Shown: positions 1 through 64,000 of the stretch, piece after piece
Layout: each line of letters starts with the position of its first letter
How positions within the stretch are numbered: position 1 is the stretch's first letter
The notes under the pieces: model-generated
The model's database searches: none
What the model was told of the DNA's origin: nothing
Seen by the model: only the letters and a program-made list of their open reading frames with translations
Made by a program: the position numbers and the translations under genes
DNA from: Kineosporia babensis
GTDB taxonomy: Bacteria > Actinomycetota > Actinomycetes > Actinomycetales > Kineosporiaceae
Reading direction: 5' to 3'
DNA length: 64,000 nt
NCBI RefSeq assembly: GCF_021129305.1
Contig: NZ_JAJOMB010000001.1
Location: forward strand, 186,001 to 250,000

Positions 1-768
1 CTGGCCGGTATCGCCGCCACCGCCGTCGATTTCCCCGTCGCCTGGCACCTGCTCATCGCCGGGGCGCTGGCACTGGGCCTGTTCATCTGGGCGATCCAGC
101 AGATCCCGGCGGGTACCGGCAAGGTCGAGGTGCCCACTGCGGCAGTTCAAACTGGGGACGCGTCGGGGCCCCAAACGTCCGTCGGTTCGGCTCCCGTGCT
201 GTGGAAGGACACCCGACTCCTGCTGATCGGGGGCATCGTCCTGGCGATGGCGCTGGCCGAGGGCACGGCGAACGACTGGCTGCCGCTGCTGATGGTGGAC
301 GGGCACGGCTTCGACGACGCACTCGGCTCGACGATCTACGCCACGTTCGCGCTCTCGATGACCGTGGGCCGGTTCGTGGGCGGGGGCTTCATCACCCGCT
401 ACGGCCGAGGCCGGGTGCTGACCGCCAGCGCGATCTTCGCGGCGCTGGGGCTGGCGCTGGTGTCGTTCCCGGACAGCCAGGTACTGGCCGCGGCGGGGGT
501 AGTGCTCTGGGGACTGGGCGCCTCACTCGGCTTCCCGGTAGCGCTTTCGGCGGCCGGGGACTCCGGGCCGAACTCCGCGGCCCGGGTCTCCCTGGTGGCC
601 ACCGTCGGCTACATCGCGTTCCTGGTGGGCCCACCGCTGCTCGGCTTCCTCGGTGAGCACTACGGCCTGCGGACGGCCATGATCGTTCCGCTGAGCTGCG
701 CTTTGCTGGCGGTCTTCATCGCCCGGGCGGCCGACACCCCGGCCGAGGCGGTTCGCCCACACGGGTGA
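1..768 (+). CDS. MFS transporter, C-terminal part (cut by window start)
   Basis: The reading frame is open from the first base and ends at a TGA, giving about 255 residues, so the N-terminal half lies outside the window. The visible part has about six hydrophobic segments. Between the second and third of the later segments (around residue 125) is a short basic loop, TVGRFVGGGFITRYGRGR, typical of the MFS cytoplasmic loop motif. A hydrophilic linker of about 25 residues separates the two halves. An inner-membrane secondary transporter is clear, but the substrate cannot be read from the sequence. The next gene (lsr2) is convergent, so this is probably the last gene of its unit. Confidence 0.85.
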   Translation: MAGIAATAVDFPVAWHLLIAGALALGLFIWAIQQIPAGTGKVEVPTAAVQTGDASGPQTSVGSAPVLWKDTRLLLIGGIVLAMALAEGTANDWLPLLMVDGHGFDDALGSTIYATFALSMTVGRFVGGGFITRYGRGRVLTASAIFAALGLALVSFPDSQVLAAAGVVLWGLGASLGFPVALSAAGDSGPNSAARVSLVATVGYIAFLVGPPLLGFLGEHYGLRTAMIVPLSCALLAVFIARAADTPAEAVRPHG

Positions 769-798
769 AACGGTGCGGGCGAACCACCAGGCGGCGGG

Positions 799-1122
799 TC
801 AGTTACCCGCCGCCTGGTACTGCTCGATCACGGACGATGGAATGCGGCCACGCTCGGAAAGCTCGATTCCGTTGCTGGCCGCCCAGGCCCGGACCGCCCG
901 ATTGTCCACACCGGTGGCCACCTGCTTCGGGGTGTTCTGTTTACGGCCGCCGACCCGGCGCCCGACCTCCGTGTAAGGAGTCAGGGCCTTGCGCAGCGCC
1001 GCTGCATTCTTCTTGGTCACGTCGATCTCGTACTCGACGCCGTCGAGGCCGAAAGCCACTGTTTCGTCGGCCAACTGCCCGGTCATGTCGTCGAGCAGTT
1101 CGGTCACTGTCCTGGTCGCCAT
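799..1122 (-). CDS. lsr2: Lsr2 family nucleoid-associated protein
   Basis: The 107-residue protein matches Lsr2 in length and layout. An N-terminal dimerisation half carries TVTELLDDMTG and a DGVEYEIDV strand. A helical C-terminal domain carries RAWAASNGIELSERGRIP, where the RGR segment is the AT-hook-like minor-groove contact. In actinomycetes Lsr2 is an H-NS-like silencer that bridges AT-rich and horizontally acquired DNA. It starts at ATG and has its own upstream intergenic region of about 240 bp towards the tetR gene. It stands alone, convergent with the upstream transporter. Many actinomycetes carry two Lsr2 paralogues, and whether this is the main one cannot be told here. Confidence 0.95.
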   Translation of the reverse strand: MATRTVTELLDDMTGQLADETVAFGLDGVEYEIDVTKKNAAALRKALTPYTEVGRRVGGRKQNTPKQVATGVDNRAVRAWAASNGIELSERGRIPSSVIEQYQAAGN

Positions 1123-1366
1123 GGCGTGATGTCTTCGCTTTCTGACTGCTCAGTCGAAGGTGGGCGGCGGCATTGCTGCACCGTCAGAAAGGTTCCTCAG
1201 TGCCCTTGACCGAATACCGAGAACCCGCGCAGTACGAGCCTGCCACATTTATCCGGTCGATGTTCACTCTTCTCCGGCGGTGAAAAATCTCGTCCGCCGC
1301 TCTTCGGTATTCAGCCGGACGAGCGGGCGCCGGCCGGCACCGCAAGTTAGGGGGAGAACAGTCATT

Positions 1367-1388
1367 GACTTGTACGGACGTTCAAGTC
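1367..1388 (+). promoter_or_regulatory. 22-bp palindrome, probable TetR operator
   Basis: The outer six bases GACTTG and CAAGTC are perfect inverted repeats, and inside them ACG and CGT also pair, leaving only two mismatched base pairs across 22 bp. Size and symmetry are typical of TetR-family operators. It lies 12 bp upstream of the ATG chosen for the adjacent tetR gene, so autoregulation is likely. If the upstream TTG at 1365 were the true start, the palindrome would lie inside the coding region. Confidence 0.6.
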
Positions 1389-1400
1389 TTGACTGGCGCC

Positions 1401-2090
1401 ATGCGGGCATACCGACCGATCGCAGACCGGCGACGGCAACTGATCGACGCCGGAATTGCCATCGGTGAGCGCGAGGGCGTGGCGGCGGTGACGGCCCGCC
1501 GGGTCGCCTCAGAGGCGGGTGTGTCGCTCGGCCTGGTCTCGTACTGCTTCGCCACCAAGGACGACCTGACCGTGGCGATGGCCGCGCGAATCGCTGAGGA
1601 CACGGCCGAAGCTGCCGACTTCCCGCTCGACCTGAGCCCGCCCCCGATCCCGGAACTGGTGCCCGCCGGAGCCCGCAGCGCCGAGGCCACACCCCGCGCC
1701 ACCCCGGGCGTCCGCAGCACCGCCGAGCGCTCGGCCGAACTGGAGCACGCGCTGCAGGAGGCGCTGGGGCGGCTCTGGGCCCTGCACGAGGCCACCCCCG
1801 GCCGGCAGTTGCTGACCTACGAGATCACCACCCGCGCCCTGCGCGAACCCCGACTCAACGACGTGGCCCAGCAGCAGTACGACACCACCGTGCGCACCTG
1901 CGGGGCGGTACTGGCGCACGTGGCCGACCAGGTCGGCGTGGCCTGGGACCGGGAGATCGACGAGATCGCCTCCCTGGTGGTGATGGCGATCGACGGCGCC
2001 ACCCTGCGCTGGCTCGTGGACAAGGATTCGGCTGCCGCGTTGCGTCGCCTGGGCGACGTCGCGCGGATGCTCGTCACCATGGCTCGCTGA
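1401..2090 (+). CDS. TetR/AcrR family transcriptional regulator
   Basis: The protein has an N-terminal TetR helix-turn-helix (about residues 8-55): RRRQLIDAGIAIGEREG, then VTARRVASEAGVSLGLVSYCF and a KDDL turn. A helical ligand-binding and dimerisation domain follows. The ATG at 1401 places the first helix at the usual distance from the N-terminus. A TTG at 1365, preceded by a strong AGGGGGAG Shine-Dalgarno-like run, would add 12 residues and cannot be excluded. The stop is 4 bp before the GTG of an MFS gene, so the two form an operon and the regulator probably controls that exporter and itself through the palindrome at 1367-1388. The inducer is unknown. Confidence 0.88.
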   Translation: MRAYRPIADRRRQLIDAGIAIGEREGVAAVTARRVASEAGVSLGLVSYCFATKDDLTVAMAARIAEDTAEAADFPLDLSPPPIPELVPAGARSAEATPRATPGVRSTAERSAELEHALQEALGRLWALHEATPGRQLLTYEITTRALREPRLNDVAQQQYDTTVRTCGAVLAHVADQVGVAWDREIDEIASLVVMAIDGATLRWLVDKDSAAALRRLGDVARMLVTMAR

Positions 2091-2094
2091 GCCG

Positions 2095-3264
2095 GTGCCC
2101 ACCGCAGCGCTGGGGCGGGCCCGGATCGCCACCTCCGGGGCCTTCGCGGCCCAGGGCCTGCTGTTCACCGTCCTGCTCACCCACCTGCCGCAGTTCAAGG
2201 ACCGGTTCGGGGTCTCGGACGGCACGGTCACCCTGATCGTCGTCATGGTCACCCTGATCGCCAGTCTCGGGAGCCTGGCCAGCGAGGCCCTGGCGGCCCG
2301 GGTCTCCAGTTGGTTCGCGCTGCGCCTGGCCCTGGTCCTGGCTGCGCTCTCGGCCACGGCGATCGGCCTGGCCGGTGAACTGGTGCTGTTCGTGGCCGCT
2401 TTCGCGGTGTACGGGGTGGCCCTGGGCGGGGTGGACGCGGCCTCGAACATGCAGGGCGTGGCCGTGCAGCACCGTTACGGGCGCAGCGTGATCAACTCGT
2501 TCCACGCCGCCTGGAGCGCGGCCGCCATCGTCGGAGCACTGTACGTGGCGGCCAGCGAGCACCTCGACCTGGAGCTGGGCCTGTCGGTGGGGCTGGCCGC
2601 GCTGGTGGTGCTCGGCCTGACGATCTGGCCCGGTAACTGGCTGCTGCCCGGAGCCACCGGCCCGCAGGAGAGCACTGCCGAGAGCGATCTGCCCGGTTTC
2701 CTCAGCCGGGGGCCGCTTCTGCTGCTCGGGCTGGCGATGGCCGCCTACTGGGCCGTGGACTCCGGAACTTCCAGCTGGGGCGCCATCTATCTCACCGACG
2801 TCCTCCATTCCTCCACCAGCGTGGCGCCTTTGGCCTACGGCGCGTACCAGGCCCTGGCTCTGGTCTCCCGGTTGTTCGGCGACAGCGTGGTGCAGCGGTT
2901 CGGGGCGGCACGGACCATCCGGGGCGGCGCCCTGATCGGCGTGGCCGGCACGCTGCTGCTGGTGCTGGCCCCCGGTCCGGCCCTGGCCATCACCGGCTTC
3001 GCCCTGGCCGGGCTGGGACTGGCCGTGGTGCCCCCGCTGTGCTTCGCCGCGGCCAGTGCCCGGGCCCGCAGCCGGCTGCAGTCCGACCAGCTGGTGGCCC
3101 GGCTCAACGTCTTCAACTACCTCGGTGCGCTGCTCGGCGGGGCTTTGGTCGGAGCGGTCGGCAGCGGCCTCGGCCTGCGCACCGGATTCTTCCTGACCGT
3201 ATTGCTGGCGGCCTCGATGCTGTTGCTGGCCCGGGCTTTCACCACTCGGCCGGCAGCCGCTTGA
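2095..3264 (+). CDS. MFS transporter, probable TetR-controlled exporter
   Basis: The 389-residue protein has about twelve hydrophobic segments separated by short loops, the usual size for an MFS permease. It begins at a GTG 4 bp after the tetR stop, which implies co-transcription and probably translational coupling. The organisation (a regulator immediately followed by an MFS gene) resembles drug or metabolite efflux pairs. The second half contains DSGTSSWGAIYL and a basic loop near FGAARTIRGG. No motif fixes the substrate. There is no sign of truncation. Confidence 0.85.
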   Translation: MPTAALGRARIATSGAFAAQGLLFTVLLTHLPQFKDRFGVSDGTVTLIVVMVTLIASLGSLASEALAARVSSWFALRLALVLAALSATAIGLAGELVLFVAAFAVYGVALGGVDAASNMQGVAVQHRYGRSVINSFHAAWSAAAIVGALYVAASEHLDLELGLSVGLAALVVLGLTIWPGNWLLPGATGPQESTAESDLPGFLSRGPLLLLGLAMAAYWAVDSGTSSWGAIYLTDVLHSSTSVAPLAYGAYQALALVSRLFGDSVVQRFGAARTIRGGALIGVAGTLLLVLAPGPALAITGFALAGLGLAVVPPLCFAAASARARSRLQSDQLVARLNVFNYLGALLGGALVGAVGSGLGLRTGFFLTVLLAASMLLLARAFTTRPAAA

Positions 3265-3368
3265 ATTCGTTGCCTGACCGACCGATAGGATTTCGTTCCT
3301 GGTCAGAGGCATAGACGTCGGCGTCCGCTCTGCGGGAAAGAGGTCGCGGGTCTTTCGGGAGGGACGAA

Positions 3369-5072
3369 ATGAACGGCGTTCAGCTGCTACTGGTGGTGAT
3401 CGCGGCCGTTGCGGTCACCGGTCTGGCGCATCGCAAGGGTTTACAGGCGCCCCTGGTGGTCGTGGTGTTCGGGCTGGCGGCCTCGTTCATCCCGGGAATG
3501 CCGCGGCTGGAACTCGAGCCACACATCATCCTCGGCATTGTGCTGCCACCACTGCTGTATTCCACGGCGCTGGACTTCTCGGTGCCCAGCTTCGTGCAGA
3601 ACATCCAGCCGATCCTGCGCCTGGGCGTGGTGCTGGTCCTGATCACCGCCTTCGCGGTCGGCGGGGTGGCCTACTGGTCGGTGCCCGAACTGACCTTCGG
3701 CGCGGCGCTGGTGCTGGGGGCCGCGGTCGGCCCGCCGGACGCGGTCACCGCAGTGGCGATCGGGCGCTCCCTAGGCGTGCCGAACCGGGTGATGACCATC
3801 CTCACCGGTGAGAGCCTGATCAACGACGCGGCCGCGCTGACCCTGTTCAGTGTGGGCGTCGCGGCGGTCACCGGCAGCCACACCGTGGTCTCCAACCCGG
3901 TGCTGTTCTTCATCTACACGTCGGTGGTCGGCATCCTGGTCGGCCTGGTGCTGGCCGTGGTGGTGCTGTGGGTCCGCCGGCGCCTGCATGAGCCCGGCCT
4001 GGAGACGGTACTCGGGCTGATCGTGCCGTTCGCCGCGTTCCTGCTGGCCGAGGAGCTGCACGGCTCCGGTGTGCTGGCGGTGGTGATGGCCGGCTTCTGG
4101 GTCGGGCACAACTCGGTCACCTCCGGCTACGCCACCCGGCTGCAGGAGCGCCAGCTCTGGCGCAGCATCGACATCCTGCTCGAGGCCTTCGTCTTCGCCT
4201 ACATGGGCCTGCAGATGAAGTTCATCATCGAAGACGTGTTCGAGGTCCACCACGAGCCGGTCGGCGTGATGCTCTTCTCCTCGTTGCTGGTGCTGCTCAC
4301 CGTGCTGGCGATCCGGCCGATCTGGGTGTTCGGCTTCTCCGGCAGCCGGCAGCTGCTGCGCAAGGGCCTGGCCAGCACCCCGCCGGCGGAGAACCCCAAG
4401 GTGCCGTTCCTGGCGGCCGGGATGGACAAGGCCCGGGACCGGGCCGCCCGGGGCGCCAACTGGCAGACCAACGCGCTGATCTCGTGGACCGGCATGCGCG
4501 GGGTGATCACCCTGGCCGCGGCCGCCGGTGTGCCGTTCTACACCGAGAGCGGCGAGGAGTTCCCCGGGCGTTCGGCGATCCAGTTCATCGCTTTCGTGGT
4601 GGCCGTGGGCACCCTGCTGCTGCAGGGCGTGACCCTGCCGTACCTGGTCAAGCGGCTCGACCTGTCCAGCGACGTGGAACACAACAAGGAGATGCAGCAG
4701 CGCACGTTCGCCCGTGAGGTGGCCCGCAAGGCCTCCAAGCAGGCCGTGCAGCAAACCCTGGCCGACCCGCCCGACGGCTGTGACCCGGCCCTGCTGGAAG
4801 GCATCGCCGAACGTTTCCGGCACGCCCAGGAGACCCGTGAGGACCTGCTGCCGGACGACGAGGACGACCCGGCGCTGCGCGAACTGCACCGCAAGGACCT
4901 GACCCGGGCGGTTCGCGTGCTGCGCGAGCGCATGCTCACCGCCCAGCGCCAGGCCCTGATCGCCGAGCGGGATGCCGGGAACCTGGACGACGAGGTGCTG
5001 CGCGACCTGCTAGAGCACCTGGACTACGAGGAAGCGGCCACCGCCACCGGTTCGGCGGCCCGTCTGCACTGA
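3369..5072 (+). CDS. Na+/H+ antiporter, CPA1 family
   Basis: At 567 residues the protein has the CPA1 (NhaP/NHE-like) plan. About twelve membrane segments fill residues 1-400. Conserved signatures include GPPDAVTAVAIG (about 118-129) and LTGESLINDAAALTLF (about 143-158), which carry the acidic residues used for cation/proton exchange. A charged cytoplasmic tail of about 160 residues follows and ends in a likely helical segment rich in Arg and Glu. ATG at 3369 follows a GGGAGGGA ribosome-binding site. It would exchange cytoplasmic Na+ or K+ for external H+ at the membrane. It is monocistronic, convergent with the kinase gene downstream. Confidence 0.93.
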   Translation: MNGVQLLLVVIAAVAVTGLAHRKGLQAPLVVVVFGLAASFIPGMPRLELEPHIILGIVLPPLLYSTALDFSVPSFVQNIQPILRLGVVLVLITAFAVGGVAYWSVPELTFGAALVLGAAVGPPDAVTAVAIGRSLGVPNRVMTILTGESLINDAAALTLFSVGVAAVTGSHTVVSNPVLFFIYTSVVGILVGLVLAVVVLWVRRRLHEPGLETVLGLIVPFAAFLLAEELHGSGVLAVVMAGFWVGHNSVTSGYATRLQERQLWRSIDILLEAFVFAYMGLQMKFIIEDVFEVHHEPVGVMLFSSLLVLLTVLAIRPIWVFGFSGSRQLLRKGLASTPPAENPKVPFLAAGMDKARDRAARGANWQTNALISWTGMRGVITLAAAAGVPFYTESGEEFPGRSAIQFIAFVVAVGTLLLQGVTLPYLVKRLDLSSDVEHNKEMQQRTFAREVARKASKQAVQQTLADPPDGCDPALLEGIAERFRHAQETREDLLPDDEDDPALRELHRKDLTRAVRVLRERMLTAQRQALIAERDAGNLDDEVLRDLLEHLDYEEAATATGSAARLH

Positions 5073-5079
5073 GCGCTGG

Positions 5080-6651
5080 CTAGCGCTGGGCCGGGAGGTC
5101 CACCGTCATGGTGGTCCCCCGGCCCGGGGCGGAGTCGACGCGGATCGTCCCGCGGTGCGCGTCGACCACACCCTTGACCACGGCCAGCCCCAGGCCGGTG
5201 CCCGGGATGCCGCGGTCGGTGGCCGAACTGGAGCGGAAGAACCGGGTGAACAGCCGGGCCTGCTCGGCCTGCGGGATACCGATGCCGTGGTCGCGCACCT
5301 CCAGCCGTACCCCGGCCGCCATCGCCGAGACCTCGAGCGTGATGACGTCGGCCCGGCCTCCCAGGGGACGGTTGCCGGTCGGTGGGGGCGAGAACTTCAC
5401 TGCATTGCTGAGCAGGTTGATCAGCACCCGCTCCAGCTGCGAGGCATCGCCCAGCACGGTGGGCAACCGCTCGCCCAGCCGTACCTGCAGGGTCAGCCCG
5501 GCCTGCCGGGCCTCGGGAGCGACCGTGGCCACCGCGGCCTCGACCAGGTCGGGGAACGAGATCGCGCGGAACTGGCCGGATCCGGCGTGTCCCGACTCCA
5601 TCCGGGACAGCACCAGCAGATCCTCGACCAGACTGAGGACGCTGGCGGTGTTGCGGTCGATGATGTCCAGGAACCGGTGGCTGAGTTCCGGATCCTGCTC
5701 GCCGTCGCGCAGCATCTCCACGTAACCCCGCACCGAGGTCAGCGGGTTGCGCAGCTCGTGACTCACCGCGGCGACGAAATCGGTCTTCATCCGGTCCATC
5801 TCGCGCAGCTGGTTGTTGCCGGCGGCGAGTTTCTCGGCCCGGGACATGATGTCGGCGCGGGCCGCCCGCAGGTCCGACTCGACCCGTTTCTGCCGGGTGA
5901 TCTCGGTGTAGATCGCGCCGATCCCGAAGATCTCACCGCCGGAGTCACTGATCGGGTAACGCACGCACAGCAGGCTGCGGGCGCCGTCCGGGCCGTGGAA
6001 CTCCTCCTCCCGCTCCACCACGATCGAGGTGTGCAGGCAGCGCGCGTCGAGTTCGGTCATCTGCCGGGCCTTCTCGGCCGGGAAGATCTCGGCGTCGATC
6101 TTGCCGGCCAGGGTGTTCGGGGCCAGCCCGCACAGCCGCTCGAACTCGCCGTTGGCCAGCAGGTAGCGCCCGTCCACGGCCTTCACGCTGATCGCGGCCG
6201 GGGAATGGTTCACCAGCCCGGCCAGGATCGCCGAGGTCTCCCGCTCGCGGCGCTGGGCCTCGCGCTTCTCGGCGGTGAGCCGGCGGATGGCCAGGGCGTG
6301 CTCGACCGCCGGGCCGAGCCGGGCCAGCCGGTCCTTCAGCAGGTAGTCGACCGCCCCCAGACGCAGCGACTTGACGCAGGTCTCCTCGTCCATCTGGCCG
6401 CTGACCACGATCACCGGCACTTCCAGGTGCATCTCGTGCAACTGGGCCAGCACCGTGGGCGCGTCCAGGCCGGGAAGTGAGTAGTCGCAGAGGATCACGC
6501 CGGGCGGCGGGTCGAGGGCGGCCAGCATCGTGTCCATGGTGTCCACCCGGGTCCAGTCCGGGCCGAACCCGCTCCGGACCAGTTCGGCCACCATGAGCTC
6601 GGCGTCGGCCGGCTGGTCCTCGATGATGAGCAGCCGGAAACTCCTACTCAC
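5080..6651 (-). CDS. Hybrid REC-PAS-histidine kinase
   Basis: The 523-residue cytoplasmic protein opens with a receiver domain (about 5-120; phospho-acceptor Asp in VILCDYSLPG; invariant Lys in LLKDRL). A PAS domain (about 145-265), a HisKA helix pair with SHELRNPLTS carrying the phospho-His (about 298) and a HATPase domain with NLLSNAVKFS and GTGLGLAVV follow. There are no membrane segments. A receiver placed before the kinase suggests that an upstream phospho-signal gates kinase output. It is clearly paralogous to the protein at 15349-16833, sharing almost the same REC and HisKA motifs. It starts at GTG after GGGGGAA. No response regulator lies next to it. Confidence 0.92.
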   Translation of the reverse strand: MSRSFRLLIIEDQPADAELMVAELVRSGFGPDWTRVDTMDTMLAALDPPPGVILCDYSLPGLDAPTVLAQLHEMHLEVPVIVVSGQMDEETCVKSLRLGAVDYLLKDRLARLGPAVEHALAIRRLTAEKREAQRRERETSAILAGLVNHSPAAISVKAVDGRYLLANGEFERLCGLAPNTLAGKIDAEIFPAEKARQMTELDARCLHTSIVVEREEEFHGPDGARSLLCVRYPISDSGGEIFGIGAIYTEITRQKRVESDLRAARADIMSRAEKLAAGNNQLREMDRMKTDFVAAVSHELRNPLTSVRGYVEMLRDGEQDPELSHRFLDIIDRNTASVLSLVEDLLVLSRMESGHAGSGQFRAISFPDLVEAAVATVAPEARQAGLTLQVRLGERLPTVLGDASQLERVLINLLSNAVKFSPPPTGNRPLGGRADVITLEVSAMAAGVRLEVRDHGIGIPQAEQARLFTRFFRSSSATDRGIPGTGLGLAVVKGVVDAHRGTIRVDSAPGRGTTMTVDLPAQR

Positions 6652-6674
6652 GAAACCATTCCCCCCAGCGATTT

Positions 6675-6700
6675 CCCCGGGCGTCAGTTAACACCCGGGG
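6675..6700. terminator. GC-rich hairpin between xdhC-like gene and kinase gene
   Basis: CCCCGGG and CCCGGGG form a perfect 7-bp stem around a 12-nt loop, lying about 110 bp past the stop of the XdhC-like gene and 23 bp before the start of the kinase gene on the same strand. There is no clear U-tract, so it may be a weak terminator or simply leader structure. Confidence 0.35.
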
Positions 6701-6812
6701 AGCGGTCCGGAGCGGGAGAATCGCCGGAAGATCGGCAAGGGCGAGCAGAGCCGGCCACCACCGAACGGCCGATACCTCGGATACTCGCGCGAATCGTCCG
6801 TTGCTGTCGGAC

Positions 6813-7937
6813 CTACTCGCCGCTGGCCTGAAGCAGCCGCAACTGGGGATGGATCGGCCCGCGGGTGCGGCCCAGCGGCTGGACCACCTCCACCCCGGAA
6901 CGCAGGGCGATGATCTCGGCGCAGATCGAGACCGCGGTCTCTTCCGGGGTGCGCGCGCCCAGATCCAGACCGATCGGCGAGTGCAGCCGGTCCAGATCGG
7001 CCTCGTCGGCACCGGCGGCGCGCAGGCGTTCCAGCCGGTCGTCGTGAGTCCGGCGGCTGCCCATCGCGCCCAGGTAGCCCACCTGCGTCTGCAGCGCGGC
7101 GAGCACGGCCGGCACGTCGAACTTGGCCTCGTGAGTGAGCACGCAGATCGCGTCGCGCGGGGTCAGGCTGGGGCCGATCCGGGCCAGCAGCCGGTGCGGC
7201 CAGTCCACCAGCACCTCGTCGGCGTGCGGGAAGCGGGCGCGGGTCGCGAACATCTCGCGGGCGTCGCACAGGGTCACCCGGAAGCCGAGCACCGAGGCGA
7301 CCTGGCTGAGCGCCCCGGCGAAGTCGACCGCGCCGAAGATGATCATCCGGGCGGGCGGCAGGAACGGCTGCACGAAGACTCCGACGTCGCTGCGCCGGGC
7401 CTCACCCCGCGGGCCGTAGCGGCGCACCCGGGCCTGACCCAGTTCGCCGGCGGCGTCGCGGGCCACCACCCGGTCGAGTTCGGCATTACCCAAACTGCCC
7501 AGCAACGGACGTCCGGGGCGCACCAACGCGGTGGCGCCGAGTTGGTCTTCGGCCTGGACGACGGACGCCAGAACGACCGGCTCCCCCGCCCGCACCGCCT
7601 CGGCCAGTTGCTCGAACCCGATCAGCTGGGCGAACGGCTGGATCACCAGATGAATGGTTCCGCCGCAGGTCAGACCCACCGCCAGGGCATCGTTGTCGGA
7701 GTAGCCGAAGCTGACCAGCTCGGCCTCGTCGCGCTCGATCAGCTCCAGCGCGGCGCTCACCACCGCACCCTCGACACAGCCACCGGAGACCGAGCCGAGC
7801 ACCTCACCGTCCTCGTTCACCGCCATCGCGGCGCCGGGCTCCCGCGGGCCGGAGCCGTCCACATCGACCACCCGGGCCACGGCACACCGCTTGCCCTGGG
7901 CCCGCCAGTGGTCCAGTCCGGTCAGCAGTTCCCGCAT
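6813..7937 (-). CDS. XdhC/CoxI family protein
   Basis: The 374-residue protein has the two XdhC parts. The N-terminal XdhC_CoxI domain contains RVVDVDGSGPREPGA and SVSGGCVEGAV (about residues 20-60). The C-terminal Rossmann-like XdhC_C domain contains MIIFGAVDFAGALSQVA and AMGSRRTHDDRLERL. Family members help insert sulfurated molybdenum cofactor into xanthine dehydrogenase-type or CO-dehydrogenase-type hydroxylases. No such enzyme gene is in the window, so its client is unknown. ATG at 7937 was chosen because GGAGG lies 4 nt upstream and the conserved domain starts there; a longer frame extends upstream but has no family similarity. Confidence 0.88.
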   Translation of the reverse strand: MRELLTGLDHWRAQGKRCAVARVVDVDGSGPREPGAAMAVNEDGEVLGSVSGGCVEGAVVSAALELIERDEAELVSFGYSDNDALAVGLTCGGTIHLVIQPFAQLIGFEQLAEAVRAGEPVVLASVVQAEDQLGATALVRPGRPLLGSLGNAELDRVVARDAAGELGQARVRRYGPRGEARRSDVGVFVQPFLPPARMIIFGAVDFAGALSQVASVLGFRVTLCDAREMFATRARFPHADEVLVDWPHRLLARIGPSLTPRDAICVLTHEAKFDVPAVLAALQTQVGYLGAMGSRRTHDDRLERLRAAGADEADLDRLHSPIGLDLGARTPEETAVSICAEIIALRSGVEVVQPLGRTRGPIHPQLRLLQASGE

Positions 7938-8544
7938 CCGGCCTCCTTGAGGGCTGTCTGTCGGGCAGCCTACGTGCGGATGCGTGATTCGTGCACCGGG
8001 GACGAGCGGAAAACGCCCGGCGGGTGATCCCGCGCAGCCGGTACCAGGCGCGCACCTTCTGCCAAGCAGCAAAACCCTGCGCAATGCCCCGGCGACCGCA
8101 CTGGTCAAATGCCAGAACCTCCGCGCCAGCCCCGCGCCAGCCCCGCGCCAGGTCGCACCACGCGGGCGAATTCACGACACCGCGTAAACAAAGTGTCCCT
8201 GGCAGCACTTTGTTTACGCATTCCCTGAAATCGCCCGCACAGAGCCCGGTCAACGACCGCTCACGATGTGTCAAGGTGGTCCATCCGGTACCAGGTGTAC
8301 ACATCATCGAAGCATCCCCGCCCACCGCTCACGTCCGGGACGGCTTTTCCGGTGCGGTGAGCACCAACCTTGACCAGGTCAACTCCGCCCCGCAGTAGGC
8401 ATGGACTTCCAAAACACGCTCTAGGTCTCACGGGCACAGGGCCACGGACGGGGGCAGAGCAGCGGCAAGGGCAGCGGCAGAGGATCGTCCACCGGCGACC
8501 TAGGCCATACGGCGCAAGCTCTGCGGCGGGAACGTGGCGCCGGG
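7938..8544. other. Gene-poor stretch with small repeats, no convincing gene
   Basis: About 600 bp lie between the divergent side of the XdhC-like gene and the end of soxR. Short open frames exist on both strands, but none shows a domain, a good ribosome site or typical third-position GC bias. It holds 2.6 copies of an 11-bp tandem repeat (unit GCGCCAGCCCC, 8123-8151) and the perfect inverted repeat at 8182-8219. Base composition is patchily lower in GC than the neighbouring genes. It could be the remnant of a lost gene; nothing more can be supported. Confidence 0.5.
8182..8219. repeat. Perfect 14-bp inverted repeat with 10-nt loop
   Basis: GCGTAAACAAAGTG and CACTTTGTTTACGC are exact inverted copies separated by TCCCTGGCAG. 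The stem is AT-rich for this genome and is not next to a gene end or followed by a T-run, so it is not an obvious terminator. It could be an operator, a small structured RNA or a leftover of a mobile element end. Confidence 0.6.
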
Positions 8545-9021
8545 TCAGGGCTGGCGGCGCAGGGCCTGAGGCAGGAAGGCAGCGCCGGGACCCCACTGCG
8601 CGGCCTCGTCCTCAGAGTTGGAGATCCGGCAGCGGGCCAGGGACAGGCAACCGCAGCCGATGCACGAGTCCAGCTTGTCGCGCAGCGCCACCAGCGCCTC
8701 GATCTGCTCGTCCAGCCGCTTCGACCACGAGCGCGAAATGGCCGTCCAGTCCGCCCGGGTCGGAGTGCGCGAGGCGGGCAGCCGGTCCATCGCCTCGCGC
8801 ACCTCCTCGAGCGAGAGCCCGACGCTGCGGGCAGCCCGGATGAAGGCCAGCCGGCGCAGCACCGCCCGCTCGTACCGACGCTGACCGCCCGCGGTCCGGG
8901 TGGCCGAGATCAGGCCCTGCCGCTCGTAGAACCGCAGCGCCGAGGCGGCCAGGCCGCTGCGCCGGGTGAGCTCGCCGATGGTGAGCAGCTGATCGGCCCG
9001 GGGCTTCGGGTCGGAAGTCAT
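8545..9021 (-). CDS. soxR: Redox-sensitive MerR-family regulator SoxR
   Basis: The 158-residue protein has a MerR winged helix (about 13-80: LTIGELTRRSG, ALRFYERQGLI, QRRY), a coiled dimerisation helix and the four-cysteine SoxR cluster site C120-x2-C123-x-C125-x5-C131 (CIGCGCLSLARC). In SoxR this binds a [2Fe-2S] cluster whose oxidation by redox-cycling compounds activates transcription. The spacing is exactly that of the family. The gene is divergent from the SDR gene at 9104, with 82 bp between, so that SDR-queA unit may be a target, although no clean SoxR box was found there. In actinomycetes SoxR usually responds to endogenous redox-active metabolites. Confidence 0.95.
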   Translation of the reverse strand: MTSDPKPRADQLLTIGELTRRSGLAASALRFYERQGLISATRTAGGQRRYERAVLRRLAFIRAARSVGLSLEEVREAMDRLPASRTPTRADWTAISRSWSKRLDEQIEALVALRDKLDSCIGCGCLSLARCRISNSEDEAAQWGPGAAFLPQALRRQP

Positions 9022-9103
9022 GCGCTCAGGGTACTAGACCTAAAGCTGAATTTAACTACCAAGATGAGGCCAGGACGAAATCCACCGATCCTCAGGAGAA
9101 CAC

Positions 9104-9808
9104 ATGCCCACCGCACTCATCACGGGTGGTTCCAGCGGCCTCGGCCTGGCCCTGACCACCGCACTGGCGCAGGACGGCTGGGAGTTGGTGGTCGACGCCC
9201 GCGACGCCGACCGGCTGCACTCTGCGGTGCAGCACCTCGGGCCGAACGTGCGCGCGCTGCCCGGCGACGTCACCGATCCGGCCCATCGCCAGGCCCTGGC
9301 CGCACTGGTGCCCGAGCTGGATCTGCTGGTGAACAACGCAGGCGGCCTGGGCCCGAGTCCGCTCCCGGCGTTGTGCGAATTCCCGCTCGCCGCACTGGAA
9401 GACCTGTACCGGGTCAACGTCGTAGCGCCGCTCGGCCTGATCCAGGCAACCCTGCCCGCGCTCAGCCGGCGCAACGGCACGATCGTCAACATCACCTCCG
9501 ATGCGGCCAGCGCGGTCTACCCCGGCTGGGGCGGCTACGGCTCCTCGAAGGCCGCGCTGGAACAGATCGGCGCCGTGCTCGGCGCCGAAAGCACCGGCAG
9601 TATCCGGGTTTACTCGTTCGACCCGGGCGATCTGCGAACCCCCATGCATCAGGCCGCCTTCGTGGGTGAGGACATTTCCGACCGGCCGCTGCCCGAGAGT
9701 GTGGTCCCGGCCTTCCGGCAGCTGCTCGAACGCCGGCTCCCGAACGGCCGTTACGCCGCCTCCGACCTGAAGACGAAAGAGCCGCCCCAGGAAGGAGCCA
9801 GCGCGTGA
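9104..9808 (+). CDS. Short-chain dehydrogenase/reductase (SDR)
   Basis: The 234-residue protein is a classical SDR. TGGSSGLGLAL near the N-terminus is the Gly-rich nucleotide-binding motif, NNAGG lies at about residue 78, and the catalytic YxxxK is YGSSK (about 147-151), preceded by an ITSDAAS segment that supplies the catalytic Ser. The substrate is unknown; NAD(P)H-dependent oxidation or reduction in the cytoplasm is expected. It overlaps the queA start by 4 bp (GTGA), so the two are translationally coupled. It is divergent from soxR, which makes redox-stress control possible but unproven. Confidence 0.88.
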   Translation: MPTALITGGSSGLGLALTTALAQDGWELVVDARDADRLHSAVQHLGPNVRALPGDVTDPAHRQALAALVPELDLLVNNAGGLGPSPLPALCEFPLAALEDLYRVNVVAPLGLIQATLPALSRRNGTIVNITSDAASAVYPGWGGYGSSKAALEQIGAVLGAESTGSIRVYSFDPGDLRTPMHQAAFVGEDISDRPLPESVVPAFRQLLERRLPNGRYAASDLKTKEPPQEGASA

Positions 9809-10854
9809 GCACGATGATCCCGCCGCACACGGTCTTCGAACTGCCGGACAACTCCGAGGCCACCGAACCGGCCGAGGCCCGGGGCCTGCCCCGGGACGGC
9901 GTGCGCCTGATGGTGGCCGGGCCCGACGAACTGCACGACACCCGGTTCCACCGGATCGGCGAACACCTCCAACCCGGTGACCTGCTGGTAGTGAACACCT
10001 CCGCCACCCGGGCCGCCGCGCTCGAAGGTACGCATCCGCGCCTGGGCACGGTCGTCGTCCATTTTTCGCTCCAAATGCCCGACGGCTCCTGGGTGGTCGA
10101 AGTACGCACCTCGCCCGACGCGTCCAAAAGCATTCGTAGTTGCTCTCCCGGCGACATCATTCGGCTCGACCGCGGGCCCCAGCTGGAACTGGTGACACCT
10201 CGAGTGCCCTCGGAAAAACGGCTTTGGCGCACCCAGCCGATCCTCGCCCAGGCCCTGCAGGACGCCGGCCCTCGCCCGATCCGCTACGGCTACCTCAGGC
10301 ATCAGTGGCCGCTGGAGAGTTACCAGACGGTGTTCGCCGACCCCCGCAACATCGGCTCCAGCGCCGAGATGCCCAGCGCCGGGCGTCCGTTCACCACCGA
10401 TCTGGTGACTGCCCTGGTTGCACAGGGCATCCGGGTGGCTCCGATCACCCTGCACGCCGGCGTCTCCTCGCTGGAGACGGGTGAAGCACCTCCGGCTGAG
10501 CCCTACCGGGTGCCCAGTTCGACCGCCGCGCTGGTGAACTGGACCCGCCGGACGGGTGGCCGGGTGATCGCTGTGGGTACCACCGTCACCCGGGCGCTGG
10601 AATCGGCGGCGGGCAAGGACGGCAGGGTAAGGACCGCCGACGGCTGGACCGACCTGGTGATCTCCCGCGAGCACCCGGTCCGGGTGGTGAACGGGCTGAT
10701 CACCGGGTGGCACGATCCACAGGCCTCGCACCTGCTCATGCTCGAGGCGGTGGCCGGGCCGGACCTGGTCCGCCGGGCCTACCGGCACGCGGTGAGCAGC
10801 GGATATCTGTGGCACGAGTTCGGCGACTCGTGCCTCTTCCTCCCCCCGGGGTGA
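9805..10854 (+). CDS. queA: S-adenosylmethionine:tRNA ribosyltransferase-isomerase-like protein
   Basis: The 349-residue protein follows the QueA layout. An N-terminal GDLLVVNTSATRAAALEG segment leads into the beta-barrel, SAEMPSAGRPFT sits in the middle, and the later HAGVSSLETGE, VIAVGTTVTRALESA and LLMLEAV segments are family hallmarks. QueA transfers and isomerises the ribosyl group of SAM onto preQ1 in the tRNA wobble position to give epoxyqueuosine. No other queuosine gene (queC, D, E, F, tgt or queG) is in the window, and many actinomycetes keep this gene alone, so its actual substrate is uncertain. It starts at GTG overlapping the SDR stop. Confidence 0.85.
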   Translation: MSTMIPPHTVFELPDNSEATEPAEARGLPRDGVRLMVAGPDELHDTRFHRIGEHLQPGDLLVVNTSATRAAALEGTHPRLGTVVVHFSLQMPDGSWVVEVRTSPDASKSIRSCSPGDIIRLDRGPQLELVTPRVPSEKRLWRTQPILAQALQDAGPRPIRYGYLRHQWPLESYQTVFADPRNIGSSAEMPSAGRPFTTDLVTALVAQGIRVAPITLHAGVSSLETGEAPPAEPYRVPSSTAALVNWTRRTGGRVIAVGTTVTRALESAAGKDGRVRTADGWTDLVISREHPVRVVNGLITGWHDPQASHLLMLEAVAGPDLVRRAYRHAVSSGYLWHEFGDSCLFLPPG

Positions 10855-10968
10855 GAAGCTCCTCGCCCGCAAATCACCCTGTAGGCCATTCGGGTTCCCG
10901 ACGATGCGGTGGGGAGTCGGAGAGCAGACCGCTCTGCGAACGCAACCGTCGTACACCGAGGAGCCACC

Positions 10969-11343
10969 ATGAGCAGCATCGTCGTTGTTGACGACGACTC
11001 CGACATCCGGGGTCTGCTGGAGTTCAAGCTGACGGCGGCCGGTCACTCGGTGACCGCCGAGGCCGACGGCGAGGCCGGGCTGGCCGCCATCATGGACGTC
11101 CGCCCGGACGTCGTGGTGCTGGACTGGATGATGCCCCGGATGAGCGGCATCGAAGTCTGCCTGGAACTACGGAAAGATCCGTCGATGGCCGACATCCCGG
11201 TCCTGTTCCTGACCGCGAAAGCCCAGGAATCCGACGTCCAGCGTGGTTTCGCCGCCGGCGGCAACGACTACGTGATCAAACCTTTCAGTCCGCGCGAGCT
11301 GTCCAGCCGGATCGACGCGCTGTTGGCTCGGACCCCACGATGA
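10969..11343 (+). CDS. Single-domain response regulator
   Basis: The 124-residue protein is a stand-alone receiver domain. The acidic pair is VVDDDSD, the phospho-acceptor Asp is in VVVLDWMMPRMSG (about 52), the Thr is in LFLTAKAQ and the invariant Lys is in YVIKPFSP. It has no output domain, so it must signal by protein contact. ATG at 10969 follows GAGGAG. The stop overlaps the start of the HEAT-repeat gene (ATGA), which strongly suggests that the two proteins act together with the glycosyltransferase further downstream. Confidence 0.93.
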   Translation: MSSIVVVDDDSDIRGLLEFKLTAAGHSVTAEADGEAGLAAIMDVRPDVVVLDWMMPRMSGIEVCLELRKDPSMADIPVLFLTAKAQESDVQRGFAAGGNDYVIKPFSPRELSSRIDALLARTPR

Positions 11344-12437
11344 CCACGGCGACCGTCCTCCTGATCGCGGCGACCCTCAACCTGGTGCTGATCATCGCGC
11401 TCTCGCTCAGCACCGCCGTCTGGAAGGCCCGGCGTGAGCGCCGGGCCCGCCGGCACGAGGAGGAACTCGCCCAGCTGCGGCCGGTGATGATGCGTTACCT
11501 GGCCACCTGGGAGGACGGCGACGCGCACGACCTGGCCGACATCCTGATCGCCTACCGCGGGGTGACCACCTCGTTCGAGGAACTGGTGGCCGGCCTGCTG
11601 CCGAAGCTGCGCGGGGCCGACCGAAGCATGCTGGTCGACATCCTGCGCCGCCGGGGCACGATCGAGGACGCCCGCATGGGCACCCTCTCCCGCCTGCCGG
11701 TGCGCCGCTACCGGGCGGTGGAACTGCTCGGCGCGGCCGGGGTCAGCGAGGGGATCCCGGAGGCCACCCGGCTGCTGGGCGACCGCAACACCGACGTCCG
11801 ACTGGCTGCGGTCCGGGCCCTGGGCCGGATCGGCACCGCCGAGGCGGCCGCCGGCCTGCTGGAGCACCTGGACTCCGAAGAGGCGCTCAAGCACCCGATC
11901 CCGCCGCACCCGGTCACCATGGCGCTGCTGCGGATCGGCACCGACGCCACCGACGCGCTGGTCCGGTCGCTGGAGGCCGACTCGGTCGAGGTCCGTACGA
12001 TCTGCGCCGAGGTGCTGGGGGTCCTGGGCGTGTACCCGGCGGTCTCCGGACTGCAGGTGCGGGCCCGGGTCGACCCGAGCGTCTCGGTCCGCCTGGGCGC
12101 CGCGCACGCCCTCGGCCGGCTCAGCATGCCCAGTTCGGTCGACGACCTGACCGCGATGCTGCGCACCGAGGAAGAGGTCGAGGTCATCGCCGCGGCCTGC
12201 ACAGCACTGGGCCGGATCGCTGATCCGGCCTCGCTCCCGCCACTGGAGCAGGCGGTGGCGCACGAGCACCCGACCGTCCGGGTCGCCGCAGCGATGGCGC
12301 TGGTGGCATTCGGCGACACCGGCCTGGATCGGCTGCGTGAGATCGCCCAGCAGGACGCCGAGGGCGGTGACGCGGCGAGGGAGGTCCTCGCCCGGAACTC
12401 GATCGCGACGAACACCACGCCGCTGATCTCCTACTGA
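11340..12437 (+). CDS. Membrane-anchored HEAT-repeat protein
   Basis: The 365-residue protein has one N-terminal membrane helix (about 5-25) followed by a basic stretch and then at least five HEAT-type helical repeats. Recognisable units include VRLAAVRALGRIGTAEAA, VRLGAAHALGRLSMPSS, VIAAACTALGRIADPAS and VRVAAAMALVAFGDT. Such repeats form a curved scaffold for protein binding in the cytoplasm. It sits between a single-domain receiver and a processive glycosyltransferase, so a role as adaptor passing the receiver's state to the synthase is plausible. The exact function is unknown. Confidence 0.85.
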   Translation: MTTATVLLIAATLNLVLIIALSLSTAVWKARRERRARRHEEELAQLRPVMMRYLATWEDGDAHDLADILIAYRGVTTSFEELVAGLLPKLRGADRSMLVDILRRRGTIEDARMGTLSRLPVRRYRAVELLGAAGVSEGIPEATRLLGDRNTDVRLAAVRALGRIGTAEAAAGLLEHLDSEEALKHPIPPHPVTMALLRIGTDATDALVRSLEADSVEVRTICAEVLGVLGVYPAVSGLQVRARVDPSVSVRLGAAHALGRLSMPSSVDDLTAMLRTEEEVEVIAAACTALGRIADPASLPPLEQAVAHEHPTVRVAAAMALVAFGDTGLDRLREIAQQDAEGGDAAREVLARNSIATNTTPLISY

Positions 12438-12470
12438 GCTGATCTCCTACCTAGGGGGCATGGCCGAGCC

Positions 12471-13907
12471 ATGAGAGATTTCCTCGAATCCGCGGTGATC
12501 GGATTCAACTCGTTCGTCATCATCTACTTCCTGGCGCTGAACTCGCTGTACCTGGTGATCGTGCTGATCGCGGCCCGTGCGCAACGACGCGCGCAGCGGA
12601 TGTCCTCGGAGACCGCGCTGGAAGACCTGTTCGCCAACCCGCTCACCCCGGGCGTCTCGGTCCTCGTCCCCGCCTACAACGAGGAACCGAGCATCGTCTC
12701 GAGCGTGCACTCGATCCTGGACCTGCGCTACCCGCAGCTGGAGGTGGTGATCGTCGACGACGGTTCCACCGACGGTACTTTCGACGTGCTGCAGCAGGAG
12801 TTCGAGCTGCAGGCGAGCACCCGGGTGGCGGCCGGCGTGGTGGAGACGGTGGGCACGGTGAACTCCGTGCACATCTCCCGCGACGGCCAGATCGTGGTGA
12901 TCCGCAAGGAGAACGCCCGGCGACGCGGCGACGCGCTGAACGTCGCCCTGGAGTACTCCCGCTACCCACTGGTCTGCATGATCGACGCGGACTCGGTGCT
13001 GGAGAAGGACGCGCTGATGCACGTGGTCCGGCCGTTCGTGGACGACCCGGAGCGAGTTGCGGCCAGCGGCGGGGCGATCCGGCCGATCAACGGCTGCCCG
13101 ACCGAGCGCGGGATGATCCTGGAGAAGCGGCTGCCCAAGGCCTGGGCCCCGCGGATCCAGGTGGTGGAGTACCTGCGCTCGTTCCTGCTCGGCCGGGTCG
13201 GCTGGTCGGCGTTCAACGGCCTGATGATCATCTCCGGCGCGTTCGGCCTGTTCCGCCGCGACCTGGTCCAGCAGATCGGCGGGATGACCGCGGACTCGCT
13301 GGCCGAGGACGCGGACCTGGTGAACGGCCTGCACTACCGGCTGCGCAAGGAGAAGCAGGACTACCGGATCGTCTTCGTGCCGCACCCGGTGTGCTGGACC
13401 GAGGTGCCGGAGAACCTGAAGATCCTCAGCCGGCAGCGGCGACGCTGGTCGCACGGGCTGCTGGAGGTGCTGTGGCGCTTCCGGGCGATGATCGCCAACC
13501 CGCGCTACGGCCGGATGGGCATGCTGGTGCTGCCCTACTACCTGGTGTTCGAACTGCTGACCCCGATCGTGGAGATTCTCGGCCTGATCTGCCTGCCGAT
13601 GGGCCTCGCCTTCGGCATCCTGAACTGGCAGGCCGCCGTGCTGTACGCGCTGGTAGCGATCGGCTACGGGATCCTGCTGTCGGTGGTGGCGATCGCGGTC
13701 GACGACGTCTCGTACAAGACCTACCGGCGCTGGAAGGACCTCGGGATCCTGCTGGTGGCTGCGTTCCTGGAGAACTTCGGGTTCCGCCAGCTGCACGCCT
13801 TCTGGCGGCTGCGCGGGCTGTGGTCGGGGATCCGGGGCTCGAACGCGGCCTGGGGCGAGATGCCCCGGGTGGGCTTCAAGGACACCTCCGGAGCCGCAAC
13901 CAACTAA
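12471..13907 (+). CDS. Processive family 2 glycosyltransferase (poly-GlcNAc/hyaluronan synthase-like)
   Basis: The 478-residue membrane protein has an N-terminal membrane helix and then a GT-A domain with VLVPAYNEEPS and IVDDGSTDGT (nucleotide sugar), IDADS (metal site), the catalytic-base region SLAEDADL and the acceptor motif SRQRRRWSHG (QxxRW type). Three to four C-terminal membrane helices follow. This is the arrangement of processive synthases that extrude a polysaccharide (PgaC, NodC, HasA, BcsA types). The sugar cannot be assigned. It follows the receiver/HEAT pair by 33 bp and is the last gene before a strong hairpin, so the operon probably makes a regulated exopolysaccharide. Confidence 0.88.
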   Translation: MRDFLESAVIGFNSFVIIYFLALNSLYLVIVLIAARAQRRAQRMSSETALEDLFANPLTPGVSVLVPAYNEEPSIVSSVHSILDLRYPQLEVVIVDDGSTDGTFDVLQQEFELQASTRVAAGVVETVGTVNSVHISRDGQIVVIRKENARRRGDALNVALEYSRYPLVCMIDADSVLEKDALMHVVRPFVDDPERVAASGGAIRPINGCPTERGMILEKRLPKAWAPRIQVVEYLRSFLLGRVGWSAFNGLMIISGAFGLFRRDLVQQIGGMTADSLAEDADLVNGLHYRLRKEKQDYRIVFVPHPVCWTEVPENLKILSRQRRRWSHGLLEVLWRFRAMIANPRYGRMGMLVLPYYLVFELLTPIVEILGLICLPMGLAFGILNWQAAVLYALVAIGYGILLSVVAIAVDDVSYKTYRRWKDLGILLVAAFLENFGFRQLHAFWRLRGLWSGIRGSNAAWGEMPRVGFKDTSGAATN

Positions 13908-13915
13908 GACCCTCG

Positions 13916-13964
13916 AACGAAGGACGCCGGTGCGCACCTCGGGTGCGCACCGGCGTCCTTCGTT
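13916..13964 (+). terminator. Strong hairpin terminator of the RR-HEAT-GT operon
   Basis: A perfect stem of 22 bp (ACGAAGGACGCC and so on, 13917-13938 against 13942-13963) with a 3-nt loop, extended by one A-T pair, lies 9 bp after the glycosyltransferase stop and is followed by a short T-run. This is one of the longest perfect stems in the window. Confidence 0.85.
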
Positions 13965-13969
13965 TGGCG

Positions 13970-14027
13970 GACTAGTATCGTTTCAAACTAGTCGAGTATT
14001 CTGACTAATCACTGAAGTGGGCTAGTC
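13970..14027 (+). promoter_or_regulatory. Clustered ACTAG inverted repeats, probable PadR operator
   Basis: GACTAGT at 13970-13976 and ACTAGTC at 13987-13993 form an inverted repeat with a 10-nt spacer. A second, related pair follows: GACTA at 14003-14007 and CTAGTC at 14022-14027. A TATTCT -10-like box at 13997-14002 lies between them. The position, directly upstream of the padR gene, suggests autorepression. Confidence 0.55.
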
Positions 14028-14045
14028 GACAGGGAGAACAGAGCG

Positions 14046-14390
14046 ATGGGCCGGGAACCCGGGGCCTCGTGGCGGAAGGCAGCGCTCGAGCTGGCGATTC
14101 TGGCGGCGCTGACACAGGGCGAGGGGCACGGGTACGCCCTGGCCCAGCGACTGAGCGAGTTCGGGCTGGGGCAGATCAAGGGCGGGGCGCTGTACCCCGT
14201 GCTGAACCGGCTGGAGAGCGAAGGCCGGGTCGAGGCGTCGTGGCAGGCCGGTGAGGGTGGGCCAGGGCGCAAGGTCTACGCGCTCACCGACTCCGGGCGG
14301 CAGATGCTCACGCTGGAAAGACAGCAGTGGAGAGAGTTCTCGGCTGCGCTGGACACCATGCTCAACGATCTTGACGAGGAGACGCTGTGA
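14046..14390 (+). CDS. PadR family transcriptional regulator
   Basis: The 114-residue protein is a short PadR with a winged helix: LELAILAALTQGEGHGYALAQRL, then IKGGALYPVLNRLESEGRVEASW and the wing GPGRKVYALTDSGRQML. A short C-terminal helix for dimerisation follows. ATG at 14046 is preceded by AGGGAG. The stop overlaps the start region of the following membrane-protein gene (GTGATG), so the pair is co-translated. PadR-HAAS pairs are common in Gram-positive bacteria and often respond to cell-envelope stress or antibiotics. The ACTAG repeats just upstream are the likely operator. Confidence 0.93.
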   Translation: MGREPGASWRKAALELAILAALTQGEGHGYALAQRLSEFGLGQIKGGALYPVLNRLESEGRVEASWQAGEGGPGRKVYALTDSGRQMLTLERQQWREFSAALDTMLNDLDEETL

Positions 14391-15352
14391 TGACTTTCGA
14401 GAAGTGGCGGTCCGAGGCCAAGACCGAACTCGGCCGTCGAGGAGTGGATGACGACACCGCAGAATCACTGTTGCAGGAGGCTCGTTCGTATCATCAGGAC
14501 AGCGGGCTGAGCGCCACCGAGGCGCTGGGCGAACCCGCCGAGTTCGCCACGGATGCGGCCGGGCCACCCGACGGCCGGGCCGACACGCAGAATCTCACCG
14601 CCGCCGAGCACGTCCTCGGCGCAGCGGCGACCCTCGTGTTCCTCGGGTTCGTGGTCACTGCGGTCAGGGCCTTGTTCGGCGCCGATCCGCAGTTCATCGC
14701 GAGCCCGGCCAGCCTGACTGGCGGGACTCTGCTGGTCACTGCCGGGATGCTTTTCGTAGCCGGCTCCGACGCGCTCCGGGCGGCCGGACGGCCCCGGTGG
14801 GCCACCTGGTGCATCCCGGTCTCGGCGGTGCTCCTGATCGCGGGCGTCGTGCTTCGGGCCCGGCTTCCCAAGAACGAACTGTTCTCCCTCTCGGCCGGCC
14901 CGATCCTGCTGCTTCTCCTGCTGACCGGTGGGCTCCTCGCGTTCTTCATCGTCCGGGAACGGCGCCAGCGCCAGGACCCTTCGGAACCTGAAGCCTGGTT
15001 CGCCCAACTGGAGGGACTGCTCGTCGGGCGGCACGACCTGCCGCGGGATCGGGCTGCCGACCTGGCCGCCGAGGCACGGGCGCACATCGCCGCCGTCGGC
15101 AGCGATCCCCAGGCCGAGTTCGGCTCCCTGAACAGTTACGCCCAGAGCCTTGCCGACAGCCTGCCCGACCGAAGCCTTCCGTGGTGGCGACGACCGGGCC
15201 CCAGCCTGGTGGCCAACCTTCTGTTCGCCGCGATGGGCGCCGTTCTGCTGGCCGGATACTGGTCGGACGGGGAGACCTGGAGGCTGATCCTGCCCATCGG
15301 GATGATAGTGATCAGCGGCCGTCTGGCGTTCGGCGCCTACCGAAAACTCTAG
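14390..15352 (+). CDS. HAAS-domain membrane protein paired with PadR
   Basis: The 320-residue protein opens with a HAAS-like helical domain (about 1-55: a short helix, then SLLQEARSYHQDSG and ATEALGEPAEFA). Four membrane helices follow (about 70-190). A second HAAS-like segment (about 205-260: LLVGRHDLPRDRAADLAAEARAHI, then EFGSLNSYAQSLA) precedes two final membrane helices. HAAS domains typically accompany PadR regulators and are thought to couple membrane state to regulation. The internal duplication is unusual. It starts at ATG 14390, with GTG 14387 as the alternative, and its end overlaps the convergent kinase gene by 4 bp. Confidence 0.75.
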   Translation: MTFEKWRSEAKTELGRRGVDDDTAESLLQEARSYHQDSGLSATEALGEPAEFATDAAGPPDGRADTQNLTAAEHVLGAAATLVFLGFVVTAVRALFGADPQFIASPASLTGGTLLVTAGMLFVAGSDALRAAGRPRWATWCIPVSAVLLIAGVVLRARLPKNELFSLSAGPILLLLLLTGGLLAFFIVRERRQRQDPSEPEAWFAQLEGLLVGRHDLPRDRAADLAAEARAHIAAVGSDPQAEFGSLNSYAQSLADSLPDRSLPWWRRPGPSLVANLLFAAMGAVLLAGYWSDGETWRLILPIGMIVISGRLAFGAYRKL

Positions 15353-16833
15353 CTACGCATCGGCAGCCGCACCGTCACCGTGCTGCCCTCGCCCAGCACC
15401 GAGTCCATTCCCACACTCCCGCCGTGGTTCTCGACGATCTCGCGAACCACGGCAAGCCCGAGTCCAGTACCGGGGATCTTGTGCGCCGCGTCGCTGGCCG
15501 AGCGGAAGAAGCGGTTGAACAGCTTGGGCAGTTCCTCGGCGGAGACGCCCAGCCCGGTGTCGGTCACCCGGATCACCACCTCCTCGGCCTCCACCACGCC
15601 CTGCACGGTCACCGTGCCGCCCTGGTCGGAGAACTTCACCGCGTTGCTCAGCAGGTTCAGGATCACCCGTTCCAGCTGACCGCGGTCGCCGAGAACCGGC
15701 AGTTCACCCTCGCTCTCGAGGTTCATGCTGACGTTGGCGGTCTCCGCGCTGGGCTTGAGCACCAGCAGCGCGCCCTCGGCCACGTCGGCCAGGTCCACCT
15801 CCACCGCCTCGTGGGTCAGCGTGCGCGAGTCGATCTTGGACAGCAGCAGCAGGTCCTCCACCAGGTTGAGCAGCCGGCGGGCGTTGCGGTCGATGATGTC
15901 GAGCATCTTGGCGGTCTGGGTGTCGGCCTCCTCGGCCTCGTCCAGCAGCAGCTCGGCGTACCCGCGGATGCTGGTCAGCGGGGTGCGCAGCTCGTGGCTG
16001 ACCGAGGCGACGAACTCGGTCTTCAGCCGGTCCACCTCGCGCAGCTCGGCGTTGGCGTGGTCCAGCTGCTCGTTCTGGGCCTCCAGCTCGGCCCGGGCCT
16101 TGCGCAGGTCGGCCTCGACGCGTTTCTGCTCGGTGATGTCGACCAGGATCGAGCCGACCGCGAACACCGTGTCGGTGCCGTCGCGGACCGGGTAGCGCAC
16201 GGCGTGGAAGGTGCGCTGCTCACCGTCGACCGAGAACAGTTCCTGGCGCTGCACCACCTCGGCCCCGGCGGTCCGGATCGGCGCGGCGCTGGCCAGCGGC
16301 GGATGGTCGGTGGAGAGCTGGTTGTACAGGTCGTTGCTGACCATGGTGTGACCGCTCATGTTCTGCACGCTGATCGCCGCGACCGAGTTCTCCACCAGAC
16401 CCAGCAGAATGTTCATCGTCTCGTCGCGGCGCTGCTCGGCCATCCGGGCCACCCGGTCCAGCTCCCGCCGGGCCAGCGCGTGGTCGATCGCCGGGCCGAG
16501 CCGGCTGAGCCGGTCCTTGAGCAGGTAGTCGGCCGCGCCCAGGCGCAGCGAGTTCACGCAGGTCGCCTCGTCCATCGTCCCGGAGACCACGATCAGCGGC
16601 AGGTCGGGCTGCTTGGACTGCAGGATCGCCAGGGCGTCCGGCGCCGTCATCGTGGGCAGCGTGTAGTCGCAGATCACGACCTCGGGCTCGTCGTCCAGGG
16701 CGCGCAGGAACTTTCCCGCGGTGTCGACGACGGTGGCCACAGGGTCGTACCCGGCCCGCCTGACCTCGGAGAGGATCAGCTCGGCGTCGGGCGGGAAGTC
16801 CTCAGCGACCAGCAGGCGCAGTGGTGTTGGCAC
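15349..16833 (-). CDS. Hybrid REC-PAS-histidine kinase (paralogue)
   Basis: The 494-residue soluble protein has a receiver domain (about 5-120; Asp in VVICDYTLPTM; Lys in LLKDRLSRLG), a divergent PAS domain (about 145-245), a coiled linker (LEAQNEQLDHANAELREVDRL), HisKA with SHELRTPLTS and HATPase with NLLSNAVKFSD and GTGLGLAVV. It closely resembles the kinase at 5080-6651. Its GTG start lies 32 bp inside the upstream response-regulator gene, so translation of the two is tightly coupled. The upstream Rcp1-like regulator may phosphorylate, or be phosphorylated by, this kinase. No membrane or sensory ligand site is evident beyond PAS. Confidence 0.92.
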   Translation of the reverse strand: MPTPLRLLVAEDFPPDAELILSEVRRAGYDPVATVVDTAGKFLRALDDEPEVVICDYTLPTMTAPDALAILQSKQPDLPLIVVSGTMDEATCVNSLRLGAADYLLKDRLSRLGPAIDHALARRELDRVARMAEQRRDETMNILLGLVENSVAAISVQNMSGHTMVSNDLYNQLSTDHPPLASAAPIRTAGAEVVQRQELFSVDGEQRTFHAVRYPVRDGTDTVFAVGSILVDITEQKRVEADLRKARAELEAQNEQLDHANAELREVDRLKTEFVASVSHELRTPLTSIRGYAELLLDEAEEADTQTAKMLDIIDRNARRLLNLVEDLLLLSKIDSRTLTHEAVEVDLADVAEGALLVLKPSAETANVSMNLESEGELPVLGDRGQLERVILNLLSNAVKFSDQGGTVTVQGVVEAEEVVIRVTDTGLGVSAEELPKLFNRFFRSASDAAHKIPGTGLGLAVVREIVENHGGSVGMDSVLGEGSTVTVRLPMRS

Positions 16834-17290
16834 GTGGGTACTCCGTGGGGGTTCGGTTCAGGGCGACCCAGTAGCGTCCGACGTCCGCGATCGACCGGAA
16901 GTAGTCGTCCATGTCGACGGGTTTGACGACATAGCTGTTGGCGCCGAGGGCGTAGCAGTCCGCGATGTCCCGGTCCTCGGCCGAGGAGGTCAGCATCACC
17001 ACCGGGACCACCACCAGGTGCGCGGTGGAGCGCATCTCGCGCAGCACCTCGATCCCGGTCATCCGGGGCATCTTGACGTCCAGAAAGACCGCCCGGGGCA
17101 GGTCGCTGGGGTCCTCGCCGGACCAGCGGCCGTGACAGTTCAGCCGGTCCAGGGCCTCCAGGCCGTCGCGGGCCTCCTCGATCCGGCCCCGGAACTGGTT
17201 GCGCCGCAGCGTGTGCTGCAGCAGTTCGCGGTCCTCCGACGAGTCGTCCACCAGCAGGATCCAGTCCTGCTGGCCCGTCACATCATTCAT
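16802..17290 (-). CDS. Rcp1-like response regulator
   Basis: The 162-residue single receiver domain has ILLVDDSSEDRELL, phospho-Asp in AVFLDVKMPRMTG, the Thr/Ser position in VMLTSSAEDRD and Lys in YVVKPVDMDDY. The extended loop before the Asp (LNCHGRWSGEDPSDLPR) and the C-terminal tail are typical of Rcp1-like regulators that pair with phytochrome or other PAS/GAF kinases. It has no output domain. It overlaps the hybrid kinase gene by 32 bp, which argues for a phosphorelay between them. It starts at ATG. Confidence 0.92.
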   Translation of the reverse strand: MNDVTGQQDWILLVDDSSEDRELLQHTLRRNQFRGRIEEARDGLEALDRLNCHGRWSGEDPSDLPRAVFLDVKMPRMTGIEVLREMRSTAHLVVVPVVMLTSSAEDRDIADCYALGANSYVVKPVDMDDYFRSIADVGRYWVALNRTPTEYPRANTTAPAGR

Positions 17291-17416
17291 CGTGCCTGCC
17301 CGCCCCCCGCTCCGAGTAGTCCCTCACAGCACGAGGCCGGGGCCGGCCGATTCCCCGTCGGCACTGTCCGGGCAGTACCTGCGGTGGCACCACCCGGCGA
17401 GAATGCTCCCAGATGA

Positions 17417-19942
17417 TCACAGTTCGGCGACGTCCACGACGTCAGGTGTCCGGGGGATATTGACGTCGACCACCTTGCGCTCGGCCGATGAGGCGTTCAG
17501 CCAGCCCCGGACCCGGGCGATCCGGACCGCCTCTTCCCGGCTGTGCACGCCGAGCTTGCGATAAAGGTTGCGGCAGTGCGATTTGAGCGTGTTGTCCGAG
17601 ACGAACAGTTCGGCGGCGATCTGGGCGTGGGTCAGGTCGGTGGTGAGCTTCTCCAGCACCACCACTTCCCGGCGGGTGACCCCGGCACCTTCGTCCGGGA
17701 AGGCCCCGGCCCGGTCGAGGCCTGCGGTCAGGGCCCGGCGCCATTGCGAGGCGTCCGGCGAACGGCGCAGCATGGTCGAGACCAGAACCCGCAGCGGGGC
17801 CGGAACTTCCAGGAAGATGCTCAGATGCCCGTCCGGTTCGGCCGCTACGAGAGCATCATTCGACAGATCGGAGGCCGGGCCGCGATGTCCGGCGGCCAGC
17901 GCGACGGCAGCCTCGGCGAGGAGCCTGCGCAGCCGGTCCTCCAGCCCGGTGTCGGACGGCCAGAGGGCCAGGATCGCCGCGGCCTGTTCCTCGTCCTGGC
18001 GTTGCAGAGCCAGATACAGCCGGGCAGCAGCGATATTGGGGACGTTCGGCGCGCCGGCCAGCCCGGCTTGCGCACCTGCGTGGTCACCTTCCAACTCAGC
18101 CAGCCGGGCCCGGGCCAGAGCCCGCCGAACCGCCAGCGCGGTTGGCAGGTGATCGTTGACCTGGGCAAGCTCGGCGCGGGCCTGGGGTACATCGTTGAGG
18201 TCGAGCAGAAGCCGGGCCCGCAGTATCCGACGAGCCTGTCCGGACGCTGCTCCCCCATGTACCGATGTGACGAATTCTTCTCCGGCACCAACTATTACCG
18301 CATCTCGGTCGAGCAGATGGAGAGCGGCTGCCGGTTCATCGCGGGCACGAAGAACCTCGGCCTCGGCCAGCACCGCCGCGGCCAGCATCGGGTGCCCGGC
18401 CATCCCCGCCTGCTCGGCCAGTGCTCTCGCCCGCTCGGCCAGTCGCTGGGCGGCGAACAGTTCTCCGGCCCATGCGGCGTTCAGCGACTCAGTCCCCAGC
18501 CCGGCCATGACGATGTACCCGGGCATACGGTCTGCGCCGGTTCGCCAGGCCGCCGACAAGTGGCGACTCACCGATCCCGACCGACCCTCGAATACCCCTA
18601 CGCGGGCGTTCAATACATGAAAGACGGCCTCCAGCGCGCCCTGGTCACGGATCGCGAAGACCTCGGGAAGTTCTGACTCCCAGGCATCGGGGGCAACGGG
18701 AGCGCTCCATGCCTGGATCAACGTGCGTGCTGCACCCCACCAGGCCGCGGAAGAGGGGCGGGCCATCAACTCGGCTGCGAACAGGTGGTCCCCGCAGACG
18801 GCGGCCGCCAGTGCGATCAGGGCCCGATGATCGCTGCGATCCTCCCATGCCGATTCCGGCAACACTGTGATCGTGGCCTGCAGATGGCTCATCTCCCAGC
18901 CGGAAAAGCCTTTCTTCGCCGATCTTTCAAGCTCTTCCAGCGCCTGGAGCCAGGCCTTGGCCGCCATGAAACAGTCCACTGCCAGTACGTCACGCCCTAG
19001 GCCGGAGGCTTTTTCGGCAACGCGGCGCAGATTGTCCGACGGTCGGCCGACCTGCTCGGCGCAGATCCGCTGGGCTGCTGCGGCGACGAAGGGGTGATAG
19101 TGGGCTGCTTCACCGGGCGTCCGGATCGGCCACTGGTCGGCGGTGAGACCCCAGCGGCGGGCTTCTTCCAGCATGGTGGCTGGGTTGAGGCCGGGCACGA
19201 GATCGGCGCAGAGGTCAAGGTCTTGGGTGAGGTGGGGGACGGTACTGGTCTCGAGCACGAACGTCTTCAGGTCGGAGGGGATGCGATCGAGGACGAGCGA
19301 ACCGGCCAGGCGGGCAAGTTCATCCAGGTCGGTGGCCGAGCTTTGAGTTCGCCCCAGCGCAAGTACTCCGGACGGCCAGCCCCCGCTCACCCGGTGAATC
19401 CGCTCGGCCCAGGCGGTACTGATCCGGGCTCCGTTCAGGGCCGCCAGTTGCGCCTGCACCACGTCGACCGGCCACCAAAGGTCATCACCCCGAACCTCGA
19501 CCAGTTCACCCGCCAGTCGCACCGCCACCGCCCCCGGCAGCACTTCACCTCGGCCGACCAGCACCAACCGAACGCCGCCAAGACCAATTACCTGCGCCAA
19601 TTCTTCCGGCTTCAGTGCTTCCACGCCGTCAAGAACCACGAAGCCGCCCAGCCCTTCGGCCGACTGCCTACGAATGGCGGGCCCGACAACGTCCTCAAGC
19701 AAATCAACCCCGGGCGAAACCGGCCCCCCGAGAGCAACCCAGGTCCAGGCCACGTCGGGCTGCCGTTGCAGCCAGCGGCGCACCAGCAGCGAACGCCCGG
19801 AGCCGGGCGGCGCGCCCACGACGAAGATCCGGCGGTCCGGCCGGGATTGAGGCAGGCGCAGGAGAGCCTCGCGGAAATACCAGTCGGCGGCCGCCCCCAG
19901 GTCCAGGCCGTCGATGTCATCGGAGCGCCACACCCTCGCCAT
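17417..19942 (-). CDS. Large LuxR-family STAND regulator (MalT-like)
   Basis: The 841-residue protein has an N-terminal P-loop NTPase (about 38-250), a long helical region resembling MalT-type TPR repeats (about 330-700) and a C-terminal LuxR helix-turn-helix (about 765-825: LTHAQIAAELFVSDNTLKSHCRNLYRKLGVHSR). The Walker A motif reads GAPPGSGRS, with Arg in place of the usual Lys, while the Walker B strand GFVVLDGVEAL is intact. ATP binding may therefore be altered. ATG at 19942 is preferred; TTG 9 nt upstream is the alternative. A GATACT -10-like box and a small palindrome lie just upstream. The ligand and targets are unknown. Confidence 0.87.
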   Translation of the reverse strand: MARVWRSDDIDGLDLGAAADWYFREALLRLPQSRPDRRIFVVGAPPGSGRSLLVRRWLQRQPDVAWTWVALGGPVSPGVDLLEDVVGPAIRRQSAEGLGGFVVLDGVEALKPEELAQVIGLGGVRLVLVGRGEVLPGAVAVRLAGELVEVRGDDLWWPVDVVQAQLAALNGARISTAWAERIHRVSGGWPSGVLALGRTQSSATDLDELARLAGSLVLDRIPSDLKTFVLETSTVPHLTQDLDLCADLVPGLNPATMLEEARRWGLTADQWPIRTPGEAAHYHPFVAAAAQRICAEQVGRPSDNLRRVAEKASGLGRDVLAVDCFMAAKAWLQALEELERSAKKGFSGWEMSHLQATITVLPESAWEDRSDHRALIALAAAVCGDHLFAAELMARPSSAAWWGAARTLIQAWSAPVAPDAWESELPEVFAIRDQGALEAVFHVLNARVGVFEGRSGSVSRHLSAAWRTGADRMPGYIVMAGLGTESLNAAWAGELFAAQRLAERARALAEQAGMAGHPMLAAAVLAEAEVLRARDEPAAALHLLDRDAVIVGAGEEFVTSVHGGAASGQARRILRARLLLDLNDVPQARAELAQVNDHLPTALAVRRALARARLAELEGDHAGAQAGLAGAPNVPNIAAARLYLALQRQDEEQAAAILALWPSDTGLEDRLRRLLAEAAVALAAGHRGPASDLSNDALVAAEPDGHLSIFLEVPAPLRVLVSTMLRRSPDASQWRRALTAGLDRAGAFPDEGAGVTRREVVVLEKLTTDLTHAQIAAELFVSDNTLKSHCRNLYRKLGVHSREEAVRIARVRGWLNASSAERKVVDVNIPRTPDVVDVAEL

Positions 19943-19957
19943 CTGACACAAAGTATC

Positions 19958-19976
19958 AGCGCATCAACAATGCGCT
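19958..19976. promoter_or_regulatory. 7-bp inverted repeat in the LuxR-ohr divergent region
   Basis: AGCGCAT and ATGCGCT flank a 5-nt spacer immediately upstream of the GATACT -10-like box of the large LuxR gene. The position suits an autoregulatory site. It is short, so chance cannot be excluded. Confidence 0.4.
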
Positions 19977-20067
19977 ACCGATCTGCCGGTGCGCTACGAC
20001 GTGCCGGTCCGGGCAACGTCCGAAATGATGTTGGCCGGTCACCGTTCTACGTACAGGGGAAACACTG

Positions 20068-20502
20068 ATGTCCGAAGCGCTTTACACCACAACGTCAACC
20101 GCCTGGGGCGGCCGGGAAGGGCGCGCGGCCACCACCGACGGCCGGGTCGACGTGTCGCTCTCGATGCCCGCCGGGCTGGGTGGCGACGACGGGCCGGGCA
20201 CCAACCCGGAGCAGCTGTTCGCCACCGGGTACGCGGCCTGCTTCCACAGTGCCCTCAAGGGGGCCGCGCGGCAGCAGCAGGTCGACCTGAGCGACTCCGT
20301 GGTGTCGGTGACGATCAGCCTGGTCGGTTCGCGGGAGACCGGGCTGGACCTCGCTGCGCGGATCGAGGCGCAGGTCGGTGGGGTGGACGGGCCGACCGCC
20401 CAGCGGCTGCTGGAGCTGGCGCACGAGATGTGCCCGTACTCCCGGGCCACCCGGGGCAACATCAGCCAGGAGGTCGTGCTGGTCGGGCCGGAGCCGGACT
20501 GA
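20068..20502 (+). CDS. ohr: Organic hydroperoxide resistance protein (Ohr)
   Basis: The 144-residue protein is an Ohr peroxidase. It begins with YTTTSTAWGGREG and has the two catalytic cysteines C58 (in GYAACFHSAL) and C122 (in HEMCPYSRATRGN). In Ohr these reduce organic and fatty-acid hydroperoxides using lipoylated proteins as electron donors, and the protein works as a homodimer in the cytoplasm. ATG at 20068 follows AGGGGA. No ohrR (MarR) gene is next to it, so its usual repressor lies elsewhere or control differs. The NUDIX gene follows after 14 bp. Confidence 0.96.
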   Translation: MSEALYTTTSTAWGGREGRAATTDGRVDVSLSMPAGLGGDDGPGTNPEQLFATGYAACFHSALKGAARQQQVDLSDSVVSVTISLVGSRETGLDLAARIEAQVGGVDGPTAQRLLELAHEMCPYSRATRGNISQEVVLVGPEPD

Positions 20503-20516
20503 CAGGATCGATCGGT

Positions 20517-20966
20517 GTGAACGAGATCAGGCATCGTGAGGGCGCCCGTTTGATCCTGCTCGACCAGGTCGGGCGGGTGCTGCTGATCCAGGGCGGCGAT
20601 CCGGACGCACCCGAGGCCGGGCTGTGGTGGGTCGCCCCGGGCGGCGGGGTGGAGGCCGGCGAGAGTCAGCAGGCGGCGGCGACCCGGGAGCTAAGGGAGG
20701 AGACCGGTTTCCTGGTCACCGGCGATCTTGGCCCGGTGGTGCACGAGCGCACGGGCAGTTTCACGTTCCGGGGGCAGCCCTACCTCCAGCACGAGGTGTA
20801 CTTCCGGGCCGTGCTGGGCGTGAACGTCGAGGGCAGCGAGATCGACCGCTCCGGGTGGGCCGAGGAGACGCTGACCGATGCTCGCTGGTGGTCCGCCGAA
20901 GAGCTGCGCACCACCAGCGAGACGGTCTACCCCGAGTACCTCGCCGACCTGCTACTCGGTGGGTAG
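20517..20966 (+). CDS. NUDIX hydrolase
   Basis: The 149-residue protein carries a full NUDIX box, GGGVEAGESQQAAATRELREETGF (given here in two pieces: GGGVEAGESQ then a REL-REETGF helix), for Mg2+-dependent cleavage of nucleoside diphosphate-linked substrates. The GTG start at 20517, 14 bp after ohr, was chosen because the conserved fold begins there; the open frame runs much further upstream through ohr in another phase. It probably shares a transcript with ohr, which hints at sanitising oxidised nucleotides, but the substrate cannot be read from the sequence. Its 3' end overlaps the convergent peptidase gene by 15 bp. Confidence 0.9.
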   Translation: MNEIRHREGARLILLDQVGRVLLIQGGDPDAPEAGLWWVAPGGGVEAGESQQAAATRELREETGFLVTGDLGPVVHERTGSFTFRGQPYLQHEVYFRAVLGVNVEGSEIDRSGWAEETLTDARWWSAEELRTTSETVYPEYLADLLLGG

Positions 20967-23024
20967 CAGCCCACGCCGTTCCAGCAGGGGCTCCAGGCGC
21001 GGCGGACGGCCCAGCACCTTCTGGATCGCCGCCATCGGGTCCACCGAGTCACCGCGGGAAAGTACCTCGCTGCGGAACTTCTCACCGGCCTTGCGGTCCA
21101 GGCCGCCCTGCGCCAGGAACCATTCCACCGTGTCCGCGTCGAGCACCTCGCTCCACAGGTAGGAGTAGTACCCGGCGCTGTAGTCGCCGCCGAAGATGTG
21201 CTCGAAATAGGTGCTGCCGTAGCGCGGCGGAACGGCTTGGAGATCGAGGCCGTGGGCGGCCAGCACCTGCTGCTCGAACTGGTCCACCTCGGCCGGTGCG
21301 ATCACCGGGTCGGTGGCGCGGCGCTGGTGCCAGGCCTGGTCCAGCAGGGCGGCCGCCAGCAGTTCCACGGTGGCGTAGCCCTGGCCGTACGACTGGGCGG
21401 AGATCACCGCGTCGAGGGCGGTGGCGGGCAGCGGCTCGCCGGTGCGGTGATGCACCGCGTAGCGGCGCAGCAGTTCCGGCTGCCAGGCCCACATCTCGTT
21501 GACCTGGGAAGGGAACTCGACGAAGTCCTCGGGGACCTCGGTGCCGGAGAGCTTCGGATAGCGGACGTCGGAGAGCAGACCGTGCAGCACGTGCCCGAAC
21601 TCGTGGAACGCGGTGGTCACCTCGTCCAGCGTGAGCAGCGTCGGGGAGCCGGCCGGCGGGCGGCTGATGTTGAGGTTGATGACGATCACGGGCGCCTGCC
21701 CGAGCAGCCGGGACTGGTCGCGGAACGAGCTCATCCAGGCGCCTCCGCGCTTGGCGTCGCGGGTGTACCAGTCGGTCAGGACCAGGCCCAGCCCGGCTCC
21801 GGCGGCGTCGAAGACCTCGTAGATCTCGACGTCCTCCTCGTAGCCGGTCAGGTCTTCGCGACGGACGAAGCGCAGGCCGTACAGGCCCTCGGCCGCGGCG
21901 AAGATGCCGTTGCGCAGGACCGAGTGCAGCTCGAAGTACGGCCGCAGGCCCGAGGAGTCGCGCGAGAAGCGTTCCTGCGCGACGAGTTCAGCGTAGTAGG
22001 CCCAGTCCCAGGGCTGCAGCTCCCCCTCGAACCCGTCGGCGTGCAGCCGTTCGGTCAGCTCGGCCTGGTCACGCCGGGCGTTCTCCACCGCCGGACCGGC
22101 CAGCCCGGTGAGCAGTTTCATCACCGCATCCACGTCCTTGGCGGTGCGGTCGGCCACCGCGTAGGCGGCGTGACTGTCGTACCCCAGCAGCGCTGCCCGC
22201 TCCGCCCGCAGCGCAACCTGCCGCGTCAGGGTGGGCCGGGTGTCGTAGACGTTGTCGCGGCGCCCCCGCAGGACCGAGGCCAGGTGCAGGCTCTGGCGCA
22301 GCTTGCGGTCCTTCAGCGTGGTCAGGGCCGGCTGCAGGCTCGGCAGGGTCAGGGTGAGCAGGTACCCACGAAGGCCCCGGCCCTGGGCGGCGGACTTCGC
22401 GGCGGCGATCGCGTCCTCGGGCAGACCCTCCAGCCGGGCCCCGTCCTCCACGTGCACGGCCAGGTCGTTGGCGTCCGAGCGCAGGTCCTCGCGGAAGGTG
22501 GCCGACAGCTTGGCCAGCTCGGTGTTGATCTCCCGCAGCCGGGCCTGGTCGTCGGAGGACAGCCCGGCGCCGGCCCGGACCATCTCGTCGTAGTGACGCG
22601 TCAGCAGCCGGCGGGTCTCCTCGTCGGCGATCGCGTCACGGTCCGCATACAGCGCGCTGATCTTGGCGAACAGCCCGGCGTCCATCGTGATCGCGTCGTG
22701 GTGCGCGCTCAGCAACGGATTCACCTCGTCCTCGATCTCCCGCAACCCGTCGGTCATCGAGGCCGCCGCGAGGTTGAAGAACACTTGGGAGACCCTGGTC
22801 AGCAGGGCTCCGGAGGCCTCCAGCGGGTGCAGCACGGTAGCTACCGAGACCGGCCGTTCGTCGGCCACCAGGGCGGCGATCTCGGCGGCCTGCGCAGCCT
22901 GGCCGGCCCGGAACGCGGGCAGGAAGTGGGCTTCTCGAATCCGGGAGAACGGTGGCAGACCGTAAGGAAGATCACTGGCCTGAACGAAAGGATTCGCGGG
23001 ATCGAGGGAACTCAGCGGTGTCAC
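20952..23024 (-). CDS. dcp: M3 family metallopeptidase (peptidyl-dipeptidase Dcp-like)
   Basis: The 690-residue protein has the length and layout of M3 oligopeptidases. The zinc site HEFGH lies at about residue 473, within TTAFHEFGHVLHGLLSD, and the third ligand is the Glu in the downstream VEFPSQVNEMW segment. The C-terminal GSTYFEHIFGGDYSAGYYSYLWSE helix is also conserved and lines the substrate channel. There is no signal peptide, so it acts in the cytoplasm, trimming short peptides (dipeptides from the C-terminus if Dcp). It starts at GTG, divergent from the hydrolase gene with 62 bp between. Confidence 0.93.
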   Translation of the reverse strand: MTPLSSLDPANPFVQASDLPYGLPPFSRIREAHFLPAFRAGQAAQAAEIAALVADERPVSVATVLHPLEASGALLTRVSQVFFNLAAASMTDGLREIEDEVNPLLSAHHDAITMDAGLFAKISALYADRDAIADEETRRLLTRHYDEMVRAGAGLSSDDQARLREINTELAKLSATFREDLRSDANDLAVHVEDGARLEGLPEDAIAAAKSAAQGRGLRGYLLTLTLPSLQPALTTLKDRKLRQSLHLASVLRGRRDNVYDTRPTLTRQVALRAERAALLGYDSHAAYAVADRTAKDVDAVMKLLTGLAGPAVENARRDQAELTERLHADGFEGELQPWDWAYYAELVAQERFSRDSSGLRPYFELHSVLRNGIFAAAEGLYGLRFVRREDLTGYEEDVEIYEVFDAAGAGLGLVLTDWYTRDAKRGGAWMSSFRDQSRLLGQAPVIVINLNISRPPAGSPTLLTLDEVTTAFHEFGHVLHGLLSDVRYPKLSGTEVPEDFVEFPSQVNEMWAWQPELLRRYAVHHRTGEPLPATALDAVISAQSYGQGYATVELLAAALLDQAWHQRRATDPVIAPAEVDQFEQQVLAAHGLDLQAVPPRYGSTYFEHIFGGDYSAGYYSYLWSEVLDADTVEWFLAQGGLDRKAGEKFRSEVLSRGDSVDPMAAIQKVLGRPPRLEPLLERRGLLPTE

Positions 23025-23086
23025 GAGCGTTGCCTCCAGAAGAACGCATTCTTGCCTACAGGTGGGCCCGGAGGTACAAACATCAG

Positions 23087-23989
23087 ATGACCCAGACCTC
23101 CGTGCACCGTAAAACCCGGAACGCCGGGGAGTCGAAATGGGTCAATCTCGCCGACGGCCCGGTTCACTACATCGATCATGGCGGCCCCGCCGAAGCACCC
23201 CTCGCCGTGCTGGTGCACGGCCTGGGCGGCTCGCACGCCAACTGGGCGGCGATCGCCCCGCTGCTGACCCACCGGCTGCGGGTGGTGGCGGTCGACCTGG
23301 CCGGTTTCGGGCTGACCACCGCCGGGGTGCGTTCCTCCAGCGTGCACGGCAACGCCGACCTGCTGCACCGGTTCATCACCGCGTTGTCCGGCGAACCGGT
23401 GATTCTGGTGGGCAACTCGATGGGCGGGATGATCAGCTCGATGGTCACCGCCGCGCATCCGGAGGCGGTGCGCGACCTGGTCCTGGTCGATCCGGTGCTG
23501 CCGCTCACGCCCGCCCTGCCCGACGGCATGGTCACCCGCAACATCCTGCAGGGCGCGCTGCCGCTGCGGGCCCGGATGGCGCTGGCCCGCCGGCGCGGGA
23601 TCATCCCGAAGGACAAGCAGGCCATGCAGCTGGTCACGCTGTGCTGCGACGATCCGGAGCGGGTCGCCGAGGACGTGATCGACGTGCACCTGGCGCTGGC
23701 CGAGCGGCGGGGGTATGTGGAGGAGACCGCCCGGGACTTCGCGATGGCCGGGCGCTCGATGGTGTTCACGGTGGTCAACTGGCGTTCGTACGCCCGGCTG
23801 CTGGCCTCGATCCAGGTGCCGGTGCTGCTGATTCACGGCACCCGTGACCGGCTGGTGCCGTTCCGGGTGGCCCGGGTGGCCGCGGCCGCGTACCCGCACT
23901 GGGCGTTCGCCCCGGCCACCGGGGTTGGGCACGTGCCGATGCTCGAGGCCCCGCAGTGGACCGCCGACCGCCTGCTGGAACGGCTCTAG
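23087..23989 (+). CDS. Alpha/beta hydrolase
   Basis: The 300-residue protein is an alpha/beta-hydrolase fold enzyme. The oxyanion-hole region is LVHGLGGSHANW, the nucleophile elbow is GNSMGG (Ser at about residue 109), the acid is in LIHGTRDRLVP and the catalytic His in GVGHVPMLEAP near the C-terminus. A helical lid of about 80 residues lies between. The substrate (ester, epoxide or acyl compound) is unknown. ATG at 23087 was chosen because the fold starts just after it. It is monocistronic and ends 3 bp before a 55-bp palindrome. Confidence 0.9.
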   Translation: MTQTSVHRKTRNAGESKWVNLADGPVHYIDHGGPAEAPLAVLVHGLGGSHANWAAIAPLLTHRLRVVAVDLAGFGLTTAGVRSSSVHGNADLLHRFITALSGEPVILVGNSMGGMISSMVTAAHPEAVRDLVLVDPVLPLTPALPDGMVTRNILQGALPLRARMALARRRGIIPKDKQAMQLVTLCCDDPERVAEDVIDVHLALAERRGYVEETARDFAMAGRSMVFTVVNWRSYARLLASIQVPVLLIHGTRDRLVPFRVARVAAAAYPHWAFAPATGVGHVPMLEAPQWTADRLLERL

Positions 23990-23992
23990 AAC

Positions 23993-24047
23993 CCAATTGA
24001 GGACGTTGGTGAGCCGACATTGTCGGCTCACCAACGTCCTCAATTGG
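23993..24047. terminator. 55-bp perfect palindrome between convergent genes
   Basis: Arms of 27 bp are exact inverted copies around a single central T. Each arm begins with CCAATTGAGGACGTT. It sits 3 bp after the hydrolase stop and 15 bp before the end of the convergent DHH gene, so it can terminate both strands. The arm sequence closely resembles that of the hairpin at 51329-51375, pointing to a repeated element rather than an ordinary terminator. Confidence 0.85.
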
Positions 24048-24062
24048 ATTTCGAGTCCTTCG

Positions 24063-25007
24063 CTAGACCCGGGCCGGTTCGTTGACCGCGGCCGCGATCT
24101 CGTTCAGCACCTTGTCGGTCTCGTCGTGCGGGACCTGGCAGGTGCCGGCCGCGTGGTGACCGCCGCCGCCGTACTTCAGCATCAGCTGGCCGATGTCCAC
24201 CGGTGACGTCCGGTCCAGAATCGACTTCCCCACCGCCAGAACAGTGTTCTGCTTCTGCTTGCCCCAGATCACGTGGACCGAGACCCGGCACTGCGGGAAC
24301 AGCGCGTAGACCATGAACCGGTTGCCGGCATGGATGATCTCCTCGTCCCGCAGGTCCACCACCACCAGGTCACCGCGGATCGTGCAGACCCGCTGCAACT
24401 GGGCGACGAACAGTTCGGACTGCTCGTGGAACAGCTTGACCCGCTCGGCCACGTCCGGCTCGCGCAGGATGTCGGCGACCGCGGCCTCGTTCAGCACACT
24501 GTCGATCAGCTGCATCATCAGCTGGTAGTTGGAGATCCGGAAGTCGCGGAAGCGGCCCAGGCCGGTCCGGCTGTCCATCAGGAAGTTGAGCAGCGTCCAG
24601 CCCTCGGGCCGCAGGATGTCGTCCAGGGCGTAGTCGGCCGAGTCGGCCTGGTCGACCGCGCGCATCAGCTCGTCCGAGATCATCGGGAACGCGGCCGTTC
24701 CGCCGTAGTGGTCGAACACCACGCGGGCGGCCGAGGGCGCGTCCTCGATGATGATGTGGTTGGCCGGGGTACCCCCGATCCGCAGCGTCTCGCTGTGGTG
24801 GTGGTCGAAGACCAGGTGGGCCTCGGGGGCGTAGGGCAGGTTGGTCAGGATGTCGGATTCGGAGACCTCGATCAGGCCGTCCTGGACATCCTTGGGGTGC
24901 ACGAAGGTGATCTCGTCGATCATGTCCAGCGCCCGCAGCAGCACGGCACAGACCAGGCCGTCGAAGTCGCTGCGCGTGACCAGTCGGTACTTACCTGCCG
25001 TCGACAT
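24063..25007 (-). CDS. DHH/DHHA1 family phosphoesterase
   Basis: The 314-residue protein carries an N-terminal RSDFDGLVCAVLL metal site, the DHH signature as DHHHSE (about residue 65) and the C-terminal DHHA1 motif YGGGGHHAAGTCQV. These place it among DHH phosphoesterases such as oligoribonuclease (NrnA-like), cyclic-dinucleotide or polyphosphate-cleaving enzymes. The substrate cannot be decided. ATG at 25007 has GGGAGGA upstream and puts the conserved domain at the N-terminus. It lies downstream of murD2 on the same strand with a 121-bp gap containing a hairpin, so it may be partly uncoupled from that operon. Confidence 0.88.
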   Translation of the reverse strand: MSTAGKYRLVTRSDFDGLVCAVLLRALDMIDEITFVHPKDVQDGLIEVSESDILTNLPYAPEAHLVFDHHHSETLRIGGTPANHIIIEDAPSAARVVFDHYGGTAAFPMISDELMRAVDQADSADYALDDILRPEGWTLLNFLMDSRTGLGRFRDFRISNYQLMMQLIDSVLNEAAVADILREPDVAERVKLFHEQSELFVAQLQRVCTIRGDLVVVDLRDEEIIHAGNRFMVYALFPQCRVSVHVIWGKQKQNTVLAVGKSILDRTSPVDIGQLMLKYGGGGHHAAGTCQVPHDETDKVLNEIAAAVNEPARV

Positions 25008-25071
25008 GAAGTCGTCCTCCCGGGATGCATCCAAGAACCTGCCGGTCCTCACCAGACGCTTCGACCCCGGC

Positions 25072-25112
25072 GAGGGCCCAGCCAACCGCCCGAACGGGTG
25101 AGCCGGGCCCTC
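25072..25112. terminator. Imperfect GC-rich hairpin between murD2 and DHH gene
   Basis: GAGGGCCC (25072-25079) pairs with GGGCCCTC (25105-25112), with a smaller inner pairing, and TTTA follows on the plus strand. It lies between two minus-strand genes. The T-run is on the wrong side for them, so an attenuator or weak terminator is the most that can be said. Confidence 0.35.
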
Positions 25113-25128
25113 TTTACGGCGTTTCGTT

Positions 25129-26475
25129 CTACTGACCGCGCCGGGAGATCCGGTTCATCGCCTCGACGAAGGCCTCGCCCCGCTGCCGGTAGTCCCGGAA
25201 ACGACCGAAACTGGGCGCCGCCGGAGAGAGCAGGACCACGCCGTTGGGCCGGGCCCAGGCGTACCCCTCCTCCACCGCCTCGTCCAGGTCGGAGGTCTCC
25301 TTGACGGTGGCGTTGGGGCCGCAGCCGGCCCGGTTCAGCTCGGCCGCGATCCGCGGGCCGTTGTCCGGGATGGTCAGCACCAGCACCTCGGTGGCGTGCT
25401 CGCGCAGGCCCTGGGCCAGCGGCGCGTAGTCGATGCCGCGGTCCTGCCCCCCGACGATCAGCGCCACCCGCCGGCCCTCGAACGCCTCGATCGCGGCGAG
25501 GGTGGGCAGCACGTTGGTGGACAGGCCGTCGTCGACGAAGCTGACCTGGTCGATCATGCCGACCTGCTGCAGCCGGCTCTCCAGCCCGGCGAACCCGGTG
25601 GCGGCCCGGGCCAGCGCGGCCTCGTCCTCGGCGGCGGGCACCCCGAGCTTCTGCAGCATCCGGCGGCAGATCGCGGCGTTGCGGCGGTTGTGCACCCCGA
25701 GCAGGCCCAGCTCGTCGATCCAGGACTGCCCGGCGTCCTGCGCGGTGATCCACTCGATCTGCGGGCCGAGCAGGTTCTGGCGCTCGCGGATCTCGGCGCT
25801 GTCGCCGTTGGCCACCGTCCAGCGGGCGCCCGGGCGCCCGGCGATGCTGAGCTTGTCGCGGTAATACGTCTCGAGATCGCCCGCGTGCCAGGGCAGGTGG
25901 TCGGGGTTGAGCGAGGTGACGCCGACGACGTGCGGGGCGGTGAGAATGTCGGTGGCCTGGTAGCTGGACACCTCGATCACCCAGAAGTCCTGCTCGGCGC
26001 CGCCCACCGCCGGATCGAGGGCCGGGTCGAACGGCGGCACACCGATGTTGCCGCCGACCAGGGTGCGGTAGCCCAGGCCCTTGAGCAGGTGCCCGGCGAT
26101 CGAGGCGGTGGTGCTCTTGCCCTTGGTGCCGGTGATCAGCACGACCTTGTCCGGGTCGGCGCCCTGCACCCACAGGCCGAGCCCGCCGACCACGGCCACG
26201 CCCTGCTCGACCAGGTCGGTGATCAGCGGCGAGTACCGGCTGATCCCGGGCGATTTGATCACGATCTCGCAGACCGCGAGCGCCTCGGCGCCCCCTTCGG
26301 CGGTGGCCAGGACCTTGCGGCCTTCCACCCCGCCGGGCGGTGGGTTGTCGTCCACCAGCAGCGGCTCGATGCCCCGGGCCTGGCAGGCCCGCAGCGACGC
26401 CTCGCCCTCACGGCCCAGGCCGTAGATGCCGACGCGACGACCATCGAGGTCGTCCCAGGAAAGTGGCTCAGTCAT
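25129..26475 (-). CDS. murD2: MurD-type Mur ligase, probably UDP-MurNAc-L-Ala--L-Glu ligase (MurD2)
   Basis: The 448-residue protein has the three Mur ligase domains: an N-terminal Rossmann-like part (VGIYGLGREGEASL), a central ATPase with P-loop ITGTKGKSTTASIAGHLL (about 114) and a C-terminal domain with LIVGGQDRGIDY. It is MurD-like in length and order. Its start overlaps the murL stop by 8 bp. In Xanthomonas a MurD homologue encoded beside murL (MurD2) adds L-Glu instead of D-Glu, and MurL then epimerises it. The fused context here argues for that reaction rather than canonical MurD, but specificity cannot be proven by sequence alone. It is cytoplasmic. Confidence 0.82.
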   Translation of the reverse strand: MTEPLSWDDLDGRRVGIYGLGREGEASLRACQARGIEPLLVDDNPPPGGVEGRKVLATAEGGAEALAVCEIVIKSPGISRYSPLITDLVEQGVAVVGGLGLWVQGADPDKVVLITGTKGKSTTASIAGHLLKGLGYRTLVGGNIGVPPFDPALDPAVGGAEQDFWVIEVSSYQATDILTAPHVVGVTSLNPDHLPWHAGDLETYYRDKLSIAGRPGARWTVANGDSAEIRERQNLLGPQIEWITAQDAGQSWIDELGLLGVHNRRNAAICRRMLQKLGVPAAEDEAALARAATGFAGLESRLQQVGMIDQVSFVDDGLSTNVLPTLAAIEAFEGRRVALIVGGQDRGIDYAPLAQGLREHATEVLVLTIPDNGPRIAAELNRAGCGPNATVKETSDLDEAVEEGYAWARPNGVVLLSPAAPSFGRFRDYRQRGEAFVEAMNRISRRGQ

Positions 26476-27850
26476 TGGCTTTACGCAGGATTTCAGGCTG
26501 GTAACGCTCGGGGACGAAGTGCCGGCTCATCGGCTTCAGCAGCTCTTCGGGGCTCGGGTCCGGGTAGCCGGCCGCGGCCTTCACCAGGGTCTGCAGGATC
26601 TCGTCACCGGCCCGGTCGGGGCGGGCGGCGGCCAGCCGGGCGGCCACCCGGCTCTCGCTCACGTCGCCCACGCACTCCCAGGGCTTGGCGTCGGGCACGA
26701 AACCGAGCAGCCGGCGGAAGGTCTCGAGCAGCTGCGGGTTCTGCAGCGGCTCCCGGCCGGACTTGGCGAAGATCCGCTCCAGGTCGGCCTTGGCCACGAA
26801 GGGGGCCAGCACCAGGTCGATGAAGGCGCACTTGTCGCAGACCCCGCACCAGTGGTCGAAGCGCTTGGTGGTGTCGATCAGGAAGGCCTTGTTGCAGCTG
26901 CGGAACGTGTCGAAGTACTGCATCTGCTCGGCGAAGCGGGCGGCGATCCAGACCTCGCTGAGCGCGCGCAGCAGGGAGAAGTACTGCAGTTCCTCGCCCA
27001 GCGCCTCGGCCAGCACCTGGCGGAAGCCGGCCTCGAAGGCCTCGCTCTTGGAGTACTGGTGGTTCACCGGGCGGCCCTTGTCGTAGAGCGTGGCGCTGGA
27101 GGCCGACCACTCGTTGGACAGCACCACCGCGTCGCGGCCCTCGAGCACCGCGGCCAGCACCGTGATCGCCGAGATGATCCCGGTGACCGGCACGTGCCCG
27201 TTCAGGAAGCCGAGCTCGCGCGAGCGCAGGATGGTCGGGTCGATCGAGCGCTCGGCCCGGACCACCGGCCAGCCGACCACCTGGGCCGGGCCCTCGATCG
27301 CGTCGAACTCGTCGCCCGGCCGGGCCACCACGAACAGCGCGGCGTCCTCGGTGTGCGGGCGGATCTGCTCGACGCTGACGATCGAGTCCACGCCGCCGCC
27401 GAACGGCACCAGCGGGCTGTTGCGGCGCGGCTGGTACTGCGCGGTGGTGGAGCGCTTGAGCTCGGGGGCCAGGAACTGCACGCCGCGCAGGTCGATGCCG
27501 TTGCGGTAGGCGAACTCGCCCAGGCCGTCCAGGTAGAAGTCCTTCAGGAAGGCCAGCTCGGTTGCGGTCAGCGCGGTCTCGCCGAAGTCGACGGCCGCGG
27601 CGGCCCCGGCCTTGTAGTACGAGACGCCGGTCAGCAGGAACAGGATGCGGGCGGCCTCGCGCACCGCCGGAGTGCTCCAGTCACCGCCGCCGGGGAAGCC
27701 CACCACCTCGCTGAACTCCAGCTCGTCGAGCCGGTAGCGGCAGACCACGCGGTTCGCCTCGGGCTCCAGCTCGAAGCCCAGGTAGGTGAATCGCTCGGCG
27801 CGCTTGGGCTCCTTGCGCTCGTCGGCGTTCGCAGCGGGGGTTGCCGTCAT
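26468..27850 (-). CDS. murL: UDP-MurNAc-L-Ala-L-Glu epimerase MurL
   Basis: The 460-residue protein resembles the MurL family. A central FGGGVDSIVSVE segment looks like an ATP-pyrophosphatase (PP-loop) site, and a downstream Cys cluster (CGVCDKC, about residue 335) is preceded by CNKAFLID. MurL converts the terminal L-Glu of UDP-MurNAc-L-Ala-L-Glu to D-Glu in an ATP-dependent manner, bypassing glutamate racemase. Its ends overlap both neighbours (ATGA with pgeF upstream, ATGACTGA with murD2 downstream), so the three proteins are made together. ATG at 27850 was chosen; a longer open frame upstream has no family similarity. Confidence 0.82.
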   Translation of the reverse strand: MTATPAANADERKEPKRAERFTYLGFELEPEANRVVCRYRLDELEFSEVVGFPGGGDWSTPAVREAARILFLLTGVSYYKAGAAAAVDFGETALTATELAFLKDFYLDGLGEFAYRNGIDLRGVQFLAPELKRSTTAQYQPRRNSPLVPFGGGVDSIVSVEQIRPHTEDAALFVVARPGDEFDAIEGPAQVVGWPVVRAERSIDPTILRSRELGFLNGHVPVTGIISAITVLAAVLEGRDAVVLSNEWSASSATLYDKGRPVNHQYSKSEAFEAGFRQVLAEALGEELQYFSLLRALSEVWIAARFAEQMQYFDTFRSCNKAFLIDTTKRFDHWCGVCDKCAFIDLVLAPFVAKADLERIFAKSGREPLQNPQLLETFRRLLGFVPDAKPWECVGDVSESRVAARLAAARPDRAGDEILQTLVKAAAGYPDPSPEELLKPMSRHFVPERYQPEILRKAND

Positions 27851-28671
27851 CGGGAGTCCTCGTTCGTGGTGGAGTTCGGGGCGAGCTGGGCCAGGACCGC
27901 GAACCGGCCGGTCGGGCCCTCGGAGCGATGGCTGAAGAACGGTGTGCCCGGGCCGGTGTCCAGGCCGGCGAGCTCGATCGCCTCCGGCCGCACGCCCGCC
28001 TCGGTGAGCTGAATGATGTTGGCCTGCCACAGGTTGAACAGCCAGCGGCCGGTGCCGTCGGGGCGGATCACCTCGTCGGTGCGCTCGCCGAACGCCTGCC
28101 GGGCCTTCTCTTCCACGTCGGCGCCGACCTGGTAGCGGTCGGGGGCGATCGAGGGGCCGATGCCGACCAGGAGATCGGCCGGGTCGCTGCCCTCGGCCTG
28201 CAGCCTCTGCACGGTTGCGGTGGTGACTCCGGCGACGGTCCCGGGCCAGCCCGCGTGCACGGCGGCGACCGCCCGGCGGACCGGGTCGAACAGGACCAGG
28301 GGCACGCAGTCGGCCACCATGATGACCAGGACCGGGCCGGGCTCGGTGGTGATCACGGCGTCGCCCACCAGCGGAGCGGGCTGGTCGATCGGGGCGCCGG
28401 TGTCGGCCTCGGTGACCACGTTCACCACGTTGCCGTGGACCTGGCGGCTGAACACCAGATCGGGCTGGGCCACGCCGAAGGCCTGGGCCACGCGTTCGCG
28501 ATTGACCCGGACCGAGGCCCGGTCGTCGTCGGTGTGCATCCCGAGGTTGAGCGAGGCGTAGGACCCCGAACTCACCCCACCGTCACGGGTGGTCACCGCC
28601 GCACGCACACCGTGACCGTCGAAGATCGACCACGTCAGCAGGGGGATGTCCGTCGCGGTTCCGGCAATCAT
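27847..28671 (-). CDS. pgeF: Peptidoglycan editing factor PgeF (laccase-domain, YfiH family)
   Basis: The 274-residue protein has the PgeF layout. RAAVTTRDGGVSSGSYASLNLG and FSRQVHGNVV lie near the N-terminus, VMVADCVPLVLFDP supplies the metal Cys, and VHAGWPGTVAGV supplies a His ligand. PgeF is a cytoplasmic zinc enzyme that removes wrongly built UDP-MurNAc-L-Ser so that it does not enter peptidoglycan. It is the first gene of the pgeF-murL-murD2 run. A TAGAGT -10-like box 10 nt before the ATG suggests a promoter with a very short leader. The old label polyphenol oxidase is historical. Confidence 0.93.
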   Translation of the reverse strand: MIAGTATDIPLLTWSIFDGHGVRAAVTTRDGGVSSGSYASLNLGMHTDDDRASVRVNRERVAQAFGVAQPDLVFSRQVHGNVVNVVTEADTGAPIDQPAPLVGDAVITTEPGPVLVIMVADCVPLVLFDPVRRAVAAVHAGWPGTVAGVTTATVQRLQAEGSDPADLLVGIGPSIAPDRYQVGADVEEKARQAFGERTDEVIRPDGTGRWLFNLWQANIIQLTEAGVRPEAIELAGLDTGPGTPFFSHRSEGPTGRFAVLAQLAPNSTTNEDSR

Positions 28672-28732
28672 GATGCGGCCACTCTACTAACGTCGGCGCA
28701 TTGCTTTCTTGGCAGTGCGGCAGATCCGGACC

Positions 28733-29734
28733 TCAGGACCGGGGGTAGACCAGGCCGATCTGATCGCGGACCTCGTCCAGGATGCCCATGATCGAGATGG
28801 TCTCGTCCAGCGGCATGATCTCGCTCTCCGGCTTCCCGGCGCGGATCGCCTCGGCCGCCGCGGCGATCTGGAACTTCATCCCCTTGGCCCGGCCCTGGAC
28901 CAGGCCCGGGACCGGCTCGAAGGTCTCGGTGCGGCCGTCGGCCCGGGTCAGGGTGAGCGTGCTGGTCGAGGTGTACCACTGCCGGTCCAGCTCGATCCGG
29001 CCCTCGGTCCCGGCCAGCCAGGCCTTCATCGGCGTGGCCACGACCGCGCTGCAGGTGATCAGCGCGTGCGCCCCGTTGCCGTAGGTGAGCACCGCCGAGG
29101 TGGTGCCGTCCACCCCGGTGAACGCCGGGATCGCCGAGGCCCGCACGGTCTGCGGCGCGCCGAACACCATCGAGGCGAACGAGAACGGGTAGATGCCCAG
29201 GTCGAGCAGGGCGCCGCCGCCCAGGCCGAAGTCGAACAACCGGTGCTGGGGGTCCGGCTGGAAGCGCATGCCCTGGTCCACGCCCATCGCCAGCACCTCG
29301 CCGATCGCCTCGGCGGCCAGCAGTTCGCGCAGCCGGGCCATGTGCGGCAGGAAGCGGGTCCACATCGCCTCCATGCAGAAGACGCCGGCCTGGCGCGCAG
29401 CCTCGACCACGGTGCGCGCCTCGACCGCGTTCATCGTGAACGGCTTCTCCACCAGCACGTGCTTACCCGCGGCGATCGCCAGCAGGGCGTGCTCGGCGTG
29501 GAAGGGGTGCGGGGTGGCCACGTAGACCGCCTGCACGGCCGGGTCCGCGACCAGTTCCGGGTAGCTGCCGTGGTGTGTGGATATGCCGTTGGCCTGCGCG
29601 AAGTCGGCGGCCTTGGCGGCCGTCCGGGACCCCACCGCGACGACCTCGGACCCCTCGAGCAAGGCCGTGTCCGCCGCGAACCGCCCGGCGATGCCCCCGG
29701 TACCGATGATCCCCCAGCGCAGCACTTCGGTCAT
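28733..29734 (-). CDS. Gfo/Idh/MocA family oxidoreductase
   Basis: The 333-residue protein has an N-terminal Rossmann fold (WGIIGTGGIAGRFAADTAL), the EKP motif in VLVEKPFTMNAVEA (about residue 93) and a C-terminal beta-sheet dimerisation domain with GGGALLDLGIYPFSFA. It is NAD(P)-dependent and would oxidise or epimerise a sugar, inositol or dihydrodiol. The substrate is not readable. It starts at ATG, with its own upstream region bounded by the terminator at 29792. It ends 62 bp before the pgeF start on the same strand, so it may be transcribed into the pgeF run. Confidence 0.9.
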   Translation of the reverse strand: MTEVLRWGIIGTGGIAGRFAADTALLEGSEVVAVGSRTAAKAADFAQANGISTHHGSYPELVADPAVQAVYVATPHPFHAEHALLAIAAGKHVLVEKPFTMNAVEARTVVEAARQAGVFCMEAMWTRFLPHMARLRELLAAEAIGEVLAMGVDQGMRFQPDPQHRLFDFGLGGGALLDLGIYPFSFASMVFGAPQTVRASAIPAFTGVDGTTSAVLTYGNGAHALITCSAVVATPMKAWLAGTEGRIELDRQWYTSTSTLTLTRADGRTETFEPVPGLVQGRAKGMKFQIAAAAEAIRAGKPESEIMPLDETISIMGILDEVRDQIGLVYPRS

Positions 29735-29791
29735 GGATGCACACCCTAGGGGTTACACGTGCCGATGTCGGCCCGGGGAGGTCGCGGGCGT

Positions 29792-29830
29792 ACCGATCAG
29801 CCGGAGCACTTCGCTTTCCGGCTGATCGGT
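29792..29830. terminator. Hairpin terminator after the sigma/partner array
   Basis: A perfect 14-bp stem (ACCGATCAGCCGGA and its complement) with an 11-nt loop lies just past the stop of the last membrane partner gene at 29844 and before the oxidoreductase start, the right place to end the minus-strand array transcript. Confidence 0.8.
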
Positions 29831-29843
29831 GGTGAAGGGCGGA

Positions 29844-30947
29844 TCAGCCGCATCCGCCGAACTCGTTGAGCGGGCCGGACAGCGACTCCCCAGCGGCGGC
29901 CGCGTCGCCCACCTGCCAGTACTTGTCGACCAGCTCGCCCTCGCCCGCCCCCTGCGGGTCAGCCTTCTCGATCGCCCGCATCTTCATCAGCACCGGCCAG
30001 GTGCGGCTACCGGCAAGCGCTTCGCCGGCCTCGTCGAGTCTGGCTTCGTCGCCACTGCTGCGGGCGTCCTGGAACTGGCGGACCCAGCCGCAGAACAACG
30101 CGTCGGCCACCGGCGAGGCGTACTGGTAGTAGCCGGTGGTGAAAGCAGCGGGGAAATCGCCGGCCTCGACCCCGTCCGGAACCGGGACCTCGCTCAGCAT
30201 CTGCCGGGCCGCGGCGACGGCCTCGTCCGGGAAGATCGTGTCCGACGGCAGCGCCTCGGTCCACTCCTGCTCGCTGACCGGCCGCAGCTGCGACAGCACC
30301 TGGGTGAACTCGTCCAGGCTCTTCATGTCGGTAGCGAAAAAATCCAGGTAGACCGGGGAGCTCCCCGGGGGCAGCATCGCCATGAAGTTGCCGTCGTGCC
30401 GCTTGAACACCGCGGCCTCAGCACCGAGCAACTCCATGGAACTGAGCTCGGAAGAAGGATCGAAGCCGTCTCTCTGGGCTTCGTACAGCTCGGGGTACCT
30501 CTCTGCCTTGCCCCAGTGCACGATCAGGGCACTCCCCTTCGGCCCAAGGAAGTCTTGGAACCCCTCCAGCTCGGACTGCCCCAGCGAACTCGGTTCCCAA
30601 TCCGGATCGTCCAGGACCAGGAACGGATTGCCCGCTGAGTTCACCGATCCGGCCGCCGGCACCACCGCGCTCTCCTCCTCTCGATCGAACACGGCCATCG
30701 GTAGTGCCACCGCTACCACCGCAGCCACCGCCGCGGCCGCCCCCAGCAGCCACCGGGCCGGCTTGCGCCTGGGCTTCAGAGCAACCACCGGGATCTCGAC
30801 CGCATCCACATCATGCTTCTGGACAACGGGTTTCGACATGATCTCCTCCAGGAGTTCCTGCCCGGCCTCACGAAGCATGCCCTCCAACCGGTCACCGCCG
30901 TCGAACTCGATCTGCTTCAGCAGGCGGTCGATCTCGTGGTCGTTCAT
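29844..30947 (-). CDS. Membrane partner of ECF sigma factor, copy A
   Basis: The 367-residue protein has a cytoplasmic N-terminus (about 1-65) with EAGQELLEEIMS, one membrane helix (about 66-88, WLLGAAAAVAAVVAVALP) and an extracytoplasmic domain of about 280 residues. The latter begins with NPFLVLDDPDWE and contains only two cysteines, one in FCGWV and one in the terminal GGCG. Two paralogues lie upstream at 31566 and 33245 with the same plan. It overlaps its sigma gene by 4 bp (ATGA). Position and topology suggest an anti-sigma factor, but the zinc-binding HxxxCxxC motif of ZAS anti-sigmas is absent. It resembles actinobacterial CU044_5270-type proteins. Confidence 0.7.
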   Translation of the reverse strand: MNDHEIDRLLKQIEFDGGDRLEGMLREAGQELLEEIMSKPVVQKHDVDAVEIPVVALKPRRKPARWLLGAAAAVAAVVAVALPMAVFDREEESAVVPAAGSVNSAGNPFLVLDDPDWEPSSLGQSELEGFQDFLGPKGSALIVHWGKAERYPELYEAQRDGFDPSSELSSMELLGAEAAVFKRHDGNFMAMLPPGSSPVYLDFFATDMKSLDEFTQVLSQLRPVSEQEWTEALPSDTIFPDEAVAAARQMLSEVPVPDGVEAGDFPAAFTTGYYQYASPVADALFCGWVRQFQDARSSGDEARLDEAGEALAGSRTWPVLMKMRAIEKADPQGAGEGELVDKYWQVGDAAAAGESLSGPLNEFGGCG

Positions 30948-31513
30948 GCTTTCCCCTCCTTCGGCACGGACGCTGTTCGGACACCTGGTTCATGTCTGCG
31001 GGCCCCACGATCGTTACGGCTGAGCCGTTTTCGCATTCTGGCGCGGGCCCGGGACAGCCGGGTCCGCACCACCTCGGAGCGCAGGCCGAGGGCGACCGCG
31101 ATCTCCGTGGGGGTCAGCTGTTCCCAGACCGTCAGCTCCAGCACCTCGCGATCGTGGTGCTCCAGGGCAGCCAGGGCCTCGCGCGTCGCTCTCTCCTCGA
31201 GGAGGTCTGCGGTGGGGTCGTAGCGGGTGAGGTGCTCACGCAACTCCAACTGCAGGCGCTCGCCCAGCCGCTCCCGGCGCTGCTCGACCCGGCCGTGATT
31301 GGCCAGCACGTTGCGGGCGACTCCATAGAGCCAAAGACGCGCCTGATCGCCTGACGGCATCTCGTCGTAGCGCCGCCAGGCGATCAGGAAGGTCTCGGCC
31401 ACCACGTCGGCCGCGTCTTCCGGGCTCTTCACCCGGCGCAACGCGTACCTCAGCAGCAACCCGAAGTTGTCGGCATACAGACGGCGGTAGGCCTCTGCGG
31501 TCGTGTTCCCCAC
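30944..31513 (-). CDS. ECF sigma factor, copy A
   Basis: The protein of about 189 residues has sigma region 2 (YRRLYADNFGLLLRYALRRV, DAADVVAETFLIAWRR) and region 4 (LEHHDREVLELTVWEQLTPTEIAVALGLRSEVVRTRLSRAR, in consecutive segments), without extra domains. The GTG at 31513 was chosen because the same codon in all three paralogues sits exactly 36 bp downstream of a TGTCAC motif, implying leaderless transcripts; a GTG at 31537 would add eight residues but falls inside the promoter element. It is translationally coupled to its membrane partner. The triggering signal is unknown. Confidence 0.87.
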   Translation of the reverse strand: MGNTTAEAYRRLYADNFGLLLRYALRRVKSPEDAADVVAETFLIAWRRYDEMPSGDQARLWLYGVARNVLANHGRVEQRRERLGERLQLELREHLTRYDPTADLLEERATREALAALEHHDREVLELTVWEQLTPTEIAVALGLRSEVVRTRLSRARARMRKRLSRNDRGARRHEPGVRTASVPKEGKA

Positions 31514-31560
31514 ACCTGACTCGTGTACGGCCACCACCTGATCGTGACAGCGGCCGGACC
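31514..31560 (-). promoter_or_regulatory. Conserved leaderless promoter of sigma cassette A
   Basis: The sequence has CCGGCCGCTGTCAC and a GTGGCCGTACA block 11 bp further on. TGTCAC occupies -36 to -31 relative to the GTG at 31513, the -35 position if transcription begins at the start codon. Copies B and C have the same elements at the same distances. The dyad flanking them is imperfect here (GGTCCGGCC against GGCCGTACA). Confidence 0.65.
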
Positions 31561-31565
31561 GAATT

Positions 31566-32639
31566 TCAGCCGAGGTCGTCGCAGCCCAGGTTCGACCGGT
31601 ACCCGTCCACGCTCTTGCGCTGCGAGACCGCCTTCACGTACTGCTCGGCGCCGATCGGGTCGGGGCCGTCCTCGCGCCGGACCGCCTCCCAGTTCGGGCT
31701 GCCGGCCAGGGCCTGGTCGGCCGCCGCCATGGCAGGCTCGTCGTCCGTCTCCCAGGCCTGCTCGTAGTTCTCCAGCCAGGCGCAGGTGGCCCGCTGGATC
31801 ACCCCGAACTCGACGTGGTAGCGACTGTTGGTGAAGCCGGAGACGAACGCCGAGGCCGGCAGCCCTTCCGGCAACGGCACCCCAGCCAGGATTTCCTCGG
31901 TGTAGGAGGGGTTCTCGTCCGGGGTGATCACCGAGTCGGGCATCGCCGCGAACCACTCCTCGGCGGGCACCTGGCGCAACTGCTCGAGCAGCCCGGCGAA
32001 GTTCTTACGGCCGCCGGTGGAGCTGCCCCGGACTTCCAGGAAGATGTCGCTCTGAGGGGCGAGCACTTCGAACTCGCCCTTGCCGTAGTCGAACCGATCC
32101 GCATTGGCACCGAACAGCGTGATCGGTTCCGGGTCGGAGACGTCCAGCCGATCCTCGTAACGGCTCTCGTAGGCGTCCATCGTCGTCCAACTGACCTGCA
32201 GACTCTGCCCTGTCTCCGGCTGCTGGAAGGAGATTTCGCCATTGTCCTCGGCGCTCTCGTTCACATGGTCGATCTCCCAGCCCGGAGCGTCCAGCAGAAC
32301 GTAAGGATTCTTGGTGTGAGGGAGTTGGGGAGTCGGGGTAGGCGCCTGCGTGGCCGGAGTGACCGGGACCACCGCTCCCCCACCCCCGAACACCACGGTC
32401 GGCACGACCACGGCAGCCACGACCGCGGCCGCCACCCCGACCCAGGCCAGCCGGCGCCTCGCCAGCGACCACGTTCGGGTGGGCAGGGGCACGGCCTGAT
32501 CGGAGCGCCCCGGCTCGGCCGGTGAGTGCACGGACATGATTTCCTCCAGGAGTTCCCGCCCGGCCTCGGCCAGGGCACCGGCCGGAACCGGCGTCGGCTG
32601 GACTTCTCCCAGCAGCCGATCGATCTCGGAATCCTTCAC
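31566..32639 (-). CDS. Membrane partner of ECF sigma factor, copy B
   Basis: The 357-residue paralogue of copies A and C has a cytoplasmic N-terminus with EAGRELLEEIMS, a membrane helix (about 68-90, VGVAAAVVAAVVVPTVV), a Pro/Thr-rich linker (ATQAPTPTPQLP) and an ectodomain opening with NPYVLLDAPGWE. The only cysteines are in ATCAWLENY and near the C-terminus (GCDDLG), matching the two positions in the other copies. ATGA overlap with the sigma gene upstream couples the pair. A role in sensing outside and sequestering the sigma inside is inferred from topology. Confidence 0.7.
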   Translation of the reverse strand: MKDSEIDRLLGEVQPTPVPAGALAEAGRELLEEIMSVHSPAEPGRSDQAVPLPTRTWSLARRRLAWVGVAAAVVAAVVVPTVVFGGGGAVVPVTPATQAPTPTPQLPHTKNPYVLLDAPGWEIDHVNESAEDNGEISFQQPETGQSLQVSWTTMDAYESRYEDRLDVSDPEPITLFGANADRFDYGKGEFEVLAPQSDIFLEVRGSSTGGRKNFAGLLEQLRQVPAEEWFAAMPDSVITPDENPSYTEEILAGVPLPEGLPASAFVSGFTNSRYHVEFGVIQRATCAWLENYEQAWETDDEPAMAAADQALAGSPNWEAVRREDGPDPIGAEQYVKAVSQRKSVDGYRSNLGCDDLG

Positions 32640-33190
32640 GGTTTACCCCCTTTCAGCTCGGACTCGGCTCTGACGGCAAGCTCCTGTCCGGCCGGGCCGG
32701 GGGCGTGACACTCCAGTTGGCTGCGCAACCGGGTGCGGGCCCGACGCAGCCGGGTACGGACCACCTCGGGGCTCAGGCCGAGGGCGACCGCGATCTCCGT
32801 GGGGGTCAGCTGTTCCCAGACCGTCAGCTCCAGCACCTCGCGGTCGTTGGGGGCCAGGCGGGCCAGCGCGTCCCGGACATCCACGTTTCCGGCATCGACG
32901 GTGACCGGGTACTCCCGGTGCTCCAGGCGCAGCCGCTGGCCGAGCCTCCGGCGGCGCTGCTCACCCCGCGCGTGATTGGCCAGGACCAGCCGGGCCACGC
33001 CGTAGAGCCACAAACGGCCGTGATCGCCGGGCGGCACCTCACTGCGGCGCCGCCAGGCGACCAGGAACGTCTCCGCCACCAGGTCCGGGGCATCGTCGGA
33101 CTGCCGGACCCGGCGGCGGGCGTAGTTCAGGATGGCTATGAAGTTGTCGGCGTACAGACGACGGAACTCGTCATCGGCAGTGATCCCCAC
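32636..33190 (-). CDS. ECF sigma factor, copy B
   Basis: The protein of about 184 residues has region 2 (FRRLYADNFIAILNYARRRV, DAPDLVAETFLVAWRR) and region 4 (LAPNDREVLELTVWEQL, EVVRTRLRRARTRL). Region 4 is nearly identical to copy A around LTPTEIAVALGL, so the two may read the same promoters. GTG at 33190 was chosen by the conserved 36-bp distance to TGTCAC; GTG 33211 is the alternative. It is coupled to membrane partner B by a 4-bp overlap. Confidence 0.87.
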   Translation of the reverse strand: MGITADDEFRRLYADNFIAILNYARRRVRQSDDAPDLVAETFLVAWRRRSEVPPGDHGRLWLYGVARLVLANHARGEQRRRRLGQRLRLEHREYPVTVDAGNVDVRDALARLAPNDREVLELTVWEQLTPTEIAVALGLSPEVVRTRLRRARTRLRSQLECHAPGPAGQELAVRAESELKGGKP

Positions 33191-33237
33191 GCCCGTCCAG
33201 TGTCCGGCCACCGCCGAAGCGTGACAGCGGCCGGACA
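33191..33237 (-). promoter_or_regulatory. Conserved leaderless promoter of sigma cassette B
   Basis: TGTCCGGCC and GGCCGGACA (33201-33237) form a perfect 9-bp dyad flanking TGTCAC, which lies exactly 36 bp before the GTG at 33190. The upstream edge touches the stop region of partner C, so the whole promoter is packed into the 54-bp intergenic space. Confidence 0.7.
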
Positions 33238-33244
33238 GATTTTC

Positions 33245-34360
33245 TCAGCGGTACTCGCAAAGCGCCCCGAACATGTCCGACCGCTCCATCTTGCGCCCCT
33301 CGGCCATCCAGTCCGCGGTCTCGAAGAACTTCTCCTTGTCGACGATGCCGTAGATCTTGTCCATCGCCGTCCAGTCCCGGGAGCCCTGCATGGCCTCGAC
33401 CGCGCGGGCGACTCCGGCCGCGTCCTGGTTCTTCTGCGCCTTGAGGTACACGTCGGCCCACGCACAACCCACGTCGAGAACCACGTCGTCAGCCAGCACG
33501 CTCAACCGGATCGGCCCCTCCTTCGGCACGCTCACCGCCTTGAAACCGTCGGGAACCTTGACGTCGGCGAGGAGTTCCTGAATCGTCGCGGCCTTGTCGT
33601 CGGGCAAGACGTGGGAATCCGGGAGCGAGGCCATGAACTCCTCCTCGCTGACCTGCTTCAGATCGGCGATTGCCGCGTAGAACTGCTCGCGGGTGTCCAA
33701 ACCGTCGCCGTAGACCATGGCTGTGAGACCGGCGTGCCGGAAGTAGAGTTCGAAGCCGTCCCGGTCGGAGAACTTGGACCGGTCCCACACCGCACCTGGG
33801 CGGCCGAAAATCGTGATCGGCTGCATCCCCATCTCGGTACTGATCGTCGGCGTACCGTCCTCTTCCAGTACTGAGCTGCCCTTCTTGTACTGGATACTCA
33901 GCCTCGCCCCCTTCGTGGAATAACCGATATCGTCGGAATCAGCGCCCGCAGTCTTCCAGTCCGGGTTGTCCATCAGGAAGTACGGCATCCCGTCGCCGGT
34001 CAGCGGTTCCTGCGGAAGCCCGGGAGTACCGGACTTCTTCACTACCCCAGCCGGTTCGACAGCGGCAGTGTCACGGCCGAAGAACTGCATCGGCAGCGCG
34101 ACCGCCAGGACCACCGCCACCGCGGCCGCCGCCCCCAGCAGCCACCAGGAGCGCCGGGGCGGCCGGCGCCGCACCCCGATCAGCACCACTTCTTCAGCCT
34201 TGAGGTCTTCGGGCTCTGGGTAGGAACTTTCGGGCACAGACATGATGGTCTCCAGGAGGTCCTGCCCGGCCTGGTGAAGAGCAGGGGCCACGAGCGGAAC
34301 CTCGGCCGCCGACCGGGGCTGCGCACCGCGCAACAGCTCGTCGAGTTCTCGGTCGTTCAT
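33245..34360 (-). CDS. Membrane partner of ECF sigma factor, copy C
   Basis: The 371-residue paralogue has an N-terminus with QAGQDLLETIMS, a membrane helix (about 72-95, WWLLGAAAAVAVVLAVALP) and an ectodomain starting with MPYFLMDNPDWK. Its two cysteines (in VGCAWADVY and the final LCEYR) sit where the other copies have theirs. The middle of the ectodomain is more divergent than the ends, as expected if it binds a different signal. It overlaps sigma C by 4 bp. The function as anti-sigma or co-sensor is inferred. Confidence 0.7.
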   Translation of the reverse strand: MNDRELDELLRGAQPRSAAEVPLVAPALHQAGQDLLETIMSVPESSYPEPEDLKAEEVVLIGVRRRPPRRSWWLLGAAAAVAVVLAVALPMQFFGRDTAAVEPAGVVKKSGTPGLPQEPLTGDGMPYFLMDNPDWKTAGADSDDIGYSTKGARLSIQYKKGSSVLEEDGTPTISTEMGMQPITIFGRPGAVWDRSKFSDRDGFELYFRHAGLTAMVYGDGLDTREQFYAAIADLKQVSEEEFMASLPDSHVLPDDKAATIQELLADVKVPDGFKAVSVPKEGPIRLSVLADDVVLDVGCAWADVYLKAQKNQDAAGVARAVEAMQGSRDWTAMDKIYGIVDKEKFFETADWMAEGRKMERSDMFGALCEYR

Positions 34361-34950
34361 GACTTTCCCTCCTTCGGCTCGAGCATCGTCGGAACACCTC
34401 TCACATGTCCGGCCTTCGCGCTTTTGTGACCGTAAAACATCCCTGAAGAATGATTTTCGAGAAGTATGCGCATGCGTTTGCGGGCCCGGGACAGCCGGGC
34501 CCGCACCACCTGGGACGAAAGACCGAGCGCAACAGCGATTTCCCGGGGCGCCAGCTGCTCCCAGACCGCCAGTTCCAGCACCTCACGGTCATGCGGTTCG
34601 AGCTGGGCCATCAGCTCACGCACCGCTCGTACCTCAAGCAGCTCACTGGTCGGATCATGGGTGACCAGGTGCTCGCGCAGCTCCAGGCGCAGCTTCTCAC
34701 CGAGCTGGTGGCGGCGTTGCTCTCCTCGGCCGTGATTGGCCAGAGTCAGCCGGGCCACGCCGAAAAGCCAGAGCCGGGACTCGTCTCCGGGCGGCATCTC
34801 GGCCCGGCGGCGCCAGGCGACCAGAAAGATCTCGGCGACCAGATCGGCGGAGTCGTCCAGGCTGCCGACCCGGCGCAGTGCGTAGGCCAGCATGGCCTGG
34901 AAGTTGTCGGCATACAGACGCCGGAATCGGTCGTCGGCAGAGGTCACCAC
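34357..34950 (-). CDS. ECF sigma factor, copy C
   Basis: The protein of about 197 residues has region 2 (FRRLYADNFQAMLAYALRRV, DSADLVAEIFLVAWRR) and region 4 (LEPHDREVLELAVWEQLAPR, QVVRARLSRARKRM). GTG at 34950 is 36 bp from the TGTCAC motif, as in the other copies; the frame is open further upstream. A tail of about 30 residues ends in LEPKEGKS, similar to PKEGKA in copy A, which also marks common descent. It is the first cassette of the array, directly after the galactose mutarotase gene on the same strand. Confidence 0.87.
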   Translation of the reverse strand: MVTSADDRFRRLYADNFQAMLAYALRRVGSLDDSADLVAEIFLVAWRRRAEMPPGDESRLWLFGVARLTLANHGRGEQRRHQLGEKLRLELREHLVTHDPTSELLEVRAVRELMAQLEPHDREVLELAVWEQLAPREIAVALGLSSQVVRARLSRARKRMRILLENHSSGMFYGHKSAKAGHVRGVPTMLEPKEGKS

Positions 34951-34997
34951 AGAACGCACATGTCCGGCCGCCGTCGTTTTGTGACAGCGGCCGGACA
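34951..34997 (-). promoter_or_regulatory. Conserved leaderless promoter of sigma cassette C
   Basis: TGTCCGGCCGC and GCGGCCGGACA (34961-34997) are perfect 11-bp inverted repeats enclosing TGTCAC, which again lies 36 bp before the chosen GTG. This is the most symmetrical of the three copies. The edge lies 8 bp before the stop of the mutarotase gene. Confidence 0.7.
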
Positions 34998-35005
34998 GAA
35001 GATTC

Positions 35006-36109
35006 TCAGACCGAGAAGGCCCAGTCGGTGACCGTGGAGTACTTCTCACCGGGGCGCAGGACGATCGAGGGGAAGTCCTCGTGGTTCGGCGCGTCAGGGA
35101 AGTTCTGGGTCTCGATGCACAGGCCGGCCGCCGGGCCGTAGACCACGCCGCCCTTGCCGATGTCCGAGCGGTCGAGCTGGCTGCCGGTGTAGATCTGCAC
35201 GGCCGGCTCGGTGGTGGTGACGACGAGTGTGCGGCCGCTGGCGGTGTGCTTCAGCTCGGCGCAGAAGTGCAGGTCGTCCTGGGCATGACCGTGGCCGTGA
35301 CCGTGACCCGCGTCGTCGGCGGCGGGCTCGTCCTCGTCCAGCACCAGGTTGTGGTCCAGGTTGAGGAAGTCGAGTTCCTGAGCGGTGCGCAGGTCCATCG
35401 GGGTGCCGACCACGTGGGCGATCTCGCCGGAGGGCAGCAGTTCCTGGTTGACCGGGGTGTAGTGACCGGAGGCGACCCGGAGGGTGTGGCCGTCGGTCGA
35501 GCCACTCGAGGCGCCGGCCAGGTTGAAGTAGGCGTGCTGGGTCAGGTTGACCACGGTCGGGGCGCTGGTGGTGGCCTCGTAACGGATCCGGAACTTGCCG
35601 CCCGGCAGCAGCAGGTAGTCGACCTGCACGGTCAGCTCACCGGGGTAGCCCTGGTCGCCGTCCGGGCTGGTCAGGCTCAGGCGCAGGCCGCTCTCGATCG
35701 GCGTGGCCGTCCAGATCCGCCGGTTGAAGCCGTCCACCCCGCCGTGCAGCGAGTTGGCCCCCTCGTTCGCGCTGACCTGGTACTCGGTGCCGTCCAGGGT
35801 GAACCGGGAGCCCGTCAGGCGGTTGGCCACCCGGCCGATCAGCGCGCTGATGTAGGCCTTGGTGTTCTCGTAACCGGCCACGTCGTCGAAGCCGAGCACG
35901 ACATCGACCCGGCCCTCGCCGGCGCCGGCGGGCACCTCGAGCGACTGGATGTTGCCACCCAGGGTCAGCACGCTCACCCGCAGCGTGCCGTCGTCCATGA
36001 TCCACCGCTCCACCGGCTCACCGGCGGAGGTGACCCCGAAGGCGGAGCGTTCGTAAACGATCGTCCCGGGGGTGTCGGAGCTGTCTGTGGCGATGTCAGT
36101 TGAGGTCAC
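35006..36109 (-). CDS. galM: Aldose 1-epimerase (galactose mutarotase)
   Basis: The 367-residue protein matches GalM. The sugar-binding Arg/Asn segment is SALIGRVANRLTGSRF, SLHGGVDGFNRRIW carries a conserved His, LTQHAYFNLAG carries the catalytic His, and the Glu is in the C-terminal LCIETQNFPDAPNH. It interconverts alpha- and beta-anomers of aldoses in the cytoplasm. A His-rich insert (HGHGHGH, about residue 283) is unusual and may bind metal. GTG at 36109 is favoured over longer frames because a TAGAGT -10 box lies 9-14 nt upstream, suggesting a leaderless or near-leaderless transcript. Confidence 0.93.
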   Translation of the reverse strand: MTSTDIATDSSDTPGTIVYERSAFGVTSAGEPVERWIMDDGTLRVSVLTLGGNIQSLEVPAGAGEGRVDVVLGFDDVAGYENTKAYISALIGRVANRLTGSRFTLDGTEYQVSANEGANSLHGGVDGFNRRIWTATPIESGLRLSLTSPDGDQGYPGELTVQVDYLLLPGGKFRIRYEATTSAPTVVNLTQHAYFNLAGASSGSTDGHTLRVASGHYTPVNQELLPSGEIAHVVGTPMDLRTAQELDFLNLDHNLVLDEDEPAADDAGHGHGHGHAQDDLHFCAELKHTASGRTLVVTTTEPAVQIYTGSQLDRSDIGKGGVVYGPAAGLCIETQNFPDAPNHEDFPSIVLRPGEKYSTVTDWAFSV

Positions 36110-36122
36110 AGCCCAACACTCT

Positions 36123-36211
36123 AACTTGAGACTGGGGGCCCCTCCCGGCCCTCTAGGGCTGGGGGAACTCGAGCCTTTGTGCCAGCGCGAGGCTCCCGTA
36201 CGTCTCAAGTT
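36123..36211. other. Structured intergenic region with 10-bp terminal inverted repeat
   Basis: AACTTGAGAC (36123-36132) and GTCTCAAGTT (36202-36211) are exact inverted copies enclosing smaller pairings such as GAGCC/GGCTC and CCCT/AGGG. The region lies between the end of the ABC exporter operon and the galM start on the same strand, so it may be a branched terminator. Confidence 0.45.
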
Positions 36212-36218
36212 GGTAGTG

Positions 36219-38102
36219 CTACTCGACCGCATCCACCGGCTGGGCGAACTGGGCGGCGTAGAGCCGGGCGTAGGCACCCTGCTGTTCGATCAGCCCGGCG
36301 TGATTGCCCTGCTCGACGATCCGGCCGGACTCCATCACCAGGATCACGTCCGCGTCCCGGATGGTGGAAAGCCGGTGCGCGATCACGAAACTCGTCCGGT
36401 TCTTCCGCAGCGACCCCATCGCCTGCTGGATCAGCACCTCGGTGCGGGTGTCGACCGAGCTGGTGGCCTCGTCCAGGATCAGGATCTGCGGCCTGGCCAG
36501 GAACGCCCGGGCGATCGTGATCAGCTGCCGCTCACCGGCACTCACGTCGCTGGCCTCGTCGTCCAGCACCGTGTCGTACCCGTGCGGCAGCGTCCGCACG
36601 AAGGTGTCCACGTGGGTGGCCTGGGCGGCCGCCACGATCTCCTCCTGGGTGGCGTCGTCGGCCCCGTAGGCGATGTTCTCGGCGATCGTGCCGCCGAACA
36701 GCCAGGCGTCCTGCAGCACCATCCCGAACTGCTCGCGCAGATCGTCCCTGGTCATCTGCGCGGTGTCCACGCCGTCCAGCCGGATCTGCCCGCTGTTCAG
36801 CTCGTAGAACCGCATCAGCAGGTTGACCAGCGTGGTCTTGCCCGCCCCGGTGGGCCCGACGATGGCCACCGTCTGCCCCGGCTCGACCCGCAGCGAGAGG
36901 TTCTCGATCAGCGGCTGGTCCGGCACGTACCGGAAGCTCACCTCGTCGAACTCGACCAGACCGTCCACCTTTTCGGGGTGCTGCGGGCTGCCCGGGTCGC
37001 TCTCCTGCTCCTTGGCGTCGAGCAGGGCGAAGATCCGCTCGGCCGAGGCGATCGCCGACTGCAGCAGGTTGGCCATGCTGGCCACCTGGGCCAGTGGCTG
37101 GCCGAACTGCCGGCTGTAGGTGATGAAGGCGGTGACCTCGCCGATGCTGAGGTGCCCGTTCGCCACCCGCAGCCCGCCGACCACGGCCACCAGCACGTAG
37201 TTCAGGTTGCCGATGAACATCATCGAGGGCTGGATCAGCCCGGAGATGAACTGGGCCCGGAACGCGGACTGGAACAGCTCGTCGTTGTGCTCGTCGAAGG
37301 TGCGCTGGGCCTGCTCCTGCCGGCCGAACACGGTGACCAGCTGGTGCCCGGTGTACATCTCCTCGATGTGCCCGTTCAGCCGGCCGGTGCTGCCCCACTG
37401 CTTGACGAACTGCGGCTGCGCCCGCTTGCCGATGATGCCGGTGACCGCGATCGACAACGGCACGGTGACCAGGGCGATCAGGGCCAGCAGGGGCGAGATC
37501 CAGAACATCATGGCGAGCACGCCGATGATCGTCAGGAGCGAGGTGACCAGCTGGCTGAAGGTCTGCTGCATCGACTGCTGCAGGTTGTCCACGTCGTTGG
37601 TGACCCGGCTGAGCACCTCACCGCGCGGCTGCTTGTCGAAGTAGCTCAGCGGCAGCCGGGCCAGCTTGGCCTGGGTCTGCTCGCGCAGGCCGTAGACCGC
37701 CCGCTGCACCAGCACGGCCACCAGCCGGCCCTGCATCAGGGCCAGGCCGAAGGCGGCCAGGTACACCGCCAGGACCTGGAACAGCAGGTCGCGCACCCGG
37801 CCGAAGTCGATCCCGGCCGCGCGGTCCAGCACCGCGCCGTCGAAGATCACGTCGGTGGCCTCGCCGAGCAGCTTGGGCCCGATCACGCTGCAGATCACCG
37901 AGCCCAGGCCGAGCAGCAGGGCGCCGATCAGCAGATGCCGCTGGGGGCGCAGCAGACCCAGCAGGCGCCGGGCCGAACCCTTGAAGTCGAGCGCCTTTTC
38001 GGTGCTCGGCCCGGCCATGTGGGCACCCGGCCCACCGCCCGGACGGGGACCGCTGGGGCCGGGACCGCGGGCCGGGACCTTCTCTTCGGTCTCGCTGGTC
38101 AC
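36219..38102 (-). CDS. ABC transporter, fused permease/ATPase, subunit 2
   Basis: The 627-residue protein joins a six-helix type IV exporter domain (about 55-345) to an ATPase with Walker A GPTGAGKTTL, Q-loop, signature SAGERQL (SxGE type) and Walker B ILILDEATSSVD. A Pro/Gly-rich N-terminal tail of about 50 residues precedes the membrane part. Its GTG start overlaps the upstream ABC gene by 4 bp, so the two form a heterodimeric exporter (similar to LmrCD/TM287-288 types). The substrate (drug, lipid or peptide) is unknown. The Walker B glutamate is present, so this is probably the catalytically competent half. Confidence 0.92.
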   Translation of the reverse strand: MTSETEEKVPARGPGPSGPRPGGGPGAHMAGPSTEKALDFKGSARRLLGLLRPQRHLLIGALLLGLGSVICSVIGPKLLGEATDVIFDGAVLDRAAGIDFGRVRDLLFQVLAVYLAAFGLALMQGRLVAVLVQRAVYGLREQTQAKLARLPLSYFDKQPRGEVLSRVTNDVDNLQQSMQQTFSQLVTSLLTIIGVLAMMFWISPLLALIALVTVPLSIAVTGIIGKRAQPQFVKQWGSTGRLNGHIEEMYTGHQLVTVFGRQEQAQRTFDEHNDELFQSAFRAQFISGLIQPSMMFIGNLNYVLVAVVGGLRVANGHLSIGEVTAFITYSRQFGQPLAQVASMANLLQSAIASAERIFALLDAKEQESDPGSPQHPEKVDGLVEFDEVSFRYVPDQPLIENLSLRVEPGQTVAIVGPTGAGKTTLVNLLMRFYELNSGQIRLDGVDTAQMTRDDLREQFGMVLQDAWLFGGTIAENIAYGADDATQEEIVAAAQATHVDTFVRTLPHGYDTVLDDEASDVSAGERQLITIARAFLARPQILILDEATSSVDTRTEVLIQQAMGSLRKNRTSFVIAHRLSTIRDADVILVMESGRIVEQGNHAGLIEQQGAYARLYAAQFAQPVDAVE

Positions 38103-39835
38103 GCCACCGCCTCCTGCTCGGTCAGCTGGGACAGGACGATCTCGCGGTACGTCTCGTTGCGGGCCATCAGTTCGCGGTGCTTGCCGACCCCGACGATCCG
38201 GCCGGCGTCCAGCACCACGATCTGGTCGGCGCCCCGGATCGTGCTGACCCGCTGGGCCACGATCAGCACGGTGGAGTCACCGGTCTCGGTGGCCAGGGCC
38301 GCCCGCAGCGCCGCGTCGGTGGCGTAGTCGAGGGCCGAGAACGAGTCGTCGAACAGGTAGATCTCCGGTCGGCGGACCAGGGCCCGGGCGATCGAAAGCC
38401 GTTGCCGCTGACCGCCGGAGACGTTGGTGCCGCCCTGCGCGATCGGGGTTTGCAGACCTTCGGGCATCTTGCTCACGAAGTCCTTGGCCTGGGCGACCTC
38501 GAGCGCGTGCCAGAGCTCCTCGTCGGTGGCCTCGGGCCGGCCGTAGCGCAGGTTGCTGGCCACCGTGCCGGTGAACAGGTACGGCTTCTGCGGGACCAGG
38601 GCAACCGCCTCGGCCAGCCGCTCGGGGGCCAGGTCGCGTACGCTCACGCCGTCCACCAGCACCTCGCCCTCGGTGGCGTCGAACAGCCGCGGAACCAGGT
38701 TGAGCAGCGTGGTTTTCCCGCTACCGGTGCTGCCGATGATCGCGGTGGTCTGGCCGGGCAGAGCGCTCAGGTCAAGAGCCTCCACCACCGGACGCTCGGC
38801 TCCTGGATAGCGGAACGAGACGTTGCGCAGGTCGAGACGTCCGTGCAGGGCGCCGGTGGGTTTCGGCTGGGCCGGCGGCACCACGCTGGTCTCGGTGCCC
38901 AGGACCTCCTCGATCCGCTCGGCCGAGACCTCGGCGCGCGGCACCATCATGAACATGAAGGTCGCCATCATCACCGAGAGCAGGATCTGCATCAGGTAGC
39001 TCAGGAAGGCGGTGAGCTCGCCGACCTCGAGCTGGCCGGCGTCGATCCGGTGCCCGCCCCACCACAGCACGGCCACGCTGGAGAGGTTGAGCACCAGCAT
39101 GACCACCGGGAACATCAGGGCCAGCAGCCGGCCGATGGCCAGCGAGACGTCGAACAGATCGGTGTTGGCCCGCTCGAACCGGGCCCGCTCGCGCTCGTCG
39201 CGCACGAACGCCCGGATCACCCGGATCCCGGCGATCTGCTCGCGCAGCACCTGGTTGATCCGGTCCAGACGCTCCTGGGTGAGCCGGAACAGCGGGCGCA
39301 TCCGGACGATGATCAGGGTGACCGCGACCCCGAGGGCCGGGACCGCGATCGCCACCGAGCCGGACAGCGGCACGTCCAGGCGCAGGGCCAGGAAGATGCC
39401 GCCGATGCTCATGATCGGCGCGGAGACCATGAAGGTCAGCGTCATCAGGACCAGCATCTGGACCTGCTGCACGTCGTTGGTGGTGCGGGTGATCAGGGTG
39501 GGGGTGCCGAACTGGCCGACCTCACGGGCGGAGAACGACTGCACCCGGGCGAACAGCGCGCCCCGGACGTCGCGGCCCAGGGCGGCGGCGGTGCGGGCAC
39601 CGAAATAGACGGCCGCGGCCAGGGCGAAGATCTGGATCAGGCTGACGCCGAGCATGGCGCCGCCGACCCTCAGGATGTAACCGGTGTCCCCGGTGACCAC
39701 CCCCTGGTCGATGATGTCGGCGTTCAGGGTGGGCAGATAGAGGGTGGCGACCGTCTGGATGAGCTGGAACAGCACCACCCAGCCGATGGCCTGGGAATAG
39801 GGGCGCAGACGTGCGCGAAGCAGTTGGACGAGCAC
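38099..39835 (-). CDS. ABC transporter, fused permease/ATPase, subunit 1
   Basis: The protein of about 578 residues has a six-helix exporter domain, Walker A GSTGSGKTTLLNLV, signature VSGGQRQRLSIARAL and a Walker B stretch IYLFDDSFSALD. Here Asp replaces the usual catalytic Glu after the strand, which marks a degenerate site as in other heterodimeric exporters. GTG at 39835 is chosen because TACTGT lies at -12 to -7 and MsbA-like relatives start just there (LVQLLRARLRPYSQA); ATG 39862 is an alternative. It is paired by a 4-bp overlap with subunit 2. Confidence 0.9.
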   Translation of the reverse strand: MLVQLLRARLRPYSQAIGWVVLFQLIQTVATLYLPTLNADIIDQGVVTGDTGYILRVGGAMLGVSLIQIFALAAAVYFGARTAAALGRDVRGALFARVQSFSAREVGQFGTPTLITRTTNDVQQVQMLVLMTLTFMVSAPIMSIGGIFLALRLDVPLSGSVAIAVPALGVAVTLIIVRMRPLFRLTQERLDRINQVLREQIAGIRVIRAFVRDERERARFERANTDLFDVSLAIGRLLALMFPVVMLVLNLSSVAVLWWGGHRIDAGQLEVGELTAFLSYLMQILLSVMMATFMFMMVPRAEVSAERIEEVLGTETSVVPPAQPKPTGALHGRLDLRNVSFRYPGAERPVVEALDLSALPGQTTAIIGSTGSGKTTLLNLVPRLFDATEGEVLVDGVSVRDLAPERLAEAVALVPQKPYLFTGTVASNLRYGRPEATDEELWHALEVAQAKDFVSKMPEGLQTPIAQGGTNVSGGQRQRLSIARALVRRPEIYLFDDSFSALDYATDAALRAALATETGDSTVLIVAQRVSTIRGADQIVVLDAGRIVGVGKHRELMARNETYREIVLSQLTEQEAVA

Positions 39836-39942
39836 GTCGACACAGTACTCCCGGGCAACCATTCCAGTGCCGGAATTACTTGTCCAGGGCCGCTCGCAGA
39901 TCTGTCCTGCGAGCGGCATCCAGCCTTGCATCAGGGCCGAGG

Positions 39943-41169
39943 TCAGGCCTGGTCGGCCTCGCGCTCGTTGATCGCCGAGATGACCAGCTCGCAGACCTCG
40001 CGGACGGCGCCGTGGCCGCCGGACTTGGTCAGGGTGAGCCGGGCCAGGGCCATCACGTCGGCGTGTGCGTTGGCCACCGCGATCGGCCAGCCGACCATCC
40101 GCAGGCAGCCCAGGTCGTTCACGTCGTTACCGACGTAGGCCACCCGCGCCGGGTCCAGCCCCTCGGCCGCCAGCCACTCCTTCAGCGCCTGGGCCTTGTC
40201 GGACTGGCCGTGGATCACCGGGATCTGCAGCTTGGCGCCGCGGGCGGCGACCACCGGGTTGACCTCGGTGGACAGGATCAGCATCTTCAGCCCGGCCTGG
40301 CGGGCCAGCTTGATGCCCATGCCGTCCTCCCGGCTGACCCGCACGCTCTCCAGACCCTCCTGGGTCAGGACGGCCGAGTCGTCGGTGTGCACCCCGTCGA
40401 AGTCCATCACCAGGGCGTCCACGTCGATCAGGGGCAGACCGTCGATCCGCTCCTGCTCCTCCAGCACCGCCGCCCGCAGCCGGGCGATGTGCAGGTCGTC
40501 GGGGGTGTCGATCTCCATCGCGTGCGCCTCGTTCACCCGCTGCGCCACCAGGGTCCCGAAGAACCGCCGGCCGTGCCGGCGCAGGCCGTCGGTGCGCATC
40601 GCGTAAAACGCTCCGGTCTCCCGGAATTCGGTGTCGCGGTCCTGCCGGCGCGGCCGGAAGCCCGGGTCGTGGTTGATCCCGATCAGCCCGTCCGGACCGT
40701 ACTTCCACAGGAAGCCGTGGTTTTCGACCGCGGAGAAGGCGCAGTCGGCCTCACCGGCCAGCACCCGGCCGACCGCCGCGTCCAGGTCCGCCGGGTTCAT
40801 GAACGGGCTGGTGCACTGCACCAGGACGGTGACCTCGGGGGCCGGGCCGTCGCCCTGGATCTCGTTGATCGCGTGCAGCACAGCCGATTCCGAGGAGGCG
40901 GTGTTGCCGGAGATGGCCGAGGGACGGACCACCACCTTGGCCCCGGCCCGGCGGGCCTCCTCCTGGATGCCGGCGTGGTCGGAGCTGACGTAGACCTCGT
41001 CGATCAGCTCGGACTGGCGGCAGGCGGTGACCGCGCGCATCAGCAGGGTGCGCCCGCCGACCGGCTCGAGGTTCTTGAGCTTGACCCCCTGGGAACCGCC
41101 GCGGGCGGGGATGACAGCGACGACTCGGGGACGGTTCTGGGCGGTCTGGGCGGGTGGTGCGTCACTCAC
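39943..41169 (-). CDS. neuA: CMP-nonulosonate cytidylyltransferase fused to HAD (KdsC-like) phosphatase
   Basis: The 408-residue protein has two domains. The N-terminal cytidylyltransferase (about 14-240) shows IPARGGSQGVKLKN (CTP loop), LVQCTSPF and METxTPDD-type residues (MEIDTPDD). The C-terminal HAD domain (about 250-400) resembles KdsC, with nucleophile motif DFDGVHTDD, LSTEVNPVV, GQSDKAQAL and the acidic GNDVNDLGC, all intact. The first would activate a nonulosonic acid with CMP, and the second would remove a 9-phosphate from the precursor. The fusion suggests that the synthase makes a phosphorylated product. It is last in a probable operon with neuB. Confidence 0.9.
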   Translation of the reverse strand: MSDAPPAQTAQNRPRVVAVIPARGGSQGVKLKNLEPVGGRTLLMRAVTACRQSELIDEVYVSSDHAGIQEEARRAGAKVVVRPSAISGNTASSESAVLHAINEIQGDGPAPEVTVLVQCTSPFMNPADLDAAVGRVLAGEADCAFSAVENHGFLWKYGPDGLIGINHDPGFRPRRQDRDTEFRETGAFYAMRTDGLRRHGRRFFGTLVAQRVNEAHAMEIDTPDDLHIARLRAAVLEEQERIDGLPLIDVDALVMDFDGVHTDDSAVLTQEGLESVRVSREDGMGIKLARQAGLKMLILSTEVNPVVAARGAKLQIPVIHGQSDKAQALKEWLAAEGLDPARVAYVGNDVNDLGCLRMVGWPIAVANAHADVMALARLTLTKSGGHGAVREVCELVISAINEREADQA

Positions 41170-41233
41170 GAGGGTCCTCGGGACTAGCTCGAAACAGGGC
41201 CAGCAGCGCGACCAGCTGCAACAGGCACACCAT
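41162..41233 (-). CDS. Possible 23-residue leader peptide upstream of neuA
   Basis: An ATG at 41233 opens a 23-codon hydrophobic frame (starting MVCLLQLVALLALFR) whose stop overlaps the neuA GTG start by 8 nt (GTGAGTGA). No good ribosome-binding site precedes it. It may translationally couple neuA or may be chance. Confidence 0.22.
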   Translation of the reverse strand: MVCLLQLVALLALFRASPEDPRE

Positions 41234-41294
41234 GGCCGGGCCCCGGCAGGGCTTACCCGTCAGGATACCGCCCGTACGGAGTGCTCAGGTCGGC

Positions 41295-42305
41295 TCAGGT
41301 GGATGAATGCTGCGCGATCTCAAGGAAATCCGCGTCGCCGTCGGGCACCAGCACCTGGCGCGCGGCCTCCGGCACGTCCGGCATCCACCACTGCGGCGGG
41401 ACCGCGAACTCGCGGATGTCGGCCTGCGGGGCGATGAGTCGCAGAGTGGAGACGGCGGTGCTGGGCAGCGAGACGACCCGGTGGCCCTCGGTCATCCCGC
41501 GCAGGCTGACCTCGGCCGGGATCAGGCCTCGGACCACGTCGATGCCGGGGTAGTTGGTCAGCGGGCTGAGCGTGGAGGCGTTCTCGCGGCGGTGCGCCCG
41601 GTACACCACGGGGCCCTTGTCGGCCAGGCTGCGCACCCAGGCCAGGTAGGGCTGGGCCTTGATCAGCCGGTTGGCCACCATCGAGGTACCGAGCACCACG
41701 GTCTTGTCCGGGCCGGTCTTCTCGTGATCGGTCTCCGGCAGCGAGCGCAGCCAGGAGAAGTCGTTGCGCTCGATCGGCAGGCCGAGAGCGGCGGCCGAGC
41801 GCAGCACCTCGGCGGGCAGGTCCAGCGCGGTGATCACCCGCAGCCGCTGCTGGGCGATCATCCGGCGCAGCCGCAGCTTGGCCATCCGGGCCAGCACGTT
41901 GCGGTGCGCGGTCTGCTTCACGTGCGGGCGGACCAGCGGGACGTCGTCGTTGAGCAGGGCGTTCATCACCCGGCGGGTGGCCCGCCCGTCGTCCAGCAGG
42001 ACCAGCCGGCGGGGCGGGGCCTGCACCAGCATCCGGTGCACGGCCCCGGAGAAGGCGTCGCCGACGGCGAGATGCTCGCCGCCGCGACGCGGGGCCCCGG
42101 AGGGCAGGTGGATGGTCACCCCACTGGGCAGTCCCAGTCGGGTGACCTCGGCGACCGCCGTCACCAGAGGCTCGACGCCCTTACGGGGAAGGACGACGAG
42201 CCGGCCACCGAGCCGGCCTGAGGCGTGCGCCTCCAGAGCTCCCAGGAGCTGGAAGGGCGATTCAACCCAGGCCTGCACGGTGACGGTTCCGGCGACGTCG
42301 GTCAC
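41295..42305 (-). CDS. Putative sialyltransferase-like glycosyltransferase
   Basis: The 336-residue protein has no firm family assignment. It begins with a strand-loop-helix VQAWVESPFQLLGALEA, like the start of GT52/polysialyltransferase-type enzymes. Further on it has LVLLDDGRATRRVM, then VYRAHRRENASTL and VSLPSTAVSTLRLIAPQA, the last resembling the donor-binding Ser-rich motif of these enzymes. It lies 7 bp after neuB and before neuA, so transfer of the CMP-activated nonulosonate to a surface polymer is the natural hypothesis. It has no signal peptide or membrane helix, so it acts on the cytoplasmic face. Confidence 0.6.
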   Translation of the reverse strand: MTDVAGTVTVQAWVESPFQLLGALEAHASGRLGGRLVVLPRKGVEPLVTAVAEVTRLGLPSGVTIHLPSGAPRRGGEHLAVGDAFSGAVHRMLVQAPPRRLVLLDDGRATRRVMNALLNDDVPLVRPHVKQTAHRNVLARMAKLRLRRMIAQQRLRVITALDLPAEVLRSAAALGLPIERNDFSWLRSLPETDHEKTGPDKTVVLGTSMVANRLIKAQPYLAWVRSLADKGPVVYRAHRRENASTLSPLTNYPGIDVVRGLIPAEVSLRGMTEGHRVVSLPSTAVSTLRLIAPQADIREFAVPPQWWMPDVPEAARQVLVPDGDADFLEIAQHSST

Positions 42306-42312
42306 GGGACGA

Positions 42313-43209
42313 CTAGCCGACGCGGCGCAGTCGCGCCTTGGGCTTGATCTCGCCCTCGAAGACGCGCTTCACACCGTCGCCCAGGGCCTCTTCGATGATC
42401 CGGATGTCGCGGACCAGGTGACGCAGGCCGCCCGGCTCCAGCGAGGCGGAGTGGTCCGAGCCCCACATGGTCCGGTCCAGGGTGATGTGACGCTCGACCG
42501 TGACCGCGCCCAGGGCGACGGCGGCGAGGCTGATCTGCAGGCCCGTCTCGTGGCCGGAGTAACCCACCGGAACACCGTAGCGCTCGCGCAGGGTGTTGAT
42601 GGTGCGCAGGTTGGCCTCGTGGGCCGGCATCGGGTACGTCGAGGTGGCGTGCATCATCACGAGCTTCTCGGTGCCGAGGGTCTCGACCGCCTTGTCGATC
42701 TCCTCGATCGTCGACATACCCGTCGAGAGGATGACCGGCTTACCGGTGTTCTTCATGGCGGTCAGCAGCTCGAGGTCGGTGACCGAGGCCGAGGCGACCT
42801 TGAAGGTGACCACGTCGAACTTGTTGGCCAGGAACTCCACCGAGGGCACGTCCCACGGCGAGGCGAACCAGTGCATGCCCAGCTTGGAGCAGTAGTTGTC
42901 GATCTCGGTGTACTGCTCCTCCTCGAACTCCACGCGGTAGCGGTAGTCGAGGTACGTCATGGTGCCCCAGGGGGTCTCCCGCATGACGTCGCGCATGTCC
43001 TTCGGAGTGGAGATCTCCGGCGTGCGCTTCTGGAACTTCACAGCGTCGCAACCGGCCTCGTGGGCGATGTCGATCAGCTGCTTGGCGATCGCCACGTCAC
43101 CGTTGTGGTTGAGACCGATCTCGGCGATGACGTACACCGGCTGGTCGGGTCCGACCAGCTTGCCACCGATCTCGACCGGGGTGATCGTCTTGTTGGGTCC
43201 AGCAGTCAT
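42313..43209 (-). CDS. neuB: Nonulosonic acid synthase (NeuB-like), without SAF domain
   Basis: The 298-residue protein is the TIM-barrel part of NeuB: YVIAEIGLNHNGDVAIAK, DAVKFQKR, PVILSTGMSTIEEID, GYSGHETG and VERHITLDR with the metal and PEP-binding residues. It would condense phosphoenolpyruvate with an N-acetylmannosamine or mannose derivative. The C-terminal SAF/antifreeze-like domain of about 60-70 residues that closes the active site in typical NeuB proteins is absent: the frame stops at KPKARLRRVG and the next gene starts 7 bp later. ATG follows GGAG. It is the first gene of the neuB-GT-neuA run. Confidence 0.92.
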   Translation of the reverse strand: MTAGPNKTITPVEIGGKLVGPDQPVYVIAEIGLNHNGDVAIAKQLIDIAHEAGCDAVKFQKRTPEISTPKDMRDVMRETPWGTMTYLDYRYRVEFEEEQYTEIDNYCSKLGMHWFASPWDVPSVEFLANKFDVVTFKVASASVTDLELLTAMKNTGKPVILSTGMSTIEEIDKAVETLGTEKLVMMHATSTYPMPAHEANLRTINTLRERYGVPVGYSGHETGLQISLAAVALGAVTVERHITLDRTMWGSDHSASLEPGGLRHLVRDIRIIEEALGDGVKRVFEGEIKPKARLRRVG

Positions 43210-43347
43210 TGTTGCTCCTTCAAGCCTGAGGGCCCTCTAGTCTCCGGGCCGGAATTGCCCCGGAGTGATCCCAAGTGTGTGGGACACCGGCAGGATTCGG
43301 ACAGCCCCTCGTCGGCCACGATCCCGGAGAGCGAGAGTTTAGGTTAC

Positions 43348-43384
43348 GGATGCGGTCAAGGGCCCGAGTGAACAACCGGCATCC
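43348..43384 (-). terminator. Imperfect hairpin after the DUF6716-type gene
   Basis: GGATGCGGT and ACCGGCATCC pair with one bulged base across an 18-nt loop, 13 bp past the stop of the glycosyltransferase-like gene. There is no clear U-tract, so it is only a candidate terminator. Confidence 0.35.
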
Positions 43385-43397
43385 AATTGTCGACAGT

Positions 43398-44750
43398 TCA
43401 GGAACTTCGGGTCGCGGTGCTTGCCGAGGGCAGTGAGGACTGCTTCACCCTCTGTCGCATCCGGACCCGGGCCCGCACGATTGCACTGCCCGCGGGGGTC
43501 AGACGCAACCGGTCCAGCCGCCGGCGCTTGGCCGAGCGACTCTTGTTCAGACCGGAGGCGATGGACTCCAGCCGGCCGGACCGGGCCTGCCCGACCAGCT
43601 CGTCGAGGATACCGATCCAGTCGTTGTCGCTGCGCGGGTGGAAGTAATTGTCCGCCAGCCACCAGGTTTCGGGATGACGGAAGTCACCTCGCTCCAGCTC
43701 GTCCAGTCCGCCCATCACGCCACTACCAACGAACACCTGGTTGATCAGGTTCTCGGAAACCCCGAACTCGTCGATCAGAAGCACCGGAATGTCCAACGCC
43801 ATCGCTTCCAGTACGGCCGTCGAACTCACCGTGACCAGGGCGACCGCGTTGGCCAGCTGCTCGGCCATCGAGCCGGCCGCGAAGGTCAGCGCGTCCGGTG
43901 CGTGCACCTCGCCGGCCTCCACCAGCTCGTCCCACAGCGCCTGGAAGTGGTGCGGCTCGTGGTGGGTGTGGAACTCGCCGATCGCGCCCCGGGTCTTCAC
44001 CACGACCTCCAGGTCGGGCCGGTTGGCGGCGAGCCGGGCCAGGCTCTGCAGGATCAGGATCCGGTCCTTCTTCACCCGGGGCACCTTGCCCTGAGTGGCG
44101 AACAGCACACGATTACGTTTCGGCGTAGCCACCGCGTTCAGCGGCTCGACGCTGGTCTCGGCGGCCAGCTCACCGCTCGGGGCGTGATCGAAAGCCTGTT
44201 GTTCACCGGCATTTCCGCCGGTGGCCAGCTCCCGGTCGGGGAGGATCTCGGTGGGCCCGGCCAGGAACGGGATGGTGGCCAGGCCGAGCCGGCCGCGCAT
44301 CCCCATCTGCTGGCGCACCTGGTCGTACTCCTGCGCCTCGCGGTGGCTGTGCACGATCCACAGGTCGACCGCACCGCGGTAGCCCCAGGCCCGGCGCCGG
44401 GCCGGGATCGCGATGCCGGGGATGCCGGTCATCACCACCGGCCGGTGGGAGACCCGGCTGAGCGCCTCGGAGTAGGCGTGCACGCTGGGGCCGGTGAGGG
44501 CCAGGAGCACGGCGTCCGGCCGGTCCCGCTCGACCCGCTTCTGCAGCTGGCCGGGCGAGAGCACCTCCGGGTCGTGCCCCGCGTAGGCGGTGCCACTGAG
44601 CGCTGCAACCCGCTGCGAGGCCGACGGTCTGGCCGGTGAGCAGGCGACGACCACCTCGGTCTTCGTCCCGGCCGGTAGTTGCCCGAAAAGGCTGACGGCC
44701 CACTTCAGGAAGGAATCCGATTCCGCAACAGCGATCACATGATGGGGCAC
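43398..44750 (-). CDS. DUF6716-type putative glycosyltransferase
   Basis: The protein of about 450 residues resembles the DUF6716 putative glycosyltransferases of actinomycete surface-polysaccharide loci. It begins with VIAVAESDSFLKWA, has VVMTGIPGIAIPARRRAWGYRG, then LFATQGKVPRVKKDRI and, near the C-terminus, FAAGSMAEQLANAVALVTVSSTAVLEA, similar to the capsule-synthesis GT-B fold. GTG at 44750 is favoured because TACACT lies exactly at -12 to -7, a leaderless promoter; longer frames upstream have no similarity. It is divergent from the methyltransferase gene and upstream of neuB, so it probably builds the same surface polymer. Confidence 0.7.
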   Translation of the reverse strand: MPHHVIAVAESDSFLKWAVSLFGQLPAGTKTEVVVACSPARPSASQRVAALSGTAYAGHDPEVLSPGQLQKRVERDRPDAVLLALTGPSVHAYSEALSRVSHRPVVMTGIPGIAIPARRRAWGYRGAVDLWIVHSHREAQEYDQVRQQMGMRGRLGLATIPFLAGPTEILPDRELATGGNAGEQQAFDHAPSGELAAETSVEPLNAVATPKRNRVLFATQGKVPRVKKDRILILQSLARLAANRPDLEVVVKTRGAIGEFHTHHEPHHFQALWDELVEAGEVHAPDALTFAAGSMAEQLANAVALVTVSSTAVLEAMALDIPVLLIDEFGVSENLINQVFVGSGVMGGLDELERGDFRHPETWWLADNYFHPRSDNDWIGILDELVGQARSGRLESIASGLNKSRSAKRRRLDRLRLTPAGSAIVRARVRMRQRVKQSSLPSASTATRSS

Positions 44751-44851
44751 CAGCGGAGTGTAAGGTTTTTGGCCGTCCCCTTGTGCATCGCACAGCTGCT
44801 GCACAAAGGAACGGTCACGTTCCCCGGACCCGAATCCAGCGGAGGCTTGAA

Positions 44852-45679
44852 GTGGTGACAGAGCAGTTGCGCCGGCTGGGCAGACGACGTGGGCCGGCTC
44901 CGGAACAGCAAACCGGTGGCCTTTCCGAGGCCGACGCCAAGCTGCTCGAGCAGGCCAAGGCCCGGCAACGGCTGGAAGAGAACTTCGAGGCCTTCCCGCC
45001 CCGGACCGAACGCCTCGGCCAGCACATCAAGACGATGCTGGGTAAATCTGGGGTGAAGGGTGGGCGAATTCTGGAAATCGGAGGACGCGCCAATCCCTAC
45101 AAGGACTGGTTTCCCGGTTTCGAGTACAACTGCCTCGACCTGGAGATCTCCGAGCCCGGGGTGATCCAGGGCGACATCACCAACTGCCCGGAGATCGAGT
45201 CGGAGAGTTTCGACGCGATCATCAGCGTCGACGTCTTCGAGCACATCCGGGAGCCCTGGCTGGCCGCCCCGGAGATCATCCGGCTGCTGAAGCCGGGCGG
45301 CTTCACCTATCACTCCACCCTGTTCAGCTGGCGCTACCACCCGTGCCCGGTGGACTACTGGCGCTACACCCCCGAGGCGCTGTCCTTCCTGTTCAAGGAC
45401 CTGCGGATGATGCAGGCCCAGTTCGACACGGTGGAGCGCCGGCGCAACCTGGCCGGCAAGGGCAAGCACCGGGTCGAGCCGGACGCCTTCGGTGGCTTCC
45501 GGGAGAACTGGCGGGTGTTCTACGCCGGGGTCAAGGAGGACCCGAACGCGGCCAAGGGCGTGGCCGCGCTGACCGCCCGGCAGCAGGCCGACGCCGAGGC
45601 CCGGGCCACCGGGGCCCTGGACCCGAGCGAGGCCGAACTGAAGACGGTCCGGGACAACCCGTACCCCGAAGAGGACTGA
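44852..45679 (+). CDS. SAM-dependent class I methyltransferase
   Basis: The protein of 275 residues has a Rossmann-like methyltransferase core: motif I ILEIGGRANPYKDW, the acidic YNCLDLEIS, then GDITNCPEI, FDAIISVDVFEHI and LLKPGGF. A basic N-terminal stretch (LRRLGRRRG) and an Asp/Glu-rich C-terminus flank it. GTG at 44852 is chosen for GGAGG 6 nt upstream; the GTG directly following is nearly as good. It would methylate a small molecule or sugar. Its location beside the nonulosonate block suggests polymer modification, which is inference. Confidence 0.85.
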   Translation: MVTEQLRRLGRRRGPAPEQQTGGLSEADAKLLEQAKARQRLEENFEAFPPRTERLGQHIKTMLGKSGVKGGRILEIGGRANPYKDWFPGFEYNCLDLEISEPGVIQGDITNCPEIESESFDAIISVDVFEHIREPWLAAPEIIRLLKPGGFTYHSTLFSWRYHPCPVDYWRYTPEALSFLFKDLRMMQAQFDTVERRRNLAGKGKHRVEPDAFGGFRENWRVFYAGVKEDPNAAKGVAALTARQQADAEARATGALDPSEAELKTVRDNPYPEED

Positions 45680-45727
45680 TCTGCCCTCGCAGGGTCCGGG
45701 TGGTTGCCCGTCCGGACCCTGTGGGTG

Positions 45728-45743
45728 TCAGACCCCGGTCTGA
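45728..45743. promoter_or_regulatory. Palindrome TCAGACC-CC-GGTCTGA, probable response-regulator site
   Basis: A perfect 16-bp palindrome with a further half-site GGTCTGAC at 45763-45770 lies upstream of the leaderless promoter of the kinase gene (TACGGT at 45792-45797, 7 bp from GTG). Its centre is at about -68. The same palindrome precedes the ABC operon at 47845, at about -69 from a TAGCTT box, so both operons are probably controlled by the regulator encoded between them. Confidence 0.7.
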
Positions 45744-45803
45744 TGCCCGCAGATCCACCGCCGGTCTGACGTGCCCTGAGACCGGCGAACGTACGGTGGC
45801 CAG

Positions 45804-46988
45804 GTGAGTGAGGACACCCCCCGGCTCGAGGCCACGTACCAGTGGCTGCGCGCCCACCCGTTCGAGGTCGACGCAGCGGTGGCCGGTGTGTTCGCGCTGG
45901 GGCTGCTGTTCGTCTCGGCGATCTCGGCCACCAGCAGCTACAGCTGGCTGCCGTCCCTGGCCATGGTGATCGCGCTGGCCTGGCGCCGGCGCCGGCCGCT
46001 GCGCTCGGCGATCGCGGTGGGTGCCGCCGGCCTGCTGGTGATGATCACCGGCGAGTCCACCTTCCTGCCGGTCGCGGTCGCGGCAGCGTTCTGCTCGCTC
46101 TACGCGGTCACCGCCTACGGGCCGCGCTGGGCGGGCTGGGTGGCGGCGGTGGTGGCCTGGTTCGCCGGTGCGCTGACCATGGCCTACCAGGGTCTGATGG
46201 ACTACGGGTCCGACGTGCCGTTCGTCCTCACCTTCATGACCACCGTGCTGTTCGGGATCTGGGCGATGGGCCGGATGCGCCGCCTGCGCCTGCGCGACGA
46301 GGCCCGGCTGGAGGAGCGCGCCCGGCTGCTGGAGTCCGAGTCCGAGCAGCAGGCCCAGCTGGCCGCCACCGCCGAGCGGGCCCGGATCGCCCGGGAGATG
46401 CACGACGTGGTGGCGCACTCGCTGTCGGTGACAATTTCCCAGGCCGACGGCGGGCGGTATGCCGCACAACACAACCCCCAGGCGGCGATCACCGCACTTG
46501 AGACGATCTCCGCCACCGGCCGCCAGGCTCTGGCCGACATGCGGGCCCTGCTCGGCGTGCTGCGCGACGACAGCACCCAGCAGCTCACCCCGCAGCCCGA
46601 CACCGAGGCGATCAACGACCTGGTCGACCAGGTGCGCGGCAGCGGGCTGACGGTGGAGCTGGAGGTCCTGGGCGAGCCGATCACCCTGCCCGCCGGTCCC
46701 GGCCTGGCCGCCTACCGGATCGTGCAGGAGTCGCTCACCAACGTCCTCAAGCACGCCGGCCCGGGCGCGAACGCCTGGGTCCGCCTGGTCTGGCTGAGCG
46801 AGGCCCTGGAGATCCGGGTCGAGGACGACGGCCGGGGCGCCGCCGCCACCCCCGCCACGCCCGGCAGCCAGGGCCTGATCGGGATGCGGGAACGGGCCAC
46901 GCTGTACGGCGGGCAACTGGAGGCCGGGCCCCGCCAAGGAGGCGGGTTCGGAGTTCGGGCCTACCTGCCCTACCGTCAGGGGTCGTGA
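45804..46988 (+). CDS. Sensor histidine kinase, NarL type
   Basis: The 394-residue protein has about five membrane segments (residues 20-160), a coiled linker, a HisKA_3 domain with ERARIAREMHDVVAHSLSV (phospho-His about 199) and a HATPase domain with VQESLTNVLKHAG and GLIGMRERATLYGG. The extracytoplasmic loops are very short, typical of kinases that sense via the membrane or a transporter. It starts at a leaderless GTG and overlaps the regulator gene by 4 bp. With the MacB-like ABC transporter downstream, an antimicrobial or envelope-stress detox module is likely. Confidence 0.93.
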   Translation: MSEDTPRLEATYQWLRAHPFEVDAAVAGVFALGLLFVSAISATSSYSWLPSLAMVIALAWRRRRPLRSAIAVGAAGLLVMITGESTFLPVAVAAAFCSLYAVTAYGPRWAGWVAAVVAWFAGALTMAYQGLMDYGSDVPFVLTFMTTVLFGIWAMGRMRRLRLRDEARLEERARLLESESEQQAQLAATAERARIAREMHDVVAHSLSVTISQADGGRYAAQHNPQAAITALETISATGRQALADMRALLGVLRDDSTQQLTPQPDTEAINDLVDQVRGSGLTVELEVLGEPITLPAGPGLAAYRIVQESLTNVLKHAGPGANAWVRLVWLSEALEIRVEDDGRGAAATPATPGSQGLIGMRERATLYGGQLEAGPRQGGGFGVRAYLPYRQGS

Positions 46989-47788
46989 GCACAGAGATGA
47001 TCCGGGTCGCGCTGGTCGACGACCAGCAACTGGTGCGGGCCGGCTTCCGGATGGTGATCGACTCCCAGCCGGACCTGACCGTGCTGGTCGAGGCGGCCAA
47101 CGGGGAAGAGGCGGTGACCCGGCTCAGCGGCACCGCGGTGGACGTGGTGCTGATGGACGTGCGGATGCCGAAGATGGACGGCATCGAGGCCACCCGCCGG
47201 ATCGTCGCGCTGCCGCAGCCGCCCAAGGTGGTCGTGCTGACCACCTTCGACCTGGACGAGTACGTGATGTCGGCGATCGGGGCCGGCGCCAGCGGGTTCC
47301 TGCTGAAGGACGCGCCGCCGGAGGAGATGCTCGGCGCGGTGCGCACCGTGTTCGCCGGGGACGCGGTGATCGGCGCCAGTTCCACCCGCCGGCTGCTGCA
47401 CCACATCGGCCCGCTCCTGGCCAAGGGCAATGCCGAGCAGGTGCTCGGTGCCCCGGTCCTGGACCCGGGCACCCGGGCCGCCCCGGACGTCGCCAAAAGC
47501 TTTTCTGCCGCAACCGGAGTCCCCGACCCGGCGGCCGCCCTGAACCAGGCTCCCACCCCCGGGCCGGACAATCCGATGCCGCGGGCGCTGGCCGAGCTGA
47601 CGCCGCGCGAGTACGAGGTGTTCGTGCTGATGGCCAACGGCCTGAGCAACGCCGAGATCGCCTCGCACTTCGTGGTTTCCGAGGCCACGGTGAAGACCCA
47701 CGTGGGCCGGGTGCTGACCAAGACCGCGGCCCGGGACCGGGTCCAGATCGTGGTGCTCGCCTACCAGCTGGGCATCGTGCGTCCCTGA
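46985..47788 (+). CDS. NarL/LuxR family response regulator
   Basis: The 267-residue protein has a receiver domain (RVALVDDQQLVRAGF, phospho-Asp in VVLMDVRMPKMDG, Lys in LLKDAPPEEML) and a C-terminal LuxR helix-turn-helix (ELTPREYEVFVLMANGLSNAEIASHFVVSEATVKTHVGRVLTK, in sections). The linker is unusually long, about 90 residues of Pro/Ala-rich sequence. It overlaps the kinase gene by 4 bp. The palindromes at 45728 and 47845 are its likely binding sites, giving autoregulation and control of the ABC operon. Confidence 0.93.
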   Translation: MSTEMIRVALVDDQQLVRAGFRMVIDSQPDLTVLVEAANGEEAVTRLSGTAVDVVLMDVRMPKMDGIEATRRIVALPQPPKVVVLTTFDLDEYVMSAIGAGASGFLLKDAPPEEMLGAVRTVFAGDAVIGASSTRRLLHHIGPLLAKGNAEQVLGAPVLDPGTRAAPDVAKSFSAATGVPDPAAALNQAPTPGPDNPMPRALAELTPREYEVFVLMANGLSNAEIASHFVVSEATVKTHVGRVLTKTAARDRVQIVVLAYQLGIVRP

Positions 47789-47844
47789 GCACGTTCCGGC
47801 CTCTACGACCACAGGCCTAGGCCGGTGGGCCCCGGGGCTGACAC

Positions 47845-47862
47845 GTCAGACCCAGGTCTGAC
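47845..47862. promoter_or_regulatory. 18-bp perfect palindrome upstream of the ABC operon
   Basis: GTCAGACCCAGGTCTGAC is perfectly symmetrical and matches the palindrome at 45728-45743 in both half-sites (TCAGACC/GGTCTGA). It lies 98 bp before the ATG of the ATPase gene, with a TAGCTT -10-like box at 47911-47916 between them. Confidence 0.75.
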
Positions 47863-47960
47863 CCGAGTGGATCATCCCGCGGCGCGATGTGCCCGGTACC
47901 GCCCGGTCAATAGCTTCTTCCTCAGTGAAGCGAACGTCCTTTTCTGAGGAGGAGTTACCG

Positions 47961-48767
47961 ATGTCCTGGACCTCGGCCCAGCAGTCGCAGTGGCACGGCC
48001 AGCACGCCCCCCATGGTCAGACCCAGCCGGTCCGGTCTTCCGCCGAGGCCGCTGTGCGCGCCCACAGTGTGCGCAAGGTCTACGGCCGGGGCGAGAACCA
48101 GGTCGCCGCGCTGCGCGGGGTCGACGTCACCTTCGACAAGGGTGCGTTCACCGCGATCATGGGCCCCTCGGGCTCCGGAAAGTCCACCCTGATGCACGTT
48201 CTGGCCGGGCTCGACACGGTTTCGGCCGGCCAGGTCTTCCTCGGCGACACCGAGGTCACCGGGCTGAACGACGCCAAGCTCACCCGGCTGCGGCGCGACC
48301 GGATCGGCTTCGTCTTCCAGGCCTTCAACCTGATTCCCGCACTGAACGCCAAGGCCAACATCGAACTTCCGATGACCCTGGCCAAGCGCAGCCCGGACCA
48401 GCAGTGGTACGACGACATCGTGCAGCGACTGGGCCTTTCCGAGCGGCTGAACCACCGCCCCACCGAGCTGTCCGGCGGCCAGCAGCAACGCGTCGCAATC
48501 GCCCGCGCCCTGCTCCCCCGCCCCGACGTCGTCTTCGCCGACGAGCCCACCGGTAACCTGGACTCCACCGCCGGCGCCGAAGTCCTCAGCATGCTGCGGG
48601 CCAGCGTCCGCGAAACCGGCCAGACCGTGGTCATGGTCACCCACGACCCCGTCGCCGCCTCCTACGCCGACCGCGTGGTCCTGCTGGCCGACGGCTCGAT
48701 CGCCGGCGAGCTGTTCGACCCCACCACCGACAGCGTGCTCGACGCGCTGCGCCACCTGGGAGGCTGA
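47961..48767 (+). CDS. MacB/LolD-like ABC transporter ATP-binding protein
   Basis: The 268-residue ATPase has Walker A GPSGSGKSTLMHVLAGLD (about residue 75), the LolD-specific RRDRIGFVFQAFNLIPAL Q-loop, signature LSGGQQQRVAIARAL and Walker B VVFADEPTGNLDS. A glutamine- and histidine-rich tail of about 40 residues precedes the domain. ATG at 47961 follows GAGGAG. It is the ATPase partner of the permease beginning 3 bp later. This MacB/FtsX type exports peptides, antibiotics or lipoproteins, or detects them with a two-component system. Confidence 0.94.
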   Translation: MSWTSAQQSQWHGQHAPHGQTQPVRSSAEAAVRAHSVRKVYGRGENQVAALRGVDVTFDKGAFTAIMGPSGSGKSTLMHVLAGLDTVSAGQVFLGDTEVTGLNDAKLTRLRRDRIGFVFQAFNLIPALNAKANIELPMTLAKRSPDQQWYDDIVQRLGLSERLNHRPTELSGGQQQRVAIARALLPRPDVVFADEPTGNLDSTAGAEVLSMLRASVRETGQTVVMVTHDPVAASYADRVVLLADGSIAGELFDPTTDSVLDALRHLGG

Positions 48768-48770
48768 GCA

Positions 48771-51311
48771 ATGTTCTCCCTCAGCCTCGCGCAACTGCGC
48801 ACCCAGGCGCACCGGCTGATCGCCACCGCCCTGGCGATCATCATCGCGGTGGGCTTCGTGGTGGCCACCCTGACCCTGAACGAGACCTCCAAGAAGACCG
48901 TCTACGGCGCCCTTTCGAGCCAGTACCTGACCACCGACGCGGTGGCCACCTACGACTGGGAACAGACCGACAGCGAGTCGCCCACGCCCCAGCAGTGGAC
49001 CCAGATCGGCGAGAAGCTGCGGGCCCTGCCCGGAGTGGCCGCGGTCGCGCTGGACCAGTACTCCTACTCGCGGGTCCAGATCGAGGGCGTCCCTGGCGCC
49101 ACCTACGGCCAGGTTCAGACCCTGGCCGACAGCGACCTGCGCTGGCAGAAGCTGACTTCCGGAACCTGGCCGGAGGGTGATGGCCAGGTCGTGGCCGCAG
49201 CCGACGGCAGCGCCAAGGTCGGCGACCGGATCACACTGACCCTCTCCGCGGTCTGGGACGCGGAGTCCGGGAAGGAGACCGAACCGGAGCGCGATGTGCA
49301 GGCCACTGTGGTGGGCCTGACCGATCGCTCGTCCAGCATCATCATGGAGGGCGACCAGTACTGGACCACTCCCGCCCAGAACCAGGCCTGGAACGCCCAG
49401 GACGTGGAGTCGATCCGGATCGCCGCGACCCCGGGCACAACCCCGGCCGATCTGACCACCGAGGTCGCCTCCGCCGTACAGGCGATGCCCGGCGGCGAGA
49501 GCCTGACCGTGCGCACCGGCGAGGGCCAGGCCGAGGCCGTGGCCAGGTCTGTCAGCGGCAACAACGCCGAACTGGTCACCGTGCTACTGGTGTTCGCCGC
49601 GATCTCGGTGTTCGTCTGCACCCTGGTGATCGCCAACACCTTTACCGTTCTGCTGGCCCAGCGAGTCCGCGAACTGGCCCTTCTGCGAGCGATCGGCGCC
49701 GCTGGCGGACAGTTGCGGCGCGGCGTGTTGCTGGAGTCGTTCGTGATCGGCCTGACCGCCTCAGCGCTGGGCGTCGCCACCGGGATCGCCCTGGCGGCCG
49801 GGGTTTCCGCGATAGCCTCACAGTTCGAGTCGGTGGTCCCGCTGAACGGGGTCGCGGTCACCGCCCAGCCCGTCCTGATCGGTCTGGCGCTCGGCACCGT
49901 GGTCACCATGGTCGCCGCGTTCAACCCGGCCCGGAAGGCGACCAAGGTTGCCCCACTGGCCGCGATGCGCCCGATGGACGAGGAACCGATCAACACCGGC
50001 AGAGGGCTGGTGCGCCGAGCCCTCGGATTGCTTCTGGGACTGCCCGGCATTGGGATTGCCTACTACGGTGGAACTTCTGGCGACCTGATGCTCGGCGCGG
50101 TCGGCGGCATGCTGTTCTTCCTCGGCGCCCTGCTGCTGTGCCGCTGGCTGGTCCCGATCGCGGTCGCCGGCGTGGGCCGGGTACTCGGCCCGCTGGGCCA
50201 GGTGCCCGGAAAGCTGGCCGCGTTGAACTCCACCCGCAACCCGCAGCGCACCGCGGCCACCGCGACCGCCCTGATCGTCGGTGTCACCCTGTGCACCACG
50301 ATGGTGGTGGGAGCAGCGACCACCCGGGCGTCGGCAACCGCGCTGATCGATGACAGCTACCCCACCGACGTCGCCTACTACGTCGGCGACGAGGACGCCC
50401 CAGCCACTCTGGCGGGCACGATCTCCGGGGTCAAGAACGTCAGCGCAGCCATCCCGGTCGAGGCCGCGACCGTCGACATCGGCTCGCTGCCGGAGTACTC
50501 GGTTCAGAGCATCGACACGACCAAGTCTGCCTCGGTGGTGCGCTCGGACAAGGCCGGGCTGATCCCGGAACCCGGCACCATCGTCCTGGCCGAATACCTG
50601 GCGCCGGAACTGGGGATCAAGGAGGGTGACCCGGTCAAGATCACCAAGGACGGCCGCAGCATCGAACTCAAGGCCCATCTGGTGTTCAGCAGCAACGTGA
50701 ACTCCCCTCGGGTGACGTCCACGGACCTGGCTCAGCTGACCGACCAGACCCAGATGTCGGAGATCTGGGCCCAGTTGGCCGACGACATGGACGACGGCCA
50801 ACTGGCCGAAACCCTGAGGGCGATCGCCACGGCGGCGGCCGACGTCGACCCGAACGGCACGCTGGCCGGTTCGGCCGAGGAGCGGGCCAGCTTCAACCAG
50901 TTGCTCGACATTCTGCTGCTGATCGTGCTCGGCCTGCTGGCGGTGGCCGTGGTGATCGCGATCATCGGCGTGGGCAACACCATGGCCCTGTCGGTGCTGG
51001 AACGCCGTAAGGAGTCCGGGGTGCTGCGGGCGCTCGGCCTGACCCGGGGTCAGCTGCGCTGGATGCTGCTCTGGGAGGCGATGCTGATCGCCGGCGTGGC
51101 CGCCGCGATCGGGGTGGTGCTGGGCTCGGTCTTCGGTGTGCTCGGGGTCAAGGCCGCGCTGCAAAGCTCCGGCGCCGTCGCGATCAGCATCCCGCTGGCC
51201 CAGGTGCTGCTGATCCTGGTGGTCGCCACCATCGCCGGGGCGCTGGCCTCGGTGCTGCCCTCCCGGCGGGCGGCCAAGATCTCCCCGGTGGCGGCCATCG
51301 CCTCGGCCTGA
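48771..51311 (+). CDS. FtsX-like ABC transporter permease
   Basis: The 846-residue protein has two FtsX (MacB_PCD) domains. The plan is an N-terminal helix, an extracytoplasmic domain of about 200 residues, three helices (about 270-400), a fourth helix pair (about 415-465), a second ectodomain of about 180 residues, and three final helices. ELALLRAIGAAGGQLRRG and ESGVLRALGLTRGQLRWML are the duplicated coupling loops. The long ectodomains are characteristic of antimicrobial-peptide and lipoprotein systems. It ends before the hairpin at 51329. Confidence 0.92.
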   Translation: MFSLSLAQLRTQAHRLIATALAIIIAVGFVVATLTLNETSKKTVYGALSSQYLTTDAVATYDWEQTDSESPTPQQWTQIGEKLRALPGVAAVALDQYSYSRVQIEGVPGATYGQVQTLADSDLRWQKLTSGTWPEGDGQVVAAADGSAKVGDRITLTLSAVWDAESGKETEPERDVQATVVGLTDRSSSIIMEGDQYWTTPAQNQAWNAQDVESIRIAATPGTTPADLTTEVASAVQAMPGGESLTVRTGEGQAEAVARSVSGNNAELVTVLLVFAAISVFVCTLVIANTFTVLLAQRVRELALLRAIGAAGGQLRRGVLLESFVIGLTASALGVATGIALAAGVSAIASQFESVVPLNGVAVTAQPVLIGLALGTVVTMVAAFNPARKATKVAPLAAMRPMDEEPINTGRGLVRRALGLLLGLPGIGIAYYGGTSGDLMLGAVGGMLFFLGALLLCRWLVPIAVAGVGRVLGPLGQVPGKLAALNSTRNPQRTAATATALIVGVTLCTTMVVGAATTRASATALIDDSYPTDVAYYVGDEDAPATLAGTISGVKNVSAAIPVEAATVDIGSLPEYSVQSIDTTKSASVVRSDKAGLIPEPGTIVLAEYLAPELGIKEGDPVKITKDGRSIELKAHLVFSSNVNSPRVTSTDLAQLTDQTQMSEIWAQLADDMDDGQLAETLRAIATAAADVDPNGTLAGSAEERASFNQLLDILLLIVLGLLAVAVVIAIIGVGNTMALSVLERRKESGVLRALGLTRGQLRWMLLWEAMLIAGVAAAIGVVLGSVFGVLGVKAALQSSGAVAISIPLAQVLLILVVATIAGALASVLPSRRAAKISPVAAIASA

Positions 51312-51328
51312 TCCATCGGGGGTCACCA

Positions 51329-51375
51329 CCAAGTGGGGACGTTCGCGCTGACTGGGCGCGAACGTCCCCACTTGG
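51329..51375. terminator. 20-bp stem hairpin with GGACGTT core
   Basis: A perfect 20-bp stem (arm CCAAGTGGGGACGTTCGCGC) with a 7-nt loop begins 17 bp past the permease stop. The first 15 bases of the arm match the 55-bp palindrome at 23993 at all but two positions (consensus CCAAKTGRGGACGTT), suggesting a dispersed element that also terminates transcription. Confidence 0.8.
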
Positions 51376-51532
51376 CGGTTTCGGGTTCGTCGGCCTGGCC
51401 GGGACGGCGTTCGGCAGTAGCTGAGAGTGCGCCGGTTAGGCCGTCTGTGCACGGCACCGGCCGCGTTGCAACGGCATGCTCGCGAGCGGCGTCTGGGAGA
51501 CGAACTCTGGTGGGGATGATCAAGGGAGTGTC

Positions 51533-52267
51533 ATGAACCGGACTCGCTGGGCGGCCGTACTGCTGGCCACCACTACCGCGCTGGCCGGATGCACCGGCTC
51601 CGGCTCCACCGACAGCGCCGATTCGGCTGATTCGGCGGAAGCGAGCTCGACGACAGCGGCTTCCTCGCCGACCCCCACCGTCGATCCGTCCTGGCCCGAG
51701 GCCCTCCAGCAGGCCGGCTTCAAGCTTCCGGCGGCGGGCAGCCTCGCCGCGGATGCCGAGTGGACCGAGGAGCTCAGCAAGAAGGCGATCGAGGAGCTCA
51801 CCGAGGACGAGCCCCGGCTGAAGGCCCCGGCGGTCGAGGACATCGTGGTGCTGGCGGCCGGCGACGTCGGCGAGCTGCGCTACGCCGAGGTCTACTACCC
51901 CGTGGAGCGCGGCAACCCGAACACCTGGGGCCGGATCTGGTTGCTGGGGCCGAACGGTGCCTCCGGCTCCGACATGGAGGCCTGGACCTCCAGGGAGGCC
52001 GGTGGGATGCCGGACACCAGCCCCGACGCCGCCTTCATCAGCTACGACAACGGCAGTCCGGGCGGGGTCGTGGTGGTCGTCGCTCCTTCGGTCCAGAGCG
52101 TGAGCGTGGCGAGCAAGACCCAGACCGAGCTGGTCTCGGACGGCAGCGCCGGCTGGGCGGCCGAGGTCGACGACCGGGAGCTGCGGATGAAGGCCTACCT
52201 GGTCGACGGGGCCCGGCAGACCGACAACTGGAGCGGTAGCTGGCCGGCCGAGGACGGGACGGAGTAA
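51533..52267 (+). CDS. Lipoprotein of unknown function
   Basis: The 244-residue protein begins with a lipoprotein signal (positive residues, a hydrophobic run, lipobox LAGC around residue 19-22), followed by a Ser/Thr/Asp-rich linker (SADSADSAEASSTTAASS). The mature domain of about 180 residues contains WPEALQQAGFKLPAAGS and a long acidic region. No family is recognised. It would be anchored to the outer face of the membrane. ATG at 51533 was chosen because the signal peptide starts there; a longer frame exists upstream. It is monocistronic, followed after 46 bp by the helicase gene. Confidence 0.75.
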   Translation: MNRTRWAAVLLATTTALAGCTGSGSTDSADSADSAEASSTTAASSPTPTVDPSWPEALQQAGFKLPAAGSLAADAEWTEELSKKAIEELTEDEPRLKAPAVEDIVVLAAGDVGELRYAEVYYPVERGNPNTWGRIWLLGPNGASGSDMEAWTSREAGGMPDTSPDAAFISYDNGSPGGVVVVVAPSVQSVSVASKTQTELVSDGSAGWAAEVDDRELRMKAYLVDGARQTDNWSGSWPAEDGTE

Positions 52268-52313
52268 CCGCAACCGGTGCTGGTCCCCCGAGGAGTGAGA
52301 GCATGGGCGGATC

Positions 52314-54845
52314 ATGACGCTGCTGGACCGACTGCCCCAGACCCCTGGCCCCGACGCCGACCCGGACGCGGTCTTCGAGGCCTTCACCGAGTGGACGTCC
52401 GAGAAAGGGCTGGAGCTCTATCCGGCCCAGCAGGATGCGCTGATCGAGATCGTCTCCGGCTCGAACGTCATCCTGGCCACGCCGACCGGCTCGGGCAAGA
52501 GCATGGTCGCCGCCGGGGCGCACTTCTACGCCCTGTCGCGGGGTGAGCGCAGCTACTACACCGCGCCGATCAAGGCCCTGGTCTCGGAGAAGTTCTTCAG
52601 CCTGATCGAGACGTTCGGGGCGGCCAACGTGGGCATGATGACCGGGGACGCGGCGGTCAACGCCGACGCCCCGATCATCTGCTGCACCGCCGAGGTGCTG
52701 GCCAACCTGGCGCTGCGGCAGGGCGCCGAGGCGCCGATCCATCAGGTGGTGATGGACGAGTTCCACTTCTACGCCGACCCGGACCGGGGCTGGGCCTGGC
52801 AGGTGCCGCTGCTCGAGCTGCCCAAGGCCCAGTTCCTGCTGATGTCGGCCACCCTGGGTGATGTGTCCCGGTTCGAGCAGGCGCTGACCAAGCGCACCGG
52901 CCGGCCCTCCACCACGGTCAGCTCCGAGCAGCGCCCGGTCCCGCTGTTCTTCTCCTACGCCACCACCCCGCTGCACGAGACGCTGACCGAACTGCTGGAC
53001 ACCAAGCAGTCACCGATCTACGTCGTGCACTTCACCCAGGCCGCGGCCATGGAGCGGGCCCAGGCGCTGATGAGCGTCAACATGGCGACCAAGTCCGAGA
53101 AGGAGAAGATCGCCGAGGCGATCGGCGACTTCCGGTTCAACGCCGGCTTCGGCAAGACCCTCTCGCGCCTGGTCAGGCACGGCGTAGGGGTGCACCACGC
53201 GGGCATGCTGCCGCGCTACCGGCGCCTGGTCGAGCAGCTCACCCAGGCCGGCCTGCTGAAGGTGGTCTGCGGCACCGACACCCTGGGCGTGGGGATCAAC
53301 GTGCCGATCCGCACCGTGGTCTTCACCGGCCTGTCCAAGTACGACGGGGTGCGCCAGCGGCACCTGAAGGTGCGCGAGTTCATGCAGATCGCCGGGCGGG
53401 CCGGCCGGGCCGGGTTCGACACCGCCGGCACCGTGATCATCCAGGCGCCCGACCACGAGGTGGAGAACGCGCGTCTGCTGGCCCGGGCCGGCGACGACGA
53501 GAAGAAGAAAAAGCGGATCGTCCGCAAGAAGCCGCCGGAGGGCTCGGTCTCCTGGAGCCAGTCCACCTTCGAGCGCCTGAGCACCTCCCCGCCCGAGCCG
53601 CTGACCTCCAGCTTCGCCGTCACCCACTCGATGGTGCTGAACGTGCTGGCCCGCCCGGCCGACGCCTACGCGGCGGTGCAGAAGCTGCTGGAGGAGAACG
53701 ACGAGGAGGGCGCTGCCCGGCAGCGGCACCTGGACCAGGCCGAGGCGATCTGGGACGCGCTGCTCACCTCGGGCGTGGTGGAGAAGCTGGACGAGCCGGA
53801 CGAGTTCGGTCGCACCGTGCGCCTGACCGTGGACCTGGCCCCGAACTTCGCCCTGAACCAGCCGCTGTCGCCGTTCGCCCTGGCCGCCTTCGAGGTGCTG
53901 GACAAGGAGTCCGAGACGTACGCGCTCGACGTCCTGTCCATCCTCGAGGCGACCATCGACGACCCGCGCCAGGTGCTCTCGGCCCAGCAGCACAAGGCCC
54001 GGGGCGAGGCGGTGGCCGAGATGAAGGCCGAGGGCCTGGAGTACGAGGAGCGGATGGAGCTGCTCGAGGAGGTGACCTGGCCCAAGCCCCTGGAGGAACT
54101 GCTGGAGGGCGCCTTCGAGATCTACCGGGCCGGGCATCCCTGGGTGGCCGACCACGAGCTGTCGCCGAAGTCCGTGGCCCGGGACCTGTTCGAGCGGGCG
54201 ATGACGTTCGGCGAGTACATCAACTTCTACCAGCTGGCCCGGTCCGAGGGCACGCTGCTGCGCTACCTGTCCGACGTGTTCAAGGCGCTGCGCCAGACCG
54301 TGCCGGAGGCGGTGCGCACCGAGGAGATCACCGACCTCACCGAATGGCTGGGCGAACTGGTCCGCCAGACCGACTCCAGCCTGCTGGACGAGTGGGAGTC
54401 ACTGCGCAACCCCACCGAGGAGGAGGCGGCCGCCGGTAAACCGGCCACGCCGACCGGCCCGCCACCGGTCACCGCGAACAAGCGGGCGTTCACCGTGCTG
54501 GTGCGCAACGCGATGTTCCGCCGGGTGGAGCTGTTCGCCAAGCGGGCCTGGACCCCGCTGGGCGAGCTGGAGGCCGAGACCGACGGCTACACCGCCGACG
54601 AATGGCAGGAGGCGATCGAGGAGTACTTCGAGGAGTACGACTCGGTCGGCACCGGCCCGGACGCCCGCGGTCCGAAGATGCTGCAGATCAAGGAGTTCTC
54701 GGGCAAGTGGGAGGTCCGTCAGATCCTCGACGACCCGGCCGGGGACCGGGACTGGGCGATCACCGCGGACGTCGACCTGGCGGCCAGCGACGAGGCCGGC
54801 ACGGCCGTGCTGACCGTCGCCGACGTTGGCCCGCTGAGCGACTGA
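52314..54845 (+). CDS. Ski2-like DEAD/DEAH-box helicase with DUF3516
   Basis: The 843-residue protein has a superfamily-2 helicase core: ATPTGSGKSMVAAG (motif I, about residue 60), VMDEFHFYA (DExH), LLMSATLGD (SAT) and QIAGRAGRAGFDTAG (motif VI), with a KKKKRIVRKKPPEG basic insert. A C-terminal region of about 430 residues matches the DUF3516 extension found in actinobacterial homologues. Ski2-like helicases unwind RNA or DNA with 3'-5' polarity. The role in actinomycetes is not settled. ATG at 52314. It is followed by a hairpin terminator. Confidence 0.9.
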   Translation: MTLLDRLPQTPGPDADPDAVFEAFTEWTSEKGLELYPAQQDALIEIVSGSNVILATPTGSGKSMVAAGAHFYALSRGERSYYTAPIKALVSEKFFSLIETFGAANVGMMTGDAAVNADAPIICCTAEVLANLALRQGAEAPIHQVVMDEFHFYADPDRGWAWQVPLLELPKAQFLLMSATLGDVSRFEQALTKRTGRPSTTVSSEQRPVPLFFSYATTPLHETLTELLDTKQSPIYVVHFTQAAAMERAQALMSVNMATKSEKEKIAEAIGDFRFNAGFGKTLSRLVRHGVGVHHAGMLPRYRRLVEQLTQAGLLKVVCGTDTLGVGINVPIRTVVFTGLSKYDGVRQRHLKVREFMQIAGRAGRAGFDTAGTVIIQAPDHEVENARLLARAGDDEKKKKRIVRKKPPEGSVSWSQSTFERLSTSPPEPLTSSFAVTHSMVLNVLARPADAYAAVQKLLEENDEEGAARQRHLDQAEAIWDALLTSGVVEKLDEPDEFGRTVRLTVDLAPNFALNQPLSPFALAAFEVLDKESETYALDVLSILEATIDDPRQVLSAQQHKARGEAVAEMKAEGLEYEERMELLEEVTWPKPLEELLEGAFEIYRAGHPWVADHELSPKSVARDLFERAMTFGEYINFYQLARSEGTLLRYLSDVFKALRQTVPEAVRTEEITDLTEWLGELVRQTDSSLLDEWESLRNPTEEEAAAGKPATPTGPPPVTANKRAFTVLVRNAMFRRVELFAKRAWTPLGELEAETDGYTADEWQEAIEEYFEEYDSVGTGPDARGPKMLQIKEFSGKWEVRQILDDPAGDRDWAITADVDLAASDEAGTAVLTVADVGPLSD

Positions 54846-54856
54846 CCGGCGCGTAG

Positions 54857-54889
54857 GCGTCCCCCATCGGTTGCCTGAATGGGGGACGC
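54857..54889 (+). terminator. Hairpin terminator after the helicase gene
   Basis: A perfect 11-bp stem (GCGTCCCCCAT and its complement) with an 11-nt loop lies 11 bp after the helicase stop and before the end of the convergent gene at 54920, so it may serve both strands. Confidence 0.75.
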
Positions 54890-54919
54890 TCCGCAGACCG
54901 CGCGAACCCGCCGACAGCG

Positions 54920-55405
54920 TCAGTCCCAGACGAGATCCCAGGCGTTGGCGTCGGGGCGCCGGCCGAATCCCCGCAGCAGCGGGTTGGTGGCCAGTTGCGG
55001 CTCCGGCCGGGCGAATTCGCGCTTGCGCCGAATGGCGTAGGTACCGGGCCCGATGCCGTTGGCGCCGTGCTCGTCGGTGTGCACCAGCATCGCGCTCTGC
55101 CCCGGCGGCACCTCGACAAATCCCACCACGAGCGGGTCTTCGCCGTCGGCCCGGACCCAGCGTACGCCCGGTGAGTCGAAACCGCGGTGCAGCCAATGGG
55201 TGTTGCCGGTGGCCTCGCCGTGCACCACCTGCTCCCCTTCGTCGGGCAGCGCGGTCCACGGCCGCTCGCCCTCGGGGGCGACGGGCACGATCAGAAGGTC
55301 TCCCTGGGCCTGCGGCGCGGTCAGCACCGGGACATCCGCCTCGGCCTGGAAATGGTCGGGAACGGTGACGCCGATCAGAGCGAGCGCCGAGCCGTAAGTG
55401 TGCAT
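54920..55405 (-). CDS. Small cytoplasmic protein, partner of the DUF6745-like protein
   Basis: The 161-residue protein has no assigned family. It contains GDLLIVPVAPEG (a strand-turn resembling RQGDV-type proteins), VVHGEATGNTHWLH, VGFVEVPPGQSAMLVHTDEHG and a final GIGPGTYAIRRKREF, a beta-rich cupin-like arrangement with two or three His that could bind metal. ATG at 55405 follows GGAGC. It is 32 bp downstream of the DUF6745-like gene and probably in the same transcript. Small proteins with this GDV/HGExTGHxH pattern are recalled beside DUF6745 genes in other bacteria, which supports a functional pair. Confidence 0.6.
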   Translation of the reverse strand: MHTYGSALALIGVTVPDHFQAEADVPVLTAPQAQGDLLIVPVAPEGERPWTALPDEGEQVVHGEATGNTHWLHRGFDSPGVRWVRADGEDPLVVGFVEVPPGQSAMLVHTDEHGANGIGPGTYAIRRKREFARPEPQLATNPLLRGFGRRPDANAWDLVWD

Positions 55406-55437
55406 GTCGTGCTCCTTCTCGATTCGAAAAGGGCGCG

Positions 55438-56784
55438 TCAGGTGCGGCGCGCCAGTTCGCGGTAGACGTCGGCGGGTACGCCGTACTGCCAGGCCGCGGC
55501 CTCGACCGGGTCGTTCAGCGTGCCCGGGACCAGCTCGGCGTAGTGCCGCAGAGCGCCGGTGCGGTCCGGGCTGCCGTTGGTCATCAGCAGCAGCCGATCG
55601 GAATCGAACACCCGCGCCGGGGTGCGGTAGAGCCGCAGCTCGCGGCCGGGATTGCCGGGGTCGGGGGCCTGCGACACCAGCCGCAGCCCGGCCCGGGAGA
55701 TGTAGTGGGTCCAGCCCTCACGCTCGATCAGGACCCGCCGGACCTCGGAGTTGCGCTCGGCGTGCAGTTCGCGCACGGTCGGTTCACGGCCCGCCAGCTC
55801 GGCCGGGATGCGCACGCCGTGCAGGTAGAACTCCACCTGCCCGTCGGCCCAGACCAGCGCCGGCCCGTCTTCGCGATGCAGCCTCACCCCTTCTCCGGCT
55901 TGCTCGGTGTGCATCTGTACCGGTGGCTCCAGCACCACGGTGAGCCAGGCGTAGGGCACCCAGACCAGGGCCCTGCGCACGTCGATCAGCCCGGACAGCA
56001 CGGCCTGCCCGGGCGCATCGAGCAGCAGGCTGCCGCCCAGTTCGCGTAGCGCTGCCGGCCCGGCCGCACCGGGGACCGAGGGATCGTGCAGCATCCCGTC
56101 GCGATGGAAGCCGCGCACCTTGGCCCCTTCGGTCCAGGCGCCGTCCAGCAGCCGCTCGTCCCAGAGGCCGCCGGTCCGGCGCCGCACCGCCGCGGCGACG
56201 TCCAGGTCGCCGAGCCGGCCGGGCGCGAGGATCGGCTGCACGGTCTGCTCGATCTCGGCGCCGATCGGGGCGAAGACGTTGCGGGCGGAGTTGATCGCGG
56301 CCCGGGACAGCACCGCGGCCGCGGCCAGGCCGGTGACGATGGTGACCAGGACGACGACGGCGAGCAGGCCGCCGCCCTCGAGCTGATATCCGGCCGCCCG
56401 GCTGACCATCGAGCCGGCGTAGTACGACGGCAGGAAGGCCACCATGGCGGCGATGAACGCGTAGCCCAGCACCATCGTCCCCTGGCTGAGCGCCTTGGCC
56501 ACCCGGAACGCCCGGGCCCGGCCCGCGACCGCCAGGTAGGGGCCGCGCATCAGGGCCGGGGCGTTGGCCAGGGCCCGGGCGAGCTCCTGCGGGGAGCGGA
56601 CCCAGACCACGTTGCCGTGCCAGGGGTGGCCGACGGCCGCTTCGTGCAGCGCGGCCAGACCGGCCTCGACGCCCCGCCGGTCGGCCTCGGTCAGGGGGGT
56701 GACATCGATGCTGCCACGGACCCAGCGATCGACGAACGCGGACCCGAAGGTCGCGTCACCCGGCGCGGCCGCCTCGTCGGGCAT
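55438..56784 (-). CDS. Membrane protein with DUF6745-like C-terminal domain
   Basis: The 448-residue protein has an N-terminal part of about 90 residues, two membrane helices (about 97-120 and 135-158), and a soluble C-terminal part of about 270 residues. The last resembles DUF6745: HREDGPALVWADGQVEFYLHGVRIP, then RNSEVRRVLIEREGWTHYI and LLLMTNGSPDRTGALRHYAELVPG, ending in a WQYGVPADVY helix. Family members are usually soluble, so the membrane-anchored form is unusual. Function unknown. ATG follows GGGGGAGGG. It is translated upstream of the small partner at 54920. Confidence 0.6.
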   Translation of the reverse strand: MPDEAAAPGDATFGSAFVDRWVRGSIDVTPLTEADRRGVEAGLAALHEAAVGHPWHGNVVWVRSPQELARALANAPALMRGPYLAVAGRARAFRVAKALSQGTMVLGYAFIAAMVAFLPSYYAGSMVSRAAGYQLEGGGLLAVVVLVTIVTGLAAAAVLSRAAINSARNVFAPIGAEIEQTVQPILAPGRLGDLDVAAAVRRRTGGLWDERLLDGAWTEGAKVRGFHRDGMLHDPSVPGAAGPAALRELGGSLLLDAPGQAVLSGLIDVRRALVWVPYAWLTVVLEPPVQMHTEQAGEGVRLHREDGPALVWADGQVEFYLHGVRIPAELAGREPTVRELHAERNSEVRRVLIEREGWTHYISRAGLRLVSQAPDPGNPGRELRLYRTPARVFDSDRLLLMTNGSPDRTGALRHYAELVPGTLNDPVEAAAWQYGVPADVYRELARRT

Positions 56785-56980
56785 CCGAACCCTCCCCCGG
56801 CAGACGTGGCATCGCTACCGAGTATTGCCTCCGATGTCCACGCTGGGTACCCCTGAGGAGACTTTGCGTTCAGCAAGCGTGGGCAAACCCGCAGGTCGCG
56901 ACCCTCAGGCCGAAGACCTGGGACCGCTCGGACAGCGAGCCGCACCTGAGCGATTCCACGACGAGTGACGCCGAAGAGCT

Positions 56981-57865
56981 TCAGCCCCGCTCGCTGCCCC
57001 GGACCACCGGCACCCGCACCGAGTTGCCCCACTCGGTCCACGAACCGTCGTAGTTGCGCACCCGGCCGAACCCCAGCAGGTACGTCAGCACGAACCAGGT
57101 GTGGCTGGAGCGCTCGCCGATCCGGCAGTAGGCGATCACGTCGTCGGACTGCGAAAGACCCTGTTCCTGCTCGTAGATCGCGGCCAGCTCCGAGCGCGAC
57201 CGGAACCGGCCGTCGTCCGCCGCCGCCCGCGCCCACGGCACCGAGGCCGCGCCCGGAATGTGACCGCCGCGCAGCACTCCTTCCTGCGGGTAGTCCGGCA
57301 TGTGCGTGACCTCGCCGGAGTACTCACCGGGCGAGCGCACGTCCACCAGGGGCTTGCCCAGGTGGGACAGCACGTCCTCCTTGAAGGCCCGGACCTTCGT
57401 GTCGTCGCGCTCGATCACCGGGTAGTCGGACGGCGTGACCGAGGGCTTCTCGTCGGTCATCTCGCGGCCCTCGGCGATCCAGGCCGCGCGCCCGCCGTCC
57501 AGCAGTCGGACGTCCTCGTGCCCGAACAGGGTGAACACCCACAGCGCGTAGGCCGCCCACCAGTTGTTGCGGTCCCCGTAGAACACGATCGTGGTGTCGC
57601 GGCCGATGCCCTTCTCGGACAGCAGTTCGGCGAACCGCGCGCCGTCCACGTAGTCGCGGGTGACCTGGTCGTTCAGTTCGGTGTGCCAGTCCACCTTCAC
57701 CGCGCCGGGAATGTGGCCGGTGTCGTAGAGCAGCACGTCCTCGTCGCTCTCCACCACGACCAGGCCGGGTTCGCCGAGATGCTGGGCAAGCCAGCCGGTG
57801 GTGACCAGGCGCTCGGGGTGGGCGTACTCGGCCAGCTTGGCATCGGCGTCGTGGGGCAGCGTCAT
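56981..57865 (-). CDS. Thiosulfate/3-mercaptopyruvate sulfurtransferase, two rhodanese domains
   Basis: The 294-residue protein has two rhodanese domains. The N-terminal (about 15-140) has [16 protein letters not shown] and [16 protein letters not shown] but no active-site Cys. The C-terminal (about 165-285) has [24 protein letters not shown] and the active-site loop [11 protein letters not shown]. This is the SseA/CysA type that transfers sulfane sulfur from thiosulfate or mercaptopyruvate to cyanide or thiols in the cytoplasm. ATG at 57865 was chosen for the GGAGAG ribosome site; a longer frame upstream lacks similarity. Confidence 0.93.
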
Positions 57866-58132
57866 CTTGGCTCTCCGTCCAGACATCATCACTCTCGGCG
57901 AGCCTATCCCCGCCACATCGATCCACAATCCCGACCGGCCGGGCGGACATTCCCGAACGGGCAGTTTCGGCGTGGCGGGCCCGTCGGTCACGGAAAGTTG
58001 CCTCTCGATACCACTAGTGTTACTGGTGTGCCGGATGGGGGTCCGGACCGGCGTAAAAGCTTCTGCGCCGTACGTTCTCGTCACACGCGCACGCTGGACC
58101 GTGCGCGCGGGCGGAATATCTGGGGGAATTCC

Positions 58133-59215
58133 ATGAGAAACATCAGACGTCTTCGGCGCGCCTTCGTAGCGACGGCGACCGGCGCCCTGCTGCTGAGCGG
58201 CCTGGGGGCCGCCGCGAGTGCCTCGGCCGCCGAAATCAGCGGCGGTAAACTGACATCGGGCAAGGAGACGACCGCGAAGATCGAGAAGGGCGGCGACACG
58301 GTCAGCTACACCTTCGTGGCCGAGAAGGGTGATCACGTCACCTTCAGCACCAAGACCTCGGAGTGGAAGGGCGGCCAGGACAACGTGGGGATGTTTCTCT
58401 ACGTCCCGTACACGGCCAACGGCAAGACCACTTACGTCCTGGCCGATTTCTGGTCGGTGAAGAACGGCAAGACCGCGCTGTACGACTTCACCCCGACGAT
58501 GAACGGCACCCTGAAGCTCACCGTGATGGCGATCGACCCCAAGACCACCGGCACCACGACCTTCACCTACGCCGGCGACGTCGACAAGGGGACGCTGAAG
58601 GAGAACACCGCGACCGCGAGCGAGACCACGGTCCCGGGCCAGAACATCGTCCATTACTTCAAGGCCGTGGCCAAGGACAAGGCGCACATCAGCCTGGACA
58701 TCACGGACGCAAACCTGGGCACCAACGGCAAGGCGGTCGGCTACCTCTACACGCCCGACGGCACGCTGGCCGACACCGTGGCGATCAACAACGCGCCCAC
58801 CTTCTACGACTTCACCCCGACCCTGGACGGATACTGGAAGTTCGTCGTCGACCCGACCGGCTCGGCGGTCGGAAAGATCTCGCTGACGCTGGCCACCGAC
58901 CTGAAAATGGGCCAGCTGGCCACCAACAAGGCAGTCACCGCCAAGATCGCGAACAAGGGCAGCCGGGCCAACTTCGGCGTCTACGGCGAGAAGGGCGAGG
59001 AGCTGCCGATCAAGGTGTCGGCCACGAACTGGGGCACCGGCGGCTCGGCCTTCCTGTTCATGTTCTCCGCCACCGACAAGCTCGAGGGCTGGTGCTGGCT
59101 GCAGAACGCGGCCAAGACCTGTTCGTTCTACCCCTCCGCCACCGGGGCCTACAAGCTGGTGCTGGACCCGGAACTGGGTGCGACCGGCAGCGCCACGATC
59201 CAGCGCACCACCTGA
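58133..59215 (+). CDS. Secreted protein with three tandem beta-sandwich repeats
   Basis: The 360-residue protein has a classical signal peptide (basic MRNIRRLRR, hydrophobic core, AxA site near ASASAA) and then three related repeats of about 105 residues that each follow the pattern GxL then a TAKI-like strand, a FxxxxxxKG turn and a YDFTPTxxG(x)WK-type strand (the TYDF/FYDFTP motif is clear in the first two). The repeats resemble pre-peptidase C-terminal (PPC)-like beta-sandwiches. The third repeat holds the only cysteines (WCWL and TCSF). No enzyme motif is visible. A role in surface binding or structure is inference. ATG at 58133; a longer upstream frame is not genic. Confidence 0.75.
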
Positions 59216-59230
59216 GAACTGCCAACAAGG

Positions 59231-59265
59231 GACGCGGGTGGCCGGCTCAGCCGGTCACCCGCGTC
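59231..59265. terminator. Hairpin between the secreted protein and ferredoxin genes
   Basis: A 17-bp stem containing one G-T wobble and a 1-nt loop, followed by TTT on the plus strand, lies 15 bp past the secreted-protein stop. It overlaps the last codon region of the convergent ferredoxin gene, so it may serve both directions. Confidence 0.75.
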
Positions 59266-59477
59266 TTTGCGTCGGCCTCCAGTCGCAGGGCCAGGCGCGG
59301 GCACAGGTGCACCGCCTTCCGGGCCGGGCGCTCGAGCTCCGGGGGAACCAGAACCGTTCGGCCGGAACGGCTCTGCGGATAGCCCCATTTGTCCTGGCCG
59401 ATCAGTTCGGGCAACAGGTCGGCGCACAGGCCCCGGCCTTCGCAGGCGGTCCAGTCGATGATCAGCGGACGGCTCAC
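59247..59477 (-). CDS. Single-cluster ferredoxin
   Basis: The 76-residue protein has [19 protein letters not shown] near the N-terminus and VHLCPRLAL near the C-terminus. The three cysteines in a C-x5-C...CP arrangement suggest a [3Fe-4S] cluster, as in actinomycete redox-partner ferredoxins; a fourth Cys is absent. GTG at 59477 overlaps the upstream gene by 4 bp and has GGAGG 7 nt upstream, so it is coupled to the NuoF-like flavoprotein, which probably passes electrons to it. Confidence 0.88.
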
Positions 59478-60691
59478 CGGGCACCTCCGTAGGGCTCGGC
59501 GATCCGGGCCAGGCACCGGCCGTGCTGGTGCAGACGCACGTCGTCGGCGAAAACCTTCAGGGCGCTACGGATCATCCGGGTGGTGCCGTCGGGGTGGTGG
59601 CAGGCGCCGCGGCCTTCCACCAGCCCCGCGGTCTGCCGGATCACCTCGGTCCCGCCCCGGCCCTCGGCCAGGGCATGCAGGTTCCGGGCCAGCTCGGGCA
59701 GGCCGAATTGGCAAGGGCCGCACTGCTTCGCGGACTGGGCGGCCAGGTAGCCGGCGATGGATGCGGTGAATTCCAGACCGCAGGCAGTGCTCGGCAGGGG
59801 AATCAGAACGCCTGCCCCCAGCCGGGTGCCGTACAGCTCGAGCCCTTCCCTGGAGAGCGGGGCGTCGAGCGCGGCGGGCAGCGGCAGCCAGGTGCCGTGG
59901 TAACCGCCGACCAGCACGGCCTGCCACTCCTCGGCCGGTTGTCCGGTGGCCGAGGTGAGCAGCTGGCGCAGGGTCATTCCGTGGTTGACCTCCCACACCG
60001 AAGAGCCTACGGTGGTGAGGAAAGTGCCGGTGGAGTCGGCGGTTCCGGCGGTGGTGAACCAGAGGCCGCCGTACCGGGCGATCAGCGCCAGGTGGGCGAG
60101 CGTCTCCACGTTCTGCACCAGTGTGGCCTTGCCACCCACGCCGCGCTGAAAGATCCGGTACCGGCTGAAGCGGGGCAGCGCCGGGCCGGAGTTCAGGCGG
60201 CTGACCACCGCGGTCTCCTGGCCGCTGACGAACCCCTCGGCGGCGGCCTCCACGGTGATCCGCAGGCCGCCGGTCCGCTCGGCCAGGGCCTGCTGCACCA
60301 CCGGGATCACCTCTGGCCGCAGGTAGACGTAGGCCTGCTCGGCGCCGATGATCCGGGCCGCCACCTCGACTCCGTCGAGCACCAGATGCGGTGCCCGGCG
60401 CAGCAACTCGACGTCCTTACGGCTGGCCGGCTCACCCTCTGCCCCGTTGGCCACCACGATCGCCTTGCCGGAGACCGCCGCCAGTTTCGTGGCGGTGGGA
60501 AAGCCCGCCCCGCCGCGCCCGGTCAGCCCGGACCGGTGGACCTGCTCGAGCAGCTGAGCCGGCGTGACATCGGGGATCGCGCCGTAGGTGGCGAAATGAG
60601 CTGCCAGGGAAGGGTTGGGCGCGGCGAAGAGCCGGGGTCCGTCCGGGGGCATCCGTAGCCCCTGGGCCGGTGTCATGGCGGTCATGGTCAT
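59474..60691 (-). CDS. NuoF-like FMN/NAD(H)-binding flavoprotein
   Basis: The 405-residue protein resembles the 51-kDa NuoF subunit. SGLTGRGGAGFPTATKLA is the NADH/FMN Gly-rich loop, VVANGAEGEPASRKD follows, ATLVQNVETLAHLALI is present, and the C-terminus holds the iron-sulfur motif as AKQCGPCQFG with a later GACHHPDG. Compared with the usual SCGxCxPCR motif the first Cys is Ala, leaving three of four ligands. It lacks the extra domains of true complex I. ATG at 60691 follows GGGAG and overlaps the upstream gene by 4 bp. Electron transfer between NAD(P)H, FMN and the ferredoxin is likely. Confidence 0.85.
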   Translation of the reverse strand: MTMTAMTPAQGLRMPPDGPRLFAAPNPSLAAHFATYGAIPDVTPAQLLEQVHRSGLTGRGGAGFPTATKLAAVSGKAIVVANGAEGEPASRKDVELLRRAPHLVLDGVEVAARIIGAEQAYVYLRPEVIPVVQQALAERTGGLRITVEAAAEGFVSGQETAVVSRLNSGPALPRFSRYRIFQRGVGGKATLVQNVETLAHLALIARYGGLWFTTAGTADSTGTFLTTVGSSVWEVNHGMTLRQLLTSATGQPAEEWQAVLVGGYHGTWLPLPAALDAPLSREGLELYGTRLGAGVLIPLPSTACGLEFTASIAGYLAAQSAKQCGPCQFGLPELARNLHALAEGRGGTEVIRQTAGLVEGRGACHHPDGTTRMIRSALKVFADDVRLHQHGRCLARIAEPYGGAR

Positions 60692-61269
60692 CGTTGCTCC
60701 CCTCGGGTAGTCACGAGCTGTGGTGTAGTGCTGGGGGTTTCGGTATCCCGGAAGGCCGGGTGGGTGCTCACTGCCACGGCCAGTACGGTCAGGACGCACA
60801 GGGCGTCGATCGCCAGCATCCAGCCGGTGCTGCGGTCGCTGCCCGAGCCGATGCCGTGCGCCAGGGCGATCGGCCACATCGCGTAGGCCAGCCAGTGCAC
60901 CGCCCGCCAGGCCCGCAGCCCGATCCGCTCCCGCAGCAGGCTGGTGATCGCCACCGCCAGGGCCAGGTCGAGTGCCAGAGTGCCCAGGCCGACCCAGAAC
61001 GGCCGGTGGCCGGAGCCGAACGGCACAACCACGTCGACCAGACCGAGCTGGGCGTACGGGTCGAACAGCAGGGTGCTCACGTGGATCACCAGGAAGACCA
61101 GGGCCAGTAACGAAGCGGCCCGGTGGACCGAGGCCACGGCCAGCCGGTTCATCCCGGCGAAGCCGCGGCCGGAGCGGGTACCGATGCCCAGGGCGACCAC
61201 GACGGTGAACAGGATCAGGCTCACCACGCCGCTGCCCCGGGCCAGGTACCACAGCGCATCGGTACTCAC
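60688..61269 (-). CDS. Ferric-reductase-like transmembrane cytochrome
   Basis: The 193-residue protein has five to six membrane segments. Four histidines lie at spacing suited to two b-type hemes: one each in SVHRAAS, VIHVSTL, RAVHWLA and LAHGIG. It lacks the FAD/NAD(P)H domains of true ferric reductases. Such stand-alone cytochromes accompany ApbE and flavin proteins in actinobacterial redox operons and may move electrons across the membrane. GTG at 61269 overlaps apbE by 4 bp. There is no signal that names the electron acceptor. Confidence 0.85.
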   Translation of the reverse strand: MSTDALWYLARGSGVVSLILFTVVVALGIGTRSGRGFAGMNRLAVASVHRAASLLALVFLVIHVSTLLFDPYAQLGLVDVVVPFGSGHRPFWVGLGTLALDLALAVAITSLLRERIGLRAWRAVHWLAYAMWPIALAHGIGSGSDRSTGWMLAIDALCVLTVLAVAVSTHPAFRDTETPSTTPQLVTTRGEQR

Positions 61270-62267
61270 GCGGCTTGCCTGTCGAGCCTGATCTCGTGCA
61301 CCTGCTCGGCATCCACCGCGACGGCCTGGTCCGCGGGCCAGCCGTTGATGCACAGCACCCGGCCGTCCGCCGCCACCAGCCGGGCCGGGTGGCCCTGCTC
61401 GCGCAGCCAGGGCAGCGCTTCTTCTCCGCGCACGATCGCCCCGGTGGAGAGCATGTTGGCGTCCAGGCAGGAACCGGCCGCGACCGAGACGGTGCGCCAG
61501 ACCGGCTCGGCGGGCAGGCCGCTGGCCGGGTTGAGGATGTGGTGCACCGCGCGAGTGCCGTTACGCCAGCTGCGGCTGACCGTGCTGGAGGTGGCCAGAC
61601 CGGCAAGGCCCTCGTCCAGGCCGACCCGCGAGGCCGGCTCGGCCGCGCCGTCCTGCACCAGAACCTGCCAGCCCGGCTCCGGAGCCGGCCCGGCGGTGGC
61701 GATGTCCCCGCCCAGCGAGACCAGCACGCCGACGCCGAAGCGGGCCGCGATGGTGCGGGCGGCGCGGTCGGCGGCCCAGGCCTTGGCGGTGGCGCCCAGG
61801 TCGAGCCGGACATCGGCGGGCATCTGCAACCGGCGCTCGGTCAGAGTGACGTCGCGCCAGTCGTGCCGCCGGCGGCGGGTCAGGGTGATCGGGACGGTGA
61901 GCTCGCCGGCCTGGGCCTCGATCACCGAGTAGTCCTCGGTGTAACCCAGAGCGGCCAGATCATCGGCCAGAGTGGGGTCGACGTCGCCGTCGGTCTTCTC
62001 GGCGGCCTCCAGCGCGGCGCCGAGCAGCACGGCCAGCAGCGGGGAAACCGTCACCCCGGCCGCGCTCATCCGCTGCTGCACCCGGATCAGCTCGCTGTCG
62101 TCGCGGAACCGGCTGCATGCCTCGTCCACCTCGCTCAGCTGCTCGGCCACCAGCTCGGCGGCGGCATCGGCAATCTCCGGATCGGTCACGACGATCCGCG
62201 CGGTGGTGCTCCAGACCGACCACTGGCGAACGGTGGGCAGCACGGGCAGGGTCTCCAGCAGTGGCAT
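61266..62267 (-). CDS. apbE: FAD:protein FMN transferase (ApbE)
   Basis: The 333-residue protein matches ApbE. The motifs run in order: KTDGDVDPTL (about residue 90), LDLGATAKAWAADRAA, LVSLGGDIATAG, HHILNPASGLPAE and the C-terminal ANMLSTGAIVRG. ApbE attaches FMN from FAD to a Thr in a D-x2-S-GAT-type site on an extracytoplasmic target, in a Mg2+-dependent reaction. No target protein with that site is visible in the window. It has no obvious signal peptide at the chosen ATG. The ATG at 62267 has GGAGG 6 nt upstream; the GTG just before it is an alternative. Confidence 0.92.
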   Translation of the reverse strand: MPLLETLPVLPTVRQWSVWSTTARIVVTDPEIADAAAELVAEQLSEVDEACSRFRDDSELIRVQQRMSAAGVTVSPLLAVLLGAALEAAEKTDGDVDPTLADDLAALGYTEDYSVIEAQAGELTVPITLTRRRRHDWRDVTLTERRLQMPADVRLDLGATAKAWAADRAARTIAARFGVGVLVSLGGDIATAGPAPEPGWQVLVQDGAAEPASRVGLDEGLAGLATSSTVSRSWRNGTRAVHHILNPASGLPAEPVWRTVSVAAGSCLDANMLSTGAIVRGEEALPWLREQGHPARLVAADGRVLCINGWPADQAVAVDAEQVHEIRLDRQAA

Positions 62268-62518
62268 CACGAACCTCCAGAAGTGGCGTCGGCGGAACCG
62301 CTGCCGGGGCTCATGCCCGCGCTGCCGGAACTGCCGGAATTGGACTGATCGGTGCTGGAGGAAGAACTGCCGGAGTCCACGGTCGAGCCGGTGGCCGCGT
62401 CGGCGTTCTCGCTCCGGGCGACCACCAGGCCCACCGTCACCGTGGTCGCGATCGCGGCCACGGCCAGGCCCGAAGTGACCGCCATCGTGGTGCGCCGGGC
62501 TTCGTCACGAGCGTTCAT
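62267..62518 (-). CDS. Small Ser-rich membrane protein of the redox operon
   Basis: The 83-residue protein has a basic N-terminus, one membrane helix (about 13-34, TSGLAVAAIATTVTVGLVV) and a 45-residue Ser/Gly/Ala/Asp tail (such as SGSSSSSTDQSNSGSSGSAG) predicted to be outside the cell. No cysteine, heme or flavin motif is seen, so it is not a recognisable ApbE substrate. Its stop overlaps the apbE start region. It is probably the first gene of the redox operon, and its function is unknown. Confidence 0.7.
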   Translation of the reverse strand: MNARDEARRTTMAVTSGLAVAAIATTVTVGLVVARSENADAATGSTVDSGSSSSSTDQSNSGSSGSAGMSPGSGSADATSGGS

Positions 62519-62661
62519 CCGTCGTTCTCCTCCAAGGTCGTGGCACCACTGTGGGCCGCCTGGCTGGGAGGGTTCGGCGCGCTGTCTGAGGATCCGCTGT
62601 ACGCCTCTTTGGGCTGAACAGACGAGGTCAGTCGACCCCGCCGGATGCCGATCCAGAGTCC

Positions 62662-64000
62662 GTGAGCAATGTCGAGATCAGGTCGATCCCGGCCAAAGGC
62701 CTGCGCATCACCACGCCGGCGCCGGATCAGCCCTCGCCGCGCCCGGGCTTCCGGCCGGACATCGAGGGCCTGCGCGCGCTGGCCGTGCTGCTGGTAGTTC
62801 TCTACCACTGCGGGGTAAGCACTTTCACCGGTGGATACATCGGGGTCGACGTCTTCTTCGTGATCTCCGGGTTCCTGATCACCTCGCACCTGGCCCGCGA
62901 GGTGGCCGAGACCGGGCGCCTGCGGATCGGCCGGTTCTACGCCCGCCGGGCCCTACGCCTGCTGCCGGCCGCCACCTTGGTCCTGGTTTCCACCCTGATC
63001 GCGGCCTGGGTCTGGCTGCCGCCGCTACGGCTGCGGGCGATCGCCTACGACGCGGTGACCGCGGCCGGGTACGTGATCAACATCCGGCTGATCCAGTCGG
63101 GCAACGACTACCGCGAGGCCGGCACCTCCCCTTCTCCGCTGCAGCACTTCTGGTCACTGGCCGTGGAGGAGCAGTTCTACCTGTTCATCCCGTTGCTGGT
63201 CCTGATCGGCCTGGTCCTGCTGCGCCGCCGCGCGGCCTTCGCGGCACTGTTGATCGCGCTGGTCGCGGTCTCCTTCGCCACCTCAGTGGCGAGCAGCCAA
63301 TCGTCCTCCATCTCGGCATACTTCGGGGCTCCCACGCGAGTGTGGGAGCTCGGCGCCGGGGCGCTGCTCGGGGTTGCCGTGCTCTGGGGCGAGAACTTCC
63401 GGCCAGGACAGGCCCTGGGGTCCCTCAGTCGCTGGGTGCCTCTGGTGCGGTGGGCGGGCCTGGGCGCGATCGCCTACGCCGCACTGTTCTTCGATGCCCA
63501 CACTCCCTTCCCGAGCTGGTACGCGGCGGTTCCGGTGCTGGGTACGGTCGCGGTGATCGGCGCCGGGTGCCTTCGCCCGACCAGCGCCCTGAAACTGCCC
63601 TTTCTGCAGTTCATCGGCGCCCGCTCGTACTCCTGGTACCTGTGGCACTGGCCGGTCCTGGTGATCGCGCCCTACGTCCTGGGCCACGAGTTCGACACCA
63701 CCGAAAAGCTTCTGGCCGCCCTGGTCGCCCTCGGCCTGGCCTGCATCGGGTACAGCATGGTCGAGCAACCTCTGCGCAATCACGATCAGCTGCGAGCAAA
63801 GCCGCTCCAGGCCGGTACTTTCGCCGTCGCCCTGACCGCACTCACCGTGGGGCTGGCCCTGCTGGTTCCCGCTCTACCGGCCCGACAGTCCCAAGGTGAG
63901 GGCCTGGCCACCAGTCTCACTCTGGACGGCCCGGCCTCGGCCAACTACGAACTCCTCAGCAGCCGCCTGAGAACGGCCGCCCAGGCCTCGAAGCTGCCCA
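62662..64000 (+). CDS. OafA/YrhL-type acyltransferase, 3' end outside the window
   Basis: The frame runs to the window end, 446 residues so far. It is an integral-membrane acyltransferase_3 protein: FRPDIEGLRALAVLLVVLYHCG with the catalytic His at the start, GYIGVDVFFVISGFLIT, RFYARRALRLLPAA, HFWSLAVEEQFY and ARSYSWYLWHWPVL. About ten membrane helices follow, then the first part of a likely extracytoplasmic SGNH-type domain. It would O-acylate a surface polysaccharide. GTG at 62662 is the only suitable start in frame. The gene is divergent from the redox operon. Confidence 0.9.
   Translation, partial: MSNVEIRSIPAKGLRITTPAPDQPSPRPGFRPDIEGLRALAVLLVVLYHCGVSTFTGGYIGVDVFFVISGFLITSHLAREVAETGRLRIGRFYARRALRLLPAATLVLVSTLIAAWVWLPPLRLRAIAYDAVTAAGYVINIRLIQSGNDYREAGTSPSPLQHFWSLAVEEQFYLFIPLLVLIGLVLLRRRAAFAALLIALVAVSFATSVASSQSSSISAYFGAPTRVWELGAGALLGVAVLWGENFRPGQALGSLSRWVPLVRWAGLGAIAYAALFFDAHTPFPSWYAAVPVLGTVAVIGAGCLRPTSALKLPFLQFIGARSYSWYLWHWPVLVIAPYVLGHEFDTTEKLLAALVALGLACIGYSMVEQPLRNHDQLRAKPLQAGTFAVALTALTVGLALLVPALPARQSQGEGLATSLTLDGPASANYELLSSRLRTAAQASKLP

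Follow-up and report, generated by a model that had tools for sequence, protein, structure and literature searches.

Tandem ECF sigma/membrane-partner cassettes of Kineosporia babensis carry a putative sigma-type promoter ahead of each sigma gene and a second copy within its 3' end

How a sigma factor and its membrane partner might be expressed both together and separately is a question raised by an array of three stress-signalling gene pairs, each an ECF sigma and a membrane partner, in the soil actinobacterium Kineosporia babensis. The pairs lie head-to-tail, all on the minus strand, in the 64,000-nucleotide stretch of DNA that was analyzed (the window, whose numbering is used throughout; every feature given below is also on the minus strand). 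Cassette C comprises a sigma gene at 34357–34950 (GTG start, 197 aa) and a membrane partner at 33245–34360 (371 aa); cassette B, a sigma gene at 32636–33190 (184 aa) and a partner at 31566–32639 (357 aa); and cassette A, a sigma gene at 30944–31513 (189 aa) and a partner at 29844–30947 (367 aa). The partners are presumed anti-sigma factors. All three sigma proteins matched Pfam Sigma70_r2 (PF04542) and Sigma70_r4_2 (PF08281) above cut-off, as they did TIGR02937, with longer frames from 33211 and 31537 serving as the Pfam queries for sigma B and sigma A; as small proteins with region 2 and region 4, they are ECF (group IV) sigma factors. The 4-bp overlap of sigma and partner genes given in a preliminary description of this DNA is present in all three cassettes (34357–34360, 32636–32639, and 30944–30947).

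For comparison, 75 loci were chosen by similarity to the window sigmas and not by promoter. Four of these are the window genome's own, and the loci are mutually related; one duplicate row (L109, identical to L174) was counted once. The cassette layout was also seen in other actinobacterial families, the count standing at four families plus Actinoplanes.

Ahead of each sigma gene, as had been described, TGTCAC begins at a distance of exactly 36 bp from the homologous GTG (31513, 33190, and 34950) and lies within a dyad; in cassette A the dyad is degraded. The most fitting reading of this site, P1, is GNNAC-N15-GGACA, whose first G lies about 35 nt upstream of the start codon. It occupies 34959–34985 in cassette C (GTCAC-N15-GGACATG, with the GTG 35 nt after the first base), 33199–33225 in cassette B (GTCAC-N15-GGACACT), and 31522–31548 in cassette A (GTCAC-N15-GTACACG, deviating in the second half). 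To call the three promoters identical was therefore too strong, since B and C share GGACA but copy A has GTACA. A leaderless-type P1, defined by at most one mismatch per half and a start codon 34 to 36 nt after the first G, was present in 56/75 loci, and in 46 of these 56 the distance was exactly 35 nt. The spacer count of 51/56 at P1 follows by construction, since the rule fixes the spacer at 15; when the rule was applied with 12 other spacers, 0 to 8 of the 75 loci passed, and with exact halves 52 passed at spacer 15 against 3 in total over the 12 other spacers. An exact site chosen regardless of distance was found within 130 nt ahead of sigma in 60/75 loci, and in-frame start codons then lay 34 to 36 nt away 50 times, with the next peak (13 times) at 62 to 65 nt. 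One set of loci has a leadered P1 with its start 62 to 70 nt away, and most of the 19/75 loci without a leaderless P1 have lower similarity to the window sigmas. A Shine-Dalgarno-like sequence precedes the sigma start in 5/56 P1 loci and the partner start in 52/56. Conservation in relatives had been set beforehand as a test of the proposal that P1 is an autoregulatory promoter with a leaderless start. P1 was found at the fixed distance in other genera, including two Actinoplanes, and because this conservation is accompanied by a missing Shine-Dalgarno sequence, the proposal is supported at the level of sequence comparison. As a bare pattern, TGTCAC-N28..32-GTG occurred 171 times in the genome, compared with 109 occurrences of its reversal, and was rejected for finding a regulon. 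A pattern so common is not specific alone, so that specificity must come from the flanks and from homology.

The preliminary description overlooked a second copy of the putative promoter, P2, which lies inside each sigma gene near its 3' end, shortly before the partner. A pattern search of the window genome placed P2 at 34404–34430 in cassette C (GTCAC-N15-GGACATG) and at 32683–32709 in B (GTCAC-N15-GGACAGG), and P2-like sites are present in all three window cassettes, with that of A at 30991–31017 (GTAAC-N15-AGACATG, which deviates). Because both P1 and P2 of copy A depart from the pattern in their second halves, in Kineosporia rhizophila as well, cassette A may be weak or may differ in specificity. 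Across the sample, P2 was found in 63/75 loci, whereas eleven windows placed elsewhere in the sigma genes gave 1 to 11 of 75, and an exact GGACA stood at P2 in 55/75 loci, compared with 0 to 1 in those eleven. Lower similarity to the window sigmas likewise marks most of the 12/75 loci that lack P2.

Since P2 lies within coding sequence, its apparent conservation might belong to the protein. A Gly-His pair that binds the partner or core polymerase would give the tail its motif, with promoter likeness arising by chance, and most sigma tails do retain Gly-His. Codon choice argues otherwise. The rare glycine codon GGA was used in 53/55 tail Gly-His pairs but in 3/17 Gly-His pairs elsewhere, a contrast for which Fisher values overstate independence given that the loci are related, and for which the tail windows were defined after P2 had been seen. 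Moreover, GNNACG, which was not a criterion for choosing P2, stood at spacer 15 in 43/55 cases and only 4 times in total at 19 other spacers. Some of the codon bias can be granted to the protein-level explanation: glycines without a following histidine in the last 110 nt also used GGA above the overall rate (34/169 versus 65/730), so that the GGA excess is partly a trait of the sigma tail, and the histidine of the tail pair was encoded by the common codon CAC in 14/55. Nevertheless, we regard a purely protein-based origin of the motif as very improbable, and, because tail Gly-His pairs use GGA in 53/55 cases compared with 3/17 elsewhere, we read P2 as conserved at the DNA level.

The two sites also resemble each other within loci. 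The −35 pentamers of P1 and P2 agreed at 4.13 of 5 positions, whereas shuffled pairings gave 3.41 ± 0.09 and none of 5,000 reached the observed value; among the 55 rows with both sites, some are weak or were mis-picked by the script (L068, L072, L102, and L160), and in L072 the script's pick was wrong, P2 by eye lying at 74 nt and reading CGACATG. Shared ancestry accounts for part of this match, and in many f50 loci the two sites differ (GTAAC versus GAGAC). Within single genomes, the number of pairings out of 24 that scored at least as well as the true one was 1, 1, and 2 by octamer and 2, 6, and 6 by pentamer. Between paralogues the −35 boxes vary (GTCAC, GCAAC, GTGAC, and GGAAC). As to the idea of a promoter shared among the cassettes, all three window cassettes have GTCAC as the −35 box of P1, so cross-activation is possible, but the octamer match hints, in a small test, that each sigma reads its own P1/P2 pair.

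Beyond P1 and P2, genome pattern searches, strict and with one mismatch, brought up no clear further target of the sigma factors. The strict promoter pattern gave 8 sites against 1 in the control; one was P2 of the D paralogue, and the other seven appeared poorly placed for promoters. Allowing one mismatch gave 30 sites against 9 in the control. Six of the 30 were known (three P1, two P2, and one at another sigma gene, L013/L131), and of the other 24, three (L126, L138, and L142) precede a start codon, none with an exact GGACA; the criterion for promoter placement here was a start codon followed by 100 or more codons and preceded by fewer than 60 open codons. In six Kineosporia genomes the one-mismatch search was examined at the galM locus. 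A further candidate pattern, GGCCGCTGTCAC, had six exact genome sites, of which three are P1 and two (L038 and L042) appear to lie in coding DNA, and it was rejected as a guide to additional targets.

The function of the partner bears on what P2 would accomplish. The model of partner C has N-terminal helices and a helix at residues 77 to 87 that we took as the membrane segment, a stretch of low confidence. A fold search with the partner model returned weak matches aligning at residues ~121 to 240 (3hlz, Z 7.4; LpqN, 6.6; RseB, 6.3; Mog1, 6.2; PsbP, 5.9), and alignment with Mog1/PsbP/LpqN-like and RseB/MucB C-terminal-like folds at Z below 8 may reflect a common arrangement only. Searching PDB sequences with a profile of the partner gave no credible relative, the one match having an E value of 0.44. 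The partner could instead be an envelope protein that is co-transcribed with sigma but has an unrelated role: the window partners had no Pfam match at E 0.1, and their scores against NF038083 (CU044_5270 family protein), which they match weakly and in part, over only the first 103 to 111 residues, were 19.6, 21.0, and 21.4 bits, far below the cut-off of 100, so that by score they are not members. That alternative seems decidedly unlikely to us, given that the downstream gene overlaps sigma by 4 bp in 52/56 loci with a leaderless-type P1, that cytosolic helices precede the predicted membrane segment, that the partner has a P2 of its own, and that the relative L087 gives a weak match to an anti-sigma model (E 0.00026; 21.1 bits, with the cut-off at 100). 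The membrane partner is thus most likely the anti-sigma factor of its sigma.

An updated model of the cassette is proposed in which the ECF sigma probably drives its own expression through P1 and, separately, that of the presumed anti-sigma through P2, as suggested by the conservation of P2 as DNA ahead of the partner. Sequence comparison provides both sites, their fixed geometry, DNA-level conservation, the Shine-Dalgarno pattern, and some match of P1 and P2 within loci. Binding of both sites by sigma, the anti-sigma role, the signal, and the start points are what we infer. A signal acting on the outside domain of the partner would free sigma, which would then read two copies of its own promoter. 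From P1, transcription would start at or a few bases from the sigma start codon and yield a leaderless sigma-partner mRNA, giving positive feedback. From P2, within the last ~25 sigma codons, it would start about 35 nt ahead of the partner and yield a partner-only mRNA with a Shine-Dalgarno sequence; the extra anti-sigma would provide negative feedback and shut-off. The tail of the sigma protein would then be largely written by the promoter and ribosome site of its partner.

Parts of this arrangement have precedents. In Corynebacterium glutamicum, wet-lab work described in PMC3489674 places a SigH-controlled promoter of rshA inside sigH, so that, as predicted here, a sigma-dependent promoter within the sigma coding region drives the anti-sigma alone. 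There, sigH itself is read from housekeeping promoters, whereas in the Kineosporia cassettes copies of one sigma-type promoter stand ahead of both genes. The cassettes further differ in the predicted lack of a leader on the sigma transcript and in a membrane-bound partner whose outside domain is large. Autoregulated ECF operons of the canonical kind, as outlined in a review (PMC8103513), likewise combine co-transcription of sigma and anti-sigma, positive autoregulation, and a −35 box ending in AC, all of which are predicted here. Their canonical −35 and −10 boxes are, according to that review, AAC and CGT, in contrast to the second box GGACA(T/C) and the second promoter copy in the sigma tail proposed here. 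Among the papers listed in searches of open-access literature, none dealt with this promoter pair. If the model is correct, GNNAC-N15-GGACA twice per locus would be a signature for assigning to many uncharacterized ECF systems their own promoters by sequence alone, and the paralogues would offer a natural set of sigma/promoter pairs with varying −35 boxes. The conserved sigma tail would be explained as DNA rather than protein, and there would be a specific prediction of how such systems switch off.

In the Kineosporia locus, P1 is overlaid by the dyad. Its description as perfect in B and C holds for C, with 11 Watson-Crick pairs per arm, and nearly so for B, with 9 pairs and then G-T; counting G-U pairs, both form a 15-bp stem with a 7-nt loop. 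The dyad of C (34961–34997) begins 8 nt beyond the galM stop codon, that of B (33201–33237) 7 nt beyond the partner C stop, and the degraded one of A (31524–31560) 5 nt beyond the partner B stop; a 14-bp perfect hairpin at 29792–29830, 13 nt beyond the partner A stop, is the likely terminator of the array. The dyad is real, but it seems not to be part of a shared promoter, as it had been taken to be: every P1 site outside the Kineosporia locus has a folding energy of −21.7 kcal/mol or higher, and no dyad of such strength was seen at P1 of the D paralogue, of two Actinoplanes, or of other families, relatives that have the same promoter. We consider the dyad probably a hairpin that terminates transcription of the preceding co-directional gene and overlaps the promoter.

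Two alternatives were weighed. An operator for a dimeric regulator, or for an autorepressor that blocks P1, would fit a dyad that covers the P1 −35 box and spacer and that is kept in copy C of K. rhizophila, where it lies 266 nt after the end of galM, a position that argues against a pure galM-terminator role. This is unlikely, however, given its absence from the P1 sites of those relatives, the start of 8/9 dyads 5 to 20 nt after a co-directional stop, much like the final hairpin of the array, and two paired changes that together with G-U pairs keep the stem (a modest signal, since shuffles reached the covariation score in 20/500). Alternatively, duplication may simply have carried along one hairpin terminator with no role in the cassette. 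A, B, and C did arise by duplication, the A dyad is degraded, and genome G002 has kept its dyad intact with only ~35 sigma codons left; the paired changes that keep the stem in some copies speak against such a by-product, which we find somewhat doubtful. With a terminator dyad over P1, each cassette in this locus would be read mainly from its own P1. A scan of 28 to 38 kb for sigma-70 promoters and T-tailed terminators found none, and Rfam at gathering threshold gave no match over 28.5 to 36.5 kb. A divergent promoter reading from the dyad on the other strand was set aside, as the mirrored −35 lacks AC.

The local duplication with diverged ectodomains proposed earlier holds as a duplication. 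Judging from sequence relationships, though, the three copies probably already existed before the lineage parted from K. rhizophila, and ectodomains have also been exchanged between cassettes. Residues 1 to 40 of partner A are nearest to K. rhizophila copy A, while the remainder is nearest to copy C there, and the copy A sensor domain is most like that of K. rhizophila copy C. If this reading is right, sensor domains have been seen exchanged between signalling pairs. There is, in our estimation, an even chance that the two-promoter cassette is a conserved actinobacterial module in which the sigma tail is given over to the promoter and ribosome site of the anti-sigma, sigma and its two promoters co-evolve as a private set, and the plug-in sensor moves as the sigma-binding end stays, with the Kineosporia promoter doubling as the preceding terminator and making tandem cassettes independent switches. 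Region 4 of sigma A and sigma B, described as almost identical, is so over one stretch of 69 bp (31082–31150 in A, letter-for-letter the same as 32774–32842 in B), which we read as a gene-conversion footprint; over the whole of region 4 the A/B protein identity is 72%, no closer than the 76% of A/C.

In the 9.4-Mb genome of Kineosporia babensis, cassettes C, B, and A, each pairing an ECF sigma gene with a membrane-partner gene, lie on the minus strand at 29844-34950 of the window, flanked by genes that we take to be galM and a Gfo/Idh-like oxidoreductase gene. Among named relatives, Kineosporia rhizophila and K. mesophila stand nearest at this locus. As the preliminary description stated, TGTCAC lies 36 bp ahead of the homologous GTG in all three cassettes, and sigma and partner genes overlap by 4 bp in each. 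In relatives, the conserved promoter-like unit before the sigma gene (P1) comprises GNNAC, a 15-nt spacer whose first base is mostly G, and GGACA(T/C), with its first G about 35 nt from the start codon. The site at -36 had been expected to recur in related genomes, and it is conserved even beyond Kineosporia, in two Actinoplanes that carry the exact unit without a dyad (inverted repeat) of the Kineosporia type.

P1 was assessed at 75 loci chosen by sigma similarity: the window genome's four (A to C and a paralogue, D, located away from the array), other Kineosporia, the two Actinoplanes, and further genomes of the same class. A rule allowing at most one mismatch per half, with a spacer of 15 and an in-frame start codon (ATG or GTG) at 34-36 nt, was passed by 56 of the 75 loci. 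Because this rule fixes spacer and distance, control runs were made with 12 other spacers, under which 0-8 of 75 loci passed; with exact halves required, 52 loci passed at spacer 15 versus 3 in total over the 12 others. When distance was ignored, exact sites were present within 130 nt ahead at 60/75 loci, and in-frame starts followed at 34-36 nt 50 times, the runner-up being 62-65 nt (13 times). SD-like sequence preceded 5/56 sigma starts versus 52/56 partner starts. This geometry and SD pattern would look as expected of leaderless sigma mRNAs, with a predicted start base that could lie a few bases ahead of the start codon. Leaderless mRNAs are ordinary in bacteria of this kind; for Actinoplanes sp. 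SE50/110, 1179 of the mapped starts are those of leaderless transcripts (PMC7682106).

A more distant ECF gene of the window genome (G000:C10:191154-191707; L013, L131) has GTGAC-N15-GGACAT 35 nt before its ATG, so the P1 layout may extend beyond this sigma group. In f28 family relatives (L097, L099, L101, L103, and L104), no leaderless P1 was found, a second site (P2, described below) is retained, and a GGACA-type site, where seen ahead of the gene, is mostly 62-70 nt before the start.

A refined-pattern search of the whole genome also matched the 3' ends of the sigma B and sigma C genes, and cassette A has GTAAC-N15-AGACATG in the same place. In all three cassettes the first base of this second copy, P2, lies 74 nt ahead of where the sigma stop codon ends, so that transcription starting 35 nt further along would give the partner a leader of ~35 nt, which would contain AAGGAGGG in cassettes A and C and AAAGGGGG in cassette B. 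Under a rule allowing at most one mismatch in GGACA and not demanding a -35 box, P2 was present at 63/75 loci, with exact GGACA at 55; both P1 and P2 passed at 55 loci. The 12 loci without P2 chiefly encode less similar sigmas.

The loci are related by descent, and the evidence for P2 is given as counts rather than P values. In eleven other windows of the sigma gene, 1-11 of 75 loci passed the P2 rule and 0-1 had exact GGACA. Exact GNNAC-N15-GGACA occurred 45 times in 2,325 tail positions versus 0 in 38,025 other positions within those reading frames, and GNNACG stood at spacer 15 in 43/55 loci, compared with 4 in total over 19 other tested spacers. The site codes for Gly-His, and without any codon selection GGA was used in 53/55 tail pairs versus 3/17 elsewhere and in 65/730 other Gly codons of P2-bearing genes; tail Gly not preceding His also exceeded this last level (34/169). 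Because of this GGA bias at the tail Gly-His, P2 is conserved as DNA letters, beyond what the amino acids alone require.

Furthermore, the P1 and P2 of one locus are more alike than those of different loci (4.13 vs. 3.41 shuffled by pentamer, 0/5,000 as high), a likeness that is due in part to ancestry. In three four-paralogue genomes (G498, the window genome, and K. rhizophila), 1, 1, and 2 of 24 pairings equaled or exceeded the true one by octamer, and 2, 6, and 6 did so by pentamer. Against such matching, a P1 with GTAAC goes together with a P2 with GAGAC at many loci of family f50. Separately, L172 (G498:C1:3808500-3824500), from another genome of the class, holds four paralogous cassettes of this type inside ~11 kb. 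The -35 box is GTGAC in two of them, GTCAC in one, and GCAAC in one, the pentamer being equal at P1 and P2 in each.

We infer that the sigma recognizes both sites and that the partner is its anti-sigma. Freed sigma would then most likely read P1, giving more sigma and partner, and P2, giving more partner only. This type of circuit is already known: in Corynebacterium glutamicum, a SigH-controlled promoter inside sigH drives rshA alone and is proposed to shut down the response (PMC3489674), a wet-lab precedent for an anti-sigma promoter internal to the sigma gene. There, sigH itself is transcribed from housekeeping promoters (PMC3489674). The arrangement proposed from sequence would comprise the same promoter twice, a leaderless sigma, and a promoter written within the sigma tail. 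It was seen in at least four families (f1, f35, f50, and f21) and in Actinoplanes; no publication on it was among the matches listed in a limited open-access search of titles and abstract openings, and P1 motifs may already be recorded in the ECF classification.

The window partners matched NF038083 weakly. The predicted structure of partner C (mean pLDDT 77) has two short N-terminal helices and an outside domain, and helix 77-87, a low-confidence stretch, was taken as the putative membrane segment. Two outside-domain cysteines are invariant across 10/10 aligned partners (the window proteins encoded at 29844-34360 and relatives); sensing may involve a disulphide or a metal site.

Window and K. 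rhizophila sigma genes group by cassette, with support of 87/93 for A, 93/93 for B, and 96/92 for C (A and B fall under the tree tool's starred level), so the triplication probably predates the split between these genomes. With galM and oxidoreductase flank proteins matched across the genomes compared, three cassettes occupy this interval in both the window genome and K. rhizophila JCM 9960 (G003), one occupies it in G004, and one in G001 (L189, G001:C15), where the sigma frame is interrupted and the partner is nearest copy B; G002 (L190, G002:C45) keeps only a remnant consisting of P1, the dyad, and ~35 sigma codons. Region 4 of sigma A and B shares a 69-bp identical stretch, versus a longest run of 29 bp in 14 other pairs, which we attribute to gene conversion. 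Set against K. rhizophila, window partner A is a chimera: over residues 1-40 its identity is 84% with copy A there and 50% with copy C, but over residues 61 to about 160 the order reverses, with 65-76% for copy C and 17-40% for copy A. Outside-domain identities (window versus K. rhizophila) are 51% for A-C, 26% for A-A, 23% for C-C, and 49% for B-B.

The dyad around P1 was aligned in seven and later nine copies. Pairing holds in 96.3% of the 135 cells of its 15-bp stem, two pairs are changed on both sides, and covariation support is modest because shuffles reached the score in 20/500 cases. Seven of the 56 P1 sites are Kineosporia A/B/C sites; folding energies range from -28.9 to -32.3 kcal/mol for six of these, and window copy A has -17.4 kcal/mol; among the 56 (median -12.2), none outside this group folds below -21.7 kcal/mol. 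In eight of the nine copies the dyad starts 5-20 nt past the stop of a co-directional gene, and the ninth, K. rhizophila copy C, begins 266 nt past galM with other predicted hairpins in between. A separate 14-bp hairpin ends the array 13 nt past partner A, and the remnant in G002 retains an intact dyad despite loss of most of the sigma gene. Our preferred reading, at roughly even odds, is that the dyad is a terminator overlying P1; it may instead be an operator or a by-product. Elsewhere in the window, perfect inverted repeats at 13916-13964, 23993-24047, and 51329-51375, with stems of 20-22 bp and loops of 5-11 nt, are perhaps strong terminators, though unusually long.
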